Source: Diadophis punctatus similis (Eukaryota; Chordata; Lepidosauria; Squamata; Dipsadidae). Taken from it: 64,000 bases of DNA. Positions 1-64,000 of the stretch are shown piece after piece. Both the position numbers and the translations under genes were made by a program. The stretch is taken from assembly GCA_023053685.1 (NCBI GenBank), contig JALIGW010000016.1:8817001-8881000 (forward strand). Reading direction: 5' to 3'. The notes beneath the pieces are model-generated. The model saw nothing but the letters and a program-made list of their open reading frames with translations, ran no database searches and was not told where the DNA came from. The first letter of the stretch is position 1, and each line of letters starts with the position of its first letter.

Positions 1-499
1 GTGATTCTGGGTAGCTGAACACATGGAGTTGAGAGTGAGGGGTTTTCATACCTTCTGTTGCGCTTTGCACTTGAGCTTCCTGTTCCTGTGCAAGAACATG
101 TATTCTATTGGCTGTTGTAGGGGTCATAGCTGGCTCTGTAGGTTGTCCCAGGTTTGGTTGAAGTTTGGAGGGTGTGGTGCAGCTGAGATGATGCAATGAA
201 GGAGCTTGTGTTCTGAAAGGTGTTGGGCAATTCCTATTATGGCTGAGGGCTAATCCTACCTTTGTTCAGACCTTGCTGCAGGGAATTTGCTTATGAATAG
301 AGCTAGCTATCTCTTTATCTCTTAAGTGCTGACATCTACTGAGGGCTATTAAGAAAGGTGGGGGGCTATTAAGAGTGAGTCTGCTTCCTGCCTGTAAAAA
401 AACATGTTTCCAGGGAAATATAATATTCTGCCTTTTTAATATTTCTCAAAATATTTCATTCTTCTAGGAGAGGGGTGGGTGCTAACTTTCTACATAGTC
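1..499 (-). repeat. LTR-like interspersed repeat, left copy (minus orientation)
   Basis: From about 143 to 499 this matches, in inverted orientation, the last 300 bases of the window with few differences. Read on the minus strand it begins TGTAGAAAGTTAGCACCC at 499, the TG start expected of an LTR. The minus strand of 1-60 has a TATGAAAACCCCTC-like stretch that could be a promoter. The far end is off the window, so a TSD cannot be tested. An LTR of an old endogenous retroelement is the best guess. Confidence 0.5.
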
Positions 500-1190
500 C
501 TCTTTGTGGGTTTTGCCTTTGCCATTGTTAAATCTTTGGCAAGGAGCAACAGACCAGGGCTTATGTTTGATGTATATGGTCTCCAAAAACCTTTTCCAAA
601 CCTTCTGATCAAGGAATTCTGGTTAAATGAATTTCCTGCTTTCTGCTTCTGGTGTAAAGTGTGTGAACATTCTTTCTTATCCAGATCTAAATCTGTATTT
701 TAAACTGGCCCTCTGGATAAAGGCCCATCAATTATCCCACTCAAATTGTACAAATAAGTTAATTCTGCCTTCAAAAATATCATGATTGACATTTCTGTGT
801 TAATCCACATTTATAAGATGAAGAAGATGTTCGCTCATCGATTGGATAGTTTCCTTGGATGAAACTTTTGGTAGTTTCCCACAACTAAAAGTGATTTCTT
901 TTGAAGTACAATTCGTAGAATTCTCTTTCTATGACACAACTAGATGAACTAATTCTATTTAATTGTAAGACTACGTAACAGAATCTGGCAACTACAAAAT
1001 ACAAACTTCCCATTGCACTTTTAACTGCATGAACCATTTGGGTGGGTCCTTTCTACGTTTCTTGTTGTGTCCGTTTCAGCTACTTGGGGGCTCCTTCCTC
1101 TCTTATCTTAACAGATTTAACAGAGTCCTTTCTCTTTCCCTTATTTTCCCAAGTCGTCCACACACTGCATTGCAATACCATACTTTAAGG
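500..1190. other. ALKBH8 intron, nothing recognised
   Basis: A/T-rich intronic sequence. I see no exon, RNA gene or clear repeat. The 74-residue frame beginning near 479 has no family features and reads out of the LTR-like repeat. Confidence 0.5.
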
Positions 1191-1263
1191 CAGAGGTTTT
1201 CAAACTTGGCAACTTTAAGACTTGTGGACTTCAGCTCCCAGAATTCTCCAGCCGGCTATGCTG
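1191..1263 (+). mobile_element. Family F hAT-like half-palindrome
   Basis: The element carries one arm of the family F palindrome (CTTGTGGACTTCAGCTCCC) and is flanked by CTTTAAGG and CTTTAAGA (7 of 8 bases match). The second arm has been lost. Confidence 0.7.
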
Positions 1264-1284
1264 CTTTAAGAGCAAAAACAAACA

Positions 1285-1790
1285 TGAGTCGAGGTGGCAC
1301 AGCGGTTAGAGTGCAGTACTGCAGGCCACTTTAGCTGACTGTGATTCGCAGGTCAGCGGTTCAAATCTCACCGGCTCAGGGTTGACTCAGCCTTCCATCC
1401 TTCCGAGGTAGGTAAAATGAGGACCCAGATTGTTGGGGGGCAGTATAAATAGACATTGCTTACTGGTGTAAACCGCTTAGAGCAGCGGTTCCCAACCTTC
1501 CTAATGCCGTGACCTGCGACCCGCCCCCGCACCCCCACCACGACCCACCCCGCCGCCGCCATTTGGGTTCTTTCACCCTCTGCACATGCGCAAAGCGTTC
1601 TGCGCATGCACAGAGGGTAAAAGAACCCAAATGGCGGTGTCCGGGTGAAGTCTCCAGATCCGGGCGAGGTCCCCGCTCGCTCGACCCCCAAAGGAGTCAC
1701 GACCCCCAGGTTGGGAACCGCTGGCTTAGAGAGTGCTTGCACTGTGAGGCGGTGTATAAATCTCACTAACAAATAAAAAATAAATAAATG
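1285..1790 (+). mobile_element. tRNA-derived squamate SINE, split by a hAT element
   Basis: The 5' part GTCGAGGTGGCACAGCGGTT is a tRNA-like A-box region, GTTCAAATCTC is a B-box, and the body ends in the usual GGCGGTGTATAAATCTCAC followed by an AAATAAA tail. The SINE is interrupted at 1483-1723. Removing the insert and one copy of GCTTAGAG restores the normal SINE body. Confidence 0.88.
1483..1723. mobile_element. SPIN-like hAT MITE nested in a SINE
   Basis: The ends are CAGCGGTTCCCAACC and GGTTGGGAACCGCTG, with subterminal CGACCCCCAAAGGAGTC. This resembles the SPIN family of hAT (Buster clade) elements known from many tetrapods. It is flanked by perfect 8-bp GCTTAGAG repeats (1475-1482 and 1724-1731). 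The centre (1557-1640) is a near-perfect palindrome shared with other hAT elements in the window. Confidence 0.85.
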
Positions 1791-3458
1791 TTGTTTCAAA
1801 CATGGCATGATAAGGGATGCGGAAATGAAATCTTATGAACAGGGACAAAGTGGAATTTGATATATTTATCCTTGAAAAAAGGCAACTGAAGAGCAATATG
1901 GTAGCATAGAAGGAGTGCCACGCAGGAGATCAAGAAGGCAGGATATAGAATAAAGATCTTAAGTTGCTGGAAACTTCCTAATGGTAAGATCTATTAGATG
2001 GTGGAACTAATTGTTGCTGCCAGTGTAGTTAATTAATATTTCAAGAGCTATGGTAGGATTATTTCTCTTTTGTGGCTTTTTGTAGCTGTTTCTGTTATAT
2101 GTACCACCAAACGTTGCTATGGGAATTAAGTAGTTATTAAATAAAATCAATTATCGAAAGAATTGGTGATCTCCCATTCAAAAGCTGATTGATGTTGGAT
2201 ATGCTTTAATTGGGATTCTTGCAGTGAGTAGGTGGCTGGGTGGTCTCTATAATCCCTCCTAACATTCTGATTCTATGATTCATCTAATATTTAATCAAAA
2301 TTTGCTTCCCTGCAGTTTCTGCATTGTTTTTAATCCTGCTCTTAACGATAATAACCAAGAGGTCTGTTTCATTTTTATGTGAAACTCTTTTCACATTTTT
2401 AAAATTGTAAGTTTAATTTGTTCTTTTTACCCAGCTATAATAATACTTAAATAAATTTATTTCTGGAGGTTTAGCAATATCAGTGTCGTAAATCATAAAG
2501 GAGTGTTGTGAGATTATAAACAGCAATAGATTTATTGTTGCTTTTTGGATTGTATTCTAGTCATGCTGATAGGAAGGGGTAGGAGTTACTGTTCCTATAC
2601 AGATTTGTTGAAACCTTTAAAATACCAGATCAAGTGAGAGGTTTCCTATCTCTCTGCTTAATTTACAACTCAATATGTGTTCCAGTATTGTTAAAGACAT
2701 CAGCCAAAAAAGAGACTAAACTGCATTAAATAGTTCTTGCTTGTAGAAATAAAGTGAGTTAGACAACTATGAGAGTCTTTTATCTGGAGCAGAATATGGG
2801 CAGTTAGTGAAATCTAATAAACCAGAACTATGCTGGAAGCCTAAGTGAATCATTGGTCTTGAAATCATAAAAGGTGCCCATGGCCTGCATTACTTTTCCT
2901 AGAGGGATTAAGTTCTTGATATACCCAGTCAGCCTGAAAGATCAAGAGACAATGAACACCATTAAGTTCTCTGCCCCAGGAGCCGAAAGTTCTTGGCAAT
3001 AAGCTTGCAATAACAAATATTTTGCATGGTAGGGAAACTAAACTCATTCTAAATAGGTTGGGAAGGGAAGAAGGAATATAAGCCTTGCATAATGGAAATT
3101 TTGGACAATGGATAAAATAGTAAACTGTGTTGAAGTCATGTGGAGGATTACATCCTGTTGGCAGATATAGTTTTATCCTTCCAACTATTACTTAATCAGG
3201 AGGAATGTGATAATATTTACACAATACATAACTATGGAACTTTCCCTAGAATGACTGTGTTGCTATGAAACCCATTTGGTTAGATTTTTCTACCTAAGGT
3301 CATTTCGATTGTGCCTTGGGACTAATTATGTGATTTATTGCTTTTATATCTACCTTTTCTTTTGGAGCACAAGGAAACATTCAAGTAGGTAATACAAGCA
3401 TTCTAAATTTCCTTTTTTAGGTTGGACTGTGATAGGCCCAGAATCACTCTGTAAGAAT
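1791..3458. other. ALKBH8 intron with one short CR1 tail
   Basis: Mostly featureless A/T-rich intron. About 2165-2280 ends TTCTGATTCTATGATTC and resembles the 3' end of a CR1 LINE on the plus strand. No exon or RNA gene is seen in the rest. Confidence 0.5.
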
Positions 3459-3593
3459 CAGTGGTCTCCAACCTTGGCAACTTTAAGACTTGTGGACTTC
3501 AACTCCCAGAATTCCTCAGCCAGCAAAGCTGGCTGAGGAATTCTGGGAGTTGAAGTCCACAAATCTTAAAGTTGCCAAGGTTGGAGACCCCTG
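3459..3593. mobile_element. Family F palindromic hAT MITE
   Basis: Two arms of about 60 bases are near-perfect inverted copies around the centre at 3526, with ends CAGTGGTCTCCAACCTTGG and its complement. The flanking 8-mers no longer match well, so the TSD has decayed or the boundary is off by some bases. Confidence 0.75.
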
Positions 3594-4604
3594 AGATAGA
3601 TGGTCCGATGGAGTCTTGAAATTGTATCCTCCAATTCATATCCAATTCCATATCCATTCCACTTTATTCTGCTGGATCTCAGAACCATCATGTCTTATTG
3701 GGTATTGCACTTACACCCTCAAGAACATTTTTTGGCCTACTGAGTCTTGTACTTTAAACCCCAGGCCTTCTCTGGAGTTAGCACAACAGTTAAAACAAAG
3801 TTAATGGGAAAAGATAACCTGGGTTATATTTTTCTCTTGATCAAGATGAATATGTTAGTGCAATTTCCCGAGAGCAAGAACATCTTTATAGAAACTATCT
3901 ACGATATATTAGATATTAGACTATGGTTGCAACATTTTATTCCATCCTCTACTTTAATCTCATTGCGATAAGTGTTCTTTCTCTGGGTTGCCACTGGTAC
4001 CTGAGACAAAATGTAAATTGGAATAGCATTATGCCGAAATGATTACGTACAGTTGTGAAGATATGGTAATGAAACAGAATTGGAGAACTTTTGGATAGTT
4101 AGCTCATTTTGAGAGCAATCTAAAGGCAATAATAAGTGTTGATAGAAAATGGAAAGATTTGCATATTTTCTGGGTTTGTGTATGTTTTAAAGGATCTAAA
4201 AGCTATTTTAAGGCTTATATATATTTCCTGATTCAAAATGGTTTGAAAAATATGCTGCTGTATTTCAGAGGCAGGTGTAATTCTCATTTGGTGACCATAT
4301 TTAGGAGTGGTCATTAAGTAAAGTGCTTGCTAAGTAAAACCATGACTGTGCTTATGATCTTACTTCAGTTTTCTGTTGCTTTGCATATTTGCAAAAGTCA
4401 TAATAAATATGAGGGTTGGTTGCAAAGTTACATTTTCATCGCTGTCATAACTGTGAACGGTTCCTGTTTGAGGCAGTCACTACCTGTATTTCTGTATTAA
4501 ACCTGTCATTGTGTGGGGTTTGTGCAGGGGGTGTTTGTGCAGGGAGGAAGAAGGGTGCATACATGTATTGTGTGTAGGGTGGGGCTGAGAATCAGGCTCT
4601 AGTT
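3594..4604. other. ALKBH8 intron, nothing recognised
   Basis: No exon, RNA gene or repeat could be recognised. Several short frames here lack any protein-family features. Confidence 0.45.
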
Positions 4605-4745
4605 CAGGGGTGGCCAAACTATGGTTCTTTGAGGACCTGTGGACTTCAACTCCCAGAATTCCTGAGCCAGCCTGCATGGCTAGCTCAGGAATTCTGGGAG
4701 TTGAAGTCCACAGGTCCTCAAAGAACCATAGTTTGGCCACCCCTG
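4605..4745. mobile_element. Family F palindromic hAT MITE with perfect TSD
   Basis: A 141-base near-perfect palindrome has ends CAGGGGTGGCCAAACTATGG and its complement. It is flanked by perfect CTCTAGTT repeats (4597-4604 and 4746-4753). The open frames on both strands here mirror one another because of the palindrome. Confidence 0.85.
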
Positions 4746-4850
4746 CTCTAGTTCTACACTTGAAAAATTACTGTATTGAGGTCTCCCTGTGCTTTTTCTA
4801 TAAATTCTGTTGTTGCAGGAATTCAGAAGCATTTGAGCACAATCTGGATA

Positions 4851-5095
4851 GCAATAGCAATAGCACTTAGACTTATATGCCACTTTACAGTGCTTTACAG
4901 CCCTCTCTAAACTGTGTACAGAGTCAGCCTATTGCCCCCAACAATCTGGGTCCTCATTTGACCCACCTCGGAAGGATGGAAGGCTGAGTCAACCTTGAGC
5001 CTGGTGAGATTTGAATTGCCAAATTGCAGGCAGCCGGCAGTCAGCAGAAGTAGCCTGCAGTACCCCACTGTAACCACTGCGCCACAATGGCTGTT
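4851..5095 (-). mobile_element. tRNA-derived squamate SINE, minus strand
   Basis: Read on the minus strand it has a degraded tRNA head (GCGCAGTGGTTACAG), the body AATGAGGACCCAGATTGTTG and the tail AGTGCTATTGCTATTGC. It is near full length. Confidence 0.85.
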
Positions 5096-6130
5096 GGGAT
5101 GTTGCAATGTTTCCCAGAATTTAAATGTTTTTTTTTTTGCAAGTTTTTCATATTTGTTTTAAGGGATTTGTATCGCTTATTCTCTGTGCTAATGGTGCAG
5201 TGACTGTGAACATCATTAAACAATGACTCACCTTATATAGCATCCGTGTAGCCTTCAACAATTATTTCTCTGCCGTCTCGTCTATGGCTCACCAGATCTA
5301 ATGTCATCTCTGAGCAAGCAGCCTTGCACAACTTTCATACCTTTAAGAAATACCTCTTGCTCCCTCTGTTCTTGTTTGTAAAGTCTCTCTCCCCCCGCCC
5401 CCTCCCCCACAGATGCTCACACCTTGCTTGCTTTATTTGGGCTGTGTCTAACACAGCAGGAACAACATTCAAAATGCAAGTGGTGGCTTGTAGCTGTCTG
5501 AGCATCTCTGAAAGATCCATCAGAGTCCCTCATCACAAACGCTGGCTGCAGCATCATGTTGTTCCCTGCAGAGCAATATTATTAGCTTCATGTGTGTTTC
5601 TCCCCCTACTTATAGTTGCAAAAAAAAAAAAGATGGCAAGGGATTGTGTGTGAGATCAACACATCAAGCTTCTTACTCTTTTCCCTGTTTTTTTCTTTCT
5701 TTTTAAAAAAATTATTATTATTGACTGCAGTCCCTGATGATGTATTTATGGGCAAGGTAGAAATTTGATCTTTATTGGCTTTGCCACCTCTGGGAATAAA
5801 GAAAATGGATAGGAACAAAAATAGTAATTGGAAATAGCTCCAGTGGAGGGAACCTGTCAGGAGATGAATTGATTCAGCAGTGGCAGAAGTAGCGCTATTG
5901 ATTGGGAGCCTTTAGTGAATTAAAAAGAGGGCCAGGCATCTAATATGCCTCTTTCTTCTCTTTGGAGACTATGGACGTGTGAGGGAATGAAACAAAGAAG
6001 TGGAAATTTGCAGTTCTCTGGTTGGACAAAAAAAGATTCGCAAAGAGGCACAACAAGGTCATCGCTGTCTCCTTTGGCGTCTGATTTTTAATAGTGAATG
6101 GGATCAGGACTTTTCCATGTGGAGGCAAGA
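5096..6130. other. ALKBH8 intron, nothing recognised
   Basis: Unique-looking intronic sequence with short homopolymer runs (poly-A near 5620, A/T-rich near 5700). The frame at 5324-5653 shows no family features. Confidence 0.45.
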
Positions 6131-6258
6131 TGATGATGATGATGAAGAAGAAGAAGAAGAAGAAGAAGAAGAAGAAGAAGAAGAAAGAAGAAGAAGAAGA
6201 AGAAGAAGAAGAAGAAGAAGAAGAAGAAGAAGAAGAAGAAGAAGAAGAAGAAGAAGAA
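6131..6258 (+). repeat. (GAT)n-(GAA)n trinucleotide repeat
   Basis: A short GAT run passes into about 120 bases of (GAA)n. It resumes as (GAA)n at about 6506-6529, after an intervening SINE. The long E/K/R- and L/S-rich frames here are translations of the repeat. Confidence 0.97.
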
Positions 6259-6504
6259 GAGCCGAGGTGGCGCAGCGGTTAGAGGCAGTACTGCAGGCCA
6301 CTTTAGCTGACTGTGATCCACAGGTCAACGGTTCAGATCTCACCGGCTCAAGGTTGACTCAGCTTTCCATCCTTCCGAGGTAGGTAAAATGAGGACCCAG
6401 ATTGTTGGGGGCAATGTAAACATATACATTGCTTACTGGTGTAAACCGCTTAGAGAGTGCTTGCACTGTGAGGCGGTATATAAATCTCACTAAATAAAAT
6501 AAAT
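6259..6504 (+). mobile_element. tRNA-derived SINE inside a (GAA)n tract
   Basis: A complete SINE runs from GAGCCGAGGTGGCGCAGCGG to GGCGGTATATAAATCTCAC and an AAATAAAATAAAT tail, with AAG repeats on both sides. Insertion into the repeat is the simplest reading, and the repetitive flank hides any TSD. Confidence 0.88.
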
Positions 6505-6704
6505 AGAAGAAGAAGAAGAAGAAGAAGAGGAATTAGGGGCAGACGTTTAAAGATGAATGTAGGAGCTGTAAATGCTGATTTTCAACTATCGTAGATTCTT
6601 TAAAAAATGTTTAAAAGGGGATGTGGGTGGGATTAAAGAAAACAGAAAAGTTTTAGGTCAAGAGCACACAACTTGAGATCTCAGGGCCACTTACATCTGT
6701 GAAA

Positions 6705-6868
6705 GCTTAGAATTGTAGGGTTGGAAAGTTGGAAAGGACTACAAGGATAATATAATTTATCCCTCTGCAGTGTGCAGGAAACCAGTTAAACTATCCACGA
6801 GAGATGGCTTTCTATCTTCTTCTTCAAAGCCTCCAATGATGGAGAACCTACAATATCCGCAAGACTAT
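6705..6868 (-). mobile_element. CR1-like LINE 3' fragment, minus strand
   Basis: The plus strand begins AGAATTGTAGGGTTGG and continues through a block equivalent to the CR1 3' end (CAATGATGGAGAACC). It is diverged and truncated. Confidence 0.6.
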
Positions 6869-6879
6869 TCCATTATTAT

Positions 6880-7425
6880 GACAGTCTAACAAACAGTTGT
6901 ATAGGCCGTTGCAACTTAAACCTGTTACTTTTGGTCCTCGTTTCTGTGGCCATGGACAATAGTTCTCGATAATCTGTGAAAATATCTACATCCTGGACAT
7001 AAATTGTTTCAACTTCTACCCTCAAAACGACATTATAGGGCACTGCACACCAGAACAACTAGACACAAGGACAGTTTTTCCCCAAATGCCATCACTCTGC
7101 TTAACAACTAATTCCCACAACACTGTCAAATAATTTACTAAGACTGCATTACTATGATTCTTCTCTTCCTTACTAGTATCTATCTCTTCCCCCTTATTAC
7201 TATAACCATGTTGCTTGTATCTTTCGATTTATATTGTTTAATTTGTTTCCTAATACGATTTGATAGTTTATTAGTAACCTTGACTATCACTAAGTGTTGT
7301 ATCTTTTTATTCTTGATGAATGTATTTTATTCTCCTTATGTACACTGAGAGCATGTACACCAAAGACAAATTCCTTGTGTGTCCAATCACACTTGGCCAA
7401 TGAAGAATTCTTTCTTCTTCCTTTT
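6880..7425 (+). mobile_element. Snake CR1/L3-type LINE 3' end
   Basis: It matches the 3' parts at 11996-12354 and (inverted) 49859-50320, including TGTACACTGAGAGCATG and CCAATCACACTTGGCCAA. It keeps remnants of the reverse-transcriptase C-terminus (CTACCCTCAAAACGAC region). Its tail is GAATTCTTTCTTCTTCC rather than a clean (ATTCT)n, so it is older or eroded. Confidence 0.8.
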
Positions 7426-7624
7426 TTTGTACCAGCGCATGGATATCTGCTTCTGTGGATACCTATGTGCCTCTCGGGGCCATTAACTTATGATACGATG
7501 TAGAAAGGGCATTAGTGTGTCTTTCATCACGTGATCTGAATGGTAAATCTTGCATCTTGCAAGTACACATCTTGACAACTTTCAATGACACAAACTAATT
7601 GTGGATTCCATTCCTTTTCTCCAG

Positions 7625-7731
7625 ATTGTTATGGATTTTAAACATCCTGATGGACGCACAGTTGCAGTGTTGCTGCCTCAGCGTAGTTTGCTAGTGATGT
7701 CTGGAGAATCCAGATACCTCTGGACCCATGG
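7625..7731 (+). CDS. ALKBH8: ALKBH8 internal exon, end of AlkB oxygenase domain
   Basis: This exon encodes 35 residues plus two bases of a glycine codon, beginning [10 protein letters not shown] and ending [17 protein letters not shown], which I recognise as the Fe(II)/2-oxoglutarate oxygenase domain of ALKBH8. The histidine in WTHG corresponds to the second iron-binding histidine of the AlkB fold. In the known protein this domain hydroxylates the methoxycarbonylmethyl group of wobble uridine 34 in tRNA. The acceptor is a pyrimidine tract ending TTCTCCAG at 7624 and the donor is GTAAGA at 7732. The earlier exons (RRM and the HxD iron motif) were not found in bases 1-7600 and presumably lie upstream of the window. 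Recognition is from conserved motifs, with no alignment run. Confidence 0.93.
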
Positions 7732-8336
7732 GTAAGAACTGGCATCCACCTTCCAGTCAAATTATAAATTGGCAATGTATTGTAGTAAGCTTTTATATTT
7801 GTTAGTAGTCAGTAACATAATCTGACTATTTATTTATCCTGTTAGTAATATGCATAAAAGACAAGTCACCACCTTAAGGTACCTATCATCTGAATTTTGA
7901 TTGACTGTGTGAGCAATTATGAAGGAAGAGGTCTTATACATATGAAGCTCAGTTTTCTGTTCAATTGACCTCTAAAGAATTAAAGTTTTCATACAGAACT
8001 TATTTGTTGAGAAAGAAAACAAACAGTGATGCCACCTGGGTGAAGGTGCAAGTATTTATGATGGATGACATTTCTTAACTCTACCCTTCCTTCAAGGAGC
8101 TTCCCCAGATGTACATTTCATTTTCACATTAACTCTGCGAGGTTGTGACTTTAATCATCTGCAAAGCTTTATGGCCGATGAATGATTTGAATTTGAATTT
8201 CCTTCAACCTAATTGAACCTATTAATCAGTAGAACACCTGGATTCCAGAGGGCATCAGAAAGAGAGCAGGATATGTTAGCAGTTCCCGGAAACCTTAAGA
8301 AGTAGGAAACTGATAGAATTAAAGCAGCCTCCCTCA
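7732..8336. other. ALKBH8 intron, nothing recognised
   Basis: The first 605 bases after the exon donor show no recognisable feature. Confidence 0.45.
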
Positions 8337-8344
8337 GTTTAGTG

Positions 8345-9043
8345 CAGTCCTTCTCAAATAGTGGGGTGCGCCCCCCTGGGGGGGGGTGCAGAGCGATGCC
8401 AAGGGGGGGGTGCGGAGCGATGCCAAGGGGGGGGCGCATGTGACCCCAGGGAACATGCGTGGTCCCTCTCGATCGATTCCCCCGGAAGGGGAGTGTTTTC
8501 CCAGTTGCACGTTTCTCTGAGCCCGGAAGAGAAGGCGGCCAGGCGGGGCGGGGCAGCTGCATGGGTTCTTGTTGTTCTTGGTGGGCACCACGGTAGCCAT
8601 GAACGGCGTGGCGAACCTGCTGCTGGACAAGGAGGAACATCCTCTGCAGCTGGGCGAAAGCTTCGAACGGCACCCTAAAGCCTCCTTCCACACCATTCGC
8701 TGTGAGTGCCCGGCAGAGGCGGCGCTTATGGGCCAGGCCGGCGACCCCAAATCATCGGATTGATTAAGCTGGCCTGGCCCCGTGTCAAAAGAGGGCCCTA
8801 ACCACGGTAGCCTATGCGTGCCTAATCGAAAACAGGCTCCACTGAGTTCAATGTGACTTACTCCCAGGTAAGTGGGTAGAGCAGCCTTCCCCAGCCAATA
8901 GTTTGCTTGCAGCTTATAATAAGTAAAATAATAAATATTAACACTAAAATTCCATTGGGGCCCAGGTCGGAGAGTTGGGGGGCGGGCGCAAAATGTTTAC
9001 TCTTCCTAGGGGGGGCGTCACAGAAAATAATTGAGAAGCACTG
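8345..9043 (+). mobile_element. hAT-like element carrying captured EAF1 DNA
   Basis: The terminal sequences are CAGTCCTTCTCAAATAGTGG and, at the other end, AATAATTGAGAAGCACTG. Perfect GTTTAGTG repeats flank it (8337-8344 and 9044-9051). Near the left end are tandem copies of a G-rich unit (GGGGTGCGGAGCGATGCCAA type, 8371-8440). The middle holds a GC-rich promoter-like segment, an EAF1-like first exon, a splice donor and a reptilian interspersed motif (CACTGAGTTCAATGTGACTT, about 8839-8858), as if a stretch of genomic host DNA had been taken up. No transposase is seen, so the element is non-autonomous. Confidence 0.85.
8599..8701 (+). pseudogene. EAF1: Captured EAF1-like first coding exon with splice donor
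   Basis: Thirty-four codons begin [19 protein letters not shown] and continue through [15 protein letters not shown], plus one base, followed by GTGAGT at 8702. This is the N-terminus of the ELL-associated factor family, which binds ELL elongation factors. The leucine-rich start and ASFHTIR point to EAF1 rather than EAF2. In the family the next residue is tyrosine, which the single T before the donor would begin. Upstream, CCGGAAG (8523-8529, ETS-like) and a GC box (8542-8554) suggest the native promoter was captured too. The remaining exons are absent, so it cannot encode EAF1. The open frame continuing to 8763 is intron read-through. Confidence 0.8.
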
Positions 9044-9051
9044 GTTTAGTG

Positions 9052-9478
9052 TGAATAGTCATGCTTCGCTGGAGCTGTAATTCCAACATTTAAAGACAGC
9101 AGTTTAAGAATAGTGAGCTAGGGGAACAAAGCAGACTATGTTGCATTGAAATATAACACTGAACTAGGAGTTTTTGAAGTAGACATTGCAAACGAGAAAA
9201 GCAAGCATGGATGATTTGGTCAGTTCTTGGGTTTTGGGTTTGTTTCTTTATTTTTGTCAGCTTGTATCTAGAAAAGAGTGGAACAGAAAAGCAGGCTAGA
9301 AATTATGATTCTGGTAAACTGCGTTTAAAAACAAGCTGGGATTTGCAAACTAACAAAATATCAGGGTTTCATGTTCCTTTTTAATTGCTCCATACATCAT
9401 GTCAAATTAAAACAAGGTAATCATTTTGTGGCTTAATAAGATCTATGAACTTAGACTGTAGTAAATCTCATTGAAATC
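9052..9478. other. ALKBH8 intron, nothing recognised
   Basis: A/T-rich sequence without a recognised feature. Confidence 0.45.
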
Positions 9479-9486
9479 TAGTAGGT

Positions 9487-9872
9487 CTGTGATGGCGAAC
9501 CTATGGCACGTGAAGTAGCACACAGAGCCAACCCTCCGGGCATGTGAGCCATCGCCCATTGCTATTCTGGGTTCCGGTGCGGCAGCCAGCTGGTCTTCAT
9601 GTGCACGGGAGCACTGGAAACCAGAAGAACCGCATGCGCACCGGGAAGATGACTTCCGGTTTCCGGCATGTGCACCAGCCAGCTGGTCTTCGCTCGCACA
9701 TGCGCTCCAGAAACCGGAAGACCAGGTGGCCGGTGCGCATGCATGCACTGGAAACCGGAAGATCATCTTCCCAGTGCACACATGCGCACCGGGTAGCCAC
9801 TCTTCTGGTTTCCGGCACGCGTGCGGGCGCTGCCATTTCGGCACTCAGTGCCGAAAAGGTTTGCCAATACTG
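9487..9872. mobile_element. Family A hAT-like element, divergent internal part
   Basis: It starts CTGTGATGGCGAACCTATGG and ends GGTTTGCCAATACTG. The interior is different from other A copies: repeated CCGGAAG/CTTCCGG motifs alternate with GCATGCGC-type palindromes. The flanks TAGTAGGT and CTATAGGT match only partly. Confidence 0.65.
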
Positions 9873-9873
9873 C

Positions 9874-10245
9874 TATAGGTAGTCCTTGACTTACAATTCA
9901 TTCAGTGGCTGTTCAAAGTTACAATGACATTGAAAAATGTGATTTACAACTAGCCTCGTACTTACAACCAATGCAATATCCCCATAGTCACATGTTAAAA
10001 ATAGGTTGTTTGTCACCCAGCATGGTTGCAACATTCTGGGATCATGTGATCATCATTGACAACCTTCCAGCAAGCAAAGTCAGTGGGGAAAGCCAGATTC
10101 GCTTAAAGACCACGTGATTCGCTTAACAACTGCAGTGATTTGCTTAATCGTGGCAAAAAAGGGTCATAACATGGGTGCAATTCACTTAACCACCTTAACA
10201 ACAGAAATTCTGGTCTCTGTTGTGATTGTGAATGGAAGATTACTC
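9874..10245. mobile_element. Tigger-like mariner element, diverged
   Basis: It begins AGGTAGTCCTTGACTTACAA and has the repeated TTAACAACTG and CATGTGATCA motifs of the other Tigger-like copies in this window. It directly abuts the family A element. The 3' end is eroded. Confidence 0.7.
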
Positions 10246-10772
10246 TTAATACATATAAAATGTTCTTCAGTTTGGCCAGTTAACATCCATTTGGCAAAGA
10301 ACAGAGATAATGCTTCTGACATTTATGAAATGTGTACATAGGTGTATTTGTGTTTGGTTTTGCTTTGCTCACCAGTTGCAGCCACCCATTATTTGCTCAC
10401 CAATAATATTTTTTTTGCCTTGCTGTAGCTCCTTTGACAAGGCTAAATTCAGGTTTCTAGCATAGACATTAATAACAGGCAGAAGGCTTATCTTGTTGGA
10501 AATGAAATGCTGATGATCTTGAAGGTTGAAATTCTGGGGATTTTTCAAGGCAAGCTGGTCCGTTACGCTAGTTCCCAGAGGCAGATTCCGCACTGAGGTA
10601 GCTGATTATCAAACAGGATTACTCTAAGCCCTTTCAGTATTATTCAATATTCCCTCTTTCCTGCCTTCTTTAATGTGAAATAGCTTTTTTCTGCTGCTTT
10701 TCTTCCTGCCACCTCATCATCTTTATACTGCAGTCTCAATATTGTCTTCTTTTCATGATCCTCTTCTAAGTT

Positions 10773-11130
<358 letters not shown>

Positions 11131-11995
11131 AACATATTCCTATGAGGGAAGCCTTTTTATTTTTATTATATTAAAGGACTACTATTATTTGGGGAGACAC
11201 ACCAACTTGTTATATTAAAAAAGCTTTATAAGAAAGAGAAACAAGCTCTACACTAAACAGGATCAAAGAGAAAAATGGCAAAAAAGAAATGTAAAATCAA
11301 TAAATATAAGATATAAGCAACAAAAAAACCCCACATCTGAATCTTGTCTGAGTCTATAGCAGATTTGGCAACACAACACTTTGCTGTTGTAAGGAGGAAA
11401 AGCAGGACACACCTGGACAATTAGGTTGACCTTCTATTTGTTGTGTGCTCTCGGATTTGCTTTACTTATGAGAAACCCCACTGGGGACAGAACTGCAATA
11501 TAGCCCTTGTTCTTCTGATCCTAGAGACATCTAGTTTTTCTGCCTGCCTTCAGAGCTTTAACTTTTTCTTTTGGACAGACTTCCTACCATTTCTGGATAT
11601 GATTTTATATTCTCCTTCGGTTATGTTCAGCTCTTTCCATATCCTATACATATCTTTATTAATACATGTTATTATTGTATGTTTTTAATTAACATTTGTT
11701 TTACTTGAGTTAAATGTTTTATTGTTATATGGGGTATGGAAAGCTCACAGATTCAGGAACAGATTATGAAGTTTTTCAGAACTTTTTTTCTTGAATTTAA
11801 TGGGGTTTTGCACATCCCTTTTGTTGTAACACTTTTCTTCTATTTAACATCAAGCTCTGAAGTTTAAATCCAAATATTCCCTAGTTTGTCCTTATTATGG
11901 TATGATAAATGGATTTTTCTGCTACTTCTGTATACAAATGGGATCAAAAGTTTTGTTATGGAGTGCTTTACTTAGCTATCCTTCCCTTTTTGTCA
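11131..11995. other. ALKBH8 intron, nothing recognised
   Basis: A/T-rich sequence with no recognised gene or repeat. The 81-residue frame at 11443 has no family features. Confidence 0.4.
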
Positions 11996-12354
11996 TTACT
12001 AAGTCTGCACTACTATTAATCTTCTCATCGTTCCCATCACCCATCTCCTCCCACTAATGACTGTATGACTGTAACTTTGTTGCTTGTATCCTTACGATTT
12101 AGATTGACTGGTTCCTAATAAGATTTGATTGCTTATTTGTACCCGGACTATCATTAAGTGTTGTACCTTATGTTTCTTGATGAACGTATCTTTTTTTAAT
12201 GTACACTGAGAGCATATGCACCAAGACAAATTCCTTGTGTGTCCAATCACACTTGGCCAATAAAAAATTCTATTCTATTCTATTCTATTCTATTCTATTC
12301 TATTCTATTCTATTCTATTCTATTCTATTCTATTCTATTCTATTCTATTCTATT
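11996..12354 (+). mobile_element. Snake CR1/L3 LINE 3' end with (ATTCT)n tail
   Basis: The LINE 3' UTR ends CACTTGGCCAATAAAAAATT and runs directly into about 88 bases of (ATTCT)n (12267-12354). In snakes this LINE group is known to seed AATAG-type microsatellites at its 3' end, which supports a snake origin. Confidence 0.88.
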
Positions 12355-12580
12355 TTGCCATTATCCTTGTTTGGGCTACTGTCCTTTGACACTTACCAGC
12401 TGAATTAATTGGGAGGAAGAATTGGTGGTAGAAAAGATTCTGTCTTTGCTGAAATTGTTCTGAATAGTCATATTCTTCTTCAACGTTTTACACTCTAGCT
12501 TAAAACATGTGTGCCAAAATGTGATATTTATGAAATATAAAAAAAGGGAGTGAAATCCTGACCTCTGTTTTATTTTAAAG

Positions 12581-12732
12581 CATTACACCAAGGAAATTTG
12601 ACGTTGTTCAAGCATCAGAAGGAGAGAACGTTGGAAGCATCACTGATGACATCAGAAAGTTAACCTTAAACAAAAGGGGAAAGAGAATATCTTTCACTTT
12701 CCGGAAAATAAAGAAAAGCCCTTGTTCCTGCT
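12581..12732 (+). CDS. ALKBH8: ALKBH8 exon with 2-oxoglutarate-binding RxxxxxR motif
   Basis: The exon completes the glycine codon split by the previous intron, then reads [18 protein letters not shown] and ends in KKSPCSC plus one base. RISFTFR matches the AlkB-family RxxxxxR motif, whose arginines bind 2-oxoglutarate and shape the active site. The cysteines of CSC begin the zinc-binding knuckle that links the oxygenase and methyltransferase domains. The acceptor is TTTTAAAG before 12581 and the donor is GTAAGT at 12733. The upstream intron is 4,849 bases and contains a hAT element carrying an EAF1-like exon. Exon phases on both sides agree with the neighbours, so the frame stays open across the joins. 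Confidence 0.94.
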
Positions 12733-12831
12733 GTAAGTACTGTGCTGCATGCAATTTGAGCCTCTTTCATTGGAAATCTTTTTCAAAACAGTGTGATTTT
12801 CAGATTTTATCATTTTGAAAACAGCAATTAT

Positions 12832-13213
12832 CAGGGGTGAAATCCAGCAGGTTCTGACAGGTTCTGGAGAACCGGTAGTGGAAATTTTGAGTAGTTCGGA
12901 GAACCGGCAGCGGAAATTTTGAGTAGTTCGGAGAACTGACAGCGGAAATTTTGAGTAGTTCGGAGAACTGGTAGCGGAAATTTTGAGTAGTTCGGAGAAC
13001 CGGTAGCAGAAATTTTGAATACTTTGGAGAACCAGCAAATGCCACCTCTGGCTGGCCCCAGAGTGGGGTGGGAATGGAGATTTTGCAGTATCCTTCCCCT
13101 GCCATGCCCACCAAGCCACGCCCACCAAGCCACACCACGCCCACCAAGCCACACCACGCCCACCAAGCCACACCCATAGAACTGGTAGTAAAAAAAATTG
13201 GATTTCACCACTG
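12832..13213. mobile_element. Family D hAT element with 32-bp tandem repeats
   Basis: The ends are CAGGGGTGAAATCC and GGATTTCACCACTG, with perfect GCAATTAT repeats outside (12824-12831, 13214-13221). Positions 12862-13040 hold five copies plus a partial of a 32-base unit (GGAGAAC...GGAAATTTTGAGTA). A second array of CCACCAAGCCAC units lies at 13105-13170. Because 32 is not a multiple of three, all three minus-strand frames stay open; none is a gene. Confidence 0.88.
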
Positions 13214-13383
13214 GCAATTATGTGTCCCTATTGCAGAGTTGTATTTAAAAAAAATTCCATCCATCTAATCATAGAATTGATATTGAATTAAGACATGTCT
13301 GATTATTTGTGAGTTACATTGTAGCTTATCTTTACTAGAATATGCTACCTCTATAGTTATCCACCTCAGAGGTGACTTTATAC

Positions 13384-13518
13384 CAGGGGTGTCAAACTCA
13401 TGGCCTGAAGTCCAGATGCATCACGTGCTGGCCACGCCCACCTCCATTTTAGTGAAGGGAGGAAAAGTCGTGATACGTCACGTGACGACAACATGACAAC
13501 ACGAGTTTGACACCCCTG
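13384..13518. mobile_element. Short family B hAT MITE
   Basis: It runs from CAGGGGTGTCAAACTC to GAGTTTGACACCCCTG over 135 bases, with flanks CTTTATAC and CTTTAGAC (7 of 8). Confidence 0.83.
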
Positions 13519-13864
13519 CTTTAGACAGTCTGCAGAGGGTTGAAATAAAACAACGTGATTATTAAAATAATTACCCAAAATAGTAACCGAAGAGTTCAGT
13601 AATAATATAATAGAGATCCAGGGCCTAAAAGTCATCATTCCTTTTTCAATCAGTGATGATAAGAACAACACAGATCTACCTACAAATTTAAAATTCCATC
13701 AGCTGATACGCCTGACAGAACATTCAGAACTTTAATACCTTACAAAAGGCCAAGAGTTCTAAAATTCTGGAGAACTAGAAAGCTACTTTTCTATTTTATT
13801 AGTTCTTAGCTCGGGGGTTCCTACGCTCTTTGTCCTGATGGTCTCATTTGGAGTTATGAGAATT

Positions 13865-14085
13865 TTTACTTATTATTAAATTTATATCTTGTTTTTTTTT
13901 ATTTTTACAACTCAAAATGGTGTTCATAAGGCTGTGTATCTTCCTCATAACGGCAGCTTTATGAGATGGGTTGGTCTGAGAGAGAGTGCCTGGCCCAAAG
14001 TCACACAGCCAGCATCCATGCCTAAGAGTGAACTAGAACGCATACTTTTGGTTTCAGCATCTTAATCTCTCTAATATATTGTGCA
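13865..14085 (-). mobile_element. Diverged tRNA-derived SINE, minus strand
   Basis: The segment GTGCCTGGCCCAAAGTCAC and the A/T-rich start match, inverted, the SINE at 45805-46045. It is old and imprecisely bounded. Confidence 0.55.
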
Positions 14086-14088
14086 TGT

Positions 14089-14779
14089 GTAGGAAGTCCT
14101 CAATTTGTGACTGTTTGCTTAACAAAGTTACAACCTATTTGATAAAGGAGAACTTATGACCCAGTTCTGAAGTTCCAATGGTAGCTCCCCACCCCCAATG
14201 GTCAAGTGACTGCACATTGCTCAGCAATGTGGCCTCATTTCAGGGGAGAAATCCAGCAGGTTCTGACAGGTTCTGGAGAACCAGTAGTGGAAATTTTGAG
14301 TAGTTCGGAGAACCAGTAGTGGAAATTTTGAGTAGTTCGGAGAACCGGTAGTGGAAATTTTGAGTAGTTCGGAGAACCGGTAGTGGAAATTTTGAGTAGT
14401 TCGGAGAACCAGTAGTGGAAATTTTGAGTAGTTCAGAGAACCGGCAAATACCACCTCTGGCTGGTCCTAGAGTGGGGTGGGAATGGAGATTTTGCAGTAT
14501 TCTTCCCCTGCCAAGCTCACAAAGCCACACCCACCAAGCCACACCATGCCCACCAAGCCACGCCCATAGAACTGGTAGTAAAAAAATTTGCACCACTGCC
14601 TAATTTCTGGCTGTTTGCAGCATCCCACATTTTACGATGAAACGTTTTCATACGTTTTTTTGCTGAAAACCAGCACCTACCTCCAGTTTTTGGCAAAGCC
14701 ATGCCATAGCAAACAATGGGTTATGACTTACGATCAAAATGAACAGGCACCATTATGGCCATAACTCGAGGACTGCCTG
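14089..14779. mobile_element. Tigger-like element split by a family D hAT
   Basis: It starts GGAAGTCCTCAATTTGTGAC and ends CTCGAGGACTGCCTG before TA. The interior is interrupted at 14241-14598 by a hAT element, so the Tigger-like insertion is the older event. Confidence 0.72.
14241..14598. mobile_element. Family D hAT element with 32-bp tandem repeats, second copy
   Basis: The ends are CAGGGGAGAAATCC and a decayed TTTGCACCACTG, flanked by CCTCATTT and CCTAATTT (7 of 8). It has five full 32-base units plus a partial, the same count as the copy at 12832. Confidence 0.83.
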
Positions 14780-14803
14780 TATAAAGGAGAATATATTGTA
14801 AAT

Positions 14804-14937
14804 CAATGTTTCTCAACCTTGGCAAGGTGAAGATATCTGGATTTCAACTCCCAGAATTCCCCAGCCAGTCAGGCAGGCTGGGGAATTCTGGGAGTTGAAG
14901 TCCAGAGTCTTCATTTTGCCAAGATTGAAAAACACTG
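14804..14937. mobile_element. Family F palindromic hAT MITE with perfect TSD
   Basis: Near-perfect inverted arms are bounded by perfect TTGTAAAT repeats (14796-14803 and 14938-14945). The ends are CAATGTTTCTCAACCTTGGC and AACACTG. Confidence 0.85.
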
Positions 14938-14964
14938 TTGTAAATGTTCTCAGAGAAAAGCTGT

Positions 14965-15060
14965 CAGGGAGGGATCTCCAAACTTTCTTTAAGTTTGGGG
15001 ATCTGGGACTTCAACTCCCAGAATTCCCTAGCCAGCCTGGGCAGCTGCCTTGTGGGAAAT
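14965..15060 (+). mobile_element. Family F half-palindrome fragment
   Basis: One arm only (CTGGGACTTCAACTCCCAG and AATTCCCTAGCCAGCCTGG). The boundaries are approximate. Confidence 0.55.
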
Positions 15061-15499
15061 TGCCAAGCATCACTCTCAGAAGGTTTCCACTACCCCTTTT
15101 TCTGCCCAGATGGCACATTTCCAACAAAGCTGAAAGGTCAACTATGCATCCTTTCTATCTTCCAAGAAATGTAGATGAGGCTATAACTGATGCTTTGCTT
15201 TCCAGCATATTAACTCCATATAATAGAAGTTAAATGGATGCTATATGAATGTAAAAAAACCCAATTTGTTTAGCATGGTCACTTGTAACAAGTGTCTCAG
15301 GATAATAGCTTTGTTTTCCTCTTTCAAATCATGTACATGAGATTCACAGCCAGATTTCTTATGTTTATTTTTGTGATGGTACATTAGGCTACTGATGAAA
15401 AATTTTGTATGGAAATAAATGGTTTATGTTGAAGAACACTGTATAGAGTCTGGGCCATTAAGACTGGTGTCACTGTGGTGTCATTATACATAATTATTA
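15061..15499. other. ALKBH8 intron, nothing recognised
   Basis: No feature recognised. Confidence 0.4.
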
Positions 15500-15507
15500 G
15501 CCTAGAC

Positions 15508-15889
15508 CCGTGATGGCGAACCTATGGCACGGGTGCCACAAGTGGCACGCGGAGCCATATTGGTGGGCACGCGAGCTCAGGTCCAGCGTGCATGTGTGCA
15601 CCAGCCGGCTGATTTTCGAGCCTTCTGGGCCCACTGGGAGTCGAGAAATAGGCTGTTTCCAGCCTCCAGAGGGGATGGGGAAGGCCGTTTTCGCCCTCCC
15701 CAGGCTCCTAGAAAGGCTCTGGAGCCTGGGGAGAGTGAAAAATGGGCATGCCATTGCATGCTGGGAGCAGGGGGGTCATGCGTGCATGTGCGGGGGTGCA
15801 TGGAATTATGAGTGTGGGCACGCACACACGTGATCCCCCACATTCCCCCCACTTTTGGCACGCGAACCAAAAAAGGTTCGCCATCACTG
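15508..15889 (+). mobile_element. Family A hAT MITE with perfect TSD
   Basis: It runs from CCGTGATGGCGAACCTATGG to GGTTCGCCATCACTG with perfect GCCTAGAC repeats (15500-15507 and 15890-15897). The interior is almost identical to the copies at 21667 and 27879, indicating one recent subfamily. Confidence 0.9.
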
Positions 15890-15897
15890 GCCTAGAC

Positions 15898-16336
15898 AAT
15901 AAAGGTCAGCTTTTTCTCCACATAATTCTGTCTCTGTTGTTTGGCTTTGTATAAGCTGACTAGGAATTCTGGGTATTCAAAATCCTAACATGGCTGATTC
16001 TGTACCAGGTTACAAAAGGCAATGAAAAACATGGTTTGCCTTCATGGCTTTCTCTCTTCCTTTTGTTTTGATCAGTCTGAAAGCTCTAAAAGCCTTGGAT
16101 GAAATTCAAGAAAAAAATAATCCCCTTATCTCATTGACCATTTTTTCTAATTAATTTAAAAATAAGAGTGTATGGGTAACTAAAAACTATGATTAATATT
16201 GACATTTATAAATGCTAGGAATCAGAGAAAATGAACAGGAAGGCAGAGGGGATTCTTTGGGCTGTCAGAGAAGGGGCTTCTCTTCTAATGAAACCCTTTG
16301 ATGTCTCCAGATAGGCCATTCCAGAAGGTTTTAAGA
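15898..16336. other. ALKBH8 intron, nothing recognised
   Basis: No feature recognised. Confidence 0.4.
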
Positions 16337-16344
16337 CGCTAGAA

Positions 16345-16907
16345 CAGTGGTTCCCAAACTTTTTCAGTCCCCCGCCCCCTTGGTGCTACAAACTTATCCT
16401 CACCGCCCCCCAACCCGCCCCCTCAGGTAGGCGTGGCTTAGTGGTCAGGTGACTGGGTGGGCATGGCTAACTTGTAAAGTGTGGTGAAATCACTTAACAA
16501 CGCTGTTGCTTAGCAACCAAAATGTTAGGCTCAATTGTGGTCATAAGTCTTTCTTTCGTTCTTTCTTTCTTCTCTACCTTCCCTCTTCTTTCTTTCTTTT
16601 TCTTTCTGTCTTTCTTCCTACCATCTTTCTTTTTCTTTCTTTCTTTTCTTTCTTTCTTTCTGTCTGTCTTCCTTCCTACCTACCATCTTTTCTTTCTTTC
16701 TGTCTGTCTTCCTTCCTTCCTTCCTACCATCTTTTTCTTTCTTTCTTTCTGTCTTCCTTCCTTCCTACCATCTTTCTGTAGGTTAGAAACCTACCGCCCC
16801 CCTGGCCCCTCTCACCGCCCCCCTGTCGCCAACCTTGCCTCTCACCGCCCCCCTAAGGGTTCCCACCGCCCCCCAGGGGGCAGTACCGCCCACTTTGGGA
16901 ACCACTG
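16345..16907. mobile_element. Family E hAT element containing a pyrimidine microsatellite
   Basis: The ends are CAGTGGTTCCCAAACTTTTT and ACTTTGGGAACCACTG, flanked by perfect CGCTAGAA repeats (16337-16344 and 16908-16915). Inside are a TTAACAACGCTGTTGCTTAG stretch shared with the Tigger-like elements and a 235-base (CTTT)n/(CTTC)n tract (16546-16780). CACCGCCCCCC units are repeated near the right end. Confidence 0.85.
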
Positions 16908-16915
16908 CGCTAGAA

Positions 16916-17199
16916 GATGACAGGGATCTGGAAATAGAAAAAAGGAGAGAGCGCCAACATATAAGTGTCCAGTAGATGGCAGCACCAAACTAACTTTGGC
17001 CATTCTCAAACAGGCTAAAAAGTTGGATCTGTGTAGTTTTTGGGCAGGGAAACAATAGAAGATACTAGAGTTGTAACCTAGGCTGGGAAGTTGAAAAATA
17101 TCTTTGAGGAAGGTAATGACAAGCTTCATCCATATTGTTGGCTGGATAAATGTGTGAATGTCACCAGCCGCCAGCCTGACTTTTTATTTGCTACTATAT
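16916..17199. other. ALKBH8 intron, nothing recognised
   Basis: No feature recognised. Confidence 0.4.
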
Positions 17200-17207
17200 T
17201 AATAGAG

Positions 17208-17342
17208 CAGTGTTTCTCAACCTTGGCAGTTTGAAGATGTGTGGACTTCAACTCCCAGAATTCCCCAGCCAGTGTTGCTGGCTAGGGAATTCTGGGAGTT
17301 GAAGTCCACACATCTTCAAACTGCCAAGGTTGAGAAACACTG
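17208..17342. mobile_element. Family F palindromic hAT MITE with perfect TSD
   Basis: Arms of about 60 bases are almost exact inverted copies, flanked by perfect TAATAGAG repeats (17200-17207 and 17343-17350). The high arm identity indicates a young insertion. Confidence 0.88.
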
Positions 17343-17913
17343 TAATAGAGAAACGCTTGGGGTACGTTGGATCCTGGCCATACCATTTCTGGAATATGCA
17401 TATCATTCCTGGAATATGATTTTCATAGCAGCTAATTCACAGTAAATCACTTATTTACTCTTACAGCAGGGTTAAGCATATTTCCAATTTTGGAACTTCC
17501 CCTAAAAGGTGTGGTCAGTTTCATTACCAATTACCCAGAATAACAATCTGGTGAGGTTATTCCCAAATTTCCTCTTCGTCTCCTAGACTTGTATTCCCTG
17601 CAATATTTTCAGTTTCTAAGGTAAGAATGCCGAAGACATCTAGTTGAGGTATAGAAGCAAATAAACAGATTTTAGCCCATTGGCTAAAATTATATATATT
17701 GTGTTTAACTTATAAAAGAGTATTAGATGGGACAGGAAGTTTATTAGCTGCCAAGGGAGATATCTACATATCTCTGGTTGCTTACTCCAATCCTGTTTCA
17801 TAATGTCCTAATTAGGGATGACTACCTTTTGAACATGGGAATTTTTCTAATTTAAGAGGAGGAGGTCTGTTCATAAGCAACAGACTGGAGGGCTGGCATT
17901 CTTGTTATTGAAC

Positions 17914-18268
17914 TATGGGTGAGCTTCCCTTAACAACTATTCAAATTTATTGTGGTGCTGAGAAATTGGTAGTTACAACTGGTACTTGTACATATATTGG
18001 TTGCAGTGTCCTGCAGTCATGTGATCACCATTTATGACGTCCTTTCTGGCTTCCTACGAGCAAAGCCAATGGGGAAGACAGCAGGAGGTTGCAAATGGCA
18101 ACCACATGACGTCCTCACTTACTAACGGTACAGGATTCACTTAATGTCAACAATGCCTTAATTTCTTTGCAAAGCAGCACGATCTTGTGATGTCACGCTT
18201 TACAAATGCATCACTTAGCAACAGAAAGTCCGGTCCTAATAGCTGTTGTTAATCCAGGGCTATCTGTA
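17914..18268. mobile_element. Tigger-like mariner element, diverged
   Basis: The motifs CATGTGATCACCATTTATGA, CACTTAGCAACAGAAA and a right end GGGCTATCTG before TA match the consensus of other copies here. The left terminus is eroded. It lies 150 bases upstream of the exon at 18412. Confidence 0.65.
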
Positions 18269-18411
18269 ATTAAATTTTGCAATAAAAATTAACATTGAAA
18301 TTTGCAGTTCGATTCTCTCCGTTTAAAAAAAAAGATTGTTCTGGGTCTAAAACTTAGCAATTAAAAATAAACCTATCTTCTAACTTTCTTCTCCCAATCT
18401 CCTTCCCCCAG

Positions 18412-18668
18412 CATTTCCTTCCGTATGCGACAGTCGGCACAAAGAGAGGGCGCCCTTGTTTCACACTAACGACAAAGACGCCTCTGTGCTAGAGCAGAAG
18501 TATGTCCACGAAGTGTATGAAGACATTGCGAGACATTTCAGCAACACCAGGCATAGTCCGTGGCCACAAGTGGTTGAGTTCCTTAAAGGTTTGCCACGTG
18601 GGGCTATTGTGGCTGATGTTGGTTGTGGCAATGGAAAGTACTTAGGCCTCTGCAAAGACTTGTATATG
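18412..18668 (+). CDS. ALKBH8: ALKBH8 exon, start of methyltransferase domain
   Basis: The exon encodes about 86 residues. It continues the zinc knuckle (SFPSVCDS), then the helical entry to the methyltransferase domain ([22 protein letters not shown]) and SAM-binding motif I ([13 protein letters not shown]). In the known enzyme this domain, working with TRMT112, converts cm5U34 to mcm5U34 in tRNAs, including those for Arg, Glu and Sec. The acceptor follows a polypyrimidine tract at CCTTCCCCCAG and the donor is GTAAGA at 18669. The exon starts after the first base of a codon and ends on a complete ATG codon. The following intron, 18,230 bases, is the largest in the window. Confidence 0.95.
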
Positions 18669-19137
18669 GTAAGATGATATATATGGTTTGCATTTCTGTA
18701 AGCTTTGTTTATGTGAATGAAGACAAATAATACGTGTCTTAGGATAATGTTGCAGGACCCAATCTTGATCGGTCACCGGGACCAGAGGTTTAATTTTCCG
18801 AGGTAGCGGAAGTCCCCCCTACCAGAATGTGTTTGTTTATGTGCTACATTTATATGCCATTTTAAATTTAGAACAGGTAATCACTTTTAGTTGTTGGCGT
18901 CCTTAAGGGGAATCCCACCAAATTATAGCAGTTTACTTTTTTGCTTTAGAGGCAAGAGGCAAATGAAAATTTATAGTGAAATCCATAAACAAAGCACATC
19001 TAAACTAAATAAATCTTCAGAGAGCCTTTGCAAGTTGTTCCAGTGCTTAAACCAACCCAGCTGCAAAATAATTTTGGCTAAGTTAGATATATGAAAAATC
19101 CCCCAAATCTTTTATTAGGGGAGGCTGTAAAAGGGGA
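18669..19137. other. Start of the 18.2 kb ALKBH8 intron, nothing recognised
   Basis: No feature is recognised after the splice donor at 18669. Confidence 0.4.
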
Positions 19138-19829
19138 CAGGTAGTTGATTAGTGACGGAATAGGAAATTATTCCTATCAAGAGGTGATATAGGATCTTGC
19201 TTCCTTGAAGTCATTCTTACTTAGAAAATAAAACCGAGATTTAATTCTAATTAACGAAATATTTATTTCAGTATAAAAGTAACAAAATATAAACCTTAAT
19301 AAGCTACATTTTCTCAGCTAAGAATTCATGACTGCCTCGGGCGAGGCTCACAGGAGAAGAAGAAAGGATGAGACTCCTGGAATGCACACATGCGCAATAA
19401 TACATATCACATGTCTGCTTGATTAGAAAATACAGTAAACGTAGAAATATGGCAGAGGTGCTCAACTGGCAATATTTACATCGTGACAATTAGTGACCTT
19501 TCAAAGTTACAACAGCAAAACAAAGCGACTTACGATATTTTTGACACTTATCACTGTTGCAGCATCCCTGTGGCAACATCATCAAAATTTGGATGCTTGG
19601 CAACTGGCATGTATTTATCATGGTTGCAATGACAAGGATCACAAGGTCATGTGACCAGCTTTTACAACCTTCTGACAAGCAAGTGGGGAGCCAGATTCAT
19701 TTTACAACTGCAGTGATTCACTTAACAATTGTTAAGGTCATAAAATGGGGCAGAACTCACTTAACAACTGCCTTGCTTAGCAACAGAAATTTTGAGCTTA
19801 ATTGTGGTTGTAAGTTGAGTCCTAACTAC
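19138..19829. mobile_element. Tigger-like element interrupted by a solo LTR
   Basis: It starts CAGGTAGTTGATTAG, is broken at 19153-19488 by an LTR, then continues TGACCTTTCAAAGTTACAAC to GTTGTAAGTTGAGTCCTAAC. Removing the LTR and one ATTAG restores a contiguous element. Confidence 0.8.
19153..19488 (-). mobile_element. Solo LTR, minus orientation
   Basis: This 336-base segment begins TGACGGAATAGG and ends ATCGTGACA on the plus strand, with 5-bp ATTAG repeats outside (19148-19152, 19489-19493). It matches the solo LTR at 55303-55640 in inverted orientation. A 5-bp TSD and TG...CA ends are typical of LTR retroelements. No internal coding region remains. Confidence 0.87.
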
Positions 19830-20211
19830 TGAGTTGGCTTTGAAGAAAGTATCAGCAGCTATTAAATAGACATAACTTAGCCCCAAAAGATAAAGGCGGA
19901 GTGAAAAAGAAGCTGAATATTGATCAGCCTTGATTCTTTTTGGTACAAGATCAGGAAAATATAATCTTTGCCAGGCCTTTTAAGATTATATTATTGTATC
20001 CTTTAACAATAAAATGGAATTACATAGTTGTTATAGTTTCCGTCTCCTGAACTGGCCGACTTGACTGATACATACCTGAACTATGCTTTTAAATCTAACC
20101 ATACATAGTCCTGGATAAGATTTTAGGCCTATTCTTAATATTAGATAGCATAGTTTCTAGCAAGGAATTTTCTGATTATATTTACCAATCCCATTTGTTT
20201 TCTTTCTATGG

Positions 20212-20622
20212 CAGGGGTGTAAAACTCAAGGCCCGTGGGCTGGATCCGGCCCGCGGGGTGCTTAGATTTGGCCTGCAAGGCTGTCCAGGAAACGGAGAAG
20301 GACCGGTCTGCGGTGCCTCTGCCAGCAAAAATTGAGCTCCGTTTTCACTGGCAGAGGGTTGCAGGAGGCCGTCGCAGCCGAAAACGGAGCTCGCAAGGGC
20401 CACACACGGCCCTCCCAAGCTCCGTTTTCACTGGCAGAGGGTTGCAGGAGGCTGTCACAGCCGAAAACGGAGCTCGGGAGCCCGTTTTTGCTGGCAGACG
20501 ACTTGGGCCGCTTCAGGCGCCCCCAACAAAAGTGATGTTGAGCTGGCCACACCCACTCCAGCCCCCTGAGGTCAAACACAACCCTGATGCGGCCCTCAAT
20601 GAAATCGAGTTTGGCACACCTG
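20212..20622. mobile_element. Family B hAT element with perfect TSD
   Basis: It starts CAGGGGTGTAAAACTCAAGG and ends TCGAGTTTGGCACACCTG with perfect TTCTATGG repeats (20204-20211, 20623-20630). Internally it repeats a roughly 90-base unit containing GCTCCGTTTTCACTGGCAGA and GTTGCAGGAGGC. Confidence 0.87.
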
Positions 20623-20630
20623 TTCTATGG

Positions 20631-21624
20631 TTTTCACATTTTCCCGTTGAGTGTGTCTGAAACTGCTAACTTCCATTTTCCTAGAATAAATCAGGCCACT
20701 ACAAAAATAATAGATAATAGAATAAATCAAACCACAGCCTGGTTTACTCTGTCCAGATTCATATTAGTTGTAATATCAAATAATGTCTGCTGGAAGCATC
20801 ATGTAATCATATCTTTTTAAAAAGTTAAGAATATATGAGACATACCGATAGTGAAGCAATAGGTTTTCAATCTACATCCAAAGATTAAAACCCCAGGAGA
20901 ATTTGTTTAGCTTCAGACTAATTGTTTTTTTACAATTGCTGTTCAAAGTGTTAGGCTTGATGGATTGTAATCTGTAAAGAAAATGTATTGTCCTCCCTGG
21001 CTTCTCTAAGTTTATTTTGCCTATCAGGTCATAGGTTAAAAGGTTTTAGTTGTTCGTTGCCACATTGCCCAAACCAAATATTGATTGTGGGGCCATATGT
21101 TAAAGTCATTATCATCTAGGTGTAAGAGGTTAGGTCCATGTGGTGGGTATAATCAGGAAATAACATCATTCTCAGAAGCATATACAATTAATTAATGTGA
21201 ATTAATTAAAACTGGATAGCATTTTAGGAGCTAGATGAAATTACTTCCAGTTAGGAGCTGCTGGAGCTGAATAATTGTTTCACTGAACTGCAGGTTGCAA
21301 CTCTCTTTAGTCGTTTTCCATAAGGCCTCTGCCAATTTCAGATGATTATTGGATCTTTTCAGATAGGAAGAGTTATAAAGGACTTCGTGTTGCAGCTGAA
21401 CATTTTCTGATCATCAGGTTCTACTGACTTTAAATAAATAAGAAACCCCTGATACCTTGAAATTTAATTAAAAATGCACAATAATTATGTTGCTTTTGAT
21501 GTTTCAGACTTAACATGGTTACCAAATTAGAATTGTTTGGGGTTTTTTTGTTTGTTAGAATTATATCTACCAGGATTTCTTGGATTGTCATCTACATTAG
21601 CAGGAGCATGGAATATTGTTTTTA
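20631..21624. other. ALKBH8 intron, nothing recognised
   Basis: About 1 kb of A/T-rich intron without a recognised repeat or gene. Confidence 0.4.
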
Positions 21625-22476
21625 ATAATATTTAAGGTGTTAGTGATTACCTTTAAAGTCCTATATCCGTGATGGCGAACCTATGGCACGGGTGCCACAA
21701 GTGGCACGCGGAGCCATATCGGTGGGCACGCGAGCTCAGGTCCGGCGTGCATGTGTGCACCATCCGGCTGATTTTCGGGCCTTCTGGGCCCACTAGGAGT
21801 CGGGAAACAGGCTGTTTCCAGCCTCCAGAGGGAGTAGGGAAGGCCGTTTTCGCCCTCCCCAGGTTCCTAGAAAGGCTCTGGAGCCTGGGGAGAGCGAAAA
21901 ATGGGCATGCCATTGCATGCTGGGAGCAGGGGGTCATGCGTGCATGTGCAGGGGTGCATGGAATTATGTGTGTGGGCACGCACACACGTGATCCCCCGCA
22001 TTCCCCCCCTTTTGGCACGCGAACCAAAAAAGGTTCGCCATCACTGCCCTATATGGTTCAGGGCCACAGTATCTTCGGGACCGCCTGCTACCGCATACCT
22101 CCCTGCGACCGGTTAGATCATACAGGGCTGGCCTGCTCCGGGTCCCATCAGCTAAACAATGTTGGCTGGCGGGCCCGCGGGTGAGGGCCTTCTCTGTGGC
22201 GGCTCCTACCCTCTGGAACCAACTTCCCCCCGAGATCCAGACTATCCCCACCTTATTGGCCTTCAGAAAAGCCGTTAAGACCTGGCTCTTTCGGCAAGAC
22301 TGGGCCATTGATTGTCGAGGCTGGCCCTTGTAATGAAAGGATTGAATGATTGAGTTGACTAAATGTCTTTTTATATATTGTTATACTGTATTTTAATCCT
22401 GTTTTTAAATTTTTTATATTGATGTTATTTGTATTTTTGTTAGCCGCTCAGAGTCCCTGCGGAGTTGAGCGGCATA

Positions 22477-22480
<4 letters not shown>
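21625..22480 (+). mobile_element. CR1-clade LINE 3' end, split by a hAT
   Basis: The flanking halves read through as one degenerate reverse-transcriptase C-terminal frame: ITFKVLY before the insert at 21667-22046 and MVQGHSIF after it, then LWNQLPPEIQTIPTLLAFRKAV and TWLFRQDW in other copies' frame. It ends GAGTTGAGCGGCATATAAAT followed by (AAAT)n. Confidence 0.78.
21667..22046 (+). mobile_element. Family A hAT MITE nested in a LINE
   Basis: It runs from CCGTGATGGCGAACC to GGTTCGCCATCACTG, flanked by TCCTATAT and CCCTATAT (7 of 8). The interior is nearly identical to the copies at 15508 and 27879. Confidence 0.88.
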
Positions 22481-22552
<72 letters not shown>

Positions 22553-22613
22553 AAAAAAATAAAAAAATAAAAAAATAAAAAAATAAAAAAATAAAAAAAT
22601 AAAAAAATAAATA
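22475..22613 (+). repeat. (TAAA)n then (AAAAAAT)n tail repeat
   Basis: About 75 bases of TAAA repeat change to a 7-base AAAAAAT repeat. It begins exactly at the LINE 3' end and is probably seeded by the LINE's tail. Confidence 0.93.
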
Positions 22614-23570
22614 ATCAATCCATAGAATGGGGTGACAGGAGATGTGAAAATAAGTTCTGAGAGAAATAAAACGTAGGAGATCCAAAGAGTGAGGTGTATA
22701 GGAGAGAGTTTACACTGTCAGTCCATAAAGCAGTTGTGAGTATAGCACAACCTTTCTTGTTTGGTGATTAATTCAGTTTGATAAATGTCCTTTGGTTCCA
22801 TATAATCCATTGGGACAAGAATGAAAAAATTTGTTGACTTTTAGTACAGCTGTTTCAAGAGGAAATGTGCTTTTGTAGCTATTTTTCTTGAGAATGGCCA
22901 TCTTGAGGTGGTTTATAGGGACTTTCTTAGAAGAAAAAACTTATTGTATGAGAATCTAGTTTTCTCTCTGTCTTTTCTATTTTCTTTGAAGGTAATTTTA
23001 GGAAATGGGATTATTTTTGCCTAACGAATAATAAATCTAGGTTGCTTGTTTTATCTGAGATAAAAACCATAGGGAATTTTAAACTACAATCCAGCGGGTG
23101 CTTACCTGACAGTCAAAAACAGCAAAACATATTTGTTAGTGGACATACACTGAATTTTACCGTCAGTCAAGCATTGTTCTCTCCTCAGATATTGAGACTA
23201 CAATAAACAACTGGCTGTATTCTTACAAAACCTGCTGCACGTCATAGTCTATGGATGATGGCAAGCTTTAGTCTTGACTGTTACAATCACGGCTGAATCA
23301 GAGGTCATGGCCTGAAATATGGATGCATCCTCATGCGCATATAACCCTATATATTACACGTAACATACATATGTTATACATAAGTAGGAAATCAGTGTTC
23401 TGGGTCTCAAATGATCAGCTAGCTGGTTTGAACTACATTGCTAGGAATCTCTACTTATGCAGCTGATAATGTTGATTAAATGACCATCTACTGTAGCTGA
23501 GGGTAGATGGTCCCCTTTCCAAGTCCAAATTCAAGAACTGCATTATTTTATTCAACTCCTGGGTCTTTAA
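22614..23570. other. ALKBH8 intron, nothing recognised
   Basis: No feature recognised. Confidence 0.4.
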
Positions 23571-23880
23571 CAAAATAGCAGATTGGAAGGGGCACTGGAG
23601 GTCCTCCAATCCAACCCCGTGAACAAGCAGGAGACCCTATAGTACCATTCCAAGTGGCTGTCCAGTCTTTTCTTAAAAACCTCCATTGAGGAGGGCCTTG
23701 AGAAGGCAAGCTATTTCACTGGTTAATTGTGCTCACTGTTAGGAAGTTTCTCCTTAGTTCTAGGTTGCTTCTCTCCTTGATTAGTTTCCATCCATTGTTT
23801 CTTGTCTTGCTTTCTGGTGCTTTGGAAAATAGGTTGACCCTCTCTTCTTTGTGGAATCCTCTAAACCAAATCTTTGTTTT
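23571..23880 (-). mobile_element. CR1-like LINE 3' fragment, minus strand
   Basis: The plus strand carries GGAGGTCCTCCAATCCAACC, then TTAGGAAGTTTCTCCTTAG and TTGATTAGTTTCCATCCATT, matching the better-preserved copy at 25292-25830. Confidence 0.8.
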
Positions 23881-24894
23881 CTTTGTTAGATCTTTGTTAA
23901 ATCCTTGAAACTAAAAAACCCTTATTATTAATTTCTATAGATACTTATTATCAGGAAAACAATTTTATATGGAGATGCCAAGAAATGAATGGTACAGTTA
24001 GAGATTCCTATATAATGTAGACAGTGGGAGGGTGTCAAAGGTTAGCTTCTCATATTTACTTCCATGTCCCTATTTTTTCAGTGAATAACTCCACTCTAAT
24101 CGAAGGGTGAGCAGGGGGAGAAATTGACATTATCATGCAAGCAACACAAGTTACACACCCGCTTTTGATGTCATGATGCACAATTGCATAGTTTATGCAG
24201 CAGTGCCCTGATGCTCATGATATTTTAATATTATTGTGGCTTGTTATGGATGCCTGCGGCTTGGGGTATTGTGGTACTTCTTTGCAGTGAATCTTAACAT
24301 TCGGTCATAAGACCGATCAACAAACCCAACATTTACAGGCAATGAGAATCATTGCGCGATATTGCAGTAGCCAAAAATCCAAATCAAAATAAAGTGTAGG
24401 CTGAAATCTTATAAGAACAAAAAGGCAGATGTTGTAAAACCCCACTAGATGAATATCATTAAAAAGGATATAATACTTTTTAAAATGAGTACGTTAGTTG
24501 TCAGTTCTCATATGGTATTGTCAAAGACAGATTGTCGCGGGTGAAAAATTACAGCCTCCCCAAGCAAAAAACAAATGGTCAATCTTAATATCAACTTATT
24601 TTTGGATGAAACAAGGGAATATTACACTTTGTAACTTTCTTTTTGTGGGCGTCTATCATTAAGATGCTCTGATTTTTCTGTCCAGTAGGTCTTGCTCAAA
24701 GATTGGAGTCTGCAATGTAACTTGGTAATTATTTCCAAGCTACATCGTTCAAGCATAAATATTCCTGTTCATAATTCAATAGATTCCTCATGGTTTAAAA
24801 TAAATTGCTGAAAGCAGATGCATTGTAATAGCGGAGATTTTAATAGCAACTTACGTTTTGTAATTGAATAGAAACGAGATAAATGCGTCTGCCA

Positions 24895-24895
<1 letters not shown>
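23881..24895. other. ALKBH8 intron, nothing recognised
   Basis: No gene or repeat recognised in about 1 kb. Confidence 0.4.
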
Positions 24896-24947
<52 letters not shown>

Positions 24948-24948
24948 A
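24896..24948 (+). repeat. (GAT)n trinucleotide repeat
   Basis: About 17 GAT units. The poly-histidine frame on the other strand is its translation. Confidence 0.97.
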
Positions 24949-25279
24949 AACCTTTACTCTGAAAGACTCCAACATTTTTATAATGTCATTATAGAAAAAA
25001 AGTGAAAGAGGGGAAAAGAAGGTCATAGTTAAACTTCTGCTGACACAAAATGTGGCAGCCATTAATTGTACACTCCTTACAACCCTGTTAGTCTGAAGCA
25101 GTATATAAATCATCTGGTCTGGTGCAATTTTTAAAAATTTTACACCTCCCCCTACCTTCCCTACAAGATGATAGCTGATTACATAAGACGAGGTTTTTCA
25201 AACTGTGTTCTTGTGTTCTGTGACTTGAGAGAGACGATGGGCAGAAAACAAAATTAGTTGAATACCACCAATTTTCTAT

Positions 25280-25830
25280 TCCTAGAACAGAATTACAGAG
25301 GTCTTCTAGTCCAGGGGTCTCCAACCTTGGCAACTTTAAGACTTGTGAACTTCAACTCCCAGAATTCCTCAGCCAGCTTTGCTGGTTCACAAGTTCACAA
25401 GTCTTAAAGTTGCCAAGGTTGGAGAGCCCTGCTTCTAGCCCAACCCACTGCTCAAACAGGAAACCGTATCCATTTCAGACAAATGGTTGTCAAACCTTTT
25501 ATTAAAAACTTCCAGAGTTGGAACACTCACAATTTCTGGAGGCAAGTCGTTCCACTGATTAATTGTTCTCACTGTCAGGAAATTTCTCCTTAGTTCTAAG
25601 TTGCTTCTCTTCTTGATTAGTTTCCATCCATTGCTTCTTGTCTTGCCTTCAGGTGTTTTGGAAAACAAGTTGACCCTATTTTCTTTATGGCAGCCCTTCA
25701 AATATTGCAACACTGCTATCATGTCACCCCAGTCCTTCTTTTCATTAAACTAGGCATATCCGATTCTTGCAACCATTCTTCATATATTTTAGCCTCCAGT
25801 CCCCTAATCACATGGACTTCAATTCCCAAA
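25280..25830 (-). mobile_element. CR1-like LINE 3' end with reverse-transcriptase remnant
   Basis: The minus-strand frame at 25435-25722 reads RSNLELRRNFLTVRTINQW and NDLPPEIVSVPTLEVFNKRF, the C-terminal end of CR1-clade reverse transcriptases. A family F palindrome is inserted at 25311-25431. The element is truncated at its 5' side. Confidence 0.85.
25311..25431. mobile_element. Family F palindromic hAT MITE nested in CR1
   Basis: The ends are CAGGGGTCTCCAACCTTGG and GGTTGGAGAGCCCTG, flanked by CTTCTAGT and CTTCTAGC. The boundary is ambiguous by one base. The right arm has an internal deletion/duplication (TTCACAAGTTCACAAG). Confidence 0.8.
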
Positions 25831-25885
25831 TTCTAGGAGTTGAAGTCCATACATTTTATGGTTGCCAAGGTGGAGAAATACTGCT
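25800..25885. mobile_element. Short family F fragment
   Basis: ACTTCAATTCCCAAATTC faces TAGGAGTTGAAGTCCAT as short inverted arms, the remains of a family F palindrome. The boundaries are approximate. Confidence 0.5.
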
Positions 25886-26033
25886 GTAGACTGTGTCTCT
25901 TTATCAGGAGTTCTGTTTTTTTTATAACAAGTTGCGTGGTCTAAAAAAGTTTGCAAACCCTTAACGTAAAGATCCACCATGTTCGGAATGATTCTGGCAG
26001 GCCCGTGAAATCACCCCAGCCAATTGTGATTTA

Positions 26034-26281
26034 GCAATAGCAATAGCAATAGCACTTAGACTTATATACCGCTTTACAGTGCTTTGTTACAACCCTCTCT
26101 AAGCGGTTTACAGAGTTCAGCATATTGCCCCCAACAATCTGGGTCCTCATTTTACCCACCTCGGAAGGATGGAAGGCTGAGTCAACCTTGAGCCTGGTGA
26201 GATTTGAACAGCTGAACTGCTGAACTAGCAATCAGCTGAAGGTTGCAGTGCTGCTTTTAACCACTGCGCCACCTCGGCTCC
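26034..26281 (-). mobile_element. tRNA-derived squamate SINE, minus strand, full length
   Basis: Read on the minus strand it runs from GAGCCGAGGTGGCGCAGTGG to AAGTGCTATTGCTATTGC. It is well preserved. Confidence 0.9.
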
Positions 26282-27494
26282 TATTTATTTGATAAACCAT
26301 GGCTTAGTGCAATATGTGAATTAGTTCTGTATCAGCAACATACTGTCGAGATCCTTCAGCAAGATTGTCTCAGTTCTCTGTCTGGGAGCTGATTCACCAC
26401 CATCATGTCTCCCTGTTGCTACTGAATGTTCAGTGATCCTTTACTCTGAGCTGATTTTGAATGGCTTTGCAGTGGGAAAGGTCAAGGCAATTATAGCTCC
26501 TTCTCCTTGTTCCCTTGCAAGACTGCAGGTGAAAAGTGAACAGGAGACAGCAGAAGAAGGGGGTGAACACCCTTACCTCCATAACAGGAGCCTTGTCAGG
26601 TGCCCAACTCTACCCAACTCTTCGGTAATGCCTTTCTAAGCACCTTGAAACCCCTCACTTTTCAGATTTGATGAAATAAATCCCCCATCGGTAGATCATG
26701 GGAAACGGTTCTGCTGGTTTGAAATGCCTTGGAGGCATTCCAGGCAGCCATTTGTAGTAAAAACCACTGATGGGTTTCATTTCTGCAGAATACCAAGGGC
26801 TCGCTCGTGGGAAGCTTGGATACTCCGATTTTATTAGCAGCCAAGAAGCTAAAGTATCTTGGAGATTAAAGACTAGAAACAGCGAACAGTGAAAGCTTAA
26901 AACTATAAAGCAAGTTGCCGGAAATGCATCTGCCAGCGAGAGATAGACTTTTCATTTTCAACATAGCATCTTTTCCCCTAAAAAAGGTGATACGGCTTTC
27001 TCTGTGGTAGAAAACAAAGCTTTACGTGAAGCAACTGTTAAAGATAGTTACTTCAGAACAAGCAGACCAATGGAATTTCTCTCTTTTTCTCTCTGCGTGC
27101 TGTCATCCTTCTTGCTGTGTTTGTATGCATTTGCCAGAATTTAATTTGCTTTCTCAAGACTCTCATGCTATTAGTTATAGCTGAGATATTTCTCTGGGGA
27201 GCCACATAATTTCATTTGGTGGCTGGATTTCAAAATTAGATGTAGTTCTCTCTCCATTAGCTTTCTGATACATTACATCAATCAGATTTCAATGGACTTA
27301 AATGATTTAATTCCACCTGGTGGAGTTAGTTATTATGAAGTAGAGCTAAATGCCCACAGCATCTCATGTTCCTTTTTGTTCCCTGAACTTGGATAAGTAA
27401 TTAATCTCTCCTGGGTTGCATGCTCCCTTACAATTATTCTCTTCTGCATTTTCTATCTTAATTGCTACTTCGATAATAGAAATAAATGGGGCTA
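26282..27494. other. Repeat-poor intron segment
   Basis: About 1.2 kb in the middle of the large intron carries no transposon I can recognise. A/T-rich stretches such as GATAAGTAATTAATCTCTCC and CATCAATCAGATTTCAATGG look like the kind of sequence seen in conserved non-coding elements, but conservation cannot be judged from one genome. Confidence 0.35.
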
Positions 27495-27506
27495 CTGCTG
27501 AAATAG

Positions 27507-27850
27507 GGAACGCGGTGGCTCAGTAGCTAAGACGCTGAGCTTGTCGATCAGAAAGGTCATCAGTTCGGCGGTTCGAATCCCTAGCACCGCGTAACAGAGT
27601 GGGCTCACGTTAATTGCCCCAGCTTCTTCCAACCTAGCAGTTCGAAAGCATGTAAAAACGCAAGTAGAAAAATAGGGACCACTTTGGTGGGAAGGTAACG
27701 CCTTCGGCGTTTAGTCATGCCGGCCATTTGACCATGAAATCATCATCAGACAGCGCTGGTTCTTCGGGTTAGAAACGGAGATGAGCACTGCCCCCTAGAG
27801 TCGGGAAGGACTAGCATGTTTGTGCGAGGGGAACTTTTACCTTTTACCTT
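27507..27850 (+). mobile_element. Sauria-type SINE with Bov-B-like tail
   Basis: The tRNA-like head is GGGAACGCGGTGGCTCAGTA with B-box GGTTCGAATCCC. The body ends CCCCCTAGAGTCGGGAAGGA, CTAGCATG and a CTTTTACCTTTTACCTT tail, the Bov-B-type 3' end of Sauria SINEs. A perfect 12-bp TSD, ACTGCTGAAATA, flanks it (27495-27506 and 27851-27862). This family is diagnostic of squamates. Confidence 0.93.
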
Positions 27851-27878
27851 ACTGCTGAAATATGGCTACAGTCTAGGA

Positions 27879-28262
27879 CCGTGATGGCGAACCTATGGCA
27901 CGGGTGCCACAAGTGGCACGCGGAGCCATATCGGTGGGCATGCGAGCTCAGGTCCGGCGTGCATGTGTGCACCAGCCAGCTGATTTTTGGGCCTTCTGGG
28001 CCCACTGGGAGTCGGGAAACAGGCTGTTTCCAGCCTCCAGAGGGAGTGGGGAAGGCCGTTTTCGCCCTCCCCAGGCTCCTAGAAAGGTTCTGGAGCCTGG
28101 GCAGAGCGAAAAATGGGCGTGCCATTGCATGCTGGGAGCAGGGGGGTCATGCGTGCATGTGGGGGGGTGCATGGAATTATGAGTGTGGGCACGCACACAC
28201 GTGATCCCCCACATTCCTCCCCCCCTTTTGGCACGCGAACCAAAAAAGGTTCGCCATCACTG
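27879..28262 (+). mobile_element. Family A hAT MITE with perfect TSD
   Basis: It runs from CCGTGATGGCGAACC to GGTTCGCCATCACTG, flanked by perfect GTCTAGGA repeats (27871-27878 and 28263-28270). It landed 17 bases after the Sauria SINE's TSD. Confidence 0.9.
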
Positions 28263-28270
28263 GTCTAGGA

Positions 28271-28697
28271 TGAAACGATAACATTTTGACTTCTTTCTTC
28301 ACTGGTCTAAAGAAATGCAGTCACTCGATGCCGAGACCAAAAATGGGGCAGAAGCTATTTTTTTTGTAGATTCTATCCTGTATTTTATTGAAGAAAATAT
28401 AAGGAAAGGGTCTTTTTCATTAATTTTTCTGAAGGATAATTTTTGTGAAGTAAAAATCATCCAATTATTTTTAATAGTTGTTATCACGTAGGGTCATGAG
28501 TTCTGAAAGCATTTTTTTTATTCATGAGGTTCATCACCTGGAAAGTGATTGAAAATGGCTCTTTACTGCTATTTAGTAAATGCCACCTCTGTCATCTGAG
28601 GGGTAAACTAGAAGTCACTTTCTCCTCAAGATTGTATTTTAATGTTGTTGTAGTTTTCGATTGTCATTTTAGAGCTAACTTCTATGTAGATAAAATA
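28271..28697. other. ALKBH8 intron, nothing recognised
   Basis: No feature recognised. Confidence 0.4.
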
Positions 28698-29089
28698 CAG
28701 ATAGTCTTCGACTTTCAACAGTTCGTTTAGTGACCATTCAAAGTTATAATAGCGCTGAAAAATGTGACTTACGGCCGTTTTTCATGGTTACGACTTTTGC
28801 AGCAGTCCCATGATCATGTGATCCAAATTCAGATGCTCGGCATCTGGTTCATATTTGTGACTTTTGCTGTGTCCCAAGGTCACTTGATCACCTTTTGTGA
28901 CCTTCTGACAAGCAAAGGCAATGGGGAAGCCAGATTCACCTACCAGGTTACTAACTTATTGACTCCAGTGATTCACTTAACAACTGTGGCAAGAAAAGTC
29001 ATAAAATGGGGCAAAGCCCACTTACCAAATGTCTCACTTAACAACAGAAATTTTAGGCTCAATTGTGGTCGTGCGTTGAGGACTACCTG
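28698..29089. mobile_element. Tigger-like mariner MITE, well preserved
   Basis: The ends are CAGATAGTCTTCGACTTTCA and GCGTTGAGGACTACCTG, flanked by TA on both sides. The repeated CACTTAACAACTG motifs and long subterminal inverted repeats mark the family. A Tc1/mariner-Tigger origin is inferred from the TA target and CAG...CTG ends. Confidence 0.83.
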
Positions 29090-29383
29090 TACATGAACAA
29101 GATTCAAATGTTCGCCATAAAATAACAATGACATAACAATGAAGCAGCAGTATTACTAATATCAGTAGCCAGCCCAAAATATCAACGTATAAATGAAAAC
29201 AGATCAGAGGGATAACCGTCTATTTCAGGAATCTTAGCACAGACAGTAATGTAACGTCTGGAAGCAGGAGTACTCCTAAAAGATACATCCCCAAATATTC
29301 ACACTATGCGGTTGACATTTTTGCCATGATCAAAAAAGAACACACACAAAAGAATCATGAATATTATCAGAGAATTTTAATTA

Positions 29384-29685
29384 TCTGTTCAAGAATAAAT
29401 CAGAAGCTCACACAGTTGACTGCCTTTAGCTGAATTAAATAACTTCTTTATAATCACATCAAAATATTTACAGTACCATATATTCTTCTTTACGGCAAGT
29501 AGAAAGCATACTTCTTACAGACATCATAGCACAATGAAGACTACACAGAGAGATACAGAGGCAGACCAAGACTGGAGAACACGTCCAGCTCCTAGCTTAA
29601 TTCTTTGCACATGCTCAGTAGCACTTAACTCACATTGGCTGACTGAGTTACCACATGACTCTTCCAGCTCATGAATATTCCAACA
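29384..29685 (-). mobile_element. LTR-like element, minus orientation
   Basis: Read on the minus strand it starts TGTTGGAATATTCATGAGCT and ends near TTATTCTTGAACAG. It shares TTATAAAGAAGTTA and the AACTGTGTGAGCTTCTG region with the solo LTR at 38306, so it is the same or a sister family. No clean TSD was found. Confidence 0.6.
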
Positions 29686-29756
29686 AATATTTTTCAGGAA
29701 TTAAATTCACAAGAGAAAAAGGAAATAAGAGCCTACGCTTCCTTCCATACTCTTAA

Positions 29757-29840
29757 CTGAAGGGTGAGCAACTATGGCCACTTTATGACTTGTGGACATG
29801 GTTGGCTCAGGAATTCTGGGAGTTGAAGTGGGCATCTATA
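29757..29840 (+). mobile_element. Family F fragment
   Basis: TTATGACTTGTGGACATGG and AATTCTGGGAGTTGAAGTG are remnants of both arms with the centre missing. Confidence 0.5.
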
Positions 29841-30347
29841 CCTCCTTGCCTGAACAATGAAATTCTCCACTATCCTTTCATCAGTTGCAGTGTGATCTTT
29901 TTCAGCTACTGGTTTCATCTGTCCTCATTACGCATGGCGCTGCTTTCTATCCTGCATCTTCTTTAATCTCACAGCAAAAGCTCTTCTGCATTCTCTGGAC
30001 TTCCTGCTTTTTCTGTTCCCATTTGTTCCTACGGGCTGCCACATGGCTCAAGGTTGCATCTCTCCCTTTTGTCTTTGCTGTATATCCAGGGTATGCATAC
30101 AAATAGCATATCAAATGCAGAACATCTTGTTGGCAAGCTGAGTGATTGTACCTCTGTCGGAAAAAAGCTCATCGGTATTCATCTGCATTATTGCACATGC
30201 TCCAACGTTCAGCCTTGGCATTCCAAATCGGCTGCTGGACTAAAGTTTGTCTCTGAATAAATCCTGATCACAGAAGCATGTCGAGAGAGGAAGAAAGTTA
30301 ATTAGTTAGAAAAATGTTAAAATAATCTCTGATAATCTGAATGAGAT
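29841..30347. other. ALKBH8 intron, nothing recognised
   Basis: Frames at 29885 and 30054 have no family features. Confidence 0.4.
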
Positions 30348-30505
30348 AAGCCCAGTTGCTGTGGCCTAGAGGTGGAGCTCTTGCCTCACAATCAGGAGGT
30401 TGTGAGTTTGATCCTAGGTAGAGGCAGATGTAGGGTCTCCTGCTTGGGCAGGGGGTTGGACTAGATGACCTGCAAGGTCCCTTCCAACTCTGTTAATCTG
30501 TTAAG
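30348..30505 (+). mobile_element. tRNA-headed SINE with CR1-type tail
   Basis: The head has a tRNA-like A-box (GTGGCCTAGAGGTGGAGCTC) and B-box (GTGAGTTTGATCCT). It joins a CR1 3' end (GGGGGTTGGACTAGATGACC, CCCTTCCAACTCTGTTAATC) with a TCTGTTAA-type terminal repeat. The tail suggests mobilisation by CR1. Confidence 0.72.
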
Positions 30506-31061
30506 ATATCTGCTAAGATCCCAGCGTTAGTTGGGGGAATGATAAAATGCAAGTTTGCAGTAATCATCTCTTTCCAGTTTCCATCCCAGTATTCATCACA
30601 TTTATGCCAAAGGGAAATTTCCTCTGGAGCTAGCATATCCTTTGTAATTTTATCACACTTGAAATAATTGATGCTCCGAAGTATTTTTATTTTATTGCAA
30701 GATTTAATCTTTTTGTTTTGTGCAGTGGATTCACTTTGCTACATAAAGCGTTACAACTAAGCCTGACTTTGCCATTATTTGATATAATTTAGATGCAAAT
30801 TAGGAGTTCGTATTCTGGCTGTCATATGCTTTATTCCTCTTGGTTATCTAAGCTATATAGCTCATTACATTTCATCACACTACAGTGTTATTGTCTCTTG
30901 CAAGGTCATCTCAGGGTGGTCTTTTTGATTGAATCCCTGCTTCTCTGTCCATTTTTACTGTTCTTACTTGGGACAGCGGAAAGTGATTAAGCTGAATGGA
31001 ATTTCGTCTCTTTATAAGAGAACCAAGTTTGCCTCTTGAGTTTCTATTTAGTTGCTGAGAT
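30506..31061. other. ALKBH8 intron, nothing recognised
   Basis: No feature recognised. Confidence 0.4.
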
Positions 31062-31069
31062 GTTCACAT

Positions 31070-31591
31070 CAGGGGCGGGTTCCTAATTTTTTTACTACCA
31101 CTCTGTGGGCGTGGCTTGTTTTGTGGGTGTGGCTTGCCAGCCATGTGACCGGGTGGGCGTGGCTTCTCGGACTGCTGAAGGGAGGGGAACTGAGATAGGT
31201 CCTGCTGCCCATTCCCCCTCCCCTCAGCAGCTCGAGAAGCCTCAAACGTGTGAAAATGCCTAGGATCATCACCACGCGTTCATGGCTTCTCGGACTGCTG
31301 AAGGGAGGGGAATGGAGATAGCTCCTGCCACCTGTTCTTTCAGCATCTCACGCGCTCCCTCAGCCATCCTCCCCTGCTTGGACTCACTGTGGGGTAGGAA
31401 GGCAGTGCATGAGCAGTGCCGGAAACTCGGCTTCTGGGTATGCGCAGAAGAAAATTTTTTTAAAAAAAAATTAATTTTTTTTTAATGGCGGCACCCAGGC
31501 ATTGGCAACCGACCGCACCGGTACTGTGACGTCACCAGCGGGTCACTACCGGTGCTATAGAGTGGACCGCACTGGTAGGAACCCACCACTG
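31070..31591. mobile_element. Family C hAT element with perfect TSD
   Basis: It runs from CAGGGGCGGGTTCCTAATTT to GGTAGGAACCCACCACTG, flanked by perfect GTTCACAT repeats (31062-31069, 31592-31599). A segment around GGCTTCTCGGACTGCTGAAG occurs twice inside. Near-identical copies are at 47628 and 52755. Confidence 0.9.
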
Positions 31592-31599
31592 GTTCACAT

Positions 31600-32634
31600 G
31601 AAGGATCAAATTCCATCCCCTTCTCCCAGCTCTAAATTATCTAACAGGGCTCCTTGTTAGAAATTCTTTTTAACATTCTCTTTTTCACCCGAGTCATGAA
31701 AAATTCTTTTAGACTTTGTAAACACCAGAATGGACCAATTTGTTTGTTTGGAGCGCAATCTGTTCTTCAGATGGTGAGCTCTGGTGCTATAAATGTTCTT
31801 AATTAAAATCGAAGTCTTTACGATCAACCCAGTAATGAAATTGGCACCATCAGCAATAAAGTTTTCCCAGTTACGGCAAATCTATGATATGAATAGCATT
31901 ATGTGCGATTGGCGTGCACTTTACATTTACCCTAATCCAACAGAACTGAAATGTGGAATATTGTTTTTCCCCCCCTTACAGCTCTTTCCCTTTTAATGAA
32001 ATGGAGCAAATCTGCTTTGAGAATTAGCTCTGGCATATATTCTGTCAATAAACCACTTTGTAATTGGCAGCTAAAGCTGACTAAATTGAGAATTTAATCT
32101 GTCTTGGCTGGAAATATTAAAATAAATAACCTGTTGTTAAAAAATTCTATTTATGTTAAAACAAATGAGTAAATTGTTAGAGTTACCAAAGGAAGCTATT
32201 TATTGGTTTTTGTATGTCCCATCTTTTGACTTTACATGGCATTGTTTTCATTTGATATATGCACGTGCATGAATCAAACCTAGTTTATAGCTTTTGCATT
32301 CTGTTTTTATTGTCTTCTAGCAGCTAATCCATCAACTAGTTTTAGTCTTGTAGATCAACATTTATATTCATAGCAAGCAATCCGTGGTACAGATTTACAC
32401 GATTCCCTGTGTTATTGGTTTTTTACTGTAATAAACTTTTTATATGTAATTTATTTCCTCTTTGCAAATATAATATCTTGCCTGTAAACAGACTGATCCC
32501 TGGATTGCCATGATGATTATGAATAACCATAAATTTATATAATCTATGAATAAAAAATTCATAGGTTTATTTCATTCATAAAGTGGGGCTTTACTTGCTC
32601 ACCTTAAATTGGCAACCTTTGAAACATCACTGAA

Positions 32635-32636
<2 letters not shown>
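31600..32636. other. Repeat-poor intron segment
   Basis: About 1 kb has no recognised transposon. CACTTTGTAATTGGCAGC and ATTGAGAATTTAATCTGTC are A/T-rich homeodomain-like stretches. This is a candidate conserved non-coding segment by appearance only. Confidence 0.35.

Positions 32637-32686
<50 letters not shown>
32637..32686 (+). repeat. (GT)n dinucleotide repeat
   Basis: About 25 GT units immediately precede a Tigger-like element. Confidence 0.97.
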
Positions 32687-32689
<3 letters not shown>

Positions 32690-32694
32690 ATATA

Positions 32695-33205
32695 CAGTGA
32701 ACCCTCGTTTTTCGCGGGGGTTACGTTCCAAAAAGAACCCGTGATAGGCGAAATCTGTGAAGTAGTAACCTTTATTTTTTTTACAATTATTATACCATGA
32801 AATACTCCATAATACATTGAAACCAAAGAACAAAACCTTTTTACAAATAACTACTGTACTGTAAAATAATAATTTTAATCATCAATACGAACTGAAGGCT
32901 TCAAATTGCGGAGATCAGCACCTCCCCACCGCGACCCGAGTCATTGGATTAGAACGGGAGAAAATGAAAAATGATTATGAAAAAAAATACAAAGTACAGT
33001 AGGACAAATAGTGACTCACGTGTATTTCACTGCTCTTGGCAAGCTGTTTTAAGTACGTGTATAAACCGCAACGTTATTGACACACAGGTAGAGAAGAAGT
33101 GGAGAGACTGTTCAGCCAATCAGAATGCAGAACACAATGCACGATGCAAATCCGTGAAGCAGCGAGACCGTGAAAGGTGAACCGCGATATAGTGAGGGTT
33201 CACCG
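32695..33205. mobile_element. Tigger/pogo-like element, TA-flanked
   Basis: The ends are CAGTGAACCCTCGTTTTTCG and TATAGTGAGGGTTCACCG, with TA on both sides (32693-32694, 33206-33207). Internal CGCGACCCGAGTCATTGG and GTGAAGCAGCGAGACCGTG support a full-length non-autonomous copy. It differs in sequence from the shorter Tigger-like family elsewhere in the window. Confidence 0.83.
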
Positions 33206-34647
33206 TATTACCTTTCTTTTCAGAAAGCATTGTGGAATTTTTGGAAATAGTGTGATATATTGCAGGAGAGATCAAGAGTCACAACTTATGGAGGTTTAGT
33301 GGATGCTCCTAAATTTTGAGAGCGTGTTATACACATTCTCAAAAAAGGCTGCCATAGGGGATGTGCTTAGTCACAAAATACCTATTTATCCAAAGGCAAA
33401 ATAGTAAAGTTTCCAGTCTCCCTTTCCAGCTCTTATAGGTCCATGTAGAAGTAACATTATTTGAAATGAAGGTAAGGCTTGAACCTGACAGTTTGCTTTG
33501 CAATTCAATGATCGCTTTCTGTCTTTTTTTTTTTGAAAAATAATCTAAAAAGTAATAAAACCAGGTAAGACATGGGGCCCAGCAGGCAATGCAGGAGGTA
33601 TCCCTGAGGACTATACTAGAGTTTTAGGCTACAAGTGTGGGGCAGAATTTCCAAGCTTGCTTGTTTCTTGCACCAGTGGAAAAACTACTTGGGATTCAGT
33701 CGGTTGCTTCCTTTTCAAATCTCCTTCATTCTACAGCTGCTGCTCTCAAGTTGATAGCAATAATACAGTAGAAGTGTTTCTGCTGCAATCCTGCTAGCCT
33801 TCCAAAGCTATCCACAAAGCCATTCCAGGCTGTGTGATGCGATCTGAAGGTCAAATGAGAGTTCTGCAGTGCTCCTTTTCTTGAGATTGAAAATTAAAGT
33901 GATCTCTCCTGCTGTGCGCTTCCGTGCTATTTGAACCGGGCCGCGATAGGAAACATACAGTTGGTAGTAAATTAATAAACCCAATTCAGACCGCCTCTGA
34001 ACTTCTTACTGATTGGAAAAAAGGGAGGAATACAGCTATATAGCTGTCTATATAGCAACAGTATAAATGCCCTTTTCATGCCATAGATTATTAAAAAAAA
34101 AAAAAAACTCTGATTTCAGACCAAAAGCAGACGTCTCAGTGAATTCTATAGATGAACTCGCTCTGCCTGTTGAGACTACTAGCTTGTTCCAAAATTTAGA
34201 TAAATCTACTTGAATAAGAACATGTTTATTAGGGGTAGGAGTTCTTCAGTATTTACAATCACTGCCAAACATTGCTCTTAGTAGTTTTTAGAACCGTGGT
34301 TTATATTCCTCATAAGCCTGAATACTACCCTACCAATGAAGGTAGTCTGAAGGAATTTGTGGTTTAGGCCAGCCTGAAGCAAAGAGGATAGTTTTGTACA
34401 GAGACATTACCAGTGACAAATAGGCTCAATCTGAAATTGTCTCCTATTACCTGACTGGTCGCTAATTATTATATTTTTCAGTTAGAAAATGGTCAAATTG
34501 TCAAATGTAACATTGGAAGGTAGGCAGTAATAGCAGCTAAGTGGCTGCAGTTAAAAGGTAAACCTCGACCCGTTTTCAGAGTACTGTTCTCGTGAAAGAT
34601 GTGATGTTAAGGCCATCTCTAGTGGAAATTGGATAGATGGTGGGTGG
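33206..34647. other. ALKBH8 intron, nothing recognised
   Basis: About 1.4 kb of intron. I see no exon, RNA gene or clear repeat apart from short homopolymers. Confidence 0.4.
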
Positions 34648-34655
34648 AACTGTGC

Positions 34656-35369
34656 CAGTGGTGAAATCCATTTTTTTACTACCGGTTCTGTGGGCGTGGC
34701 TTAGTGGGCGTGGCAGGAGAAGGATACTGCAAAATCTCCATTCCCACCCTACTCCAGGGGAAGGATACTGCAAAATCCCCATTCCCTCCCCACTCCTGGG
34801 GGAAGGATATTGCAAAATCCCCATTCCCACCCCACTCAGGGGCGAGCCAGAGGTGGTATTTGCCAGTTTTCTGAACTACTCAAAATTTCCGCTACCGGTT
34901 CTCCAGAACAGAGGTGGGTTCCTGCCGGAGCTGCCCAGTACGCAGCTCCGGTAGGGAGTGGCGGATTTCGCAACCACTCCGGAGCCCTCTCTGCTGGTCC
35001 ACCCGGCGCGTCGCCATTTTTTTCGGTGATTTTCGGGTGATTTTGCTTCTGCGCATGCGCGGAAGCAAAAGCGCGCGGAAATCTCACGAGGGGACATGCA
35101 CACGTGTGAGATTTCGGTGAGATTTTGCCTCCGTGAATGCGCGGGAGCAAAATCGCGCTGAAATCTCACACGCGCATCCCCTCACGAGATTTTGGTGCGA
35201 TTTTGCTCCCACGCATGCGCAGAAGCAAAATCATGCGAGGGGGCACGCGCGCATAGCGAGTGCCCCCCCCCGAAGCGTGGAGATGCACGTGCATGGCTCC
35301 GGCAGCGAGGTAAGTGAGCAACCCGCCCCTGCTCCAGAACCTGTCAGAACCTGCTGGATTCCACCCCTG
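34656..35369. mobile_element. Family D hAT element with a family C element nested inside
   Basis: The outer ends are CAGTGGTGAAATCCATTTTT and GCTGGATTCCACCCCTG, with perfect AACTGTGC repeats (34648-34655, 35370-35377). A 41-42-base unit (AAGGATACTGCAAAATC...) is repeated three times at 34720-34845, while the 32-base repeat seen in other copies is down to about one unit. Confidence 0.88.
34909..35331. mobile_element. Family C-like hAT element with three hairpins
   Basis: The ends are CAGAGGTGGGTTCCTGCCGG and AGCAACCCGCCCCTG, with perfect CTCCAGAA repeats (34901-34908, 35332-35339), so it inserted after the surrounding element. It contains three spaced palindromes of about 30 bases (35041-35070, 35122-35153, 35200-35231) of the GCTTCTGCGCATGCGC type. 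Confidence 0.9.
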
Positions 35370-35377
35370 AACTGTGC

Positions 35378-36246
35378 TCAGCCTAGCCTTTGCATTCAGC
35401 CTAGCTTACTATGCCTTGTAGTTGTTGTAGTTTTGATGTCCTCTGCTGAATAACTGTATGTGTATTGATTTTATTCCAAGCTGTTTTGAGTGTCTTACAG
35501 AAGAGAAGCGGGGCAGCAGAATGTATTTCAAATAAACAAGGTCAGAGCTAATATTGCTGCAAGCATTCCTAAGTGAATTGTCTAGCTGGAGAAAAAGAAA
35601 ATTTAAAAAAGGGGGGGCATAGGTAGCCATGTTTGCTCTCTTTGCTATCCTTCCCCTCCCCCCCCTTTTTTTTTTAAATTTTTTTTGGCAAATTGACAGA
35701 ACATATAGCAGGAATGCAATCTGTGGAAGAGGTGAGAAAATATTCCCTTTCCCTGGGGAAACGTGGAGCACAGAATCAGTCAGGATCCATTTCCTGTTGC
35801 TTCTGTGGATATCGCATGATAATGGAAAATGGAATTAAAATGTAAACCCTACTTGTAGTTATGTCAGTTGGATCCCGGATGGGGTGTCTTGATGGCAGGA
35901 ATGAGAAAGAGAACTGGTTTCTTAATAGTACTGGGGGTTCAAAGAATAGTTTGTTTTTGATACCATTTAGACAGAGTTCGTAAGCTCACTTTCTATAAAA
36001 TGCAGCTAATATTGAACTATCCCATAAGTCTTGGTGGGTGCGGTGAGGGAAGCAGGTTTATAAATCAAGGCAACCAGTGTGGTGGATTGTGTTAAAAGAA
36101 CAGCATAAAAGAGACAAACTTAAAAGCTTTGATACCTGCAGGTGTAATTTGGAGTTTACAGTCCTTCACATCTGGGCAGCCAGCTGTTACTGTTCCTTTC
36201 ACTGAAGAAGCATGAGTGCATGCTGTTAATTCAGCATTTGGATCAT
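35378..36246. other. ALKBH8 intron, nothing recognised
   Basis: No feature recognised except short C and T runs near 35660. Confidence 0.4.
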
Positions 36247-36248
36247 TA

Positions 36249-36733
36249 CCGTATTTTTCGGAGTATAAGATGCACCTTTTTCCTCCCTAAAAGTGGCTGA
36301 AAATTTGGGTGCGTCTTATACTTCGAATGTAGCTTTTTTTCCAGCCCTAACTAGGTGCTAACAGATCTTCCCAGCTCTTACCTTGCAGGCTTTTTCATTG
36401 TTACTCTCTTCGAAGAATTTTTTTCCAGCCCTAAGTCTTTGCAGAATTTTTTTTCATTGCTCTACTTGCTCAAAATAAGTTTTTTTCTACCCCTAACCAG
36501 GTGCTAACGATCTTCCCAGCTCTTACCGGCTTGGAGGCTCTTTCATTGTTACTCTCTCCGAAGAAAGTTTTTTTAAGTCCTAACCAGGGGATAAAATAAT
36601 GTGCTGAAGCTGACCAGACTAAGGACGCTAGCCAGATGAATACCTGGTAGGCAGATTGTTTTCCCCTATTTTCCTCCCCAAAAACTAAGGTGCGTCTTAT
36701 ACTCCGGTGCGTCTTATACTCCGAAAAATACGG
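36249..36733. mobile_element. TA-flanked element with CCGTATTTTTCGG ends
   Basis: Terminal inverted repeats CCGTATTTTTCGGAGTATAA and its complement are flanked by TA. The right end repeats GTGCGTCTTATACTCCG. Internally a segment around TTTTTTTCCAGCCCTAA recurs about three times. A mariner-type MITE is likely. It lies 165 bases upstream of the exon at 36899. Confidence 0.82.
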
Positions 36734-36898
36734 TATTTTGGTTCTTCCCCAAAGAGATAAAAGTTAACCACATTTCAATATTGGATCTACAAAACTGGGT
36801 CTCTGACTATTGCTTATTTCTGAAAAGCTACACAATTTTAATGTTCTTTCCTGGTTTATGCAGAGCCTTCTCACACTTTTTATTTTTAATTTTAACAG

Positions 36899-37048
36899 TT
36901 GGGCTGTGACCGTAGTAAGACTCTGGTAGACATCTGTGGAGAGAAGGAATTTCAGGCTTTTGTGTGCGATGCGCTCACTGTGCCAATAAGGAGTGGTTCT
37001 TGTGATGCTTGCATATCCATTGCGGTCATCCATCATTTTTCAACAGTG
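36899..37048 (+). CDS. ALKBH8: ALKBH8 exon, methyltransferase motifs II-IV
   Basis: This 150-base exon encodes exactly 50 residues, beginning [13 protein letters not shown] and ending [12 protein letters not shown]. The acidic residue and strand in LVDIC, the FVCDAL segment and the [13 protein letters not shown] strand match the SAM-binding and catalytic core of class I methyltransferases of the Trm9/ALKBH8 type. The acceptor is TTTTAACAG at 36898 and the donor is GTAGGT at 37049. Both introns are phase 0. The exon is separated from the previous one by a transposon-rich 18.2 kb intron and from the last by 3,207 bases. Confidence 0.95.
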
Positions 37049-37105
37049 GTAGGTTAAAACGGCCTAAAAGTAGAAAAATTGTAATATAGTTTATCCTTCT
37101 GTTTC

Positions 37106-37106
37106 G

Positions 37107-37153
<47 letters not shown>
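37106..37153 (+). repeat. (GTT)n trinucleotide repeat
   Basis: About 15 GTT units lie shortly after an exon donor. The poly-leucine frame is its translation. Confidence 0.97.
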
Positions 37154-37154
<1 letters not shown>

Positions 37155-37692
37155 CATTCCAGGGATTCATTCCAGGGAGCTGTGATTCCCAGTTCCAAAG
37201 AACTTCCAGATTACTCCTTTGATTTTTACATCACAGTTATTGGCGCCATTGAATTAAGGCTTACCATGTTTATTATTATTTTTTGTTTACAACTATTTTC
37301 TGAGGTGGGACTGGCAGCAAGAAATAAAACGGAAAATAAATTCTGGGGAACCTTCCCATCCTGTGACATTCCTGTACCGCCAAAGTTTTTCTAAGTTTCT
37401 TAAAATCCCGTACAGTCTGCAATAAAAATTCCTCAATTCTGTCTATTCTGATTGGCGGTGGCTCTTCATGTTCTCTGGCATATTATCTTAAGTTTTTGTT
37501 CCCTGAAGATGCCGCTGCTAAATCTGAAACTTTGTACACAAAGCACATGTGGGACCACTTAGCAGTGATCCTGTTTCAACCTCAGATGGAGATGGGTCTA
37601 TTGAAGCAAATTATGAAGCAAGTGTTGTATTGTGATGTGAGATCCTTCTGAATCTTTTTTGCAAGACTTCGCTCTCCAAGTTAACTTGGATA
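37154..37692. other. ALKBH8 intron, nothing recognised
   Basis: No feature recognised. Confidence 0.4.
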
Positions 37693-37700
37693 AGCTAGGT

Positions 37701-38124
37701 CAGTGATGGCAAACCTTTTTTCCCTCGGGTGCCGAAAGCGCGTGCGCACGTGCTATCACGCACGTGCGAGTGCCCACACCCATAATTCAATGCCTAGGTA
37801 GGGCTAAAATGGCCTCCCCGCCCCCGCAGAGGCCCTCTGGAGGCCAGAAACGGCCCGTTTCCCGACTTCTGGTGGGCCCGGTAGGCCTGTTTTTCGCCCT
37901 CCCCATGTTCCAGAAGCTTTCCTGGAGCCTGGGAAGGATGAAAATGCCCCCCGCAGGCCCTCCAGAAACCTAAAATGCCCTCCTAGAGCCTCCGCGCCAG
38001 CCAAAAATCAGCTGGCCAGTGCACAGATGCACGCTGGAGCTGAGCTAGGAGAACGGCTCGCGTGCCGGCAGATATGGCTCCGCGTGCCACCTTTGGCACG
38101 CGTGCCATAGGTTCGCCATCACTG
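37701..38124. mobile_element. Family A hAT element with perfect TSD
   Basis: It runs from CAGTGATGGCAAACCTTTTT to GGTTCGCCATCACTG, with perfect AGCTAGGT repeats (37693-37700, 38125-38132). Its interior belongs to a second A subfamily shared with 59140 and 63161 (GTGCCGGCAGATATGGCTCC near the right end). Confidence 0.9.
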
Positions 38125-38305
38125 AGCTAGGTTTTAGCCAATATGGCATATTCTATTCTGGATGTGAACAGATCATAGAACTTGCATGTTGTGGTTCTCA
38201 GTTTTGCTAGCTACCTCACAATCAATATTTTTTGGTAAGTGTCAGAAGAGAGGATAAATGGTTTTAGCTTAGCTACTGAAAGACCTCTTTTGCCTAATTA
38301 GACCT

Positions 38306-38658
38306 TGTCAGATTATTCATGAACTGGGAGAGCCAATGGTAACAAGGTCAGCCAATGAATAGGCATAGCAACTAAGTTAGCCAATGAGAGCTAAACACAT
38401 CTGAATCTGTGCAGAGAATCAAAACTGAAACTAGAAGGCTGGGCATGGCTCAGCCCACTCTGTCTCTCTTTGCACTCTGAACTAGAAGCTGCTTGTATTT
38501 TGCTTGTAACTGCTACTATGTTGAAGAAGAACTCTGCTACTGGTATTGTAAATATATACTGTATATATTACTATATTTATAAAGAAGTTAATGAATCCAG
38601 CTGAATCAGTTATCTGTGTGTGCTTCTGGAATTGATTTTTATGCAACAAACTCTGATA
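38306..38658 (+). mobile_element. Solo LTR, plus orientation
   Basis: The ends are TGTCAG and CTGATA (expected CTGACA with one change), flanked by GACCT on both sides (38301-38305, 38659-38663). The 353-base body is typical of an LTR and ends with an A/T-rich polyadenylation-like stretch (ATTTATAAAGAAGTTAATG). No internal retroviral sequence is adjacent. Confidence 0.75.
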
Positions 38659-38782
38659 GACCTACCATCACTTCCCTGTTTTCAAAGGAAACTCAGTTAC
38701 GTGCCCTGCTAACATTTCTAGTACAGTTAAGGAAGCTCATGGGGGCTCCCTTACTATGAGAGATCTATTTTGTTACATTTTA

Positions 38783-39187
38783 CAGGTAGTCCTTGACTTA
38801 CGTCTGTAATTAAGCTTGCAATTATGGTCATAAGTCATGCCAGTCATTAAGTGAATCTTCATGTGACCACTCCTGGATTTACAATCTTTTTTGCAGCAGT
38901 TATAAAGCAAATGCCACGGTTGTTAAGTGACCCATTAATTCGCTATACGTGTATTCCTCCGGAAACTGAAAATCAATGGTTTACAATAAAAACATCATAA
39001 ATCGTAGCCCTGTGGCTGCAGGATGTTGCAAATGGTTGTTGATGCAGGTGGTTACTGAGCACCCAAAATGCAGTCATGTGTCCACAGGGCATGGGCAGCT
39101 GTCAGAACTTTGAATGTGGCTAGTAAGTCTGCCGTAACTTCAAATGGTCGCTAAGCAATAACTCGGTTGTAAGTCAAGGGCTACCTG
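38783..39187. mobile_element. Tigger-like mariner MITE
   Basis: The ends are CAGGTAGTCCTTGACTTACG and TTGTAAGTCAAGGGCTACCTG with TA on both sides (38781-38782, 39188-39189). Confidence 0.85.
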
Positions 39188-39298
39188 TAATTAAAATGTT
39201 CTTTGTTCTTTCTTTCAATAAAGTGCTCACATGTTATGGTAGCTGTTCCTTGTTCTGTAGGTTTTTTTTTTGCTGAAATTTTTAAAAATAAATATTTA

Positions 39299-40047
39299 CC
39301 GTATTTTTCGGAGTATAAGACGCACTTAGATTTTAGAGGAGGAAAACAAGGAAAAAAGTATTCTGAACCAAATGATGCAGTAATATATTATTTAATAAAA
39401 TACCAGTGTAGCAGAATACCTTTTACAATCATGTAAACTTTTTACAACCATGTATACTTTTTACAAACTTCAAATGTGACAGCTTTAAGACTAGTGGAAA
39501 ATGGACCGTTTTTCGCAAAAACGGAGGTGTTTTTGCCTTCCCCACCCCCTAGGAGTCCATTGCAGCCTTCCCAGATCCTTTGCATGCCCTGTTTTTGCAA
39601 AAAAAATGAGCGAAAAACGGGCCATTTTTTGCAAAAATTGGGGCGTTTTTGCCTTCTAATTACCATATCTAGCATGACTGGAGGAGGAATTCTGGGAGTT
39701 GAAGTCCACTAGTCTTAAAGCTGTCAAGTTTGAAGATCCCTGGGTTAGGGGTGCAAGGGTCTTCAAACTTGGCAAGTTTAAGACTTGTGGACTTCAACTC
39801 CCATTCCTGAGCTAGCATGACTGGAGGAGGAATTCTGGGAGTTGAAGTCCACAAGTCTTAAAGCTGTCAAGTTTGAAGTTTGTAAAAAGTGTACATGGTT
39901 GTAAAAAGTGTACATGGTTGTAAAAAGTATTCTGCTATACTGGTATTTTATTAAATAATATATTACTACACCATTTGGTTCAGAATACTTTTTTCCTTGT
40001 TTTCCTCCTCTAAAATCTAGGTACGTCTTATACTTCGAAAAATACGG
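39299..40047. mobile_element. Fold-back TA-flanked element with nested palindrome
   Basis: The ends CCGTATTTTTCGGAGTATAA and TACTTCGAAAAATACGG are flanked by TA. Arms of about 180 bases at 39299-39475 and 39870-40047 are inverted copies, each with GAGGAGGAAAACAAGG. The centre (about 39660-39870) holds two family F-type segments, and 39500-39655 a repeated TTTTTCGCAAAAACGG-like motif. The mirrored frames on the two strands come from these arms, not from genes. Confidence 0.8.
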
Positions 40048-40255
40048 TAATTTCATTAATATATAATTCTATTAAATAGCTGAAAAGCATGAAAGATGTA
40101 TAATTTAAAAAGCAGAAGTAAACAGACTACAAAATAGTACAGTGCTCCTAATTCTCTGAGCTCGGTCTTGTATTTTGTTTTTGTTCTGAGTACTGTTTTT
40201 GGTTTGTTACCTTTTACCTTTAGGATGACTATCTGTGTTTCTCCCCCTTGACTAG

Positions 40256-40810
40256 GAGAGGAGGCTGGCTGTGCTCTGTGAACTGACTCGGCTGCTGAGA
40301 CCTGGTGGAAAAGCACTTGTTTACGTTTGGGCCATGGAGCAGGAATACAAGGAGCAGAAGTCGAAGTATCTGAAAGGGGGGAAAGCTAGTGATAAAAGGT
40401 TTGGCAAAGCTGTCAGCGCCACGCTAAATAAAACAGGCAGCACTGAATGCCAAGGTTTGGCACAGTCCAGCAAGGACTGTAATCAGCCTAATGGGACGAG
40501 CCACAGTCCAAGCCAGCTGGTTCCTGCCAGCCTTCCAGTTCATACAAATAGAACTTCCTTTGAAACTCAAGATGTCTTGGTCCCTTGGAACCTGAAAGAT
40601 GGGATAAAGAAAAAGACAAGACATGCCAAGCTTTGTCAGCCTCTGGATGGCTCTACATATGCTCCGGAACCCAACCCTGTTTTTCACCGCTATTACCACG
40701 TCTTCTACGAAGGTGAACTGGAACAGCTGTGTAGACAACTAGACTGCATAAAGGTGCAAGGAAGTTATTATGACCAAGGAAACTGGTGTGTGGTTCTCGA
40801 AAAGCAGTGA
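40256..40810 (+). CDS. ALKBH8: ALKBH8 terminal coding exon
   Basis: The last coding exon gives 184 residues and a TGA stop. It starts ERRLAVLCELTRLLRPGG (post-motif helix and the conserved LRPGG turn of class I methyltransferases), then VYVWAMEQEYKEQKSKYL. A low-complexity, poorly conserved linker of about 80 residues follows, rich in S, T, N and Q. The exon closes with a conserved C-terminal block containing DVLVPW, FHRYYHVFYEGELEQLC and SYYDQGNWCVVL. The acceptor AG is at 40254-40255. The five exons in the window together encode 406 residues, consistent with the C-terminal three fifths of a protein known to be about 660 residues long. No frameshift or premature stop is seen. Confidence 0.95.
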   Translation, partial: ERRLAVLCELTRLLRPGGKALVYVWAMEQEYKEQKSKYLKGGKASDKRFGKAVSATLNKTGSTECQGLAQSSKDCNQPNGTSHSPSQLVPASLPVHTNRTSFETQDVLVPWNLKDGIKKKTRHAKLCQPLDGSTYAPEPNPVFHRYYHVFYEGELEQLCRQLDCIKVQGSYYDQGNWCVVLEKQ

Positions 40811-40960
40811 TGCCTTCACGGTTCCACCGAGGCAGCTGTGTCTTTGATGGATTTATTGACACAATTATTTCCATGGGTATTTCTAAAACATGGTTGGTTA
40901 CCCTGGCATTTGGCTTTTGGTGTTGTTAAAATTTATTTAAAAAATAAATAAGTACCACTT
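40811..40960 (+). promoter_or_regulatory. ALKBH8: ALKBH8 3' UTR with candidate polyadenylation signal
   Basis: Sequence after the stop codon is A/T-rich and has AATAAA at about 40943-40948, some 130 bases after the stop. This is a plausible poly(A) signal, but the AATAAATA context is common in this genome and the real 3' end could be further on. Confidence 0.45.
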
Positions 40961-41283
40961 TTACATGCTGCGAAGAGAGAGAGCTGTTTTTCCTTCCCCG
41001 ATTTATGAAATTCTAGCCTGATGATCAGATTTCACAATCATCCTTGCAATTTACAGATCTCTTGGTTCTAGGAGATGTGATCAAATACTGAAAGCTTCTG
41101 ATTTGATGCACTCATATGCAGTGGAACAATTGAGAAATGTCAAACTTATGGAAGGATATAAATGACTATTTTATTTAGCAAAACTAGCGGGTTACAGTGA
41201 ATTCTGGTCCTGTGCACCTGGGGCAGGTCAAAACAAACATTATAAGAATACCTCAAACCATCGTAGGGATCTGATCAAAGAAA
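40961..41283. other. Downstream of ALKBH8, nothing recognised
   Basis: Either further 3' UTR or intergenic. No repeat or gene is recognised. Confidence 0.4.
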
Positions 41284-41288
41284 CACAG

Positions 41289-41674
41289 TATCGGGGTTCC
41301 GACGGATGCCCTAATTAAATCATGAGCCTCGAGCCAAGCTTCAAAAGAAATCCAGGTATTTATTAGGAGCTTCATGTCCGCACGTTCCCAAGTGAAGCCA
41401 GCTCTGACCATACGTAATTTACGTCCCAATTATGACCCTGTTTCCCCTGTCCCCACCAGGGTGTGTCATCAATCACATTCGCCAATGGAGCAACTTCGCG
41501 GGTTGTAGAGGTCACTCCCCTCTGGCTGCTGTGGGTAACCCTTGGATACAGCCTTGAGAGAGATAAGCATGGAATGTGCCTCTGTCTTTGGCTGCCGTGC
41601 CATTTCGCCAGTTTCCCATCCCCGCTGGCCTATGGCAACTTGATAGCAAGCCAGGGATGCTTTGCAGGTTGACA
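41289..41674 (-). mobile_element. Solo LTR, minus orientation
   Basis: It is flanked by CACAG on both sides (41284-41288, 41675-41679). On the minus strand it begins TGTCAACCTGCAAAGC and ends CGGAACCCCGATA, one change from a canonical ...ACA end. An AATAAA on the minus strand lies near 41360. The 386-base length fits an LTR. Confidence 0.75.
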
Positions 41675-41679
41675 CACAG

Positions 41680-42584
41680 AGCATGTGCTCAATATAATAA
41701 AACAAAGAAATGTATTTGTACCTAATGAAGGAGCAGGCCTGGAATGGTTTCAGAGTAGGAGAAGCAACAAAATGACATTTTGAAAGGTAATATAACATTG
41801 TTGGTTCAAGGCAGTGCCAGCATTCTATTGTTATTCTAGCAAGCCTACCCATTGTTTCCTTCACCAAAATAATTGCAGAAAAAGAGAAATAAGAGGCCAA
41901 CTGGCACATTCCCATGTACTTAAGCAATCTCTCACAACATTAAACTTGGTTGTGAATTTTAAAGGTATTTGGAAAAGGACCTGTGGATCTTTAATTATAT
42001 ATAGCCTTGCAAGTATATTTGGTTGGTGTCTATAAGTGTATAAGATACAAACATCACTGGCATAGAAATCAATCAAATTAATATAGAAAGAGAGAGCAGG
42101 GGAGAGGGAGAGATAGAAAGGCACGGATACATAATATTTTCTAGTGAATATTCCACTAATTTTCATTACTATAAATGATTCTATGTAGATACCAAAAAGG
42201 TATATATGATACAGAATATCAGAAGTCAAAACTTCAGAATACAATTTCTATTTCTCCCCCAGCTTTATATTTCCATCAGCACTTCATTTTTTAAATTAAT
42301 ACTTGACAGCTTGTGACCCATGTGTCATTGTTTCAGAGATATTTTGTTAATTAAACAGAAATATAGTAACCATGACAGGCAAAAAAGCAGTGGGATCAAA
42401 TTCCAATTTCCTTCCTTTTGAGTTTCTTGTAGAAAGCTGGCAGGGAACATTGGAAATTCCCTTCCCCTTCCATTCTTCCAGGAGGCGAGGAAACAAGTGA
42501 CCAGGAAGGAATCAAGGAACATTGCAAATGAAGATCACATAATTGCAGTGACTGAAGTAGCCACAACTTCCCCAAATTCCATTC
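41680..42584. other. Intergenic, nothing recognised
   Basis: The 152-residue minus-strand frame at 41469-41927 spans the LTR edge and has no family features. Nothing else is recognised. Confidence 0.4.
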
Positions 42585-42592
42585 CCTTAGAA

Positions 42593-42785
42593 CCGTGATG
42601 GCGAACCTATGGCACGCATGCCAGAGGTGGCCCGCAGCGCCTTCTGGGGGGGGCGGTGCGGGGGGTTGCGCACACATGCACGGGGGTTGGGGCGCATGCA
42701 TGGGGGCCACGCGCACATTGCATTTTGGAGGTTTGGGCACGCACACGCTTTGGGCACTCAGTCCGGAAAAGGTTAACCATCACTG
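42593..42785. mobile_element. Short family A hAT MITE with perfect TSD
   Basis: It starts CCGTGATGGCGAACC and ends GGTTAACCATCACTG, with perfect CCTTAGAA repeats (42585-42592, 42786-42793). It is a deleted form of only 193 bases. Confidence 0.9.
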
Positions 42786-42793
42786 CCTTAGAA

Positions 42794-43689
42794 GTACTAC
42801 CAGTAAGTCCTGGAAATCTGAAAATTAGTCCATTTGAGTTATCTCAGTTCAATAATTATTGATCTATACCGTCTAATTTTGTCCAATTGAAAGTTACAAA
42901 ACAGACATGACAATTTTTGTACTCTATAGATTCAGCAGAAAGCTTGCATAAATACGAGTGTGGTATTTCTATGCAATTTAGAATCCTGGATGCACCAAGT
43001 TTAAAATTGGTGGTAGGGTGGGGAGAGGGAACACAATACAAAAAATAATAGTAGCATCTTTATTACCAAAAAGTAATTTTTAATAAAGTATGTTACAAGA
43101 CACATGATATTTCATTTGCAAAATAAAATATACACAAAATTAAAATCTAATTAGGCCTCAACACAACTCACAGTAAATGAATCTAGTCCAATAAGCTAAA
43201 TCTAACTGGCACAATATACTTAAACTAAGTATCCTATCATATCCAAATAATAAACACCAGTGAATATAATATAATCAGGTTCAAGAATCCTGCTTCCATT
43301 AGCTTCCATGGAAATAATAAAACACAATACCATGTTGTTATTTGGTGAATCAATCAAGTTTTATATTAGATCCAGAATCAGATTGCAATCAAGTAAATTA
43401 TATTACTAGATCCCTGTAAGAGAATGCAATTGAGCCCGGAATGACTGTCATAAGTTGAGATGGTTGTTAATACCACATTATTGCCTTGCTTAAAGGCCAC
43501 AATCCCAGCTTCCCCAGTTTTTAAGCGGAGCAAGGGTTGCCGGGGGGGGGGGGGAGACACCTTGGGAGACCTGGTGCAGTCAGACTGTGGCACCCACCCA
43601 GCTCATATGAGGTCTGTCTTGGGTCTCCCAGGGCCTTCCGATCCCCTGAGGCAGCCCTTGCATAGTATCCTGTCCCATTTAGTACCATC
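42794..43689. other. Intergenic, nothing recognised
   Basis: A/T-rich with a 12-base G run near 43542. No gene or clear repeat. Confidence 0.4.
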
Positions 43690-43697
43690 CTTTAGGT

Positions 43698-43769
43698 CAC
43701 AAAGCTGGCTGAGGAACTCTGGGAGTTGAAGTCCACAAGTCTTAAAGTTGCCAAGGTTGGAGACCCCTG
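43698..43769 (+). mobile_element. Family F half-palindrome
   Basis: A single right arm ends GGTTGGAGACCCCTG, flanked by CTTTAGGT and CTTTAGGC (7 of 8). The left arm is missing. Confidence 0.68.
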
Positions 43770-43966
43770 CTTTAGGCTTCATTCCCCCCCCCCATCATGC
43801 CTTGTTTTATTAACCTTTTCCAAAGATTGCTTTTCCAAGGAGAAGTTGCCAATGTGCCATGCAGCCTTCCTATACAGAAGCTGTGTGGTGCCATCCCAGA
43901 AGTGGGTGCCATTTTGAAAGCAGCTGCAATTGTCACGATCTGTGAACTGCAATAGTTCCCCAAATG

Positions 43967-45011
43967 TAAAGTGACCAGATTTTTTTTTTAAGCGGGACAT
44001 TGGCGGGGGGTGGGGCCGCCTGGACGCCGTCATTTGAGTTTTGCCCTCTGCGCATGTGCAGAAGGCAAAAGATGCTAATGTCGGCGTCCAGGTGGGTGGG
44101 TGGGAGGCGGGAGGCTTTTCCTCGCCTCCCGCCTCCCCTTCGGGAGCCAGCAGTAGCTTGGCAAGATCGCTCCCAAGAAGCGGCTCCCCCCCCCCGCAAA
44201 GAGCAAAGACAGGCTGGCCTGGCTCCGGCACCTTTCCTCCCCATGAATCCTTTCCCGGGTCTGCCACACTGGGGGAAGGAGCGGAGGCGTGGGGCACCCA
44301 CCGGACGCTGCCCCGGAGAGAAGACCCAGCCCAGACGCAGCAGAGACGAGCCCCGGCCCCGGCCATGGCATTGGTAAAGGCTGCGATGAAGGGGTGGTGG
44401 TGGTGCACAAAGCTGCAGCCTCTGCTGCGTCTGGCCTGGAGGAAAAGCTGGCTGACGGCGCGGGAAAAATCCTTCCTGGCCCTTGCCAGCCGGGCCTGGT
44501 CTTCTCTCCTGGATGGCGTCCGGCGGGTGCCCCACGCCTCCGCTCCTTCCCCCCGTGTGGCAGACCCAGGAAAGGATTCCTGGGGAGGAAAGGAGCCGGA
44601 GCCAGGCCAGCCTGTCTCTGCTCTCTGCCGGGGGGGGAGGGCCCGAGATTCAAAGAGTGAATGACATGCGGGAGGCGGGGAGGAAGCTGGGCGGGGCCTG
44701 GCTCGGCTGCTGAAAGAGTCCCTGGACGTTGCTGGGAATCACCCTGGGGAGAGGAAGAGAGAAAAAAAAGGTGCGGGCGGGAATGTGGATGAGGCGCTTC
44801 CTTTCCTTTCGCTGGAAGCGGCATTGATGTGAAGAAACATCCCGGCTCTGATTTTTTTTTTTTACACCGGCCGCAGATTTCTGTGTGGGAGACATCCGGT
44901 CAGAAGGCGTCGTTTCAAAAAAGCGGGACTTTTTTGAGACGATGCGGGACGCGGGACAATTGGCTTAAAATCGGGTCTGTCCCGCCAAAAGCGGGACGTC
45001 TGGTCACCTTA
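43967..45011. mobile_element. Large GC-rich hAT-like element with long inverted arms
   Basis: The ends TAAAGTGACCAGA and TCTGGTCACCTTA are inverted repeats, flanked by perfect CCCAAATG (43959-43966, 45012-45019). Subterminal motifs with AGCGGGAC and GCGGGACG face each other. At 44188-44335 and 44490-44640 there are inverted arms of about 140 bases around GGCAGACCCAGGAAAGGATT. The long frames on both strands (up to about 250 codons) are GC-driven, mirrored by the arms and show no transposase or other domain, so I do not call a gene. Captured host DNA inside the loop (44340-44480) is possible. Confidence 0.8.
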
Positions 45012-45388
45012 CCCAAATGGTACCCGCTTTCCGGAGATTGCCTTTTGGAAAGAGTAGTAGTCGATCTGCTCCGTGACTCTCCTATACAGAGGCCAAGTGG
45101 TGCCATTTTTAAGTTTCATTGCAAGATTAAAAAAGTAAAGGAGAAAGCAAAGTTAGGAAAATAAGAGAGAGAAAAGTGCAAAGGAAGACAAAAGTAATGG
45201 ATTTTGACTTTCTTCAGTGCTGTAGACTACAAAAATAATACAAGATAAACCTTTTGCTTTAATTTCACAACATTTCAAGCCACTTCTATAATTACAAAAT
45301 CATTCTGATCATCAAAACCTAAAATCAACATTTCAATGTTTTCCATCTTGAGCAAAAAGTCCAGAATTAGTTTCCAAATAGAAACAAA

Positions 45389-45625
45389 ACTAGATAACTT
45401 CTTTTATTTAATTAAAACCATTTTGCCATCTCCATTAATTCCACCTTTGCTGCCTATCTTCCACTATGGGAATTAGTGTGTCTTTCCATTGTTGCACATA
45501 TACAAGACTAGATAAGTTCTTTTCTTTCATTAAAACAATCAATTTTTCCATTTCCATTAACTATCACCTTTATTTCCCATTTTTCCATTATGGGAATTAG
45601 TGTGGCTTTCCATCTTTGCACAGAT
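45389..45625. repeat. Tandem duplication, about 118-bp unit
   Basis: Two diverged copies start at 45389 and 45507. Both include CTAGATAA, a block ending ATGGGAATTAGTGTG and CTTTCCAT. The region looks like part of an old LINE 3' UTR on the minus strand, but I cannot name it. Confidence 0.75.
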
Positions 45626-45804
45626 AGATTTCTTGCTACGGTCAACATATACATTATAATAACAAAGTTTCAAAATTTCTTTCAAGTTCTGTGTCCATCA
45701 AAGTTACGTTTAGCATTAATATAACAAATACAATAATAATTAACCCAACTTAGAAGGCCTAGCTGATGGGGTTCAGCAAAATTTCCAAGGAGGAGCAGAA
45801 AACA

Positions 45805-46045
45805 AGAGAGCCAGTTTGGTCTAGTGGTTAAGACTCCAGGCTAGAAAGTAGCAGACCCTAAATTCAAGATCTGCTTCAGCTATGAAAGCTAGCTGGATGA
45901 CTTTGAGTCAGTCACACTCTCTCTCTCTGGCCAACCTATCTCACAGGGTTCTTGTGAGGAAAATAGGAGGAAGAAGATCATTTAGATAAGTTTGCCACCT
46001 TGAATTATTTATATAATAAAGGTGGGATAAAAATAAATAAAAACA
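45805..46045 (+). mobile_element. tRNA-derived SINE (second family)
   Basis: The head GAGAGCCAGTTTGGTCTAG and GTGGTTAAGACTCCAGGC is tRNA-like. The body contains TCTCACAGGGTTCTTGTGAGG and it ends GGTGGGATAAAAATAAATAAA. AAAACAAG occurs on both sides as a probable TSD. Confidence 0.82.
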
Positions 46046-46081
46046 AGGAAAATGCAGGGCAATTACAAAAATTGACTAAGT

Positions 46082-46464
46082 CAGGGGTGGGTTCCACTTA
46101 CCTTCGCCACCGGTTCGCATCGCGATGTTTCACGCGCGTGCGTCCCCTCGTGCAATTCTGTTTCTGCGCATGCTCAGTAGCTATAATCAGCCCAAAAGAC
46201 AGCTGAGGAGCTGATCAGCTGTGCTTCGGGCAAAGGAATAAAAGTAAGTATAAACCCGGGGGCAGGTGGGAGGGTCCTTTTTCAAGCAGCAGCAGAGGAA
46301 CAAGCTTCCAAATAGTAAAAAATTCAGAAAGAAATTCCAAAAAAAAGATGGCGGTGCCCACAGACCAGCACTGATCGAACCGGATCCGTGACGCCATCGT
46401 GACGTCACCAGTGGGTCGCTACCAGTTCTGCCGATCCGGTCCGAACCGGGAGGAACCACCCCTG
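46082..46464. mobile_element. Family C hAT element
   Basis: It runs from CAGGGGTGGGTTCCACTTAC to GGGAGGAACCACCCCTG, flanked by GACTAAGT and GAATAAGT (7 of 8). The interior is distinct from the 31070 subfamily apart from the CACCAGTGGGTCGCTACC region. Confidence 0.85.
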
Positions 46465-46472
46465 GAATAAGT

Positions 46473-47619
46473 TACAAAAAAATAACACATGTTCCAGTCC
46501 TTCAGAGTTTTTTGTTTTTTGAAGTACTTGAAATTAACCCAAATAATTCAAAATGAGAAACTGCATATCTGTAAACATCACCTGCTTCTTTCACACTGCC
46601 TTTAAAATAGAAATTACATCCAGCTTTTGAACACACTTATTTGGGAATCCCATTATTCTACGTTTAGAATTTGCTGAGTCTTTAGACAAAGAAACCAAGA
46701 ATTCTGTAACTTTAAGGGATTCTGACAGAGGAGCCATACGAGGTCAATGCAATTTAGCAAAGGGGCACCATTAGTTTTAATAGGAGTGGAGATGGGGTTT
46801 GGTTGCTGTTCTGAACTCTTGATATGAATGTACTAATATGAATAAATACTAGCTAGCTCCAACTCCCCCAGTCTTTGTTCCTTTCTTGCAGGAGGCTTGA
46901 CTTAATTAGCTAAGACCGAAGTCTGCTCCCTTTAATTATGCCAGCCTACAATTTGAGATTCAGAAGAAGTTGGAAATTAAAGGGAAACCTGTTTGAGAAG
47001 TATATCTGTGTGCTGAGAGGAGACTGGTGGAGGACAATGTCTTTGGTGAAGGTCGAAAAGAGAGCTGCAGGTAATGAGACAACATACTAACTAGTTGAAA
47101 AGTTGGAGGGCCAGGAGCAGATATAAAGTGAAAGAATTGGGTTAATGCAGCTGTAGCAGGGGTTTAATGGCGTCAGATAAATGAGCATGACAGTGGGAAG
47201 CTGAGACAAATGGTAGCCAATTAAATGGAGTCAGCCCAGTGGAATGGGAAGTGCGATGAGTGCAATTAAAATAAATGACCATGGATAGATATTAAATATA
47301 GCACAGAAGCACAGCCATCACTCTGCCTGGCATGGAGAAATAAGAGATCGCTCAAGTCGGTTGGAAGCAGACAATTGCAAATGTCTGCAAAAGTTGTAGC
47401 TGGGGGCTGAAAAGCACTGATTTAGAAAATATAGATACATGTTTGCACACAGCTTGGCACAAATCTGAAAACTGGGGTTTTGATATGCCCTGTTTGTGAG
47501 TGACATAAAATATCCCATCAATTCATGATAACAATTAAATGCTATGTATGAGCTACATTTAAATGAAGTGAATATCCAAGAAGAATGGAGAAAAGGAGTC
47601 CAGATTTGATGAGCTTCTA
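46473..47619. other. Intergenic, repeat-poor; candidate conserved non-coding segment
   Basis: About 1.1 kb has no recognised transposon. At 46890-47280 there are clustered A/T-rich motifs such as CTTAATTAGCTAAG, CTTTAATTATGCC and TAGCCAATTAAATGG. I suggest a possible conserved element only on this appearance. Confidence 0.35.
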
Positions 47620-47627
47620 AGAGAGTC

Positions 47628-48147
47628 CAGGGGCGGGTTCCTAATTTTTTTACTACCACTCTGTGGGCGTGGCTTATTTTGTGGGTGTGGCTTGCCAGCC
47701 ATGTGACCGGATGGGCGTAGCTTCTCGGACTGCTGAAGGGAGGGGAACTGAGATAGGTCCTGCCGCCCATTCCCCCTCCCCTCAGCAGCTCGAGAAGCCT
47801 CAAACGTGTGAAAATGCCTAGGATCATCACCGCGTGTTCGTGGCTTCTCGGACTGCTGAAGGAAGGGGAATGGAGATAGCTCCTACCGCCCATTCTTTCA
47901 GCATCTCACACACTCCCTCAGCCATCCTCCCCTGCTTGGACTCACTGTGGGGTAGGAAGGCAGTGCATGCGCAGTGCCGGAAACTCGGCTTCTGGGCATG
48001 CGCAGAAGAAATTTTTTTAAAAAAATAATTTTTTTTTAAAATGGCAGCGCCCAGGCACCGGCAACCGACCGCACCGGTACTGTGACATCACCAGCGGGCC
48101 ACTACCGGTGCTATAGAGTGGACCGCACCGGTAGGAACCCACCACTG
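47628..48147. mobile_element. Family C hAT element, near-identical to 31070 copy
   Basis: It runs from CAGGGGCGGGTTCCTAATTT to GGTAGGAACCCACCACTG with perfect AGAGAGTC repeats (47620-47627, 48148-48155). High similarity to 31070-31591 and 52755-53280 over the full length implies recent activity. Confidence 0.9.
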
Positions 48148-48155
48148 AGAGAGTC

Positions 48156-48513
48156 TTTTGATCTATCAAAATCAACAGGTGAGGTTCTTTAGTTATAAAT
48201 AAATAATTCCTTATATTTTAAATGTTTAGGCATGAGTGCAAAATCTTCGATATTGACAAAATTTAATACTATTATATACTCCAAAATGGTCAGTGCTGGG
48301 GGATTTCTATCTCCATGCCCTAGTAGAGGGAGATAAAATGGCTCCGAAGGTCATGGATTTATAGCAATTATGTGTTTGTCCCTGTTGAGGATATCTGGCC
48401 TAACCCATACTGGTCACTACCTTAGAGCAGATGGAGCATGATTAGAAAGTGGAGGACAGTGCAGTTAGTCCTTTCTCCATGTCAGATAATTTCTGGTCAC
48501 CACGACTAATCTT
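48156..48513. other. Intergenic, nothing recognised
   Basis: No feature recognised. Confidence 0.4.
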
Positions 48514-48521
48514 TTCTAGAG

Positions 48522-48919
48522 CGAGAATTTGAAGGTCTCTTATGGATCTGCCTGGGTTCTAACAAGTCCTGCCCTGGAAACAGCAAAGAACTGGCCTGTG
48601 GTGCCAGAAAAAACAGAGCTCGTGAGGGCTGCCAGTGACCCTCCCTACTCCATTTTCACTGGCAGAGGTTGCAGGACGCCGTCGCAGCCAACAACGGAGC
48701 TCACGAGGGCCTTGGGCAACTCTCCCGAGCTCCATTGTCATTGGCAGAGGATTGCAGCCAAAAATGGAGCCCGGGAGCCCGTTTTCACTGGCACAGCGCT
48801 CGGGCCACCACAAGCACCCCTGACATGAGTGACATAGAACTGGCCACGCACCCCCCTGCCCCCCAAGGTCAAACACAACCCTGATGCGGCCCTCAATGAA
48901 ATTGTGTTTGACACCCCTG
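48522..48919. mobile_element. Family B hAT element, diverged left end
   Basis: The right end GTTTGACACCCCTG and the interior (CACTGGCAGAGGTTGCAGGA) match the 20212 copy. The flanks TTCTAGAG and ATCTAGAG match at 7 of 8. The left TIR has decayed. Confidence 0.75.
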
Positions 48920-48927
48920 ATCTAGAG

Positions 48928-49321
48928 CACTAGTGGTGGAGGATAAAAGATGAATGTGGCCAGTCACTATTATGAACCTACATAGTGGCAGAAAGGACAG
49001 TGGAAGCAGAAATAATTCCAGGTGCATTGTCACGTAGTTCAAATAAGCACCATTACCATTGTTGTAAATGTACATTAACAGAATCATGAAATTCTGAAAA
49101 TACCAATCTCATCCCTCATTTTATATTCCCTAAAGCTAGAGAGCTTCTGAAATGCTTTTGCCACTCCTTCTGTGGACTCAAATTTCGTTTAACAGATCTT
49201 TGTCTAGGCAGTAGTTCTTCTTACTGTCTCCCAAGGTCATTCCCACATACTATTACAACATCCTTTTGAAGCAGCACATCCATAACCTTTTTTAAAAATT
49301 ATTATTGATAGCTTCTTCTGT
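48928..49321. other. Intergenic, nothing recognised
   Basis: No feature recognised. Confidence 0.4.
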
Positions 49322-49329
49322 AACCACGG

Positions 49330-49639
49330 CAGGGGTGGGTTCCTACCGGTGCGGTCTTGCCTGTTTGTTGCCGCAGAGCCGAAGAAGCTGGTGGTGTTCG
49401 CGGCATGGGGCTTCCCCTGCCCGCTTTCCCCGGCCGCTGGGACGCCGCCATTTGCGTTCTTTTGCCCTCTGCACCTGCGCAAAGTGTTCTGCTTGCGCAG
49501 AGGGCAAAAGAACGCAAATTGCGGTGTCCCGGCAGCCGGGGAAAGCGGGCGGGGAAAGCCCCGCGCCAAAAATGCCACCAGCTTCTTCGGCTCTGCGGCG
49601 ACGAACAGGCAAGACCGCACCGGTAGGAACCCAACCCTG
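49330..49639. mobile_element. Family C hAT MITE, whole-length palindrome
   Basis: The ends CAGGGGTGGGTTCCTACCGG and CGGTAGGAACCCAACCCTG are flanked by perfect AACCACGG (49322-49329, 49640-49647). The arms are inverted copies over almost the whole 310 bases, so both strands show mirrored frames of 90-140 codons without coding meaning. The centre (49444-49530) is the palindromic core also found in the SPIN-like element at 1483. Confidence 0.88.
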
Positions 49640-49858
49640 AACCACGGGTACAATCAGTGGCTAGGGGAGGCTTTGATTCATGTGCTGGTGGGGACAATAG
49701 TTACTCATGTCCATAATGTAGATTAGATCACTATTGTAAAGCATTCTACTTGGGGCTGCCCTGAAGACCACTCCAAAACTTTACTTGGTACAAAATATCA
49801 TGGCACATTACTAGCTGGTGAAGGTTACTTTAGCAAAGTTACCTGCAGATGGTAGATG

Positions 49859-50320
49859 GAATAGAATAGAATAGAATAGAATAGAATAGAATAGAATAGA
49901 ATAGAATAGAATAGAATAGAATAGAATAGAATAGAATTTTTTATTGGCCAAGTGTGATTGGACAGACAAGGAATTTTTCTTCGGTGCATATGCTCTCAGT
50001 GTACATAAAAGAAAAGATACGTTCGTCAAGAATCATAAGGTAGTGGGAGGAGATGGGTGATAGGAACGATGAGAAGATTAATAGTAGTGCAGACTTAGTA
50101 AATAGTTTGACCATGTTTTTTAGCAGAGTGATGGCGGTCTAGTTGTTCTGGTGTGCAGTGCTCTTTAGCGTCGTTTTGAGGGTAGGAGTTGAAACAGTTT
50201 ATGTCTAGGATGTGGGGGGCCTGTAAATATTTTCACAGCCCTCTTTTTGACTCGTGCAGTATACAGGTCCTCAATGGAAGGCAGGTTGGTAGCAATTGTT
50301 TTTTTTAACTTCGTTAGTTA
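49859..50320 (-). mobile_element. Snake CR1/L3 LINE 3' end with (AATAG)n tail, minus strand
   Basis: The plus strand shows about 79 bases of (AATAG)n (49859-49937), then TTGGCCAAGTGTGATTGG and ATATGCTCTCAGTGTACAT, the exact complement of the copies at 6880 and 11996. Upstream on the minus strand is a reverse-transcriptase C-terminal remnant. Confidence 0.88.
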
Positions 50321-50949
50321 TCAAGATTTTTCTGAGTTCAGTTCAAGCTGCTGTTGTTAAGATATGATGACCAAATATTGAAGGGGGGAGGGGAAAAAGG
50401 CTGGGGAGGGCAGGAGTGCTTACAAAAAAGGAGACAAAGAAGGCATTTTTCAGAATCCCAGGAGATGACATTGTTTAACTTAAGGGACCCCGAGTTTTTC
50501 CACCCTGTTGGGAAGGGCAGAGACAATTAGATAGTCAAGGAGGAACCCATTTCTCATGTTGGTCCCCACAAACCAGGCTACCAATTTCTGATATTTCAAA
50601 AGGCTAAAAACAAACACCGTCTGTAGAGCATTCAGTTCTTGTTGCACCAGGCTGCTTTTAACTCTGATTTTTAAAATCGACTAATGGTTAGTTTCAATTT
50701 TTCATCTTCTTTTTAGTAGACTTACTTAATTTAAATTAATGTCTTAGATATTTATTTGTGCTTTCTGCCCAGACAGGACATGAGTTTCATTTAGGAAAGG
50801 TGGGCAGTAAATCACAAAATGTACAGTGCTAGGAGATGCATGAAATATGCAACAGTGAAGATAATGCATCTGCAGTTCCACATAAAAAAGGGGCAATTAA
50901 AACTATGAAATTACTTTTGCTTATGGCATCCCTGTTTGAATACAGAACT
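50321..50949. other. Intergenic, nothing recognised
   Basis: No feature recognised. The LINE above may extend some way into this interval. Confidence 0.4.
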
Positions 50950-50957
50950 CGTTAGAG

Positions 50958-51545
50958 CAGGGGTGTCAAACTCAAGACGGGGCCGGCCTGGAAACAGCAA
51001 ATGACAGGCCCGCAGTGCCTCTGCTAGCAAAAATGGAGCTTGGGGAGGGGCGTATGTGGCTGCCCTGCACCCTGTTTTCGACCTGGACGGCCTCCTGCAG
51101 CCCTCTGCCAGCGAAAATGAAGCTCAAGGGGGGGGGCATGCGGCCTTCCCAGCTGGCAGAGGGCTATCAAAACAAACTAAAAACAAAACAAAATGAGAAA
51201 TGTTTCCCCTTTTGTATTTGTGCATGCAAGAAAGGACAGGAAAGGAGAAAAGAGAAAGGGAAAGAGGAAAGACAAAGAAAAAGATGGGAAGAGAGCAAGG
51301 AAGGAAAAATAAGGAAAGAGGGGAAGGAAGAAGAAATTAGAATGAAAAGGGAAGGAAAAAGAAAAGGAAGGAAGGAAGGAGTGAGGGAGGGTGTTAAGGA
51401 AGTCCTGCCTTAGCACTTGGCCACTACAGATGCCCCCGACACGAGTCCCGTGTCATGCCCACCATGGCCATGCCCACCCCCCGGCTCTCCAAAGTCAAAC
51501 ACAACCCTGATGCGGCCCTCAGTGAAATCAAGTTTGACACCCGTG
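50958..51545. mobile_element. Family B hAT element with purine-rich insert
   Basis: It runs from CAGGGGTGTCAAACTCAAG to CAAGTTTGACACCCGTG, with perfect CGTTAGAG repeats (50950-50957, 51546-51553). A degenerate purine tract of GGAAA/GAAGG type lies at 51220-51390. The lysine/glutamate-rich frame is its translation. Confidence 0.87.
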
Positions 51546-51640
51546 CGTTAGAGCTTATTGGAAGTTATGATATTAACTAGATAGAAATAACAATAAGAAG
51601 ATTTTACAGTGTTGCTGCTTTCCCCCCACCCCCACCCGTC

Positions 51641-51836
51641 TTCTGTTCAATTGTGTCCAATTTTTGGGGACAGCATGGACAAGTCCCTGCAGTTTTGTTG
51701 GCAAGAGTTCAGAAGTGGTTGCCATTGCCTCCTTCCTAGAGCTGAGAGAAAGTGACTGGCCCAAGGTCATCCATGGCTAAGGCAGGACTAGAACTCATTG
51801 TCTCCAGTCTGATGCCTTAACCACTACACTAGATCG
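51641..51836 (-). mobile_element. tRNA-derived SINE (second family), minus strand
   Basis: GTGACTGGCCCAAGGTCATC, GGACTAGAACTCATTGTCTC and CCTTAACCACTACACTAGA on the plus strand are the complement of the tRNA-like head seen at 45805. The region before it (GACAAGTCCCTGCAGTTTT) is a longer tail variant. Confidence 0.7.
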
Positions 51837-52746
51837 TTTTTTGGTGCTGCTTAAAGGCATTTAATTCTTGGACTTCTTGTCAGGATTCCAAGTAACACCC
51901 CCAACAGAAGTAAAGATTACAATTATTTTTTTATATAGCTTTGTAGAAATGTGCTGTTTTGATACATAGATGTTTATTTTAACAGAATGCAGTGATTCAG
52001 CTGTGATTTGATCTAGCTTCAATAACCTTGAAAGTTGCATGAACTTCTGTTTCTCATGCATCAGAGAGAATCAATATATATCAACTGATTTGCTTTAGGG
52101 TTTTTTTTTTTACTTTATTTTCCAAATAAGTACATAGGAAATCTTCTCCTTTTAATGTCTTCTTCACATTCTCAAACTTTTCTTAGCATTCTGGACTTTT
52201 TCATCTGAATCTGAAAAGGATTTCAGGATTTAAGGATGTTGACTTTCCTCTGGAGTAGTAAATATGATATTTCATATTTTTTTCTGCTTAAATATGATAT
52301 GTTCCATGTTATCAGTATGCTAAGCAGAGTTGAAGTTTAATGTTTCTTCATTTGAATTACTCTGCTTTTTTGCCATTAATCATGCTTTGATTAGTTTCTA
52401 CCATTTATTCTGATTTAATTACCACAGTCAATTATATTGCAGTGCTTCATTTATTGTGCTTTAATGCATGCATCCAAAATTTGTCATATTTTTGCTTAAC
52501 TGTCTTAAACTTATCTTCCCAGATGCTGTTTTGTTACAATGGACAGCTTCCTGGAGCAAACCAAGATCAAGAAGATAAAAACAACCTGTAGCTTTTCATT
52601 GAATTGAACCATATTGCAATATTTAGGTTTTTATTACTGTCTGGCATCTGTTCCTATTATTGACATATTTATAGAGCTGAGTTGAAAAATTGGCAAGATC
52701 ACAATCAAACAGTAAGATAACAAAAGTGGCTCCTCTCTACTTCTTC
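51837..52746. other. Intergenic, repeat-poor
   Basis: A/T-rich sequence of about 900 bases without a recognised gene or transposon. Confidence 0.4.
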
Positions 52747-52754
52747 ATTTACAT

Positions 52755-53280
52755 CATGGGCGGGTTCCTCATTTTTTTACTACCACTCTGTGGGCGTGGC
52801 TTATTTTGTGGGTGTGGTTTACAAGCCATGTGACTGGGTGGGCGTGGCTTCTCAGACTGCTGAAGGGAGGGGAACTGAGATAGGTCCTGCCGCCCATTCC
52901 CCCTCCCCTCAGCAGCTCGAGAAGCCTCAAACATGCGAAAATGCCTAGGATCATCACCGCGCGTTCGTGGCTTCTCAGACTGCTGAAGGGAGGGGAATGG
53001 AGATAGCTCCTGCCGCCCATTCTTTCAGCGTCTCACGCGCTCCCTCAGCCATCCTCCCCTGCTTGGACTCATTGTGGGGTAGGAAGGCAGCGCATGAGCA
53101 GTGCCGGAAACTCTGCTTCTGGGCATGCGTAGAAATTTTTTAAAAAAAAAATAAATAATTTTTTTTTTTAAAAATGGCGGCGCCCAGGCTCTGGCAACCG
53201 ACCGCACCGGTACTGTGATGTCATCAGCGGGCCACTACCGGTGCTATAGAGTGGACCGCACTGATAGGAACCCACCACTG
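52755..53280. mobile_element. Family C hAT element, third close copy
   Basis: It starts CATGGGCGGGTTCCTCATTT (one base change in the TIR) and ends GATAGGAACCCACCACTG, with perfect ATTTACAT repeats (52747-52754, 53281-53288). Confidence 0.9.
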
Positions 53281-53549
53281 ATTTACATTTATATGCTACC
53301 CATCTCACTCTGCAAAACAACGAGCGTTAAGTGGCACGCAAAATCTCTGCTATTTAGATAAAATAGCATTTTGATTGCAGTTGCTATGTAGCAACAGAGA
53401 TAGCATCTGAATAAACTAAATTCAAATAAACTTTGGTGTTGAAGAAGACTATTGAACTGTGAGATGACCTCTTGAGTTCTGCAAACCAATGAATCACCAA
53501 TGGGCACAAATGACCAGACTCAAATTATCCTACTTCAGACACATTATAC

Positions 53550-53774
53550 CAGTGGTTCCCAACCTTTTTTTGGCCATGCCCCACCTAAGCATCTCTAAAA
53601 TCCTGATGCCCCCCCCCCCCGTGACATATAATTCTTACTATTCAAAAAGTGAACTCCTACTCACACGGAGGAAGCCTAAAAGGCCATCAACTTCGTTTAA
53701 ACAAGGTTCCAATTGCCCCATTAAAAATCAAATTGCCCCCCTGTGGGGCGTGGGCCCCACGTTGGGAACCACTG
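53550..53774. mobile_element. Family E hAT MITE with perfect TSD
   Basis: It runs from CAGTGGTTCCCAACCTTTTT to CACGTTGGGAACCACTG, with perfect CATTATAC repeats (53542-53549, 53775-53782). A C-run occurs at 53610-53620. Confidence 0.9.
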
Positions 53775-54139
53775 CATTATACAAAGACCCAACTCTCCAG
53801 AGAAGACTCTAATGCTGGGAAAGGTAGAAGAGAAAAGAAGAACAGGAACAGCAGCAAGGTAGATGGACTCAGTTACAGAGGCGATGGCACACACCACTGG
53901 AAGACCTGAAAGGCCAAGTTAGGGATAAATCGTCATGGAGAAAATATCCCTATGGGGCTGTTAAGAGTTGAAAATCAAAATTCAAATAAATTGAAGGATT
54001 TGTTTGTTATGTGAATAATAATAAGTATGCAAAGTAATGTTTATGATGACACATGACACATAACTTAACAATGGCCAAATGGTAATAATGTCAATTGTAA
54101 TATTCAGTAAAATTTTGTGCAAACTACATGTATATTCTC

Positions 54140-54186
54140 TCTCCCCCCTCTCTCTCCCCCTCCCTCCCTCCCTATCCATATCTATC

Positions 54187-54283
<97 letters not shown>

Positions 54284-54322
54284 ATCTATCTATCTTCCCA
54301 TCCCATCCATCCATCCATATCA

Positions 54323-54387
<65 letters not shown>

Positions 54388-54416
54388 TCTTCTTCTTCTT
54401 CTTCATCATCATCATC
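54140..54416 (+). repeat. (TATC)n-(TGTC)n compound repeat, Bkm-like
   Basis: A pyrimidine-rich lead is followed by about 110 bases of TATC (GATA on the other strand, 54184-54294), a short CATC stretch, about 64 bases of TGTC (GACA, 54323-54386), then (TTC)n and (ATC)n. Adjacent GATA and GACA arrays are the composition of snake Bkm satellite. Confidence 0.95.
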
Positions 54417-54562
54417 TACCACATGCATCTAGATTTGCACAAGAAATCTTTATGCATACAAGTTAGCTATTAATTGCATTTTCTCTTTTTTAATATTTTT
54501 TTTCTTTTTTCTCTTTGCTGTGTTATATTACATAAAATATAAGGAACTCTTAATTTAATTAG

Positions 54563-54811
54563 GAGCCGAGGTAGCGCAGTGGTTAAAAGCAGCACTGCAA
54601 CCTATTTCAGCTGACTGCTAGTTCAGCAGTTCAGCTGTTCAAATCTCACCGGCTCAAGGTTGACTCAGCCTTCCATCCTTCTGAGGTCGGTAAAATGAGG
54701 ACCCAGATTGTTGGGGGAAATATGCTGAACTCTGTAAACCGCTTAGAGAGGGCTGTAAAGCACTATGAAGCGGTATATAAGTCTAAGTGCTATTGCTAGT
54801 GCTAATGCTAT
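54563..54811 (+). mobile_element. tRNA-derived squamate SINE, full length
   Basis: It runs from GAGCCGAGGTAGCGCAGTGG through GTTCAAATCTCACC to AAGTGCTATTGCTAGTGC. Confidence 0.9.
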
Positions 54812-55015
54812 TAATAAATGAAATAAATTATAAATATTTTATAATCATGAAGAAAAATGCAATTTATTGATAAAGCAGAATATTCCAGAGTGCTCATGGT
54901 ACCCAAATTTTCTGTTCCAGTAAGCCTGAAATGTTCGTGGATGGCATGGTAGAAAAGTGTAGAATGAAGGAAAGGGAAATTGCCATTGCATTCATGGAGT
55001 TCTAAAAGGTATGTA

Positions 55016-55690
55016 CAGGTAGTCCTCAATTTATAACCACTGGTTTAGTTTAGTTTGCACTTACGGTACAATGGCAGTGAAAATAGTGACTTATGATTGG
55101 CTTTCACACCTATGACCATTGCAGCATTCCCATGGTCAAGTGATAAAAATTCAGGCACTTGGCAACTGGCATGGATTTATGACAGTTGCACTGTCCCCGG
55201 GTCATGTGATCACCATTTGTAACCTGCCTAACTGGATTCCAACAAGTAAAGTGAATGGGGGAAGCCAGATTTGCTTAATGACCACGTAATTCACTTAATA
55301 GCTGTCACGATGTGAATATTGCCAGTTGAGCACCTCTGCCATATTTCTAGGTTTACTGTATTTTCTAATCAGCAGACATGTGACATGTATTACTGCGCAT
55401 GTGTGCATTCCAGGAGTCTCCTCCTTCCTTCTTCTCCTGTGAGCCTCGCCCGAGGCAGACGTGAATTCTTAGCTGAGAAAATGTAGCTTTATAACGTTTA
55501 TATTCTTTTGTTACTTTTGTACTAAAATAAATATTTTGTTAATTAGAATTGAATCTCGGTTTTATTTTCTAAGTAAGGATGACTTCAAGGAAGCAAGATT
55601 CTATATCACCTCTTTGATAGGAATAATTTCCTATCTGTCAATAGCTGCAGTGATTTGCTTAACAACTGTAGTAAAAAAGATTGTACTCAC
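55016..55690. mobile_element. Tigger-like element interrupted by a solo LTR
   Basis: It starts CAGGTAGTCCTCAATTTATA after TA and reads CACGTAATTCACTTAATAGC up to the LTR, then continues TGCAGTGATTTGCTTAACAA after it. The right terminus is lost. Confidence 0.8.
55303..55640 (+). mobile_element. Solo LTR, plus orientation
   Basis: It starts TGTCACGATGTGAATATTGC and ends TTTCCTATCTGTCA, with 5-bp ATAGC repeats (55298-55302, 55641-55645). It is 338 bases with AATAAA near 55526. It is the same family as 19153-19488. No internal retroelement sequence is present, as expected after LTR-LTR recombination. Confidence 0.88.
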
Positions 55691-56249
55691 TACTTTGGGG
55701 AGTATCTACTAGAGAGCTTCTACTGTTGAGAAAGTTCAGGATTCAGAGCCACGTTATTAGGGGGATTTACTCAACAAACATTTGGAGTTGTCCTGATCCA
55801 AGAAACAATCTTTTCTAACGAAAGCCAGACATGAAAATGTGGGATGGCATTTAACTATAATACCATATTCTTTCTTGAAAGAAATGAGAAGCTGCACGTG
55901 CCATCTATGCCCAAAAGCTGTATATTAATTAACCATGATTTGATCATCTGTGCAACAAAAATAAATTATTGCTCTTGTTAATGGAATAATGGTCTTGTTA
56001 ATGGGATAATTTCAGATAAATGAATCAGTCTACACATTGAATTATCACAGTGATGGATGATTTGGCTTTTCCTGGAGCATGTTATGAAACCTTGCTTAAA
56101 TAAGAATGAATAAAACATTTAAAAAAAATCTCTGCTCAGAACAAGTGTAGAAATATTGGATCAACAGGATAGCTGGAGAACATTTTTAAAGAGCATTTCC
56201 CCACTCAAAAGCATGGCATATAATATAGCTGTTCCTAATCACTTATATA
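55691..56249. other. Intergenic, nothing recognised
   Basis: No feature recognised. Confidence 0.4.
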
Positions 56250-56415
56250 ATCACTCTGCAAAGCCAGAGCTGCAAATGCTGCGACAATGGTGCCCACACA
56301 TGCTGCCCAACATGTGGCAGAACATTTCGTGCCTCACCAGCCACCTGCGGACACATCGTAAACAACCCACAACCTGATAGATGTCAAGGTCCTCTTCGAA
56401 CACCATGGACGAACA
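56250..56415 (+). mobile_element. Possible LINE C-terminal zinc-knuckle remnant
   Basis: CACATGCTGCCCAACATGTG can be read CCPTCGRTFRA in one frame and LTSHLRTHR in another, like the C-terminal zinc-finger motif of some non-LTR retrotransposons, with a frameshift between them. It is too short and broken to classify. Confidence 0.35.
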
Positions 56416-56685
56416 TCATATGGTAAAGGTGGATTTAGCAGTCTCTAAGATGCCCATTACAGAAAGAACCCCACTGAGCTTCAAGGTTGCCAAGTGTCCC
56501 ACCAAATGAGTGGAAGAAAGAGCCTTGAGTTTAAATGCATTGGAATTTAAGATTTTGATGCTTTTGCATGAGCAATAGGCAAAAAATTGGTTTGTAAGAT
56601 TTCATTCTTCTCTACAATTGAGATCTTAAATTATCAGAACCCCATCTGAGACTTTTCAGACAAGTCTAGCCAAGGAATCTAGCTA

Positions 56686-56924
56686 TGAGCCATGGTAGCA
56701 CAGTGGTTAGAAGGCAGTACTGCAGGCTACTTCTGATGATTGCTGGCTGCCAGCAGTTTGGCAGTTCGAGTCTCACTGGCTCAAGGATGACTCAGCCTTT
56801 CACCCTTCCGAGGTTGGTAAAATAAGGACCCAGATTGTTGGGGGCAATATGCTGACATTGTAAACTGCTTAGAGAGGACTGTGAAGCACTGTGAAGCGGT
56901 ATATAAGTCTAAGTGCTATTGCTA
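56686..56924 (+). mobile_element. tRNA-derived squamate SINE
   Basis: It runs from GAGCCATGGTAGCACAGTGG to AAGTGCTATTGCT. It is more diverged than the 54563 copy. Confidence 0.87.
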
Positions 56925-58800
56925 AGCTGTAGAAACAGTGGCTGAGCCCAGGTGAGGATGTCTGACAGATATTAATGAAGATATAAGATATCACTACTAG
57001 CTGACTCCAGTCTTCCAAGTGATAGTATCTTCCAAGTCAAGTTCATATTTTCCTTAGGGAAGCAGGTATAAGGTGTTGATGGAAACTGCCTTGTGTTGCC
57101 CTTCTAGTTTAGTAATCTGAAGGCAGATTCTAGCATAGAGCTTCCTCATCACTTCCCTGATTCTTTCTAATCAGAGATTCACCCTGGAATATTCTGCTTT
57201 ACCAATGAAACTCAGGTAAATGTGCACTAGATGGATCCCTTAAGGAATTGTAATTATAACAGAAAATCAAGTTAGAGAAAAATCACTTTTAAAACTATGG
57301 TAGAGAAATATTCCAGGAAGATTATGGGGAGATGTTCAACTTTTATGTTTTCTATAAAATAATTTTCTACAATGGAGGCTATCTATTTTAAAAAAATAAG
57401 GCTCTGACCTTAATCAGAGTTGTTAACATTGTTCTCTATTAATGATTGGCTATGCCTGAAGCCATCTGGAGTGTGAAGTTTTAATCCATCTGTTTAAATG
57501 TTCTAGTGAAAGTGTTGTACATGTGAGGTCTCTGAATTGTGAAGATGTTGGCCCCACTTTCTTATGTATATCAATGTATCTGAAAAACACAGATATTTTC
57601 CCCAAATGGCGTGACTCATAAAAGGAAGGATGTTCTCCACTAACTTCTCCTGGAGATTTTAAATATGGTGTCCACTTACTTCTACTGTTCTTAGGATTTA
57701 CGCATTTTCCTGCTGGTGAAGAAAAAAACAACCCACTAGCCTTATAAACAGGGATCTGAGGGATCCATCTTGCCATTTGTCAGCTCTTGCCATAATGTAA
57801 GCTGCATTCGAAGATTGTACTCAAAGGAAACAGTGCTTGTAGGGTGCTTTTTTAAAATATGTATCTCACAACTACAAAGATGGAACAAACTGCATCTGAC
57901 AGTATTTCCCCTGTGGTACAGTTCTTAATAGTACAGCCGACACTCTTGATAACTCTATTAGTATGTACAATAGTGAGAAATATAAGGATCTTGTGCTGTT
58001 GAGAACTTCAACTCCCTCAGACACTGAAACCAATAGGGAGAGATAATTGGAATTGTGATTTTGGAGAAGGGATGTCTGAGATAAATCTTAGATCTTAGAT
58101 TCTGCAGTAAATACAATGACTATACTGGGTCTTTTCGATGTTGGATATATCATCCCTGTCCATCAAATTGTTTCTTTTATGGAGGAGAGATAACATGATA
58201 TCCTTACTTTTATCTCTCTTTTGGTGCTACAGGATGTATACAGAAGCTGGAATAACCAAACTTCCTGCAGGACTATCCATGGTAAATACGCATAGTATAT
58301 TTCAAGTAAACCTGGGAAAGGATATGATGTTTGTAGTAATAGCTATAATATTTTGATTGTTGATATTAAGTCCTCTAGCTATTCATTTTTCTATTTCTTA
58401 GTGTTCTGCCTGCTTTTGCTTTGGTCTAGCAATAAAATATTTTCATGTTTGCTGATGTTTATTAAAGAAATCTTAAGCTATAAATCTGGTTTTTTGCTAG
58501 CTTAATTGAATGTTGTTTCTGCTTGCTCTGATCTGAAGTTGACTGGCTAGGATTCAAACTAAACTGGAAATTACCCGCTAGTAATTTTCTAGCACTTGTC
58601 ACATTAATATGTAATGGCAGGCTTGAAAATATCAAGATCTTACAGCAAAATGACTCTTAAAAATAGTAATATGAAAAGGGTGGAGGGATATTAATGTGTG
58701 TATACAGATAAGTCTCATTGTGACAGAATGTAGGTACAGGATTTTGTTAGCTTTGCTACACCTGGAGCTAGCATTGTTAGCATACCCATCCTACAAGTAG
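56925..58800. other. Intergenic, nothing recognised
   Basis: About 1.9 kb of A/T-rich sequence, the longest stretch in the window without a recognised element. The frames at 57450-57776 and 58138-58356 have no family features that I can see. Confidence 0.4.
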
Positions 58801-58804
58801 GATT

Positions 58805-58990
58805 TTCCTGACAGTTAGAACGATTAGTCAGTGAAATGACTTGCCTCCAGAAGATGCTCCAACACTGGAGGTTTTTAAGAAGAGATTGGACAACCTTTCG
58901 TCTGAAATGGTGTAGGGTTTCCTGTCTGAGCAGGGGGTTGGACTAGAAGACCTCCTAGGTCCCTTCCACCTTTGTCATTCTGTTATTACT
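58805..58990 (+). mobile_element. CR1 LINE 3' end, plus strand
   Basis: CCAACACTGGAGGTTTTTAA, GGGGGTTGGACTAGAAGACC and CCCTTCCACCTTTGTCATTC are the last part of the coding region and 3' UTR of CR1. Confidence 0.82.
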
Positions 58991-59139
58991 GTTAAGTCCA
59001 GATCCTAACCGAGGTACCATCTCATTCCCAAACAACTTGGCTCAGTTTTCTTTCTTGCTTATTTAACAAATTTATGTTGCTGCTGACATGCTGTATGTAA
59101 GGAATTCTGAATGGCAAACAGAAATAAAACAAACTACAC

Positions 59140-59494
59140 CAGTGATGGCGAACCTTTTTTTTTCTCGGGTTTCCTCGGGCTATCGTACGCGTGCACGTGC
59201 TTACACTCATAATTCAATGCCCCCCCACACGTCCACGCTCAGTTTCCCGACTTCCGGTAGGCCTGATAGGCCTGATTTTCGCCCTCCCCAGGCTCCAAAG
59301 GCTTTCTTGGAGCTTGGGGGGGCAAAAATGTCCTCCCGTGCCCCCCCGGAGGCCAGAGCCTCTGCGTGATCCAAAAATCAGCTGGCGGGCGTCCACATGT
59401 GCGCTGGAGCTGAGCTAGGGCAATGGCTCGCATGCCGGCAGATATGGCTCCATGTGCCACCTGTGGCACCCGTGCCATAGGTTCGCCATCACAG
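59140..59494. mobile_element. Family A hAT element with perfect TSD
   Basis: It runs from CAGTGATGGCGAACCTTTTT to GGTTCGCCATCACAG, with perfect AACTACAC repeats (59132-59139, 59495-59502). It belongs to the subfamily of 37701 and 63161. Confidence 0.88.
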
Positions 59495-59502
59495 AACTAC
59501 AC

Positions 59503-59869
59503 CAATCCAAATTAAAAGACAGTGGGTGAACCCACTAAAAATGACATTATTAACATATCATACAAACTCCATCTATTCTACAGTGCCCTCTTCTTACCAA
59601 CGCAATTGTGGATTCCTCTATTTTTCACTTTTTTTAATTTGGAAAAGGCTCCTACACACCAATTATTGGGATTTTCAATCTGAGGTGGGGTATGATCAGT
59701 GGGGCCCAATTTCACTTACCCATTGATGAGTCGGTTTGGGCTTTCTGGGCCTATAGGATGCTACTATGAAGGCATTCTTCAGAATATTTTGTTATACAAA
59801 AATCAGTCACTGGAAGAACAAGCTGGCAGATTCTGGGGTGGGAGTTTGGGGTGGGAGCAGATTATTAAG
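59503..59869. other. Intergenic, nothing recognised
   Basis: No feature recognised. Confidence 0.4.
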
Positions 59870-60148
59870 GTTAATATTCAAGGTGTTGGTTGTTCCTTAC
59901 AAAGCCCTTCAGGGCACAGGGCCAAGTTACTTCAAAGTCCATCTCTCTCATTCTCTCTATCTGGCCTATTAGACCTGCAAGAAGTATACCTCAGGACAGC
60001 CATGTTCTTTGAGATTTGTTGCTGTTGGTTTTCTATTTAATTGTATGTTGCCCAGAATCAACGAGAGTCAGGCAGAATGAAACCGAATGAATGGATGGAT
60101 GGATGGATGGATGGATGGATGGATGGATGGATGGATAGATGGATGGAT
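59870..60148 (+). mobile_element. LINE 3' fragment ending in (ATGG)n
   Basis: A degenerate reverse-transcriptase C-terminal region (PSGHRAKLLQSPSLSFSLSG) is followed by TTGCCCAGAATCAACGAGAG and about 58 bases of (ATGG)n (60090-60148). It is similar in layout to the LINE at 21625. Confidence 0.6.
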
Positions 60149-60496
60149 GTCATGCCTTTCAATGGCACCCCTCATGTTCCATAACAGTTGAGCATCTGAG
60201 ATTATTTATATTATCTTATTTATTTATTTTTGTCAAGTACGTGTTGGTAATATACATAGATATAACATTGTTTATATACATAAGATGAGTACTGATAAGA
60301 GGGAACATTAGGACAGGGATGGTAGGCACGCTGGTGCACTTATGCACGCCCCTATTGGTTTCTACCTTGCTGAATGGAAAGAACAGGCTATTTGGCCACA
60401 CAGGGTCCACTGGAGTTGGGTGAGCAAAAACGTTGAATGAATGAATGTTAGCAGCACTGTCATGTTCCTAGCCTAAGTTTCTTTTTTATAATCATT

Positions 60497-60955
60497 ATTT
60501 ATTTATTTATTTATTTTATTTAAATGGATTTATATGCCGCCCAACTCTCAGGGGACTCTGGGCGGCTCACAACATGTCAAAATCCATTCAACAATATAAA
60601 AATAATATAAAAAAGACACAATAATTAAAAATTGCAAAAATTAAAAAGAGCATCTAACATTCATAACCAAGGGGGGAGACCCATATCTGGTCTAGTTGGT
60701 CTCACTTTCACCCCGCCTGCCGGAAGAGCCAAGTTTTTATTGCTTTACGGAAGGCCAGCAGGGATAGTCCTGATCTCTGGAGGAAGCTGGTTCCAAAGGG
60801 AGGGAGGTCCCACAGAGAAGGCTCTCCCCCTCGGCCCCGCCAACCGGCATTGCTTGGTCAATGGGACCTGGAGGAGGCCAACTCTGTGGGCCCTAACCGG
60901 TCGTAGGGAGGAATCTTATTTACAAGATTCCCCATAGGAAGTGCTATCTGCCTAT
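60497..60955 (-). mobile_element. CR1-clade LINE 3' end, minus strand
   Basis: The plus strand starts with a (TTTA)n tail and TTTATATGCCGCCCAACTC, then GGGCGGCTCACAAC and, further on, GGAGGAAGCTGGTTCCAAAG and GAGAAGGCTCTCCCC, the complement of the region seen at 22180-22260. Confidence 0.75.
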
Positions 60956-61460
60956 CAAATGAAAGCATATCTCACCTAGATGACTGAAAGCACCTGTGGC
61001 AGTTAAAATGATAATTCAGGGAAGTCTTTATAAGCACCAGTGAATAGATATACATTTTCAATGTTGTTTTCCTTTATGCTATTATTGCACAATGTTTCAT
61101 AGGCCCAAAACTGTTACTTTAATCACAGTGCATAATATTCCCACTTCCGTCTCTGTGATCCTTGAAAAAAGATCAAGAGTACTCAGCTGAGAAATGGATG
61201 ATTTGCTAAAACAAGGGGATATAAATAACTGAACGAGAGGCAACTGCTTTTCAACACAGGGATAGCCCATTTCTCTCCATATCGCCTTCCTGCCTTATGA
61301 GATATGACTCTGAATACTTTCTGAAATACAGTGTTAAGATTCAGGCTGAGACCTCCTGCAGAGACATCCAGAATTTATTCATTAAATCCCAGCTTTTCCT
61401 GTCATTCTTTTAATGCTCCCAAAATACATTTTTTTAAAAAAAGTTTTTTTTCACTTTGGC
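60956..61460. other. Intergenic, nothing recognised
   Basis: No feature recognised. Confidence 0.4.
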
Positions 61461-61681
61461 CAATAGCAATAGCACTTAGACTTATATACCGCTTCATAGT
61501 GCTTTACAGCCCTCTCTAAGCGGTTTACAGAGTTCAGCATATTGCCCCCAACAATCTGGGTCCTCAGGTTACCGACCTCAGAAGGATGGAAGGCTGAGTC
61601 AACCTTGAGCCTGGTGAGATTTGAACAGCTGAACTGCTGAACTGCAGTGCTGCATTTTAACCACTGCGCCACCTCGGCTCT
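61461..61681 (-). mobile_element. tRNA-derived squamate SINE, minus strand
   Basis: The minus strand runs from GAGCCGAGGTGGCGCAGTGG to AAGTGCTATTGCTATTG. It is slightly shortened in the head region. Confidence 0.88.
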
Positions 61682-61711
61682 CTTCACACTGGTGAAATCT
61701 TGCTTTTTCCT

Positions 61712-61744
61712 TCCCTCCCCTCCCCTCCCCTCCCCTCCCCTCCC
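61712..61744 (+). repeat. (TCCCC)n pentanucleotide repeat
   Basis: About six TCCCC units lie shortly after a SINE. Confidence 0.93.
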
Positions 61745-62273
61745 AGACATTAAATATCCCATCTTTTTTTTCCCAATGGTCTTTCCTGTTTTTTAAAAAA
61801 TGTATGCAGTTGCTCACTGTGGAAATTGCCAGTGGCTCATGCTGTTTCTATCAGGGAGCACATTAAAACTCTCTGCTAAATGGGATACGGTGACTCACTT
61901 TGCAAAGGTTAATGCCTTCCTGCTGGAGTTCATGTCATCTGAGACCATTGCCTTTTATTAACATGATCATTTCCCCCCAGCTACCACAGAAGATTATAGA
62001 ACAAAGAGAAAACATTGTCTGCTTGTAACTATGAGGGCTAAACTTAGGTAAGGTTTTCAAAGTAGACAAATGGAAGAGTGCTCTTTTCTTTTCTATCCTT
62101 CATTTTTAAAATGTGCTCTCTAAGGTATATTTCTTCTAATATAAAAAGAAGGACTTTCTCACCTCCTAAAGACTTTGCCTTATCCCATTGTTATTCATGA
62201 TCAGGTTTCTCTTAAACCCCAATTCCTTTCCTAATTTTATTTTATTTAAATCTGAGTGGATGAATTGGATTGG
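61745..62273. other. Intergenic, nothing recognised
   Basis: No feature recognised. Confidence 0.4.
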
Positions 62274-62281
62274 GATTTCAC

Positions 62282-62530
62282 CAGTGGTGAAATCTACTTA
62301 CCTTCCCTACTGGTTTGGAAGCGCGCTCGCCACCGTCGTGTGCGCTTTTTCACCCTCTACGCATGCGCAGAAAGCTTTGCGCATGCACAGAGGGTTAAAA
62401 AAAGAAAATGGCAATGTCCGGGTGGGTAGGCGGAGCCTCGTGCCGCCGCCGCTATCGGTTCTGTTAACTATGGGCAGCCGCTGCTACCGGTACACCCATA
62501 CCGGGCCGAACCAGTAGCATTTCACCCCTG
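62282..62530. mobile_element. Family D-ended hAT MITE with shared palindromic core
   Basis: The ends are CAGTGGTGAAATCTACTTAC and AGTAGCATTTCACCCCTG. The flanks GATTTCAC and GTTCACAC match poorly, so the TSD is decayed. The centre (62337-62425) contains CACCCTCTACGCATGCGCAG and its inverted partner, the same core as in the elements at 1483 and 49330. Confidence 0.78.
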
Positions 62531-62638
62531 GTTCACACTTTCAGCCAGAAGATTGAAGTGCTTATTACAGGAATAGTATTGAAGGAATGGCTTTTATAGT
62601 TAGGAAGGATATAACAGCAATAGCATTTGGCTACAGGG

Positions 62639-63067
62639 CAGGGGCTGGTTGCTTTCTTACCTTGCTGCCGGAGCCATGCACGCGCATCTCCATGCTTCAG
62701 GGGGGGCACACGCTTGCTATGCACGTGGCCCCCTCATGCAATTTTGCTTCTGCGCATGCGCAGAAGCAAAATCTCGCCAAAATCTCGCAAGGGGACACGC
62801 GTGCGCGAGAGATTTTGGCGCGATTTTGCTTCCGTGCATGCGTGGAGGCAAAATCTCGCCGAAATCTTGTGCGCAAGCGCGTCCCCTCACAAGATTCCAG
62901 CGTAATTTTGCTTCTGCACATGCGCAGAAGCAAAATCGACCCAAAATCACCGAAAAAAATGGCGACGCGCACAATGGACCGGCAGAGAGGGCTCCGGAGC
63001 GGTTGTGCAATCGGCTGCCCCCTACCGTAGCTGCGCATTGGGCAGCTCCGGCAGGAACCCACCTCTG
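62639..63067. mobile_element. Family C-like hAT element with three hairpins, second copy
   Basis: This is an inverted copy of the 34909-35331 element. It starts CAGGGGCTGGTTGC and ends CCGGCAGGAACCCACCTCTG, with perfect CTACAGGG repeats (62631-62638, 63068-63075). Hairpins lie at 62741-62771, 62823-62854 and 62904-62936. Confidence 0.9.
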
Positions 63068-63129
63068 CTACAGGGTAATCAGTGATTGAATAATATCAAT
63101 TAAACTCTGGGATATTTTTTAATAGGATG

Positions 63130-63687
63130 ATCATCCAAGGTGGTTTTCTTGCCTTCAAGTCAGTGATGGCGAACCTTTTTTTCCTCGGGTGCCAAAATAG
63201 TGCGTATGCGCGCTATTGCACGCGCGTGCGTGCCCACACCCATAATTCAAAGCTCCTCACTTGCCCCACCCTCCTGCACATGCGTGCGTGACCCCACCAC
63301 TCCCCCATTTCCCGACTTCCAGTGGGCCCGGTGAACCTATTTTTCGCCCTCCCCAGGCTCCAGAGGCTTTTTTGGGGCTTGGGGAGGGCAAAAACGCTCC
63401 CCCCGCCATCCTGGAGGCCCTCCGGAGGCCAAAATCGCCCTCCCAGAGCCTCCGCGCAAGCCAAAAATCAGCTGGTGGGCATGCACATGCGCACTGGAGC
63501 TGAGCTAGGGCAACGGCTTGCGTGCCGGCAGATATGGCTCCGCGTGCCACCTGTGGCACCCGTGCCATAGGTTCGCCATCACTGCCTTCAAGTCATTGTT
63601 GATTACTGGCAACTGCTTGGACTAGCCCCTGCAGTTTTCCATTATCTCCTACCCAAGGTTACCCAGCTGATTTTGTCTTAAGTCAGT
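63130..63687 (-). mobile_element. Old SINE tail fragment split by a hAT
   Basis: GGTTTTCTTGCCTTCAAGTC before the hAT, and ATTGTTGATTACTGGCAACT with CCCCTGCAGTTTTCCAT and GGTTACCCAGCTGATTTTG after it, match the extended SINE seen inverted at 51641-51836. Confidence 0.55.
63161..63584. mobile_element. Family A hAT element
   Basis: It runs from CAGTGATGGCGAACCTTTTT to GGTTCGCCATCACTG, flanked by CCTTCAAGT on both sides (63152-63160, 63585-63593). This is 9 bases rather than 8, or 8 with a one-base shift in the terminus. Confidence 0.88.
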
Positions 63688-64000
63688 GTAGAAAGTTAGC
63701 ACCCACCCCTCTCCTAGGAGAATGAAATATTTTGAGAAATATTAAAAAGGCAGAACATTATATTTCCCTGGATGAGAAATGGAGAAACATGCTCTTGGAA
63801 AGCAGCCCCCACCTTTCTTAATAGCCCTCAGCAGATGTCATCACTTAAGAGATAAAGAGATAGCTAGCTCTATTCATAAGCAAATATCCTCACCCAAGAT
63901 CCAACAAGGTAGGATTAGCCCTCAGCCACAATAGGAATTGCCCAACAAACCCCTTCATTGCATCAGCAGTCCAAACTTCAACCAAACTTAGCTCAGACAA
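63688..64000 (+). repeat. LTR-like interspersed repeat, right copy (plus orientation)
   Basis: It begins TGTAGAAAGTTAGCACCC and is the inverted counterpart of 143-499. It is cut off by the window end, so its length, far end and TSD are unknown. Confidence 0.5.

Follow-up and report, generated by a model that had tools for sequence, protein, structure and literature searches.

We conclude with high confidence that positions 8345–9043 of the window (the whole stretch of 64,000 nucleotides analysed, G000:C68:8817001–8881000 of a 1.78 Gb source genome) are one copy of a high-copy Pack-hAT (Pack-TIR) family, which captured part of EAF1 as genomic DNA in a snake ancestor and then spread. The copy is a 699-bp non-autonomous hAT element that starts with CAGT and ends with ACTG, and the exact 8-bp target site duplication (TSD) GTTTAGTG lies on both sides of it; the original prediction of CAG-ended termini and perfect 8-bp duplications is borne out at 8337–8344 and 9044–9051. 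Its target sites suggest the Buster type of hAT. The window also holds an ORF at 40271–40810 (+ strand) which appears to resemble the last exon of ALKBH8, and it probably lies at an ALKBH8 locus, not at EAF1. The element and its borders are made up as follows:

8337–8344, no strand: left TSD GTTTAGTG, read from the sequence, with TA at positions 4–5 in 48 of the 49 copies whose TSDs have at most one mismatch.
8345–8456, + strand: left hAT arm with the terminal repeat CAGTCCTTCTCAAATAGTGGGG; consensus 1–83 maps there, and the EAF1-free element L120 aligns with it.
8457–8598, + strand: captured EAF1 5' flank, the putative promoter region (142 bp); consensus 84–350 matches the native locus at 93%.
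8599–8701, + strand: captured EAF1 exon 1, 34 codons and the first base of a split Tyr codon, from protein and native-locus matches; P7L in 52 of 52 copies.
8702–8707, + strand: splice donor GTGAGT of EAF1 intron 1, kept in 48 of 52 aligned copies and identical in the native gene.
8708–8968, + strand: captured EAF1 intron 1, lacking two internal stretches of the native intron; consensus 471–523, 524–578 and 577–595 match the native gene at 98–100%.
8969–9043, + strand: right hAT arm with the terminal repeat ...AATAATTGAGAAGCACTG, matched at 84% by the EAF1-free L120; a 28-mer of its end has 2406 genome matches.
9044–9051, no strand: right TSD GTTTAGTG, read from the sequence.

The capture of EAF1 had been recognised correctly at the outset, but its extent is larger than was then seen: the EAF1-derived portion, approximately 8457–8968, makes up nearly all of the element body, including what appeared to be element interior. 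The termini described as terminal inverted repeats are real ends, but they are short, and by eye the two repeats agree at about 14 of their 16 outermost bases, with CAGT...TTCTCAA at both ends; the family end sequences are CAGTGTTTCTCAAATAGTGG and CAGTGCTTCTCAATTATTTTC. The window copy measures 699 bp against 669 bp for the family consensus because of a 24-bp tandem duplication at 8379–8426 in the left arm. CpG observed/expected is 0.76 at 8472–8760 compared with 0.42 for the window as a whole. The captured 5' flank contains a GC box (GGGGCGGGG at 8545) and an ETS-like CCGGAAG at 8523, both of them in the family consensus; CCGGAAG occurs a second time in this copy, at 8482, but of the two sites only that at 8523 is found in the consensus and the native promoter, and the upstream motifs first reported stand to that extent. 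The reading of this flank as a promoter region is thereby supported at the level of sequence only. A 12-bp exact direct repeat, ACCACGGTAGCC, is present at 8587–8598, just before the ATG, and at 8801–8812 in the intron.

The predicted start-to-donor segment of 34 codons followed by GTGAGT was found at 8599–8707, the coding codons occupying 8599–8700 and a T at 8701 ending the exon. The 34-residue translation aligns over its whole length with residues 1–34 of human EAF1 (E 1.2e-11), in agreement with the EAF-family N-terminus that had been proposed. A Tyr codon would be split between exons 1 and 2, and a query beginning with this Tyr matched exon 2 from its residue 2. Compared with Crotalus EAF1, 33 of 34 residues are identical, and the sole difference, seen likewise against Ahaetulla, is P7L, a CCG to CTG change and hence a CpG transition. 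Chance similarity is ruled out by the 90–100% identity of 40 scored loci to the element and by the finding of the native parent.

This parent is the single EAF1 locus that the original prediction had anticipated, with matching exon 1, 5' flank and intron 1 in the same order. The native segment is G000:C386:472378–473061 (684 bp), its exon 1 lying within locus L053, and a search with the rest of EAF1 placed the remaining exons at G000:C386:474981–478983; weaker matches to the EAF1 query on C1 near 214.88 Mb would represent EAF2. A METTL6 coding match (human query) lies head-to-head with native EAF1 and starts 992 bp upstream of its start, an arrangement also known from human. The parent of the captured segment can thus be identified at another place in the genome, and the element consensus is colinear with it (84–350 at 93%, 471–523 at 98%, 524–578 at 100% and 577–595 at 100%), consensus 329–350 and the last three blocks matching native intron 1. 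Since native intron 1 sequence lies inside the element and the 5' flank is retained, our data agree with the initial proposal of genomic uptake. A processed EAF1 retrocopy that landed in the element or was picked up by it has next to no probability: a fungal hAT is described, in the part of the report consulted, as having obtained histone H3 from a transcript or retrocopy (PMC6710886), showing that such a route exists, but here the 5' flank and the intron following the donor are colinear with the native gene, and tblastn with Crotalus EAF1 found no further EAF1 exons in the window, including exon 2, its other matches being to the serine-rich part.

When the native 684-bp segment was used as query, only the native locus matched at full length (40 scored of 1471 candidates). 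The other 39 scored loci match the first 260-odd native bases at 90–92%, many of them also with intron blocks, and none covers native positions 334–507, so that the founder apparently had the intron deletions already. The 120 bp at 8724–8843 (consensus 351–470) have no counterpart in native EAF1 of the source genome. The predicted protein P0122 (L7, read-through) retains the equivalent sequence, and Laticauda P0123 resembles its start weakly and by eye; on the basis of P0122, and weakly of P0123, about 120 bp may have been lost from the native gene.

The interior of the element is foreign and is flanked on both sides by the arms of one TIR element (8345–8456 and 8969–9043); in the consensus comparison, no match to these arms was found at the native EAF1 locus. 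Among the first 14 listed matches to the right end, 4 coincide with listed exon matches and the other 10 were inspected. Seven carry EAF1 pieces (L113, L115–L117, L119, L121 and L122, several of them rearranged), and three (L114, L118 and L120) are free of EAF1 and have the same arms and exact TSDs of their own. With regard to the rearranged members, L113 carries an insertion of about 250 bp within the intron part, in L115 most of the exon and some of the 5' flank are replaced by other sequence, L119 is without the part preceding the exon, and L122 has late intron pieces only. The alignment of L120 with the window, in two overlapping pieces at 80–81% over 8345–8458 and at 84% over 8969–9043, places the borders of the hAT arms. 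The EAF1-free elements enclose the remnant of an ORF (123 aa in L114, 109 aa in L120, broken in L118) with the sequence pattern GGAGACGAGGAAAGACCRGTATGTTTACTG and a BED-like zinc finger (zf-C2H2_12, E 9.5e-4, below the Pfam cut-off); such N-termini are known from ZBED-type hAT transposases, and a PDB search with the remnant gave no match. These EAF1-free elements, which share the arms and contain a transposase-like remnant, are likely the acceptor (progenitor) type. Neither an autonomous element with these ends nor the N-terminal sequence of the remnant was found among 30 inspected Dimer_Tnp_hAT loci (150 scored of 984 candidates). The Dimer_Tnp_hAT matches belong to several hAT families, a few with long open frames of up to 1170 aa, and these families may include domesticated ones or ones active until recently.

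Where the left arm meets the captured segment, hAT ...AACATGC and native GCGTGG... have a 2-bp GC in common, and at the right junction native ...CAGATC meets hAT GGAG. A model based on these data is that a hAT with an internal deletion, present in an ancestral snake, took up about 0.5 kb of genomic EAF1 in place of its own interior, acquiring the 5' flank, exon 1, the donor and the start of intron 1 in unspliced form. The junctions, with the GC microhomology at the left, would be compatible with a template switch in the course of repair or replication, in line with the template-switch models of Tan et al. (PMC8277862). The founder, with P7L and a rearranged intron, would then have been mobilised by a hAT transposase acting in trans and would have spread to some thousand sites or more, its copies evolving near neutrality.

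The copy number agrees with this model, and the many TIR-bounded copies with an EAF1 block that had been predicted were found in the source genome. A 30-mer of the exon (at most two mismatches) has 1146 genome matches and the right-terminus 28-mer 2406, with none for either reversed control; about a thousand or more sites carry the EAF1-bearing element. The right-end 28-mer has exactly 1203 matches on each strand, an equality that we take for chance. In a whole-element search, all 40 scored loci (of 2567 first-look candidates, the window included) are 90–100% identical, and the main aligned piece covers at least 91% of the element in each. From these we took 38 of the 39 loci other than the window with their flanks, leaving out C2:1212470, and we added a second set of 20 loci from the exon-pattern list (the first sites on contig C1, minus one already in the sample), chosen independently of whole-element similarity and with an intact exon 30-mer by choice. 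All 20 carry element sequence, 15 of them with both ends, and both termini are present in 53 of the 59 inspected loci (window plus 58), including 38 of 39 in the first set with the window.

In the 53 two-ended loci, TSDs are exact in 38 and have at most one mismatch in 49, compared with 4 of 10600 random flank pairs at the same threshold. Forty-six of the 49 are distinct and 48 of the 49 fit nnnTAnnn, with TA at positions 4–5, whereas four loci (L016, L018, L019 and L036) have no clear TSD, L036 possibly through a one-base shift. These data leave a negligible probability to segmental or tandem duplication, or to two unrelated hATs around a pseudogene, with no single mobile unit. Some flanks of different loci are indeed alike (70–98% over 44–171 bases), perhaps reflecting other repeats, but the mostly distinct nnnTAnnn TSDs, the two constant termini and the spread of copies over many contigs speak for transposition.

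The spread from a single founder follows from P7L, which is common to all aligned copies. By aligned columns, Leu at codon 7 is present in 52 of 52 copies (38 + 14), from which the left-truncated L022 was excluded; a stricter count demanding the 102-base exon gives L7 in 46 of 46, with 6 copies unscored, and all 100 listed exon sites, matched exactly with both bases permitted at codon 7, have the L7 codon. The native gene here and those of Crotalus, Ahaetulla and Laticauda have P7. Median non-CpG divergence from the consensus over 84–605 is 1.7% in the 14 near-full-length copies of the C1 set, L069 (472 bp, both ends) being excluded. With a neutral rate of 1–2.5e-9 per site per year, this corresponds to roughly 7–17 My, on a consensus built from the best matches.

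Substitutions in the 34 codons, a comparison suggested together with the original prediction, show a near-neutral pattern, with at most a slight nonsynonymous deficit by the raw ratio: the exons of 38 copies have 61 nonsynonymous and 41 synonymous changes (ratio 1.5, against 1.86–2.16 expected, about 1.9–2.2), one stop against 1.1–2.1 expected, and one frameshift. Within the 52 aligned copies, the exon is open in 43, GT is kept in 49 and GTGAGT in 48, the ETS-like site is present in 30 and the GC box in 27, and 11 combine an open exon, GTGAGT and both motifs. The many open exons and GT donors, together with the use of the exon in a gene model of Erythrolamprus reginae, could be read as selection maintaining a coding cassette (domesticated first exons), but we give this reading a slim chance, as the young age alone explains the open frames and the substitution ratio, the stop and the frameshift amount at most to that slight deficit. 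A hint of exon conservation in P0122 and P0127 compared with their flanks was dropped in view of the actual DNA copies.

Other squamates were compared through predicted proteins. A 54-residue query returned five proteins, namely P0122 (L7), Laticauda P0123 (P7), one from duck and two that are bird-like by sequence. The Laticauda laticaudata protein (63 aa, UniRef), annotated as an "uncharacterized protein", resembles a translation of EAF1 exon 1 that continues into intron 1 and is probably a partial gene model of native EAF1. A second search returned 19 proteins, including P0127, annotated as an SLC2A5-like transporter of E. reginae, whose first 88 residues are colinear with window 8455–8718, upstream flank and L7 included, and differ from the consensus at 20 of 88 positions, many of CpG type by eye. 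Judged from the gene model, the P0127 N-terminus would derive from a relative of the element, through either mis-annotation or a chimeric first exon. No such insertion was found in the 2996 bp before the SLC2A5-like exon of the host, this gene being perhaps a paralog. The right-end pattern found no relatives in viral_contigs and genome_contigs, nor did snake EAF1 in viral_contigs.

These comparisons bear on whether the EAF1-bearing element was formed in a different snake lineage and reached this one by horizontal transfer. Identity between element and native gene is uneven, 93% in flank and exon versus 98–100% in the intron blocks. The element has V4 and A28, as in Crotalus and Ahaetulla, while native exon 1 here differs from the three other snakes compared in having L4 and S28. 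L4 also occurs in the gecko Euleptes, but EAF1 stretch 168–240 of the source genome is 97–99% identical to Ahaetulla and Crotalus and 79–86% to six lizards, which marks the host as a snake, nearer to these two among the species compared. The V4/A28 state, the related L7 copy in E. reginae and the young age of the copies here (the same 1.7% in 14 copies) would all suit a transfer. However, V4/A28 is probably ancestral for these snakes, so that a later change in the host gene explains the difference, and intron blocks at 98–100% identity tie the element to the native gene of this host. We therefore regard horizontal transfer as unlikely. With L4 and S28 in native exon 1 and about 120 bp of intron 1 kept by the element but absent from the native gene, the element may reflect an earlier condition of EAF1.

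Plants provide the famous examples of gene capture by cut-and-paste transposons, and in animals the cases are mostly single copies. Plant Pack-TYPE and Pack-MULE elements are, as far as the accounts used here go, likewise TIR-bounded carriers of gene fragments, some of them multicopy, but often belong to other superfamilies. In the part of their study used here, Tan et al. (2021; PMC8277862) give 370 Pack-TIRs in 100 animal genomes, 208 of them on hATs, with four multicopy cases. Among them, hAT-N8_XT of Xenopus tropicalis carries 291 bp of CAPSL 5' UTR and resembles our family in that it has hAT termini and TSDs, took the 5' region of a gene from genomic DNA, multiplied by transposition and left the parent gene in place, but it has three transposed copies, in contrast to the 1146 exon matches here, which in the inspected loci come with 5' flank, coding exon and donor. 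A histone H3-bearing hAT of Pseudocercospora fijiensis, with 784 H3-like sequences and 8-bp TSDs, shows a host gene piece similarly amplified to hundreds of copies by a hAT; according to the sections consulted, it is fungal, derived from a transcript or retrocopy, about 9.5 kb long and inactivated by RIP, whereas ours is a 0.67-kb vertebrate element with genomic capture (PMC6710886). The Buster family is defined by nnnTAnnn TSDs, and the Buster-type Mar MITEs of Drosophila are also short non-autonomous hATs with such TSDs and an origin by internal deletion, but the sections consulted do not mention a captured host gene for Mar (PMC3517528). Full-text searches, mainly outside subscription papers, gave no paper linking EAF1 with a transposon in snakes or with a hAT, and no such vertebrate family was among the titles listed. 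Measured against Tan et al. (2021; PMC8277862), the family belongs to a known kind; its novelty would lie in its content and its scale, which is far above their few-copy vertebrate cases.

Each copy is potentially a 5' gene cassette with a CpG-rich flank, a start codon and a phase-1 donor, and one gene model, the SLC2A5-like gene of Erythrolamprus, suggests that neighbouring genes may use it and hints at chimeric N-termini. An active cassette, whose CpG-rich housekeeping promoter with coding start and splice donor would keep copies open and transcribed in the germline and may have aided their spread, and whose sense insertions near genes would supply snakes with new promoters and chimeric N-termini, has a low probability. 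For annotation, the family carries a warning, since a false EAF1 N-terminus is possible in snake gene models. With the parent, the acceptor-type element and the junctions in one genome, the mechanism of capture can be studied on real data, and the family allows one to ask whether a captured promoter favours the spread of an element and whether new genes make use of the scattered first exons.
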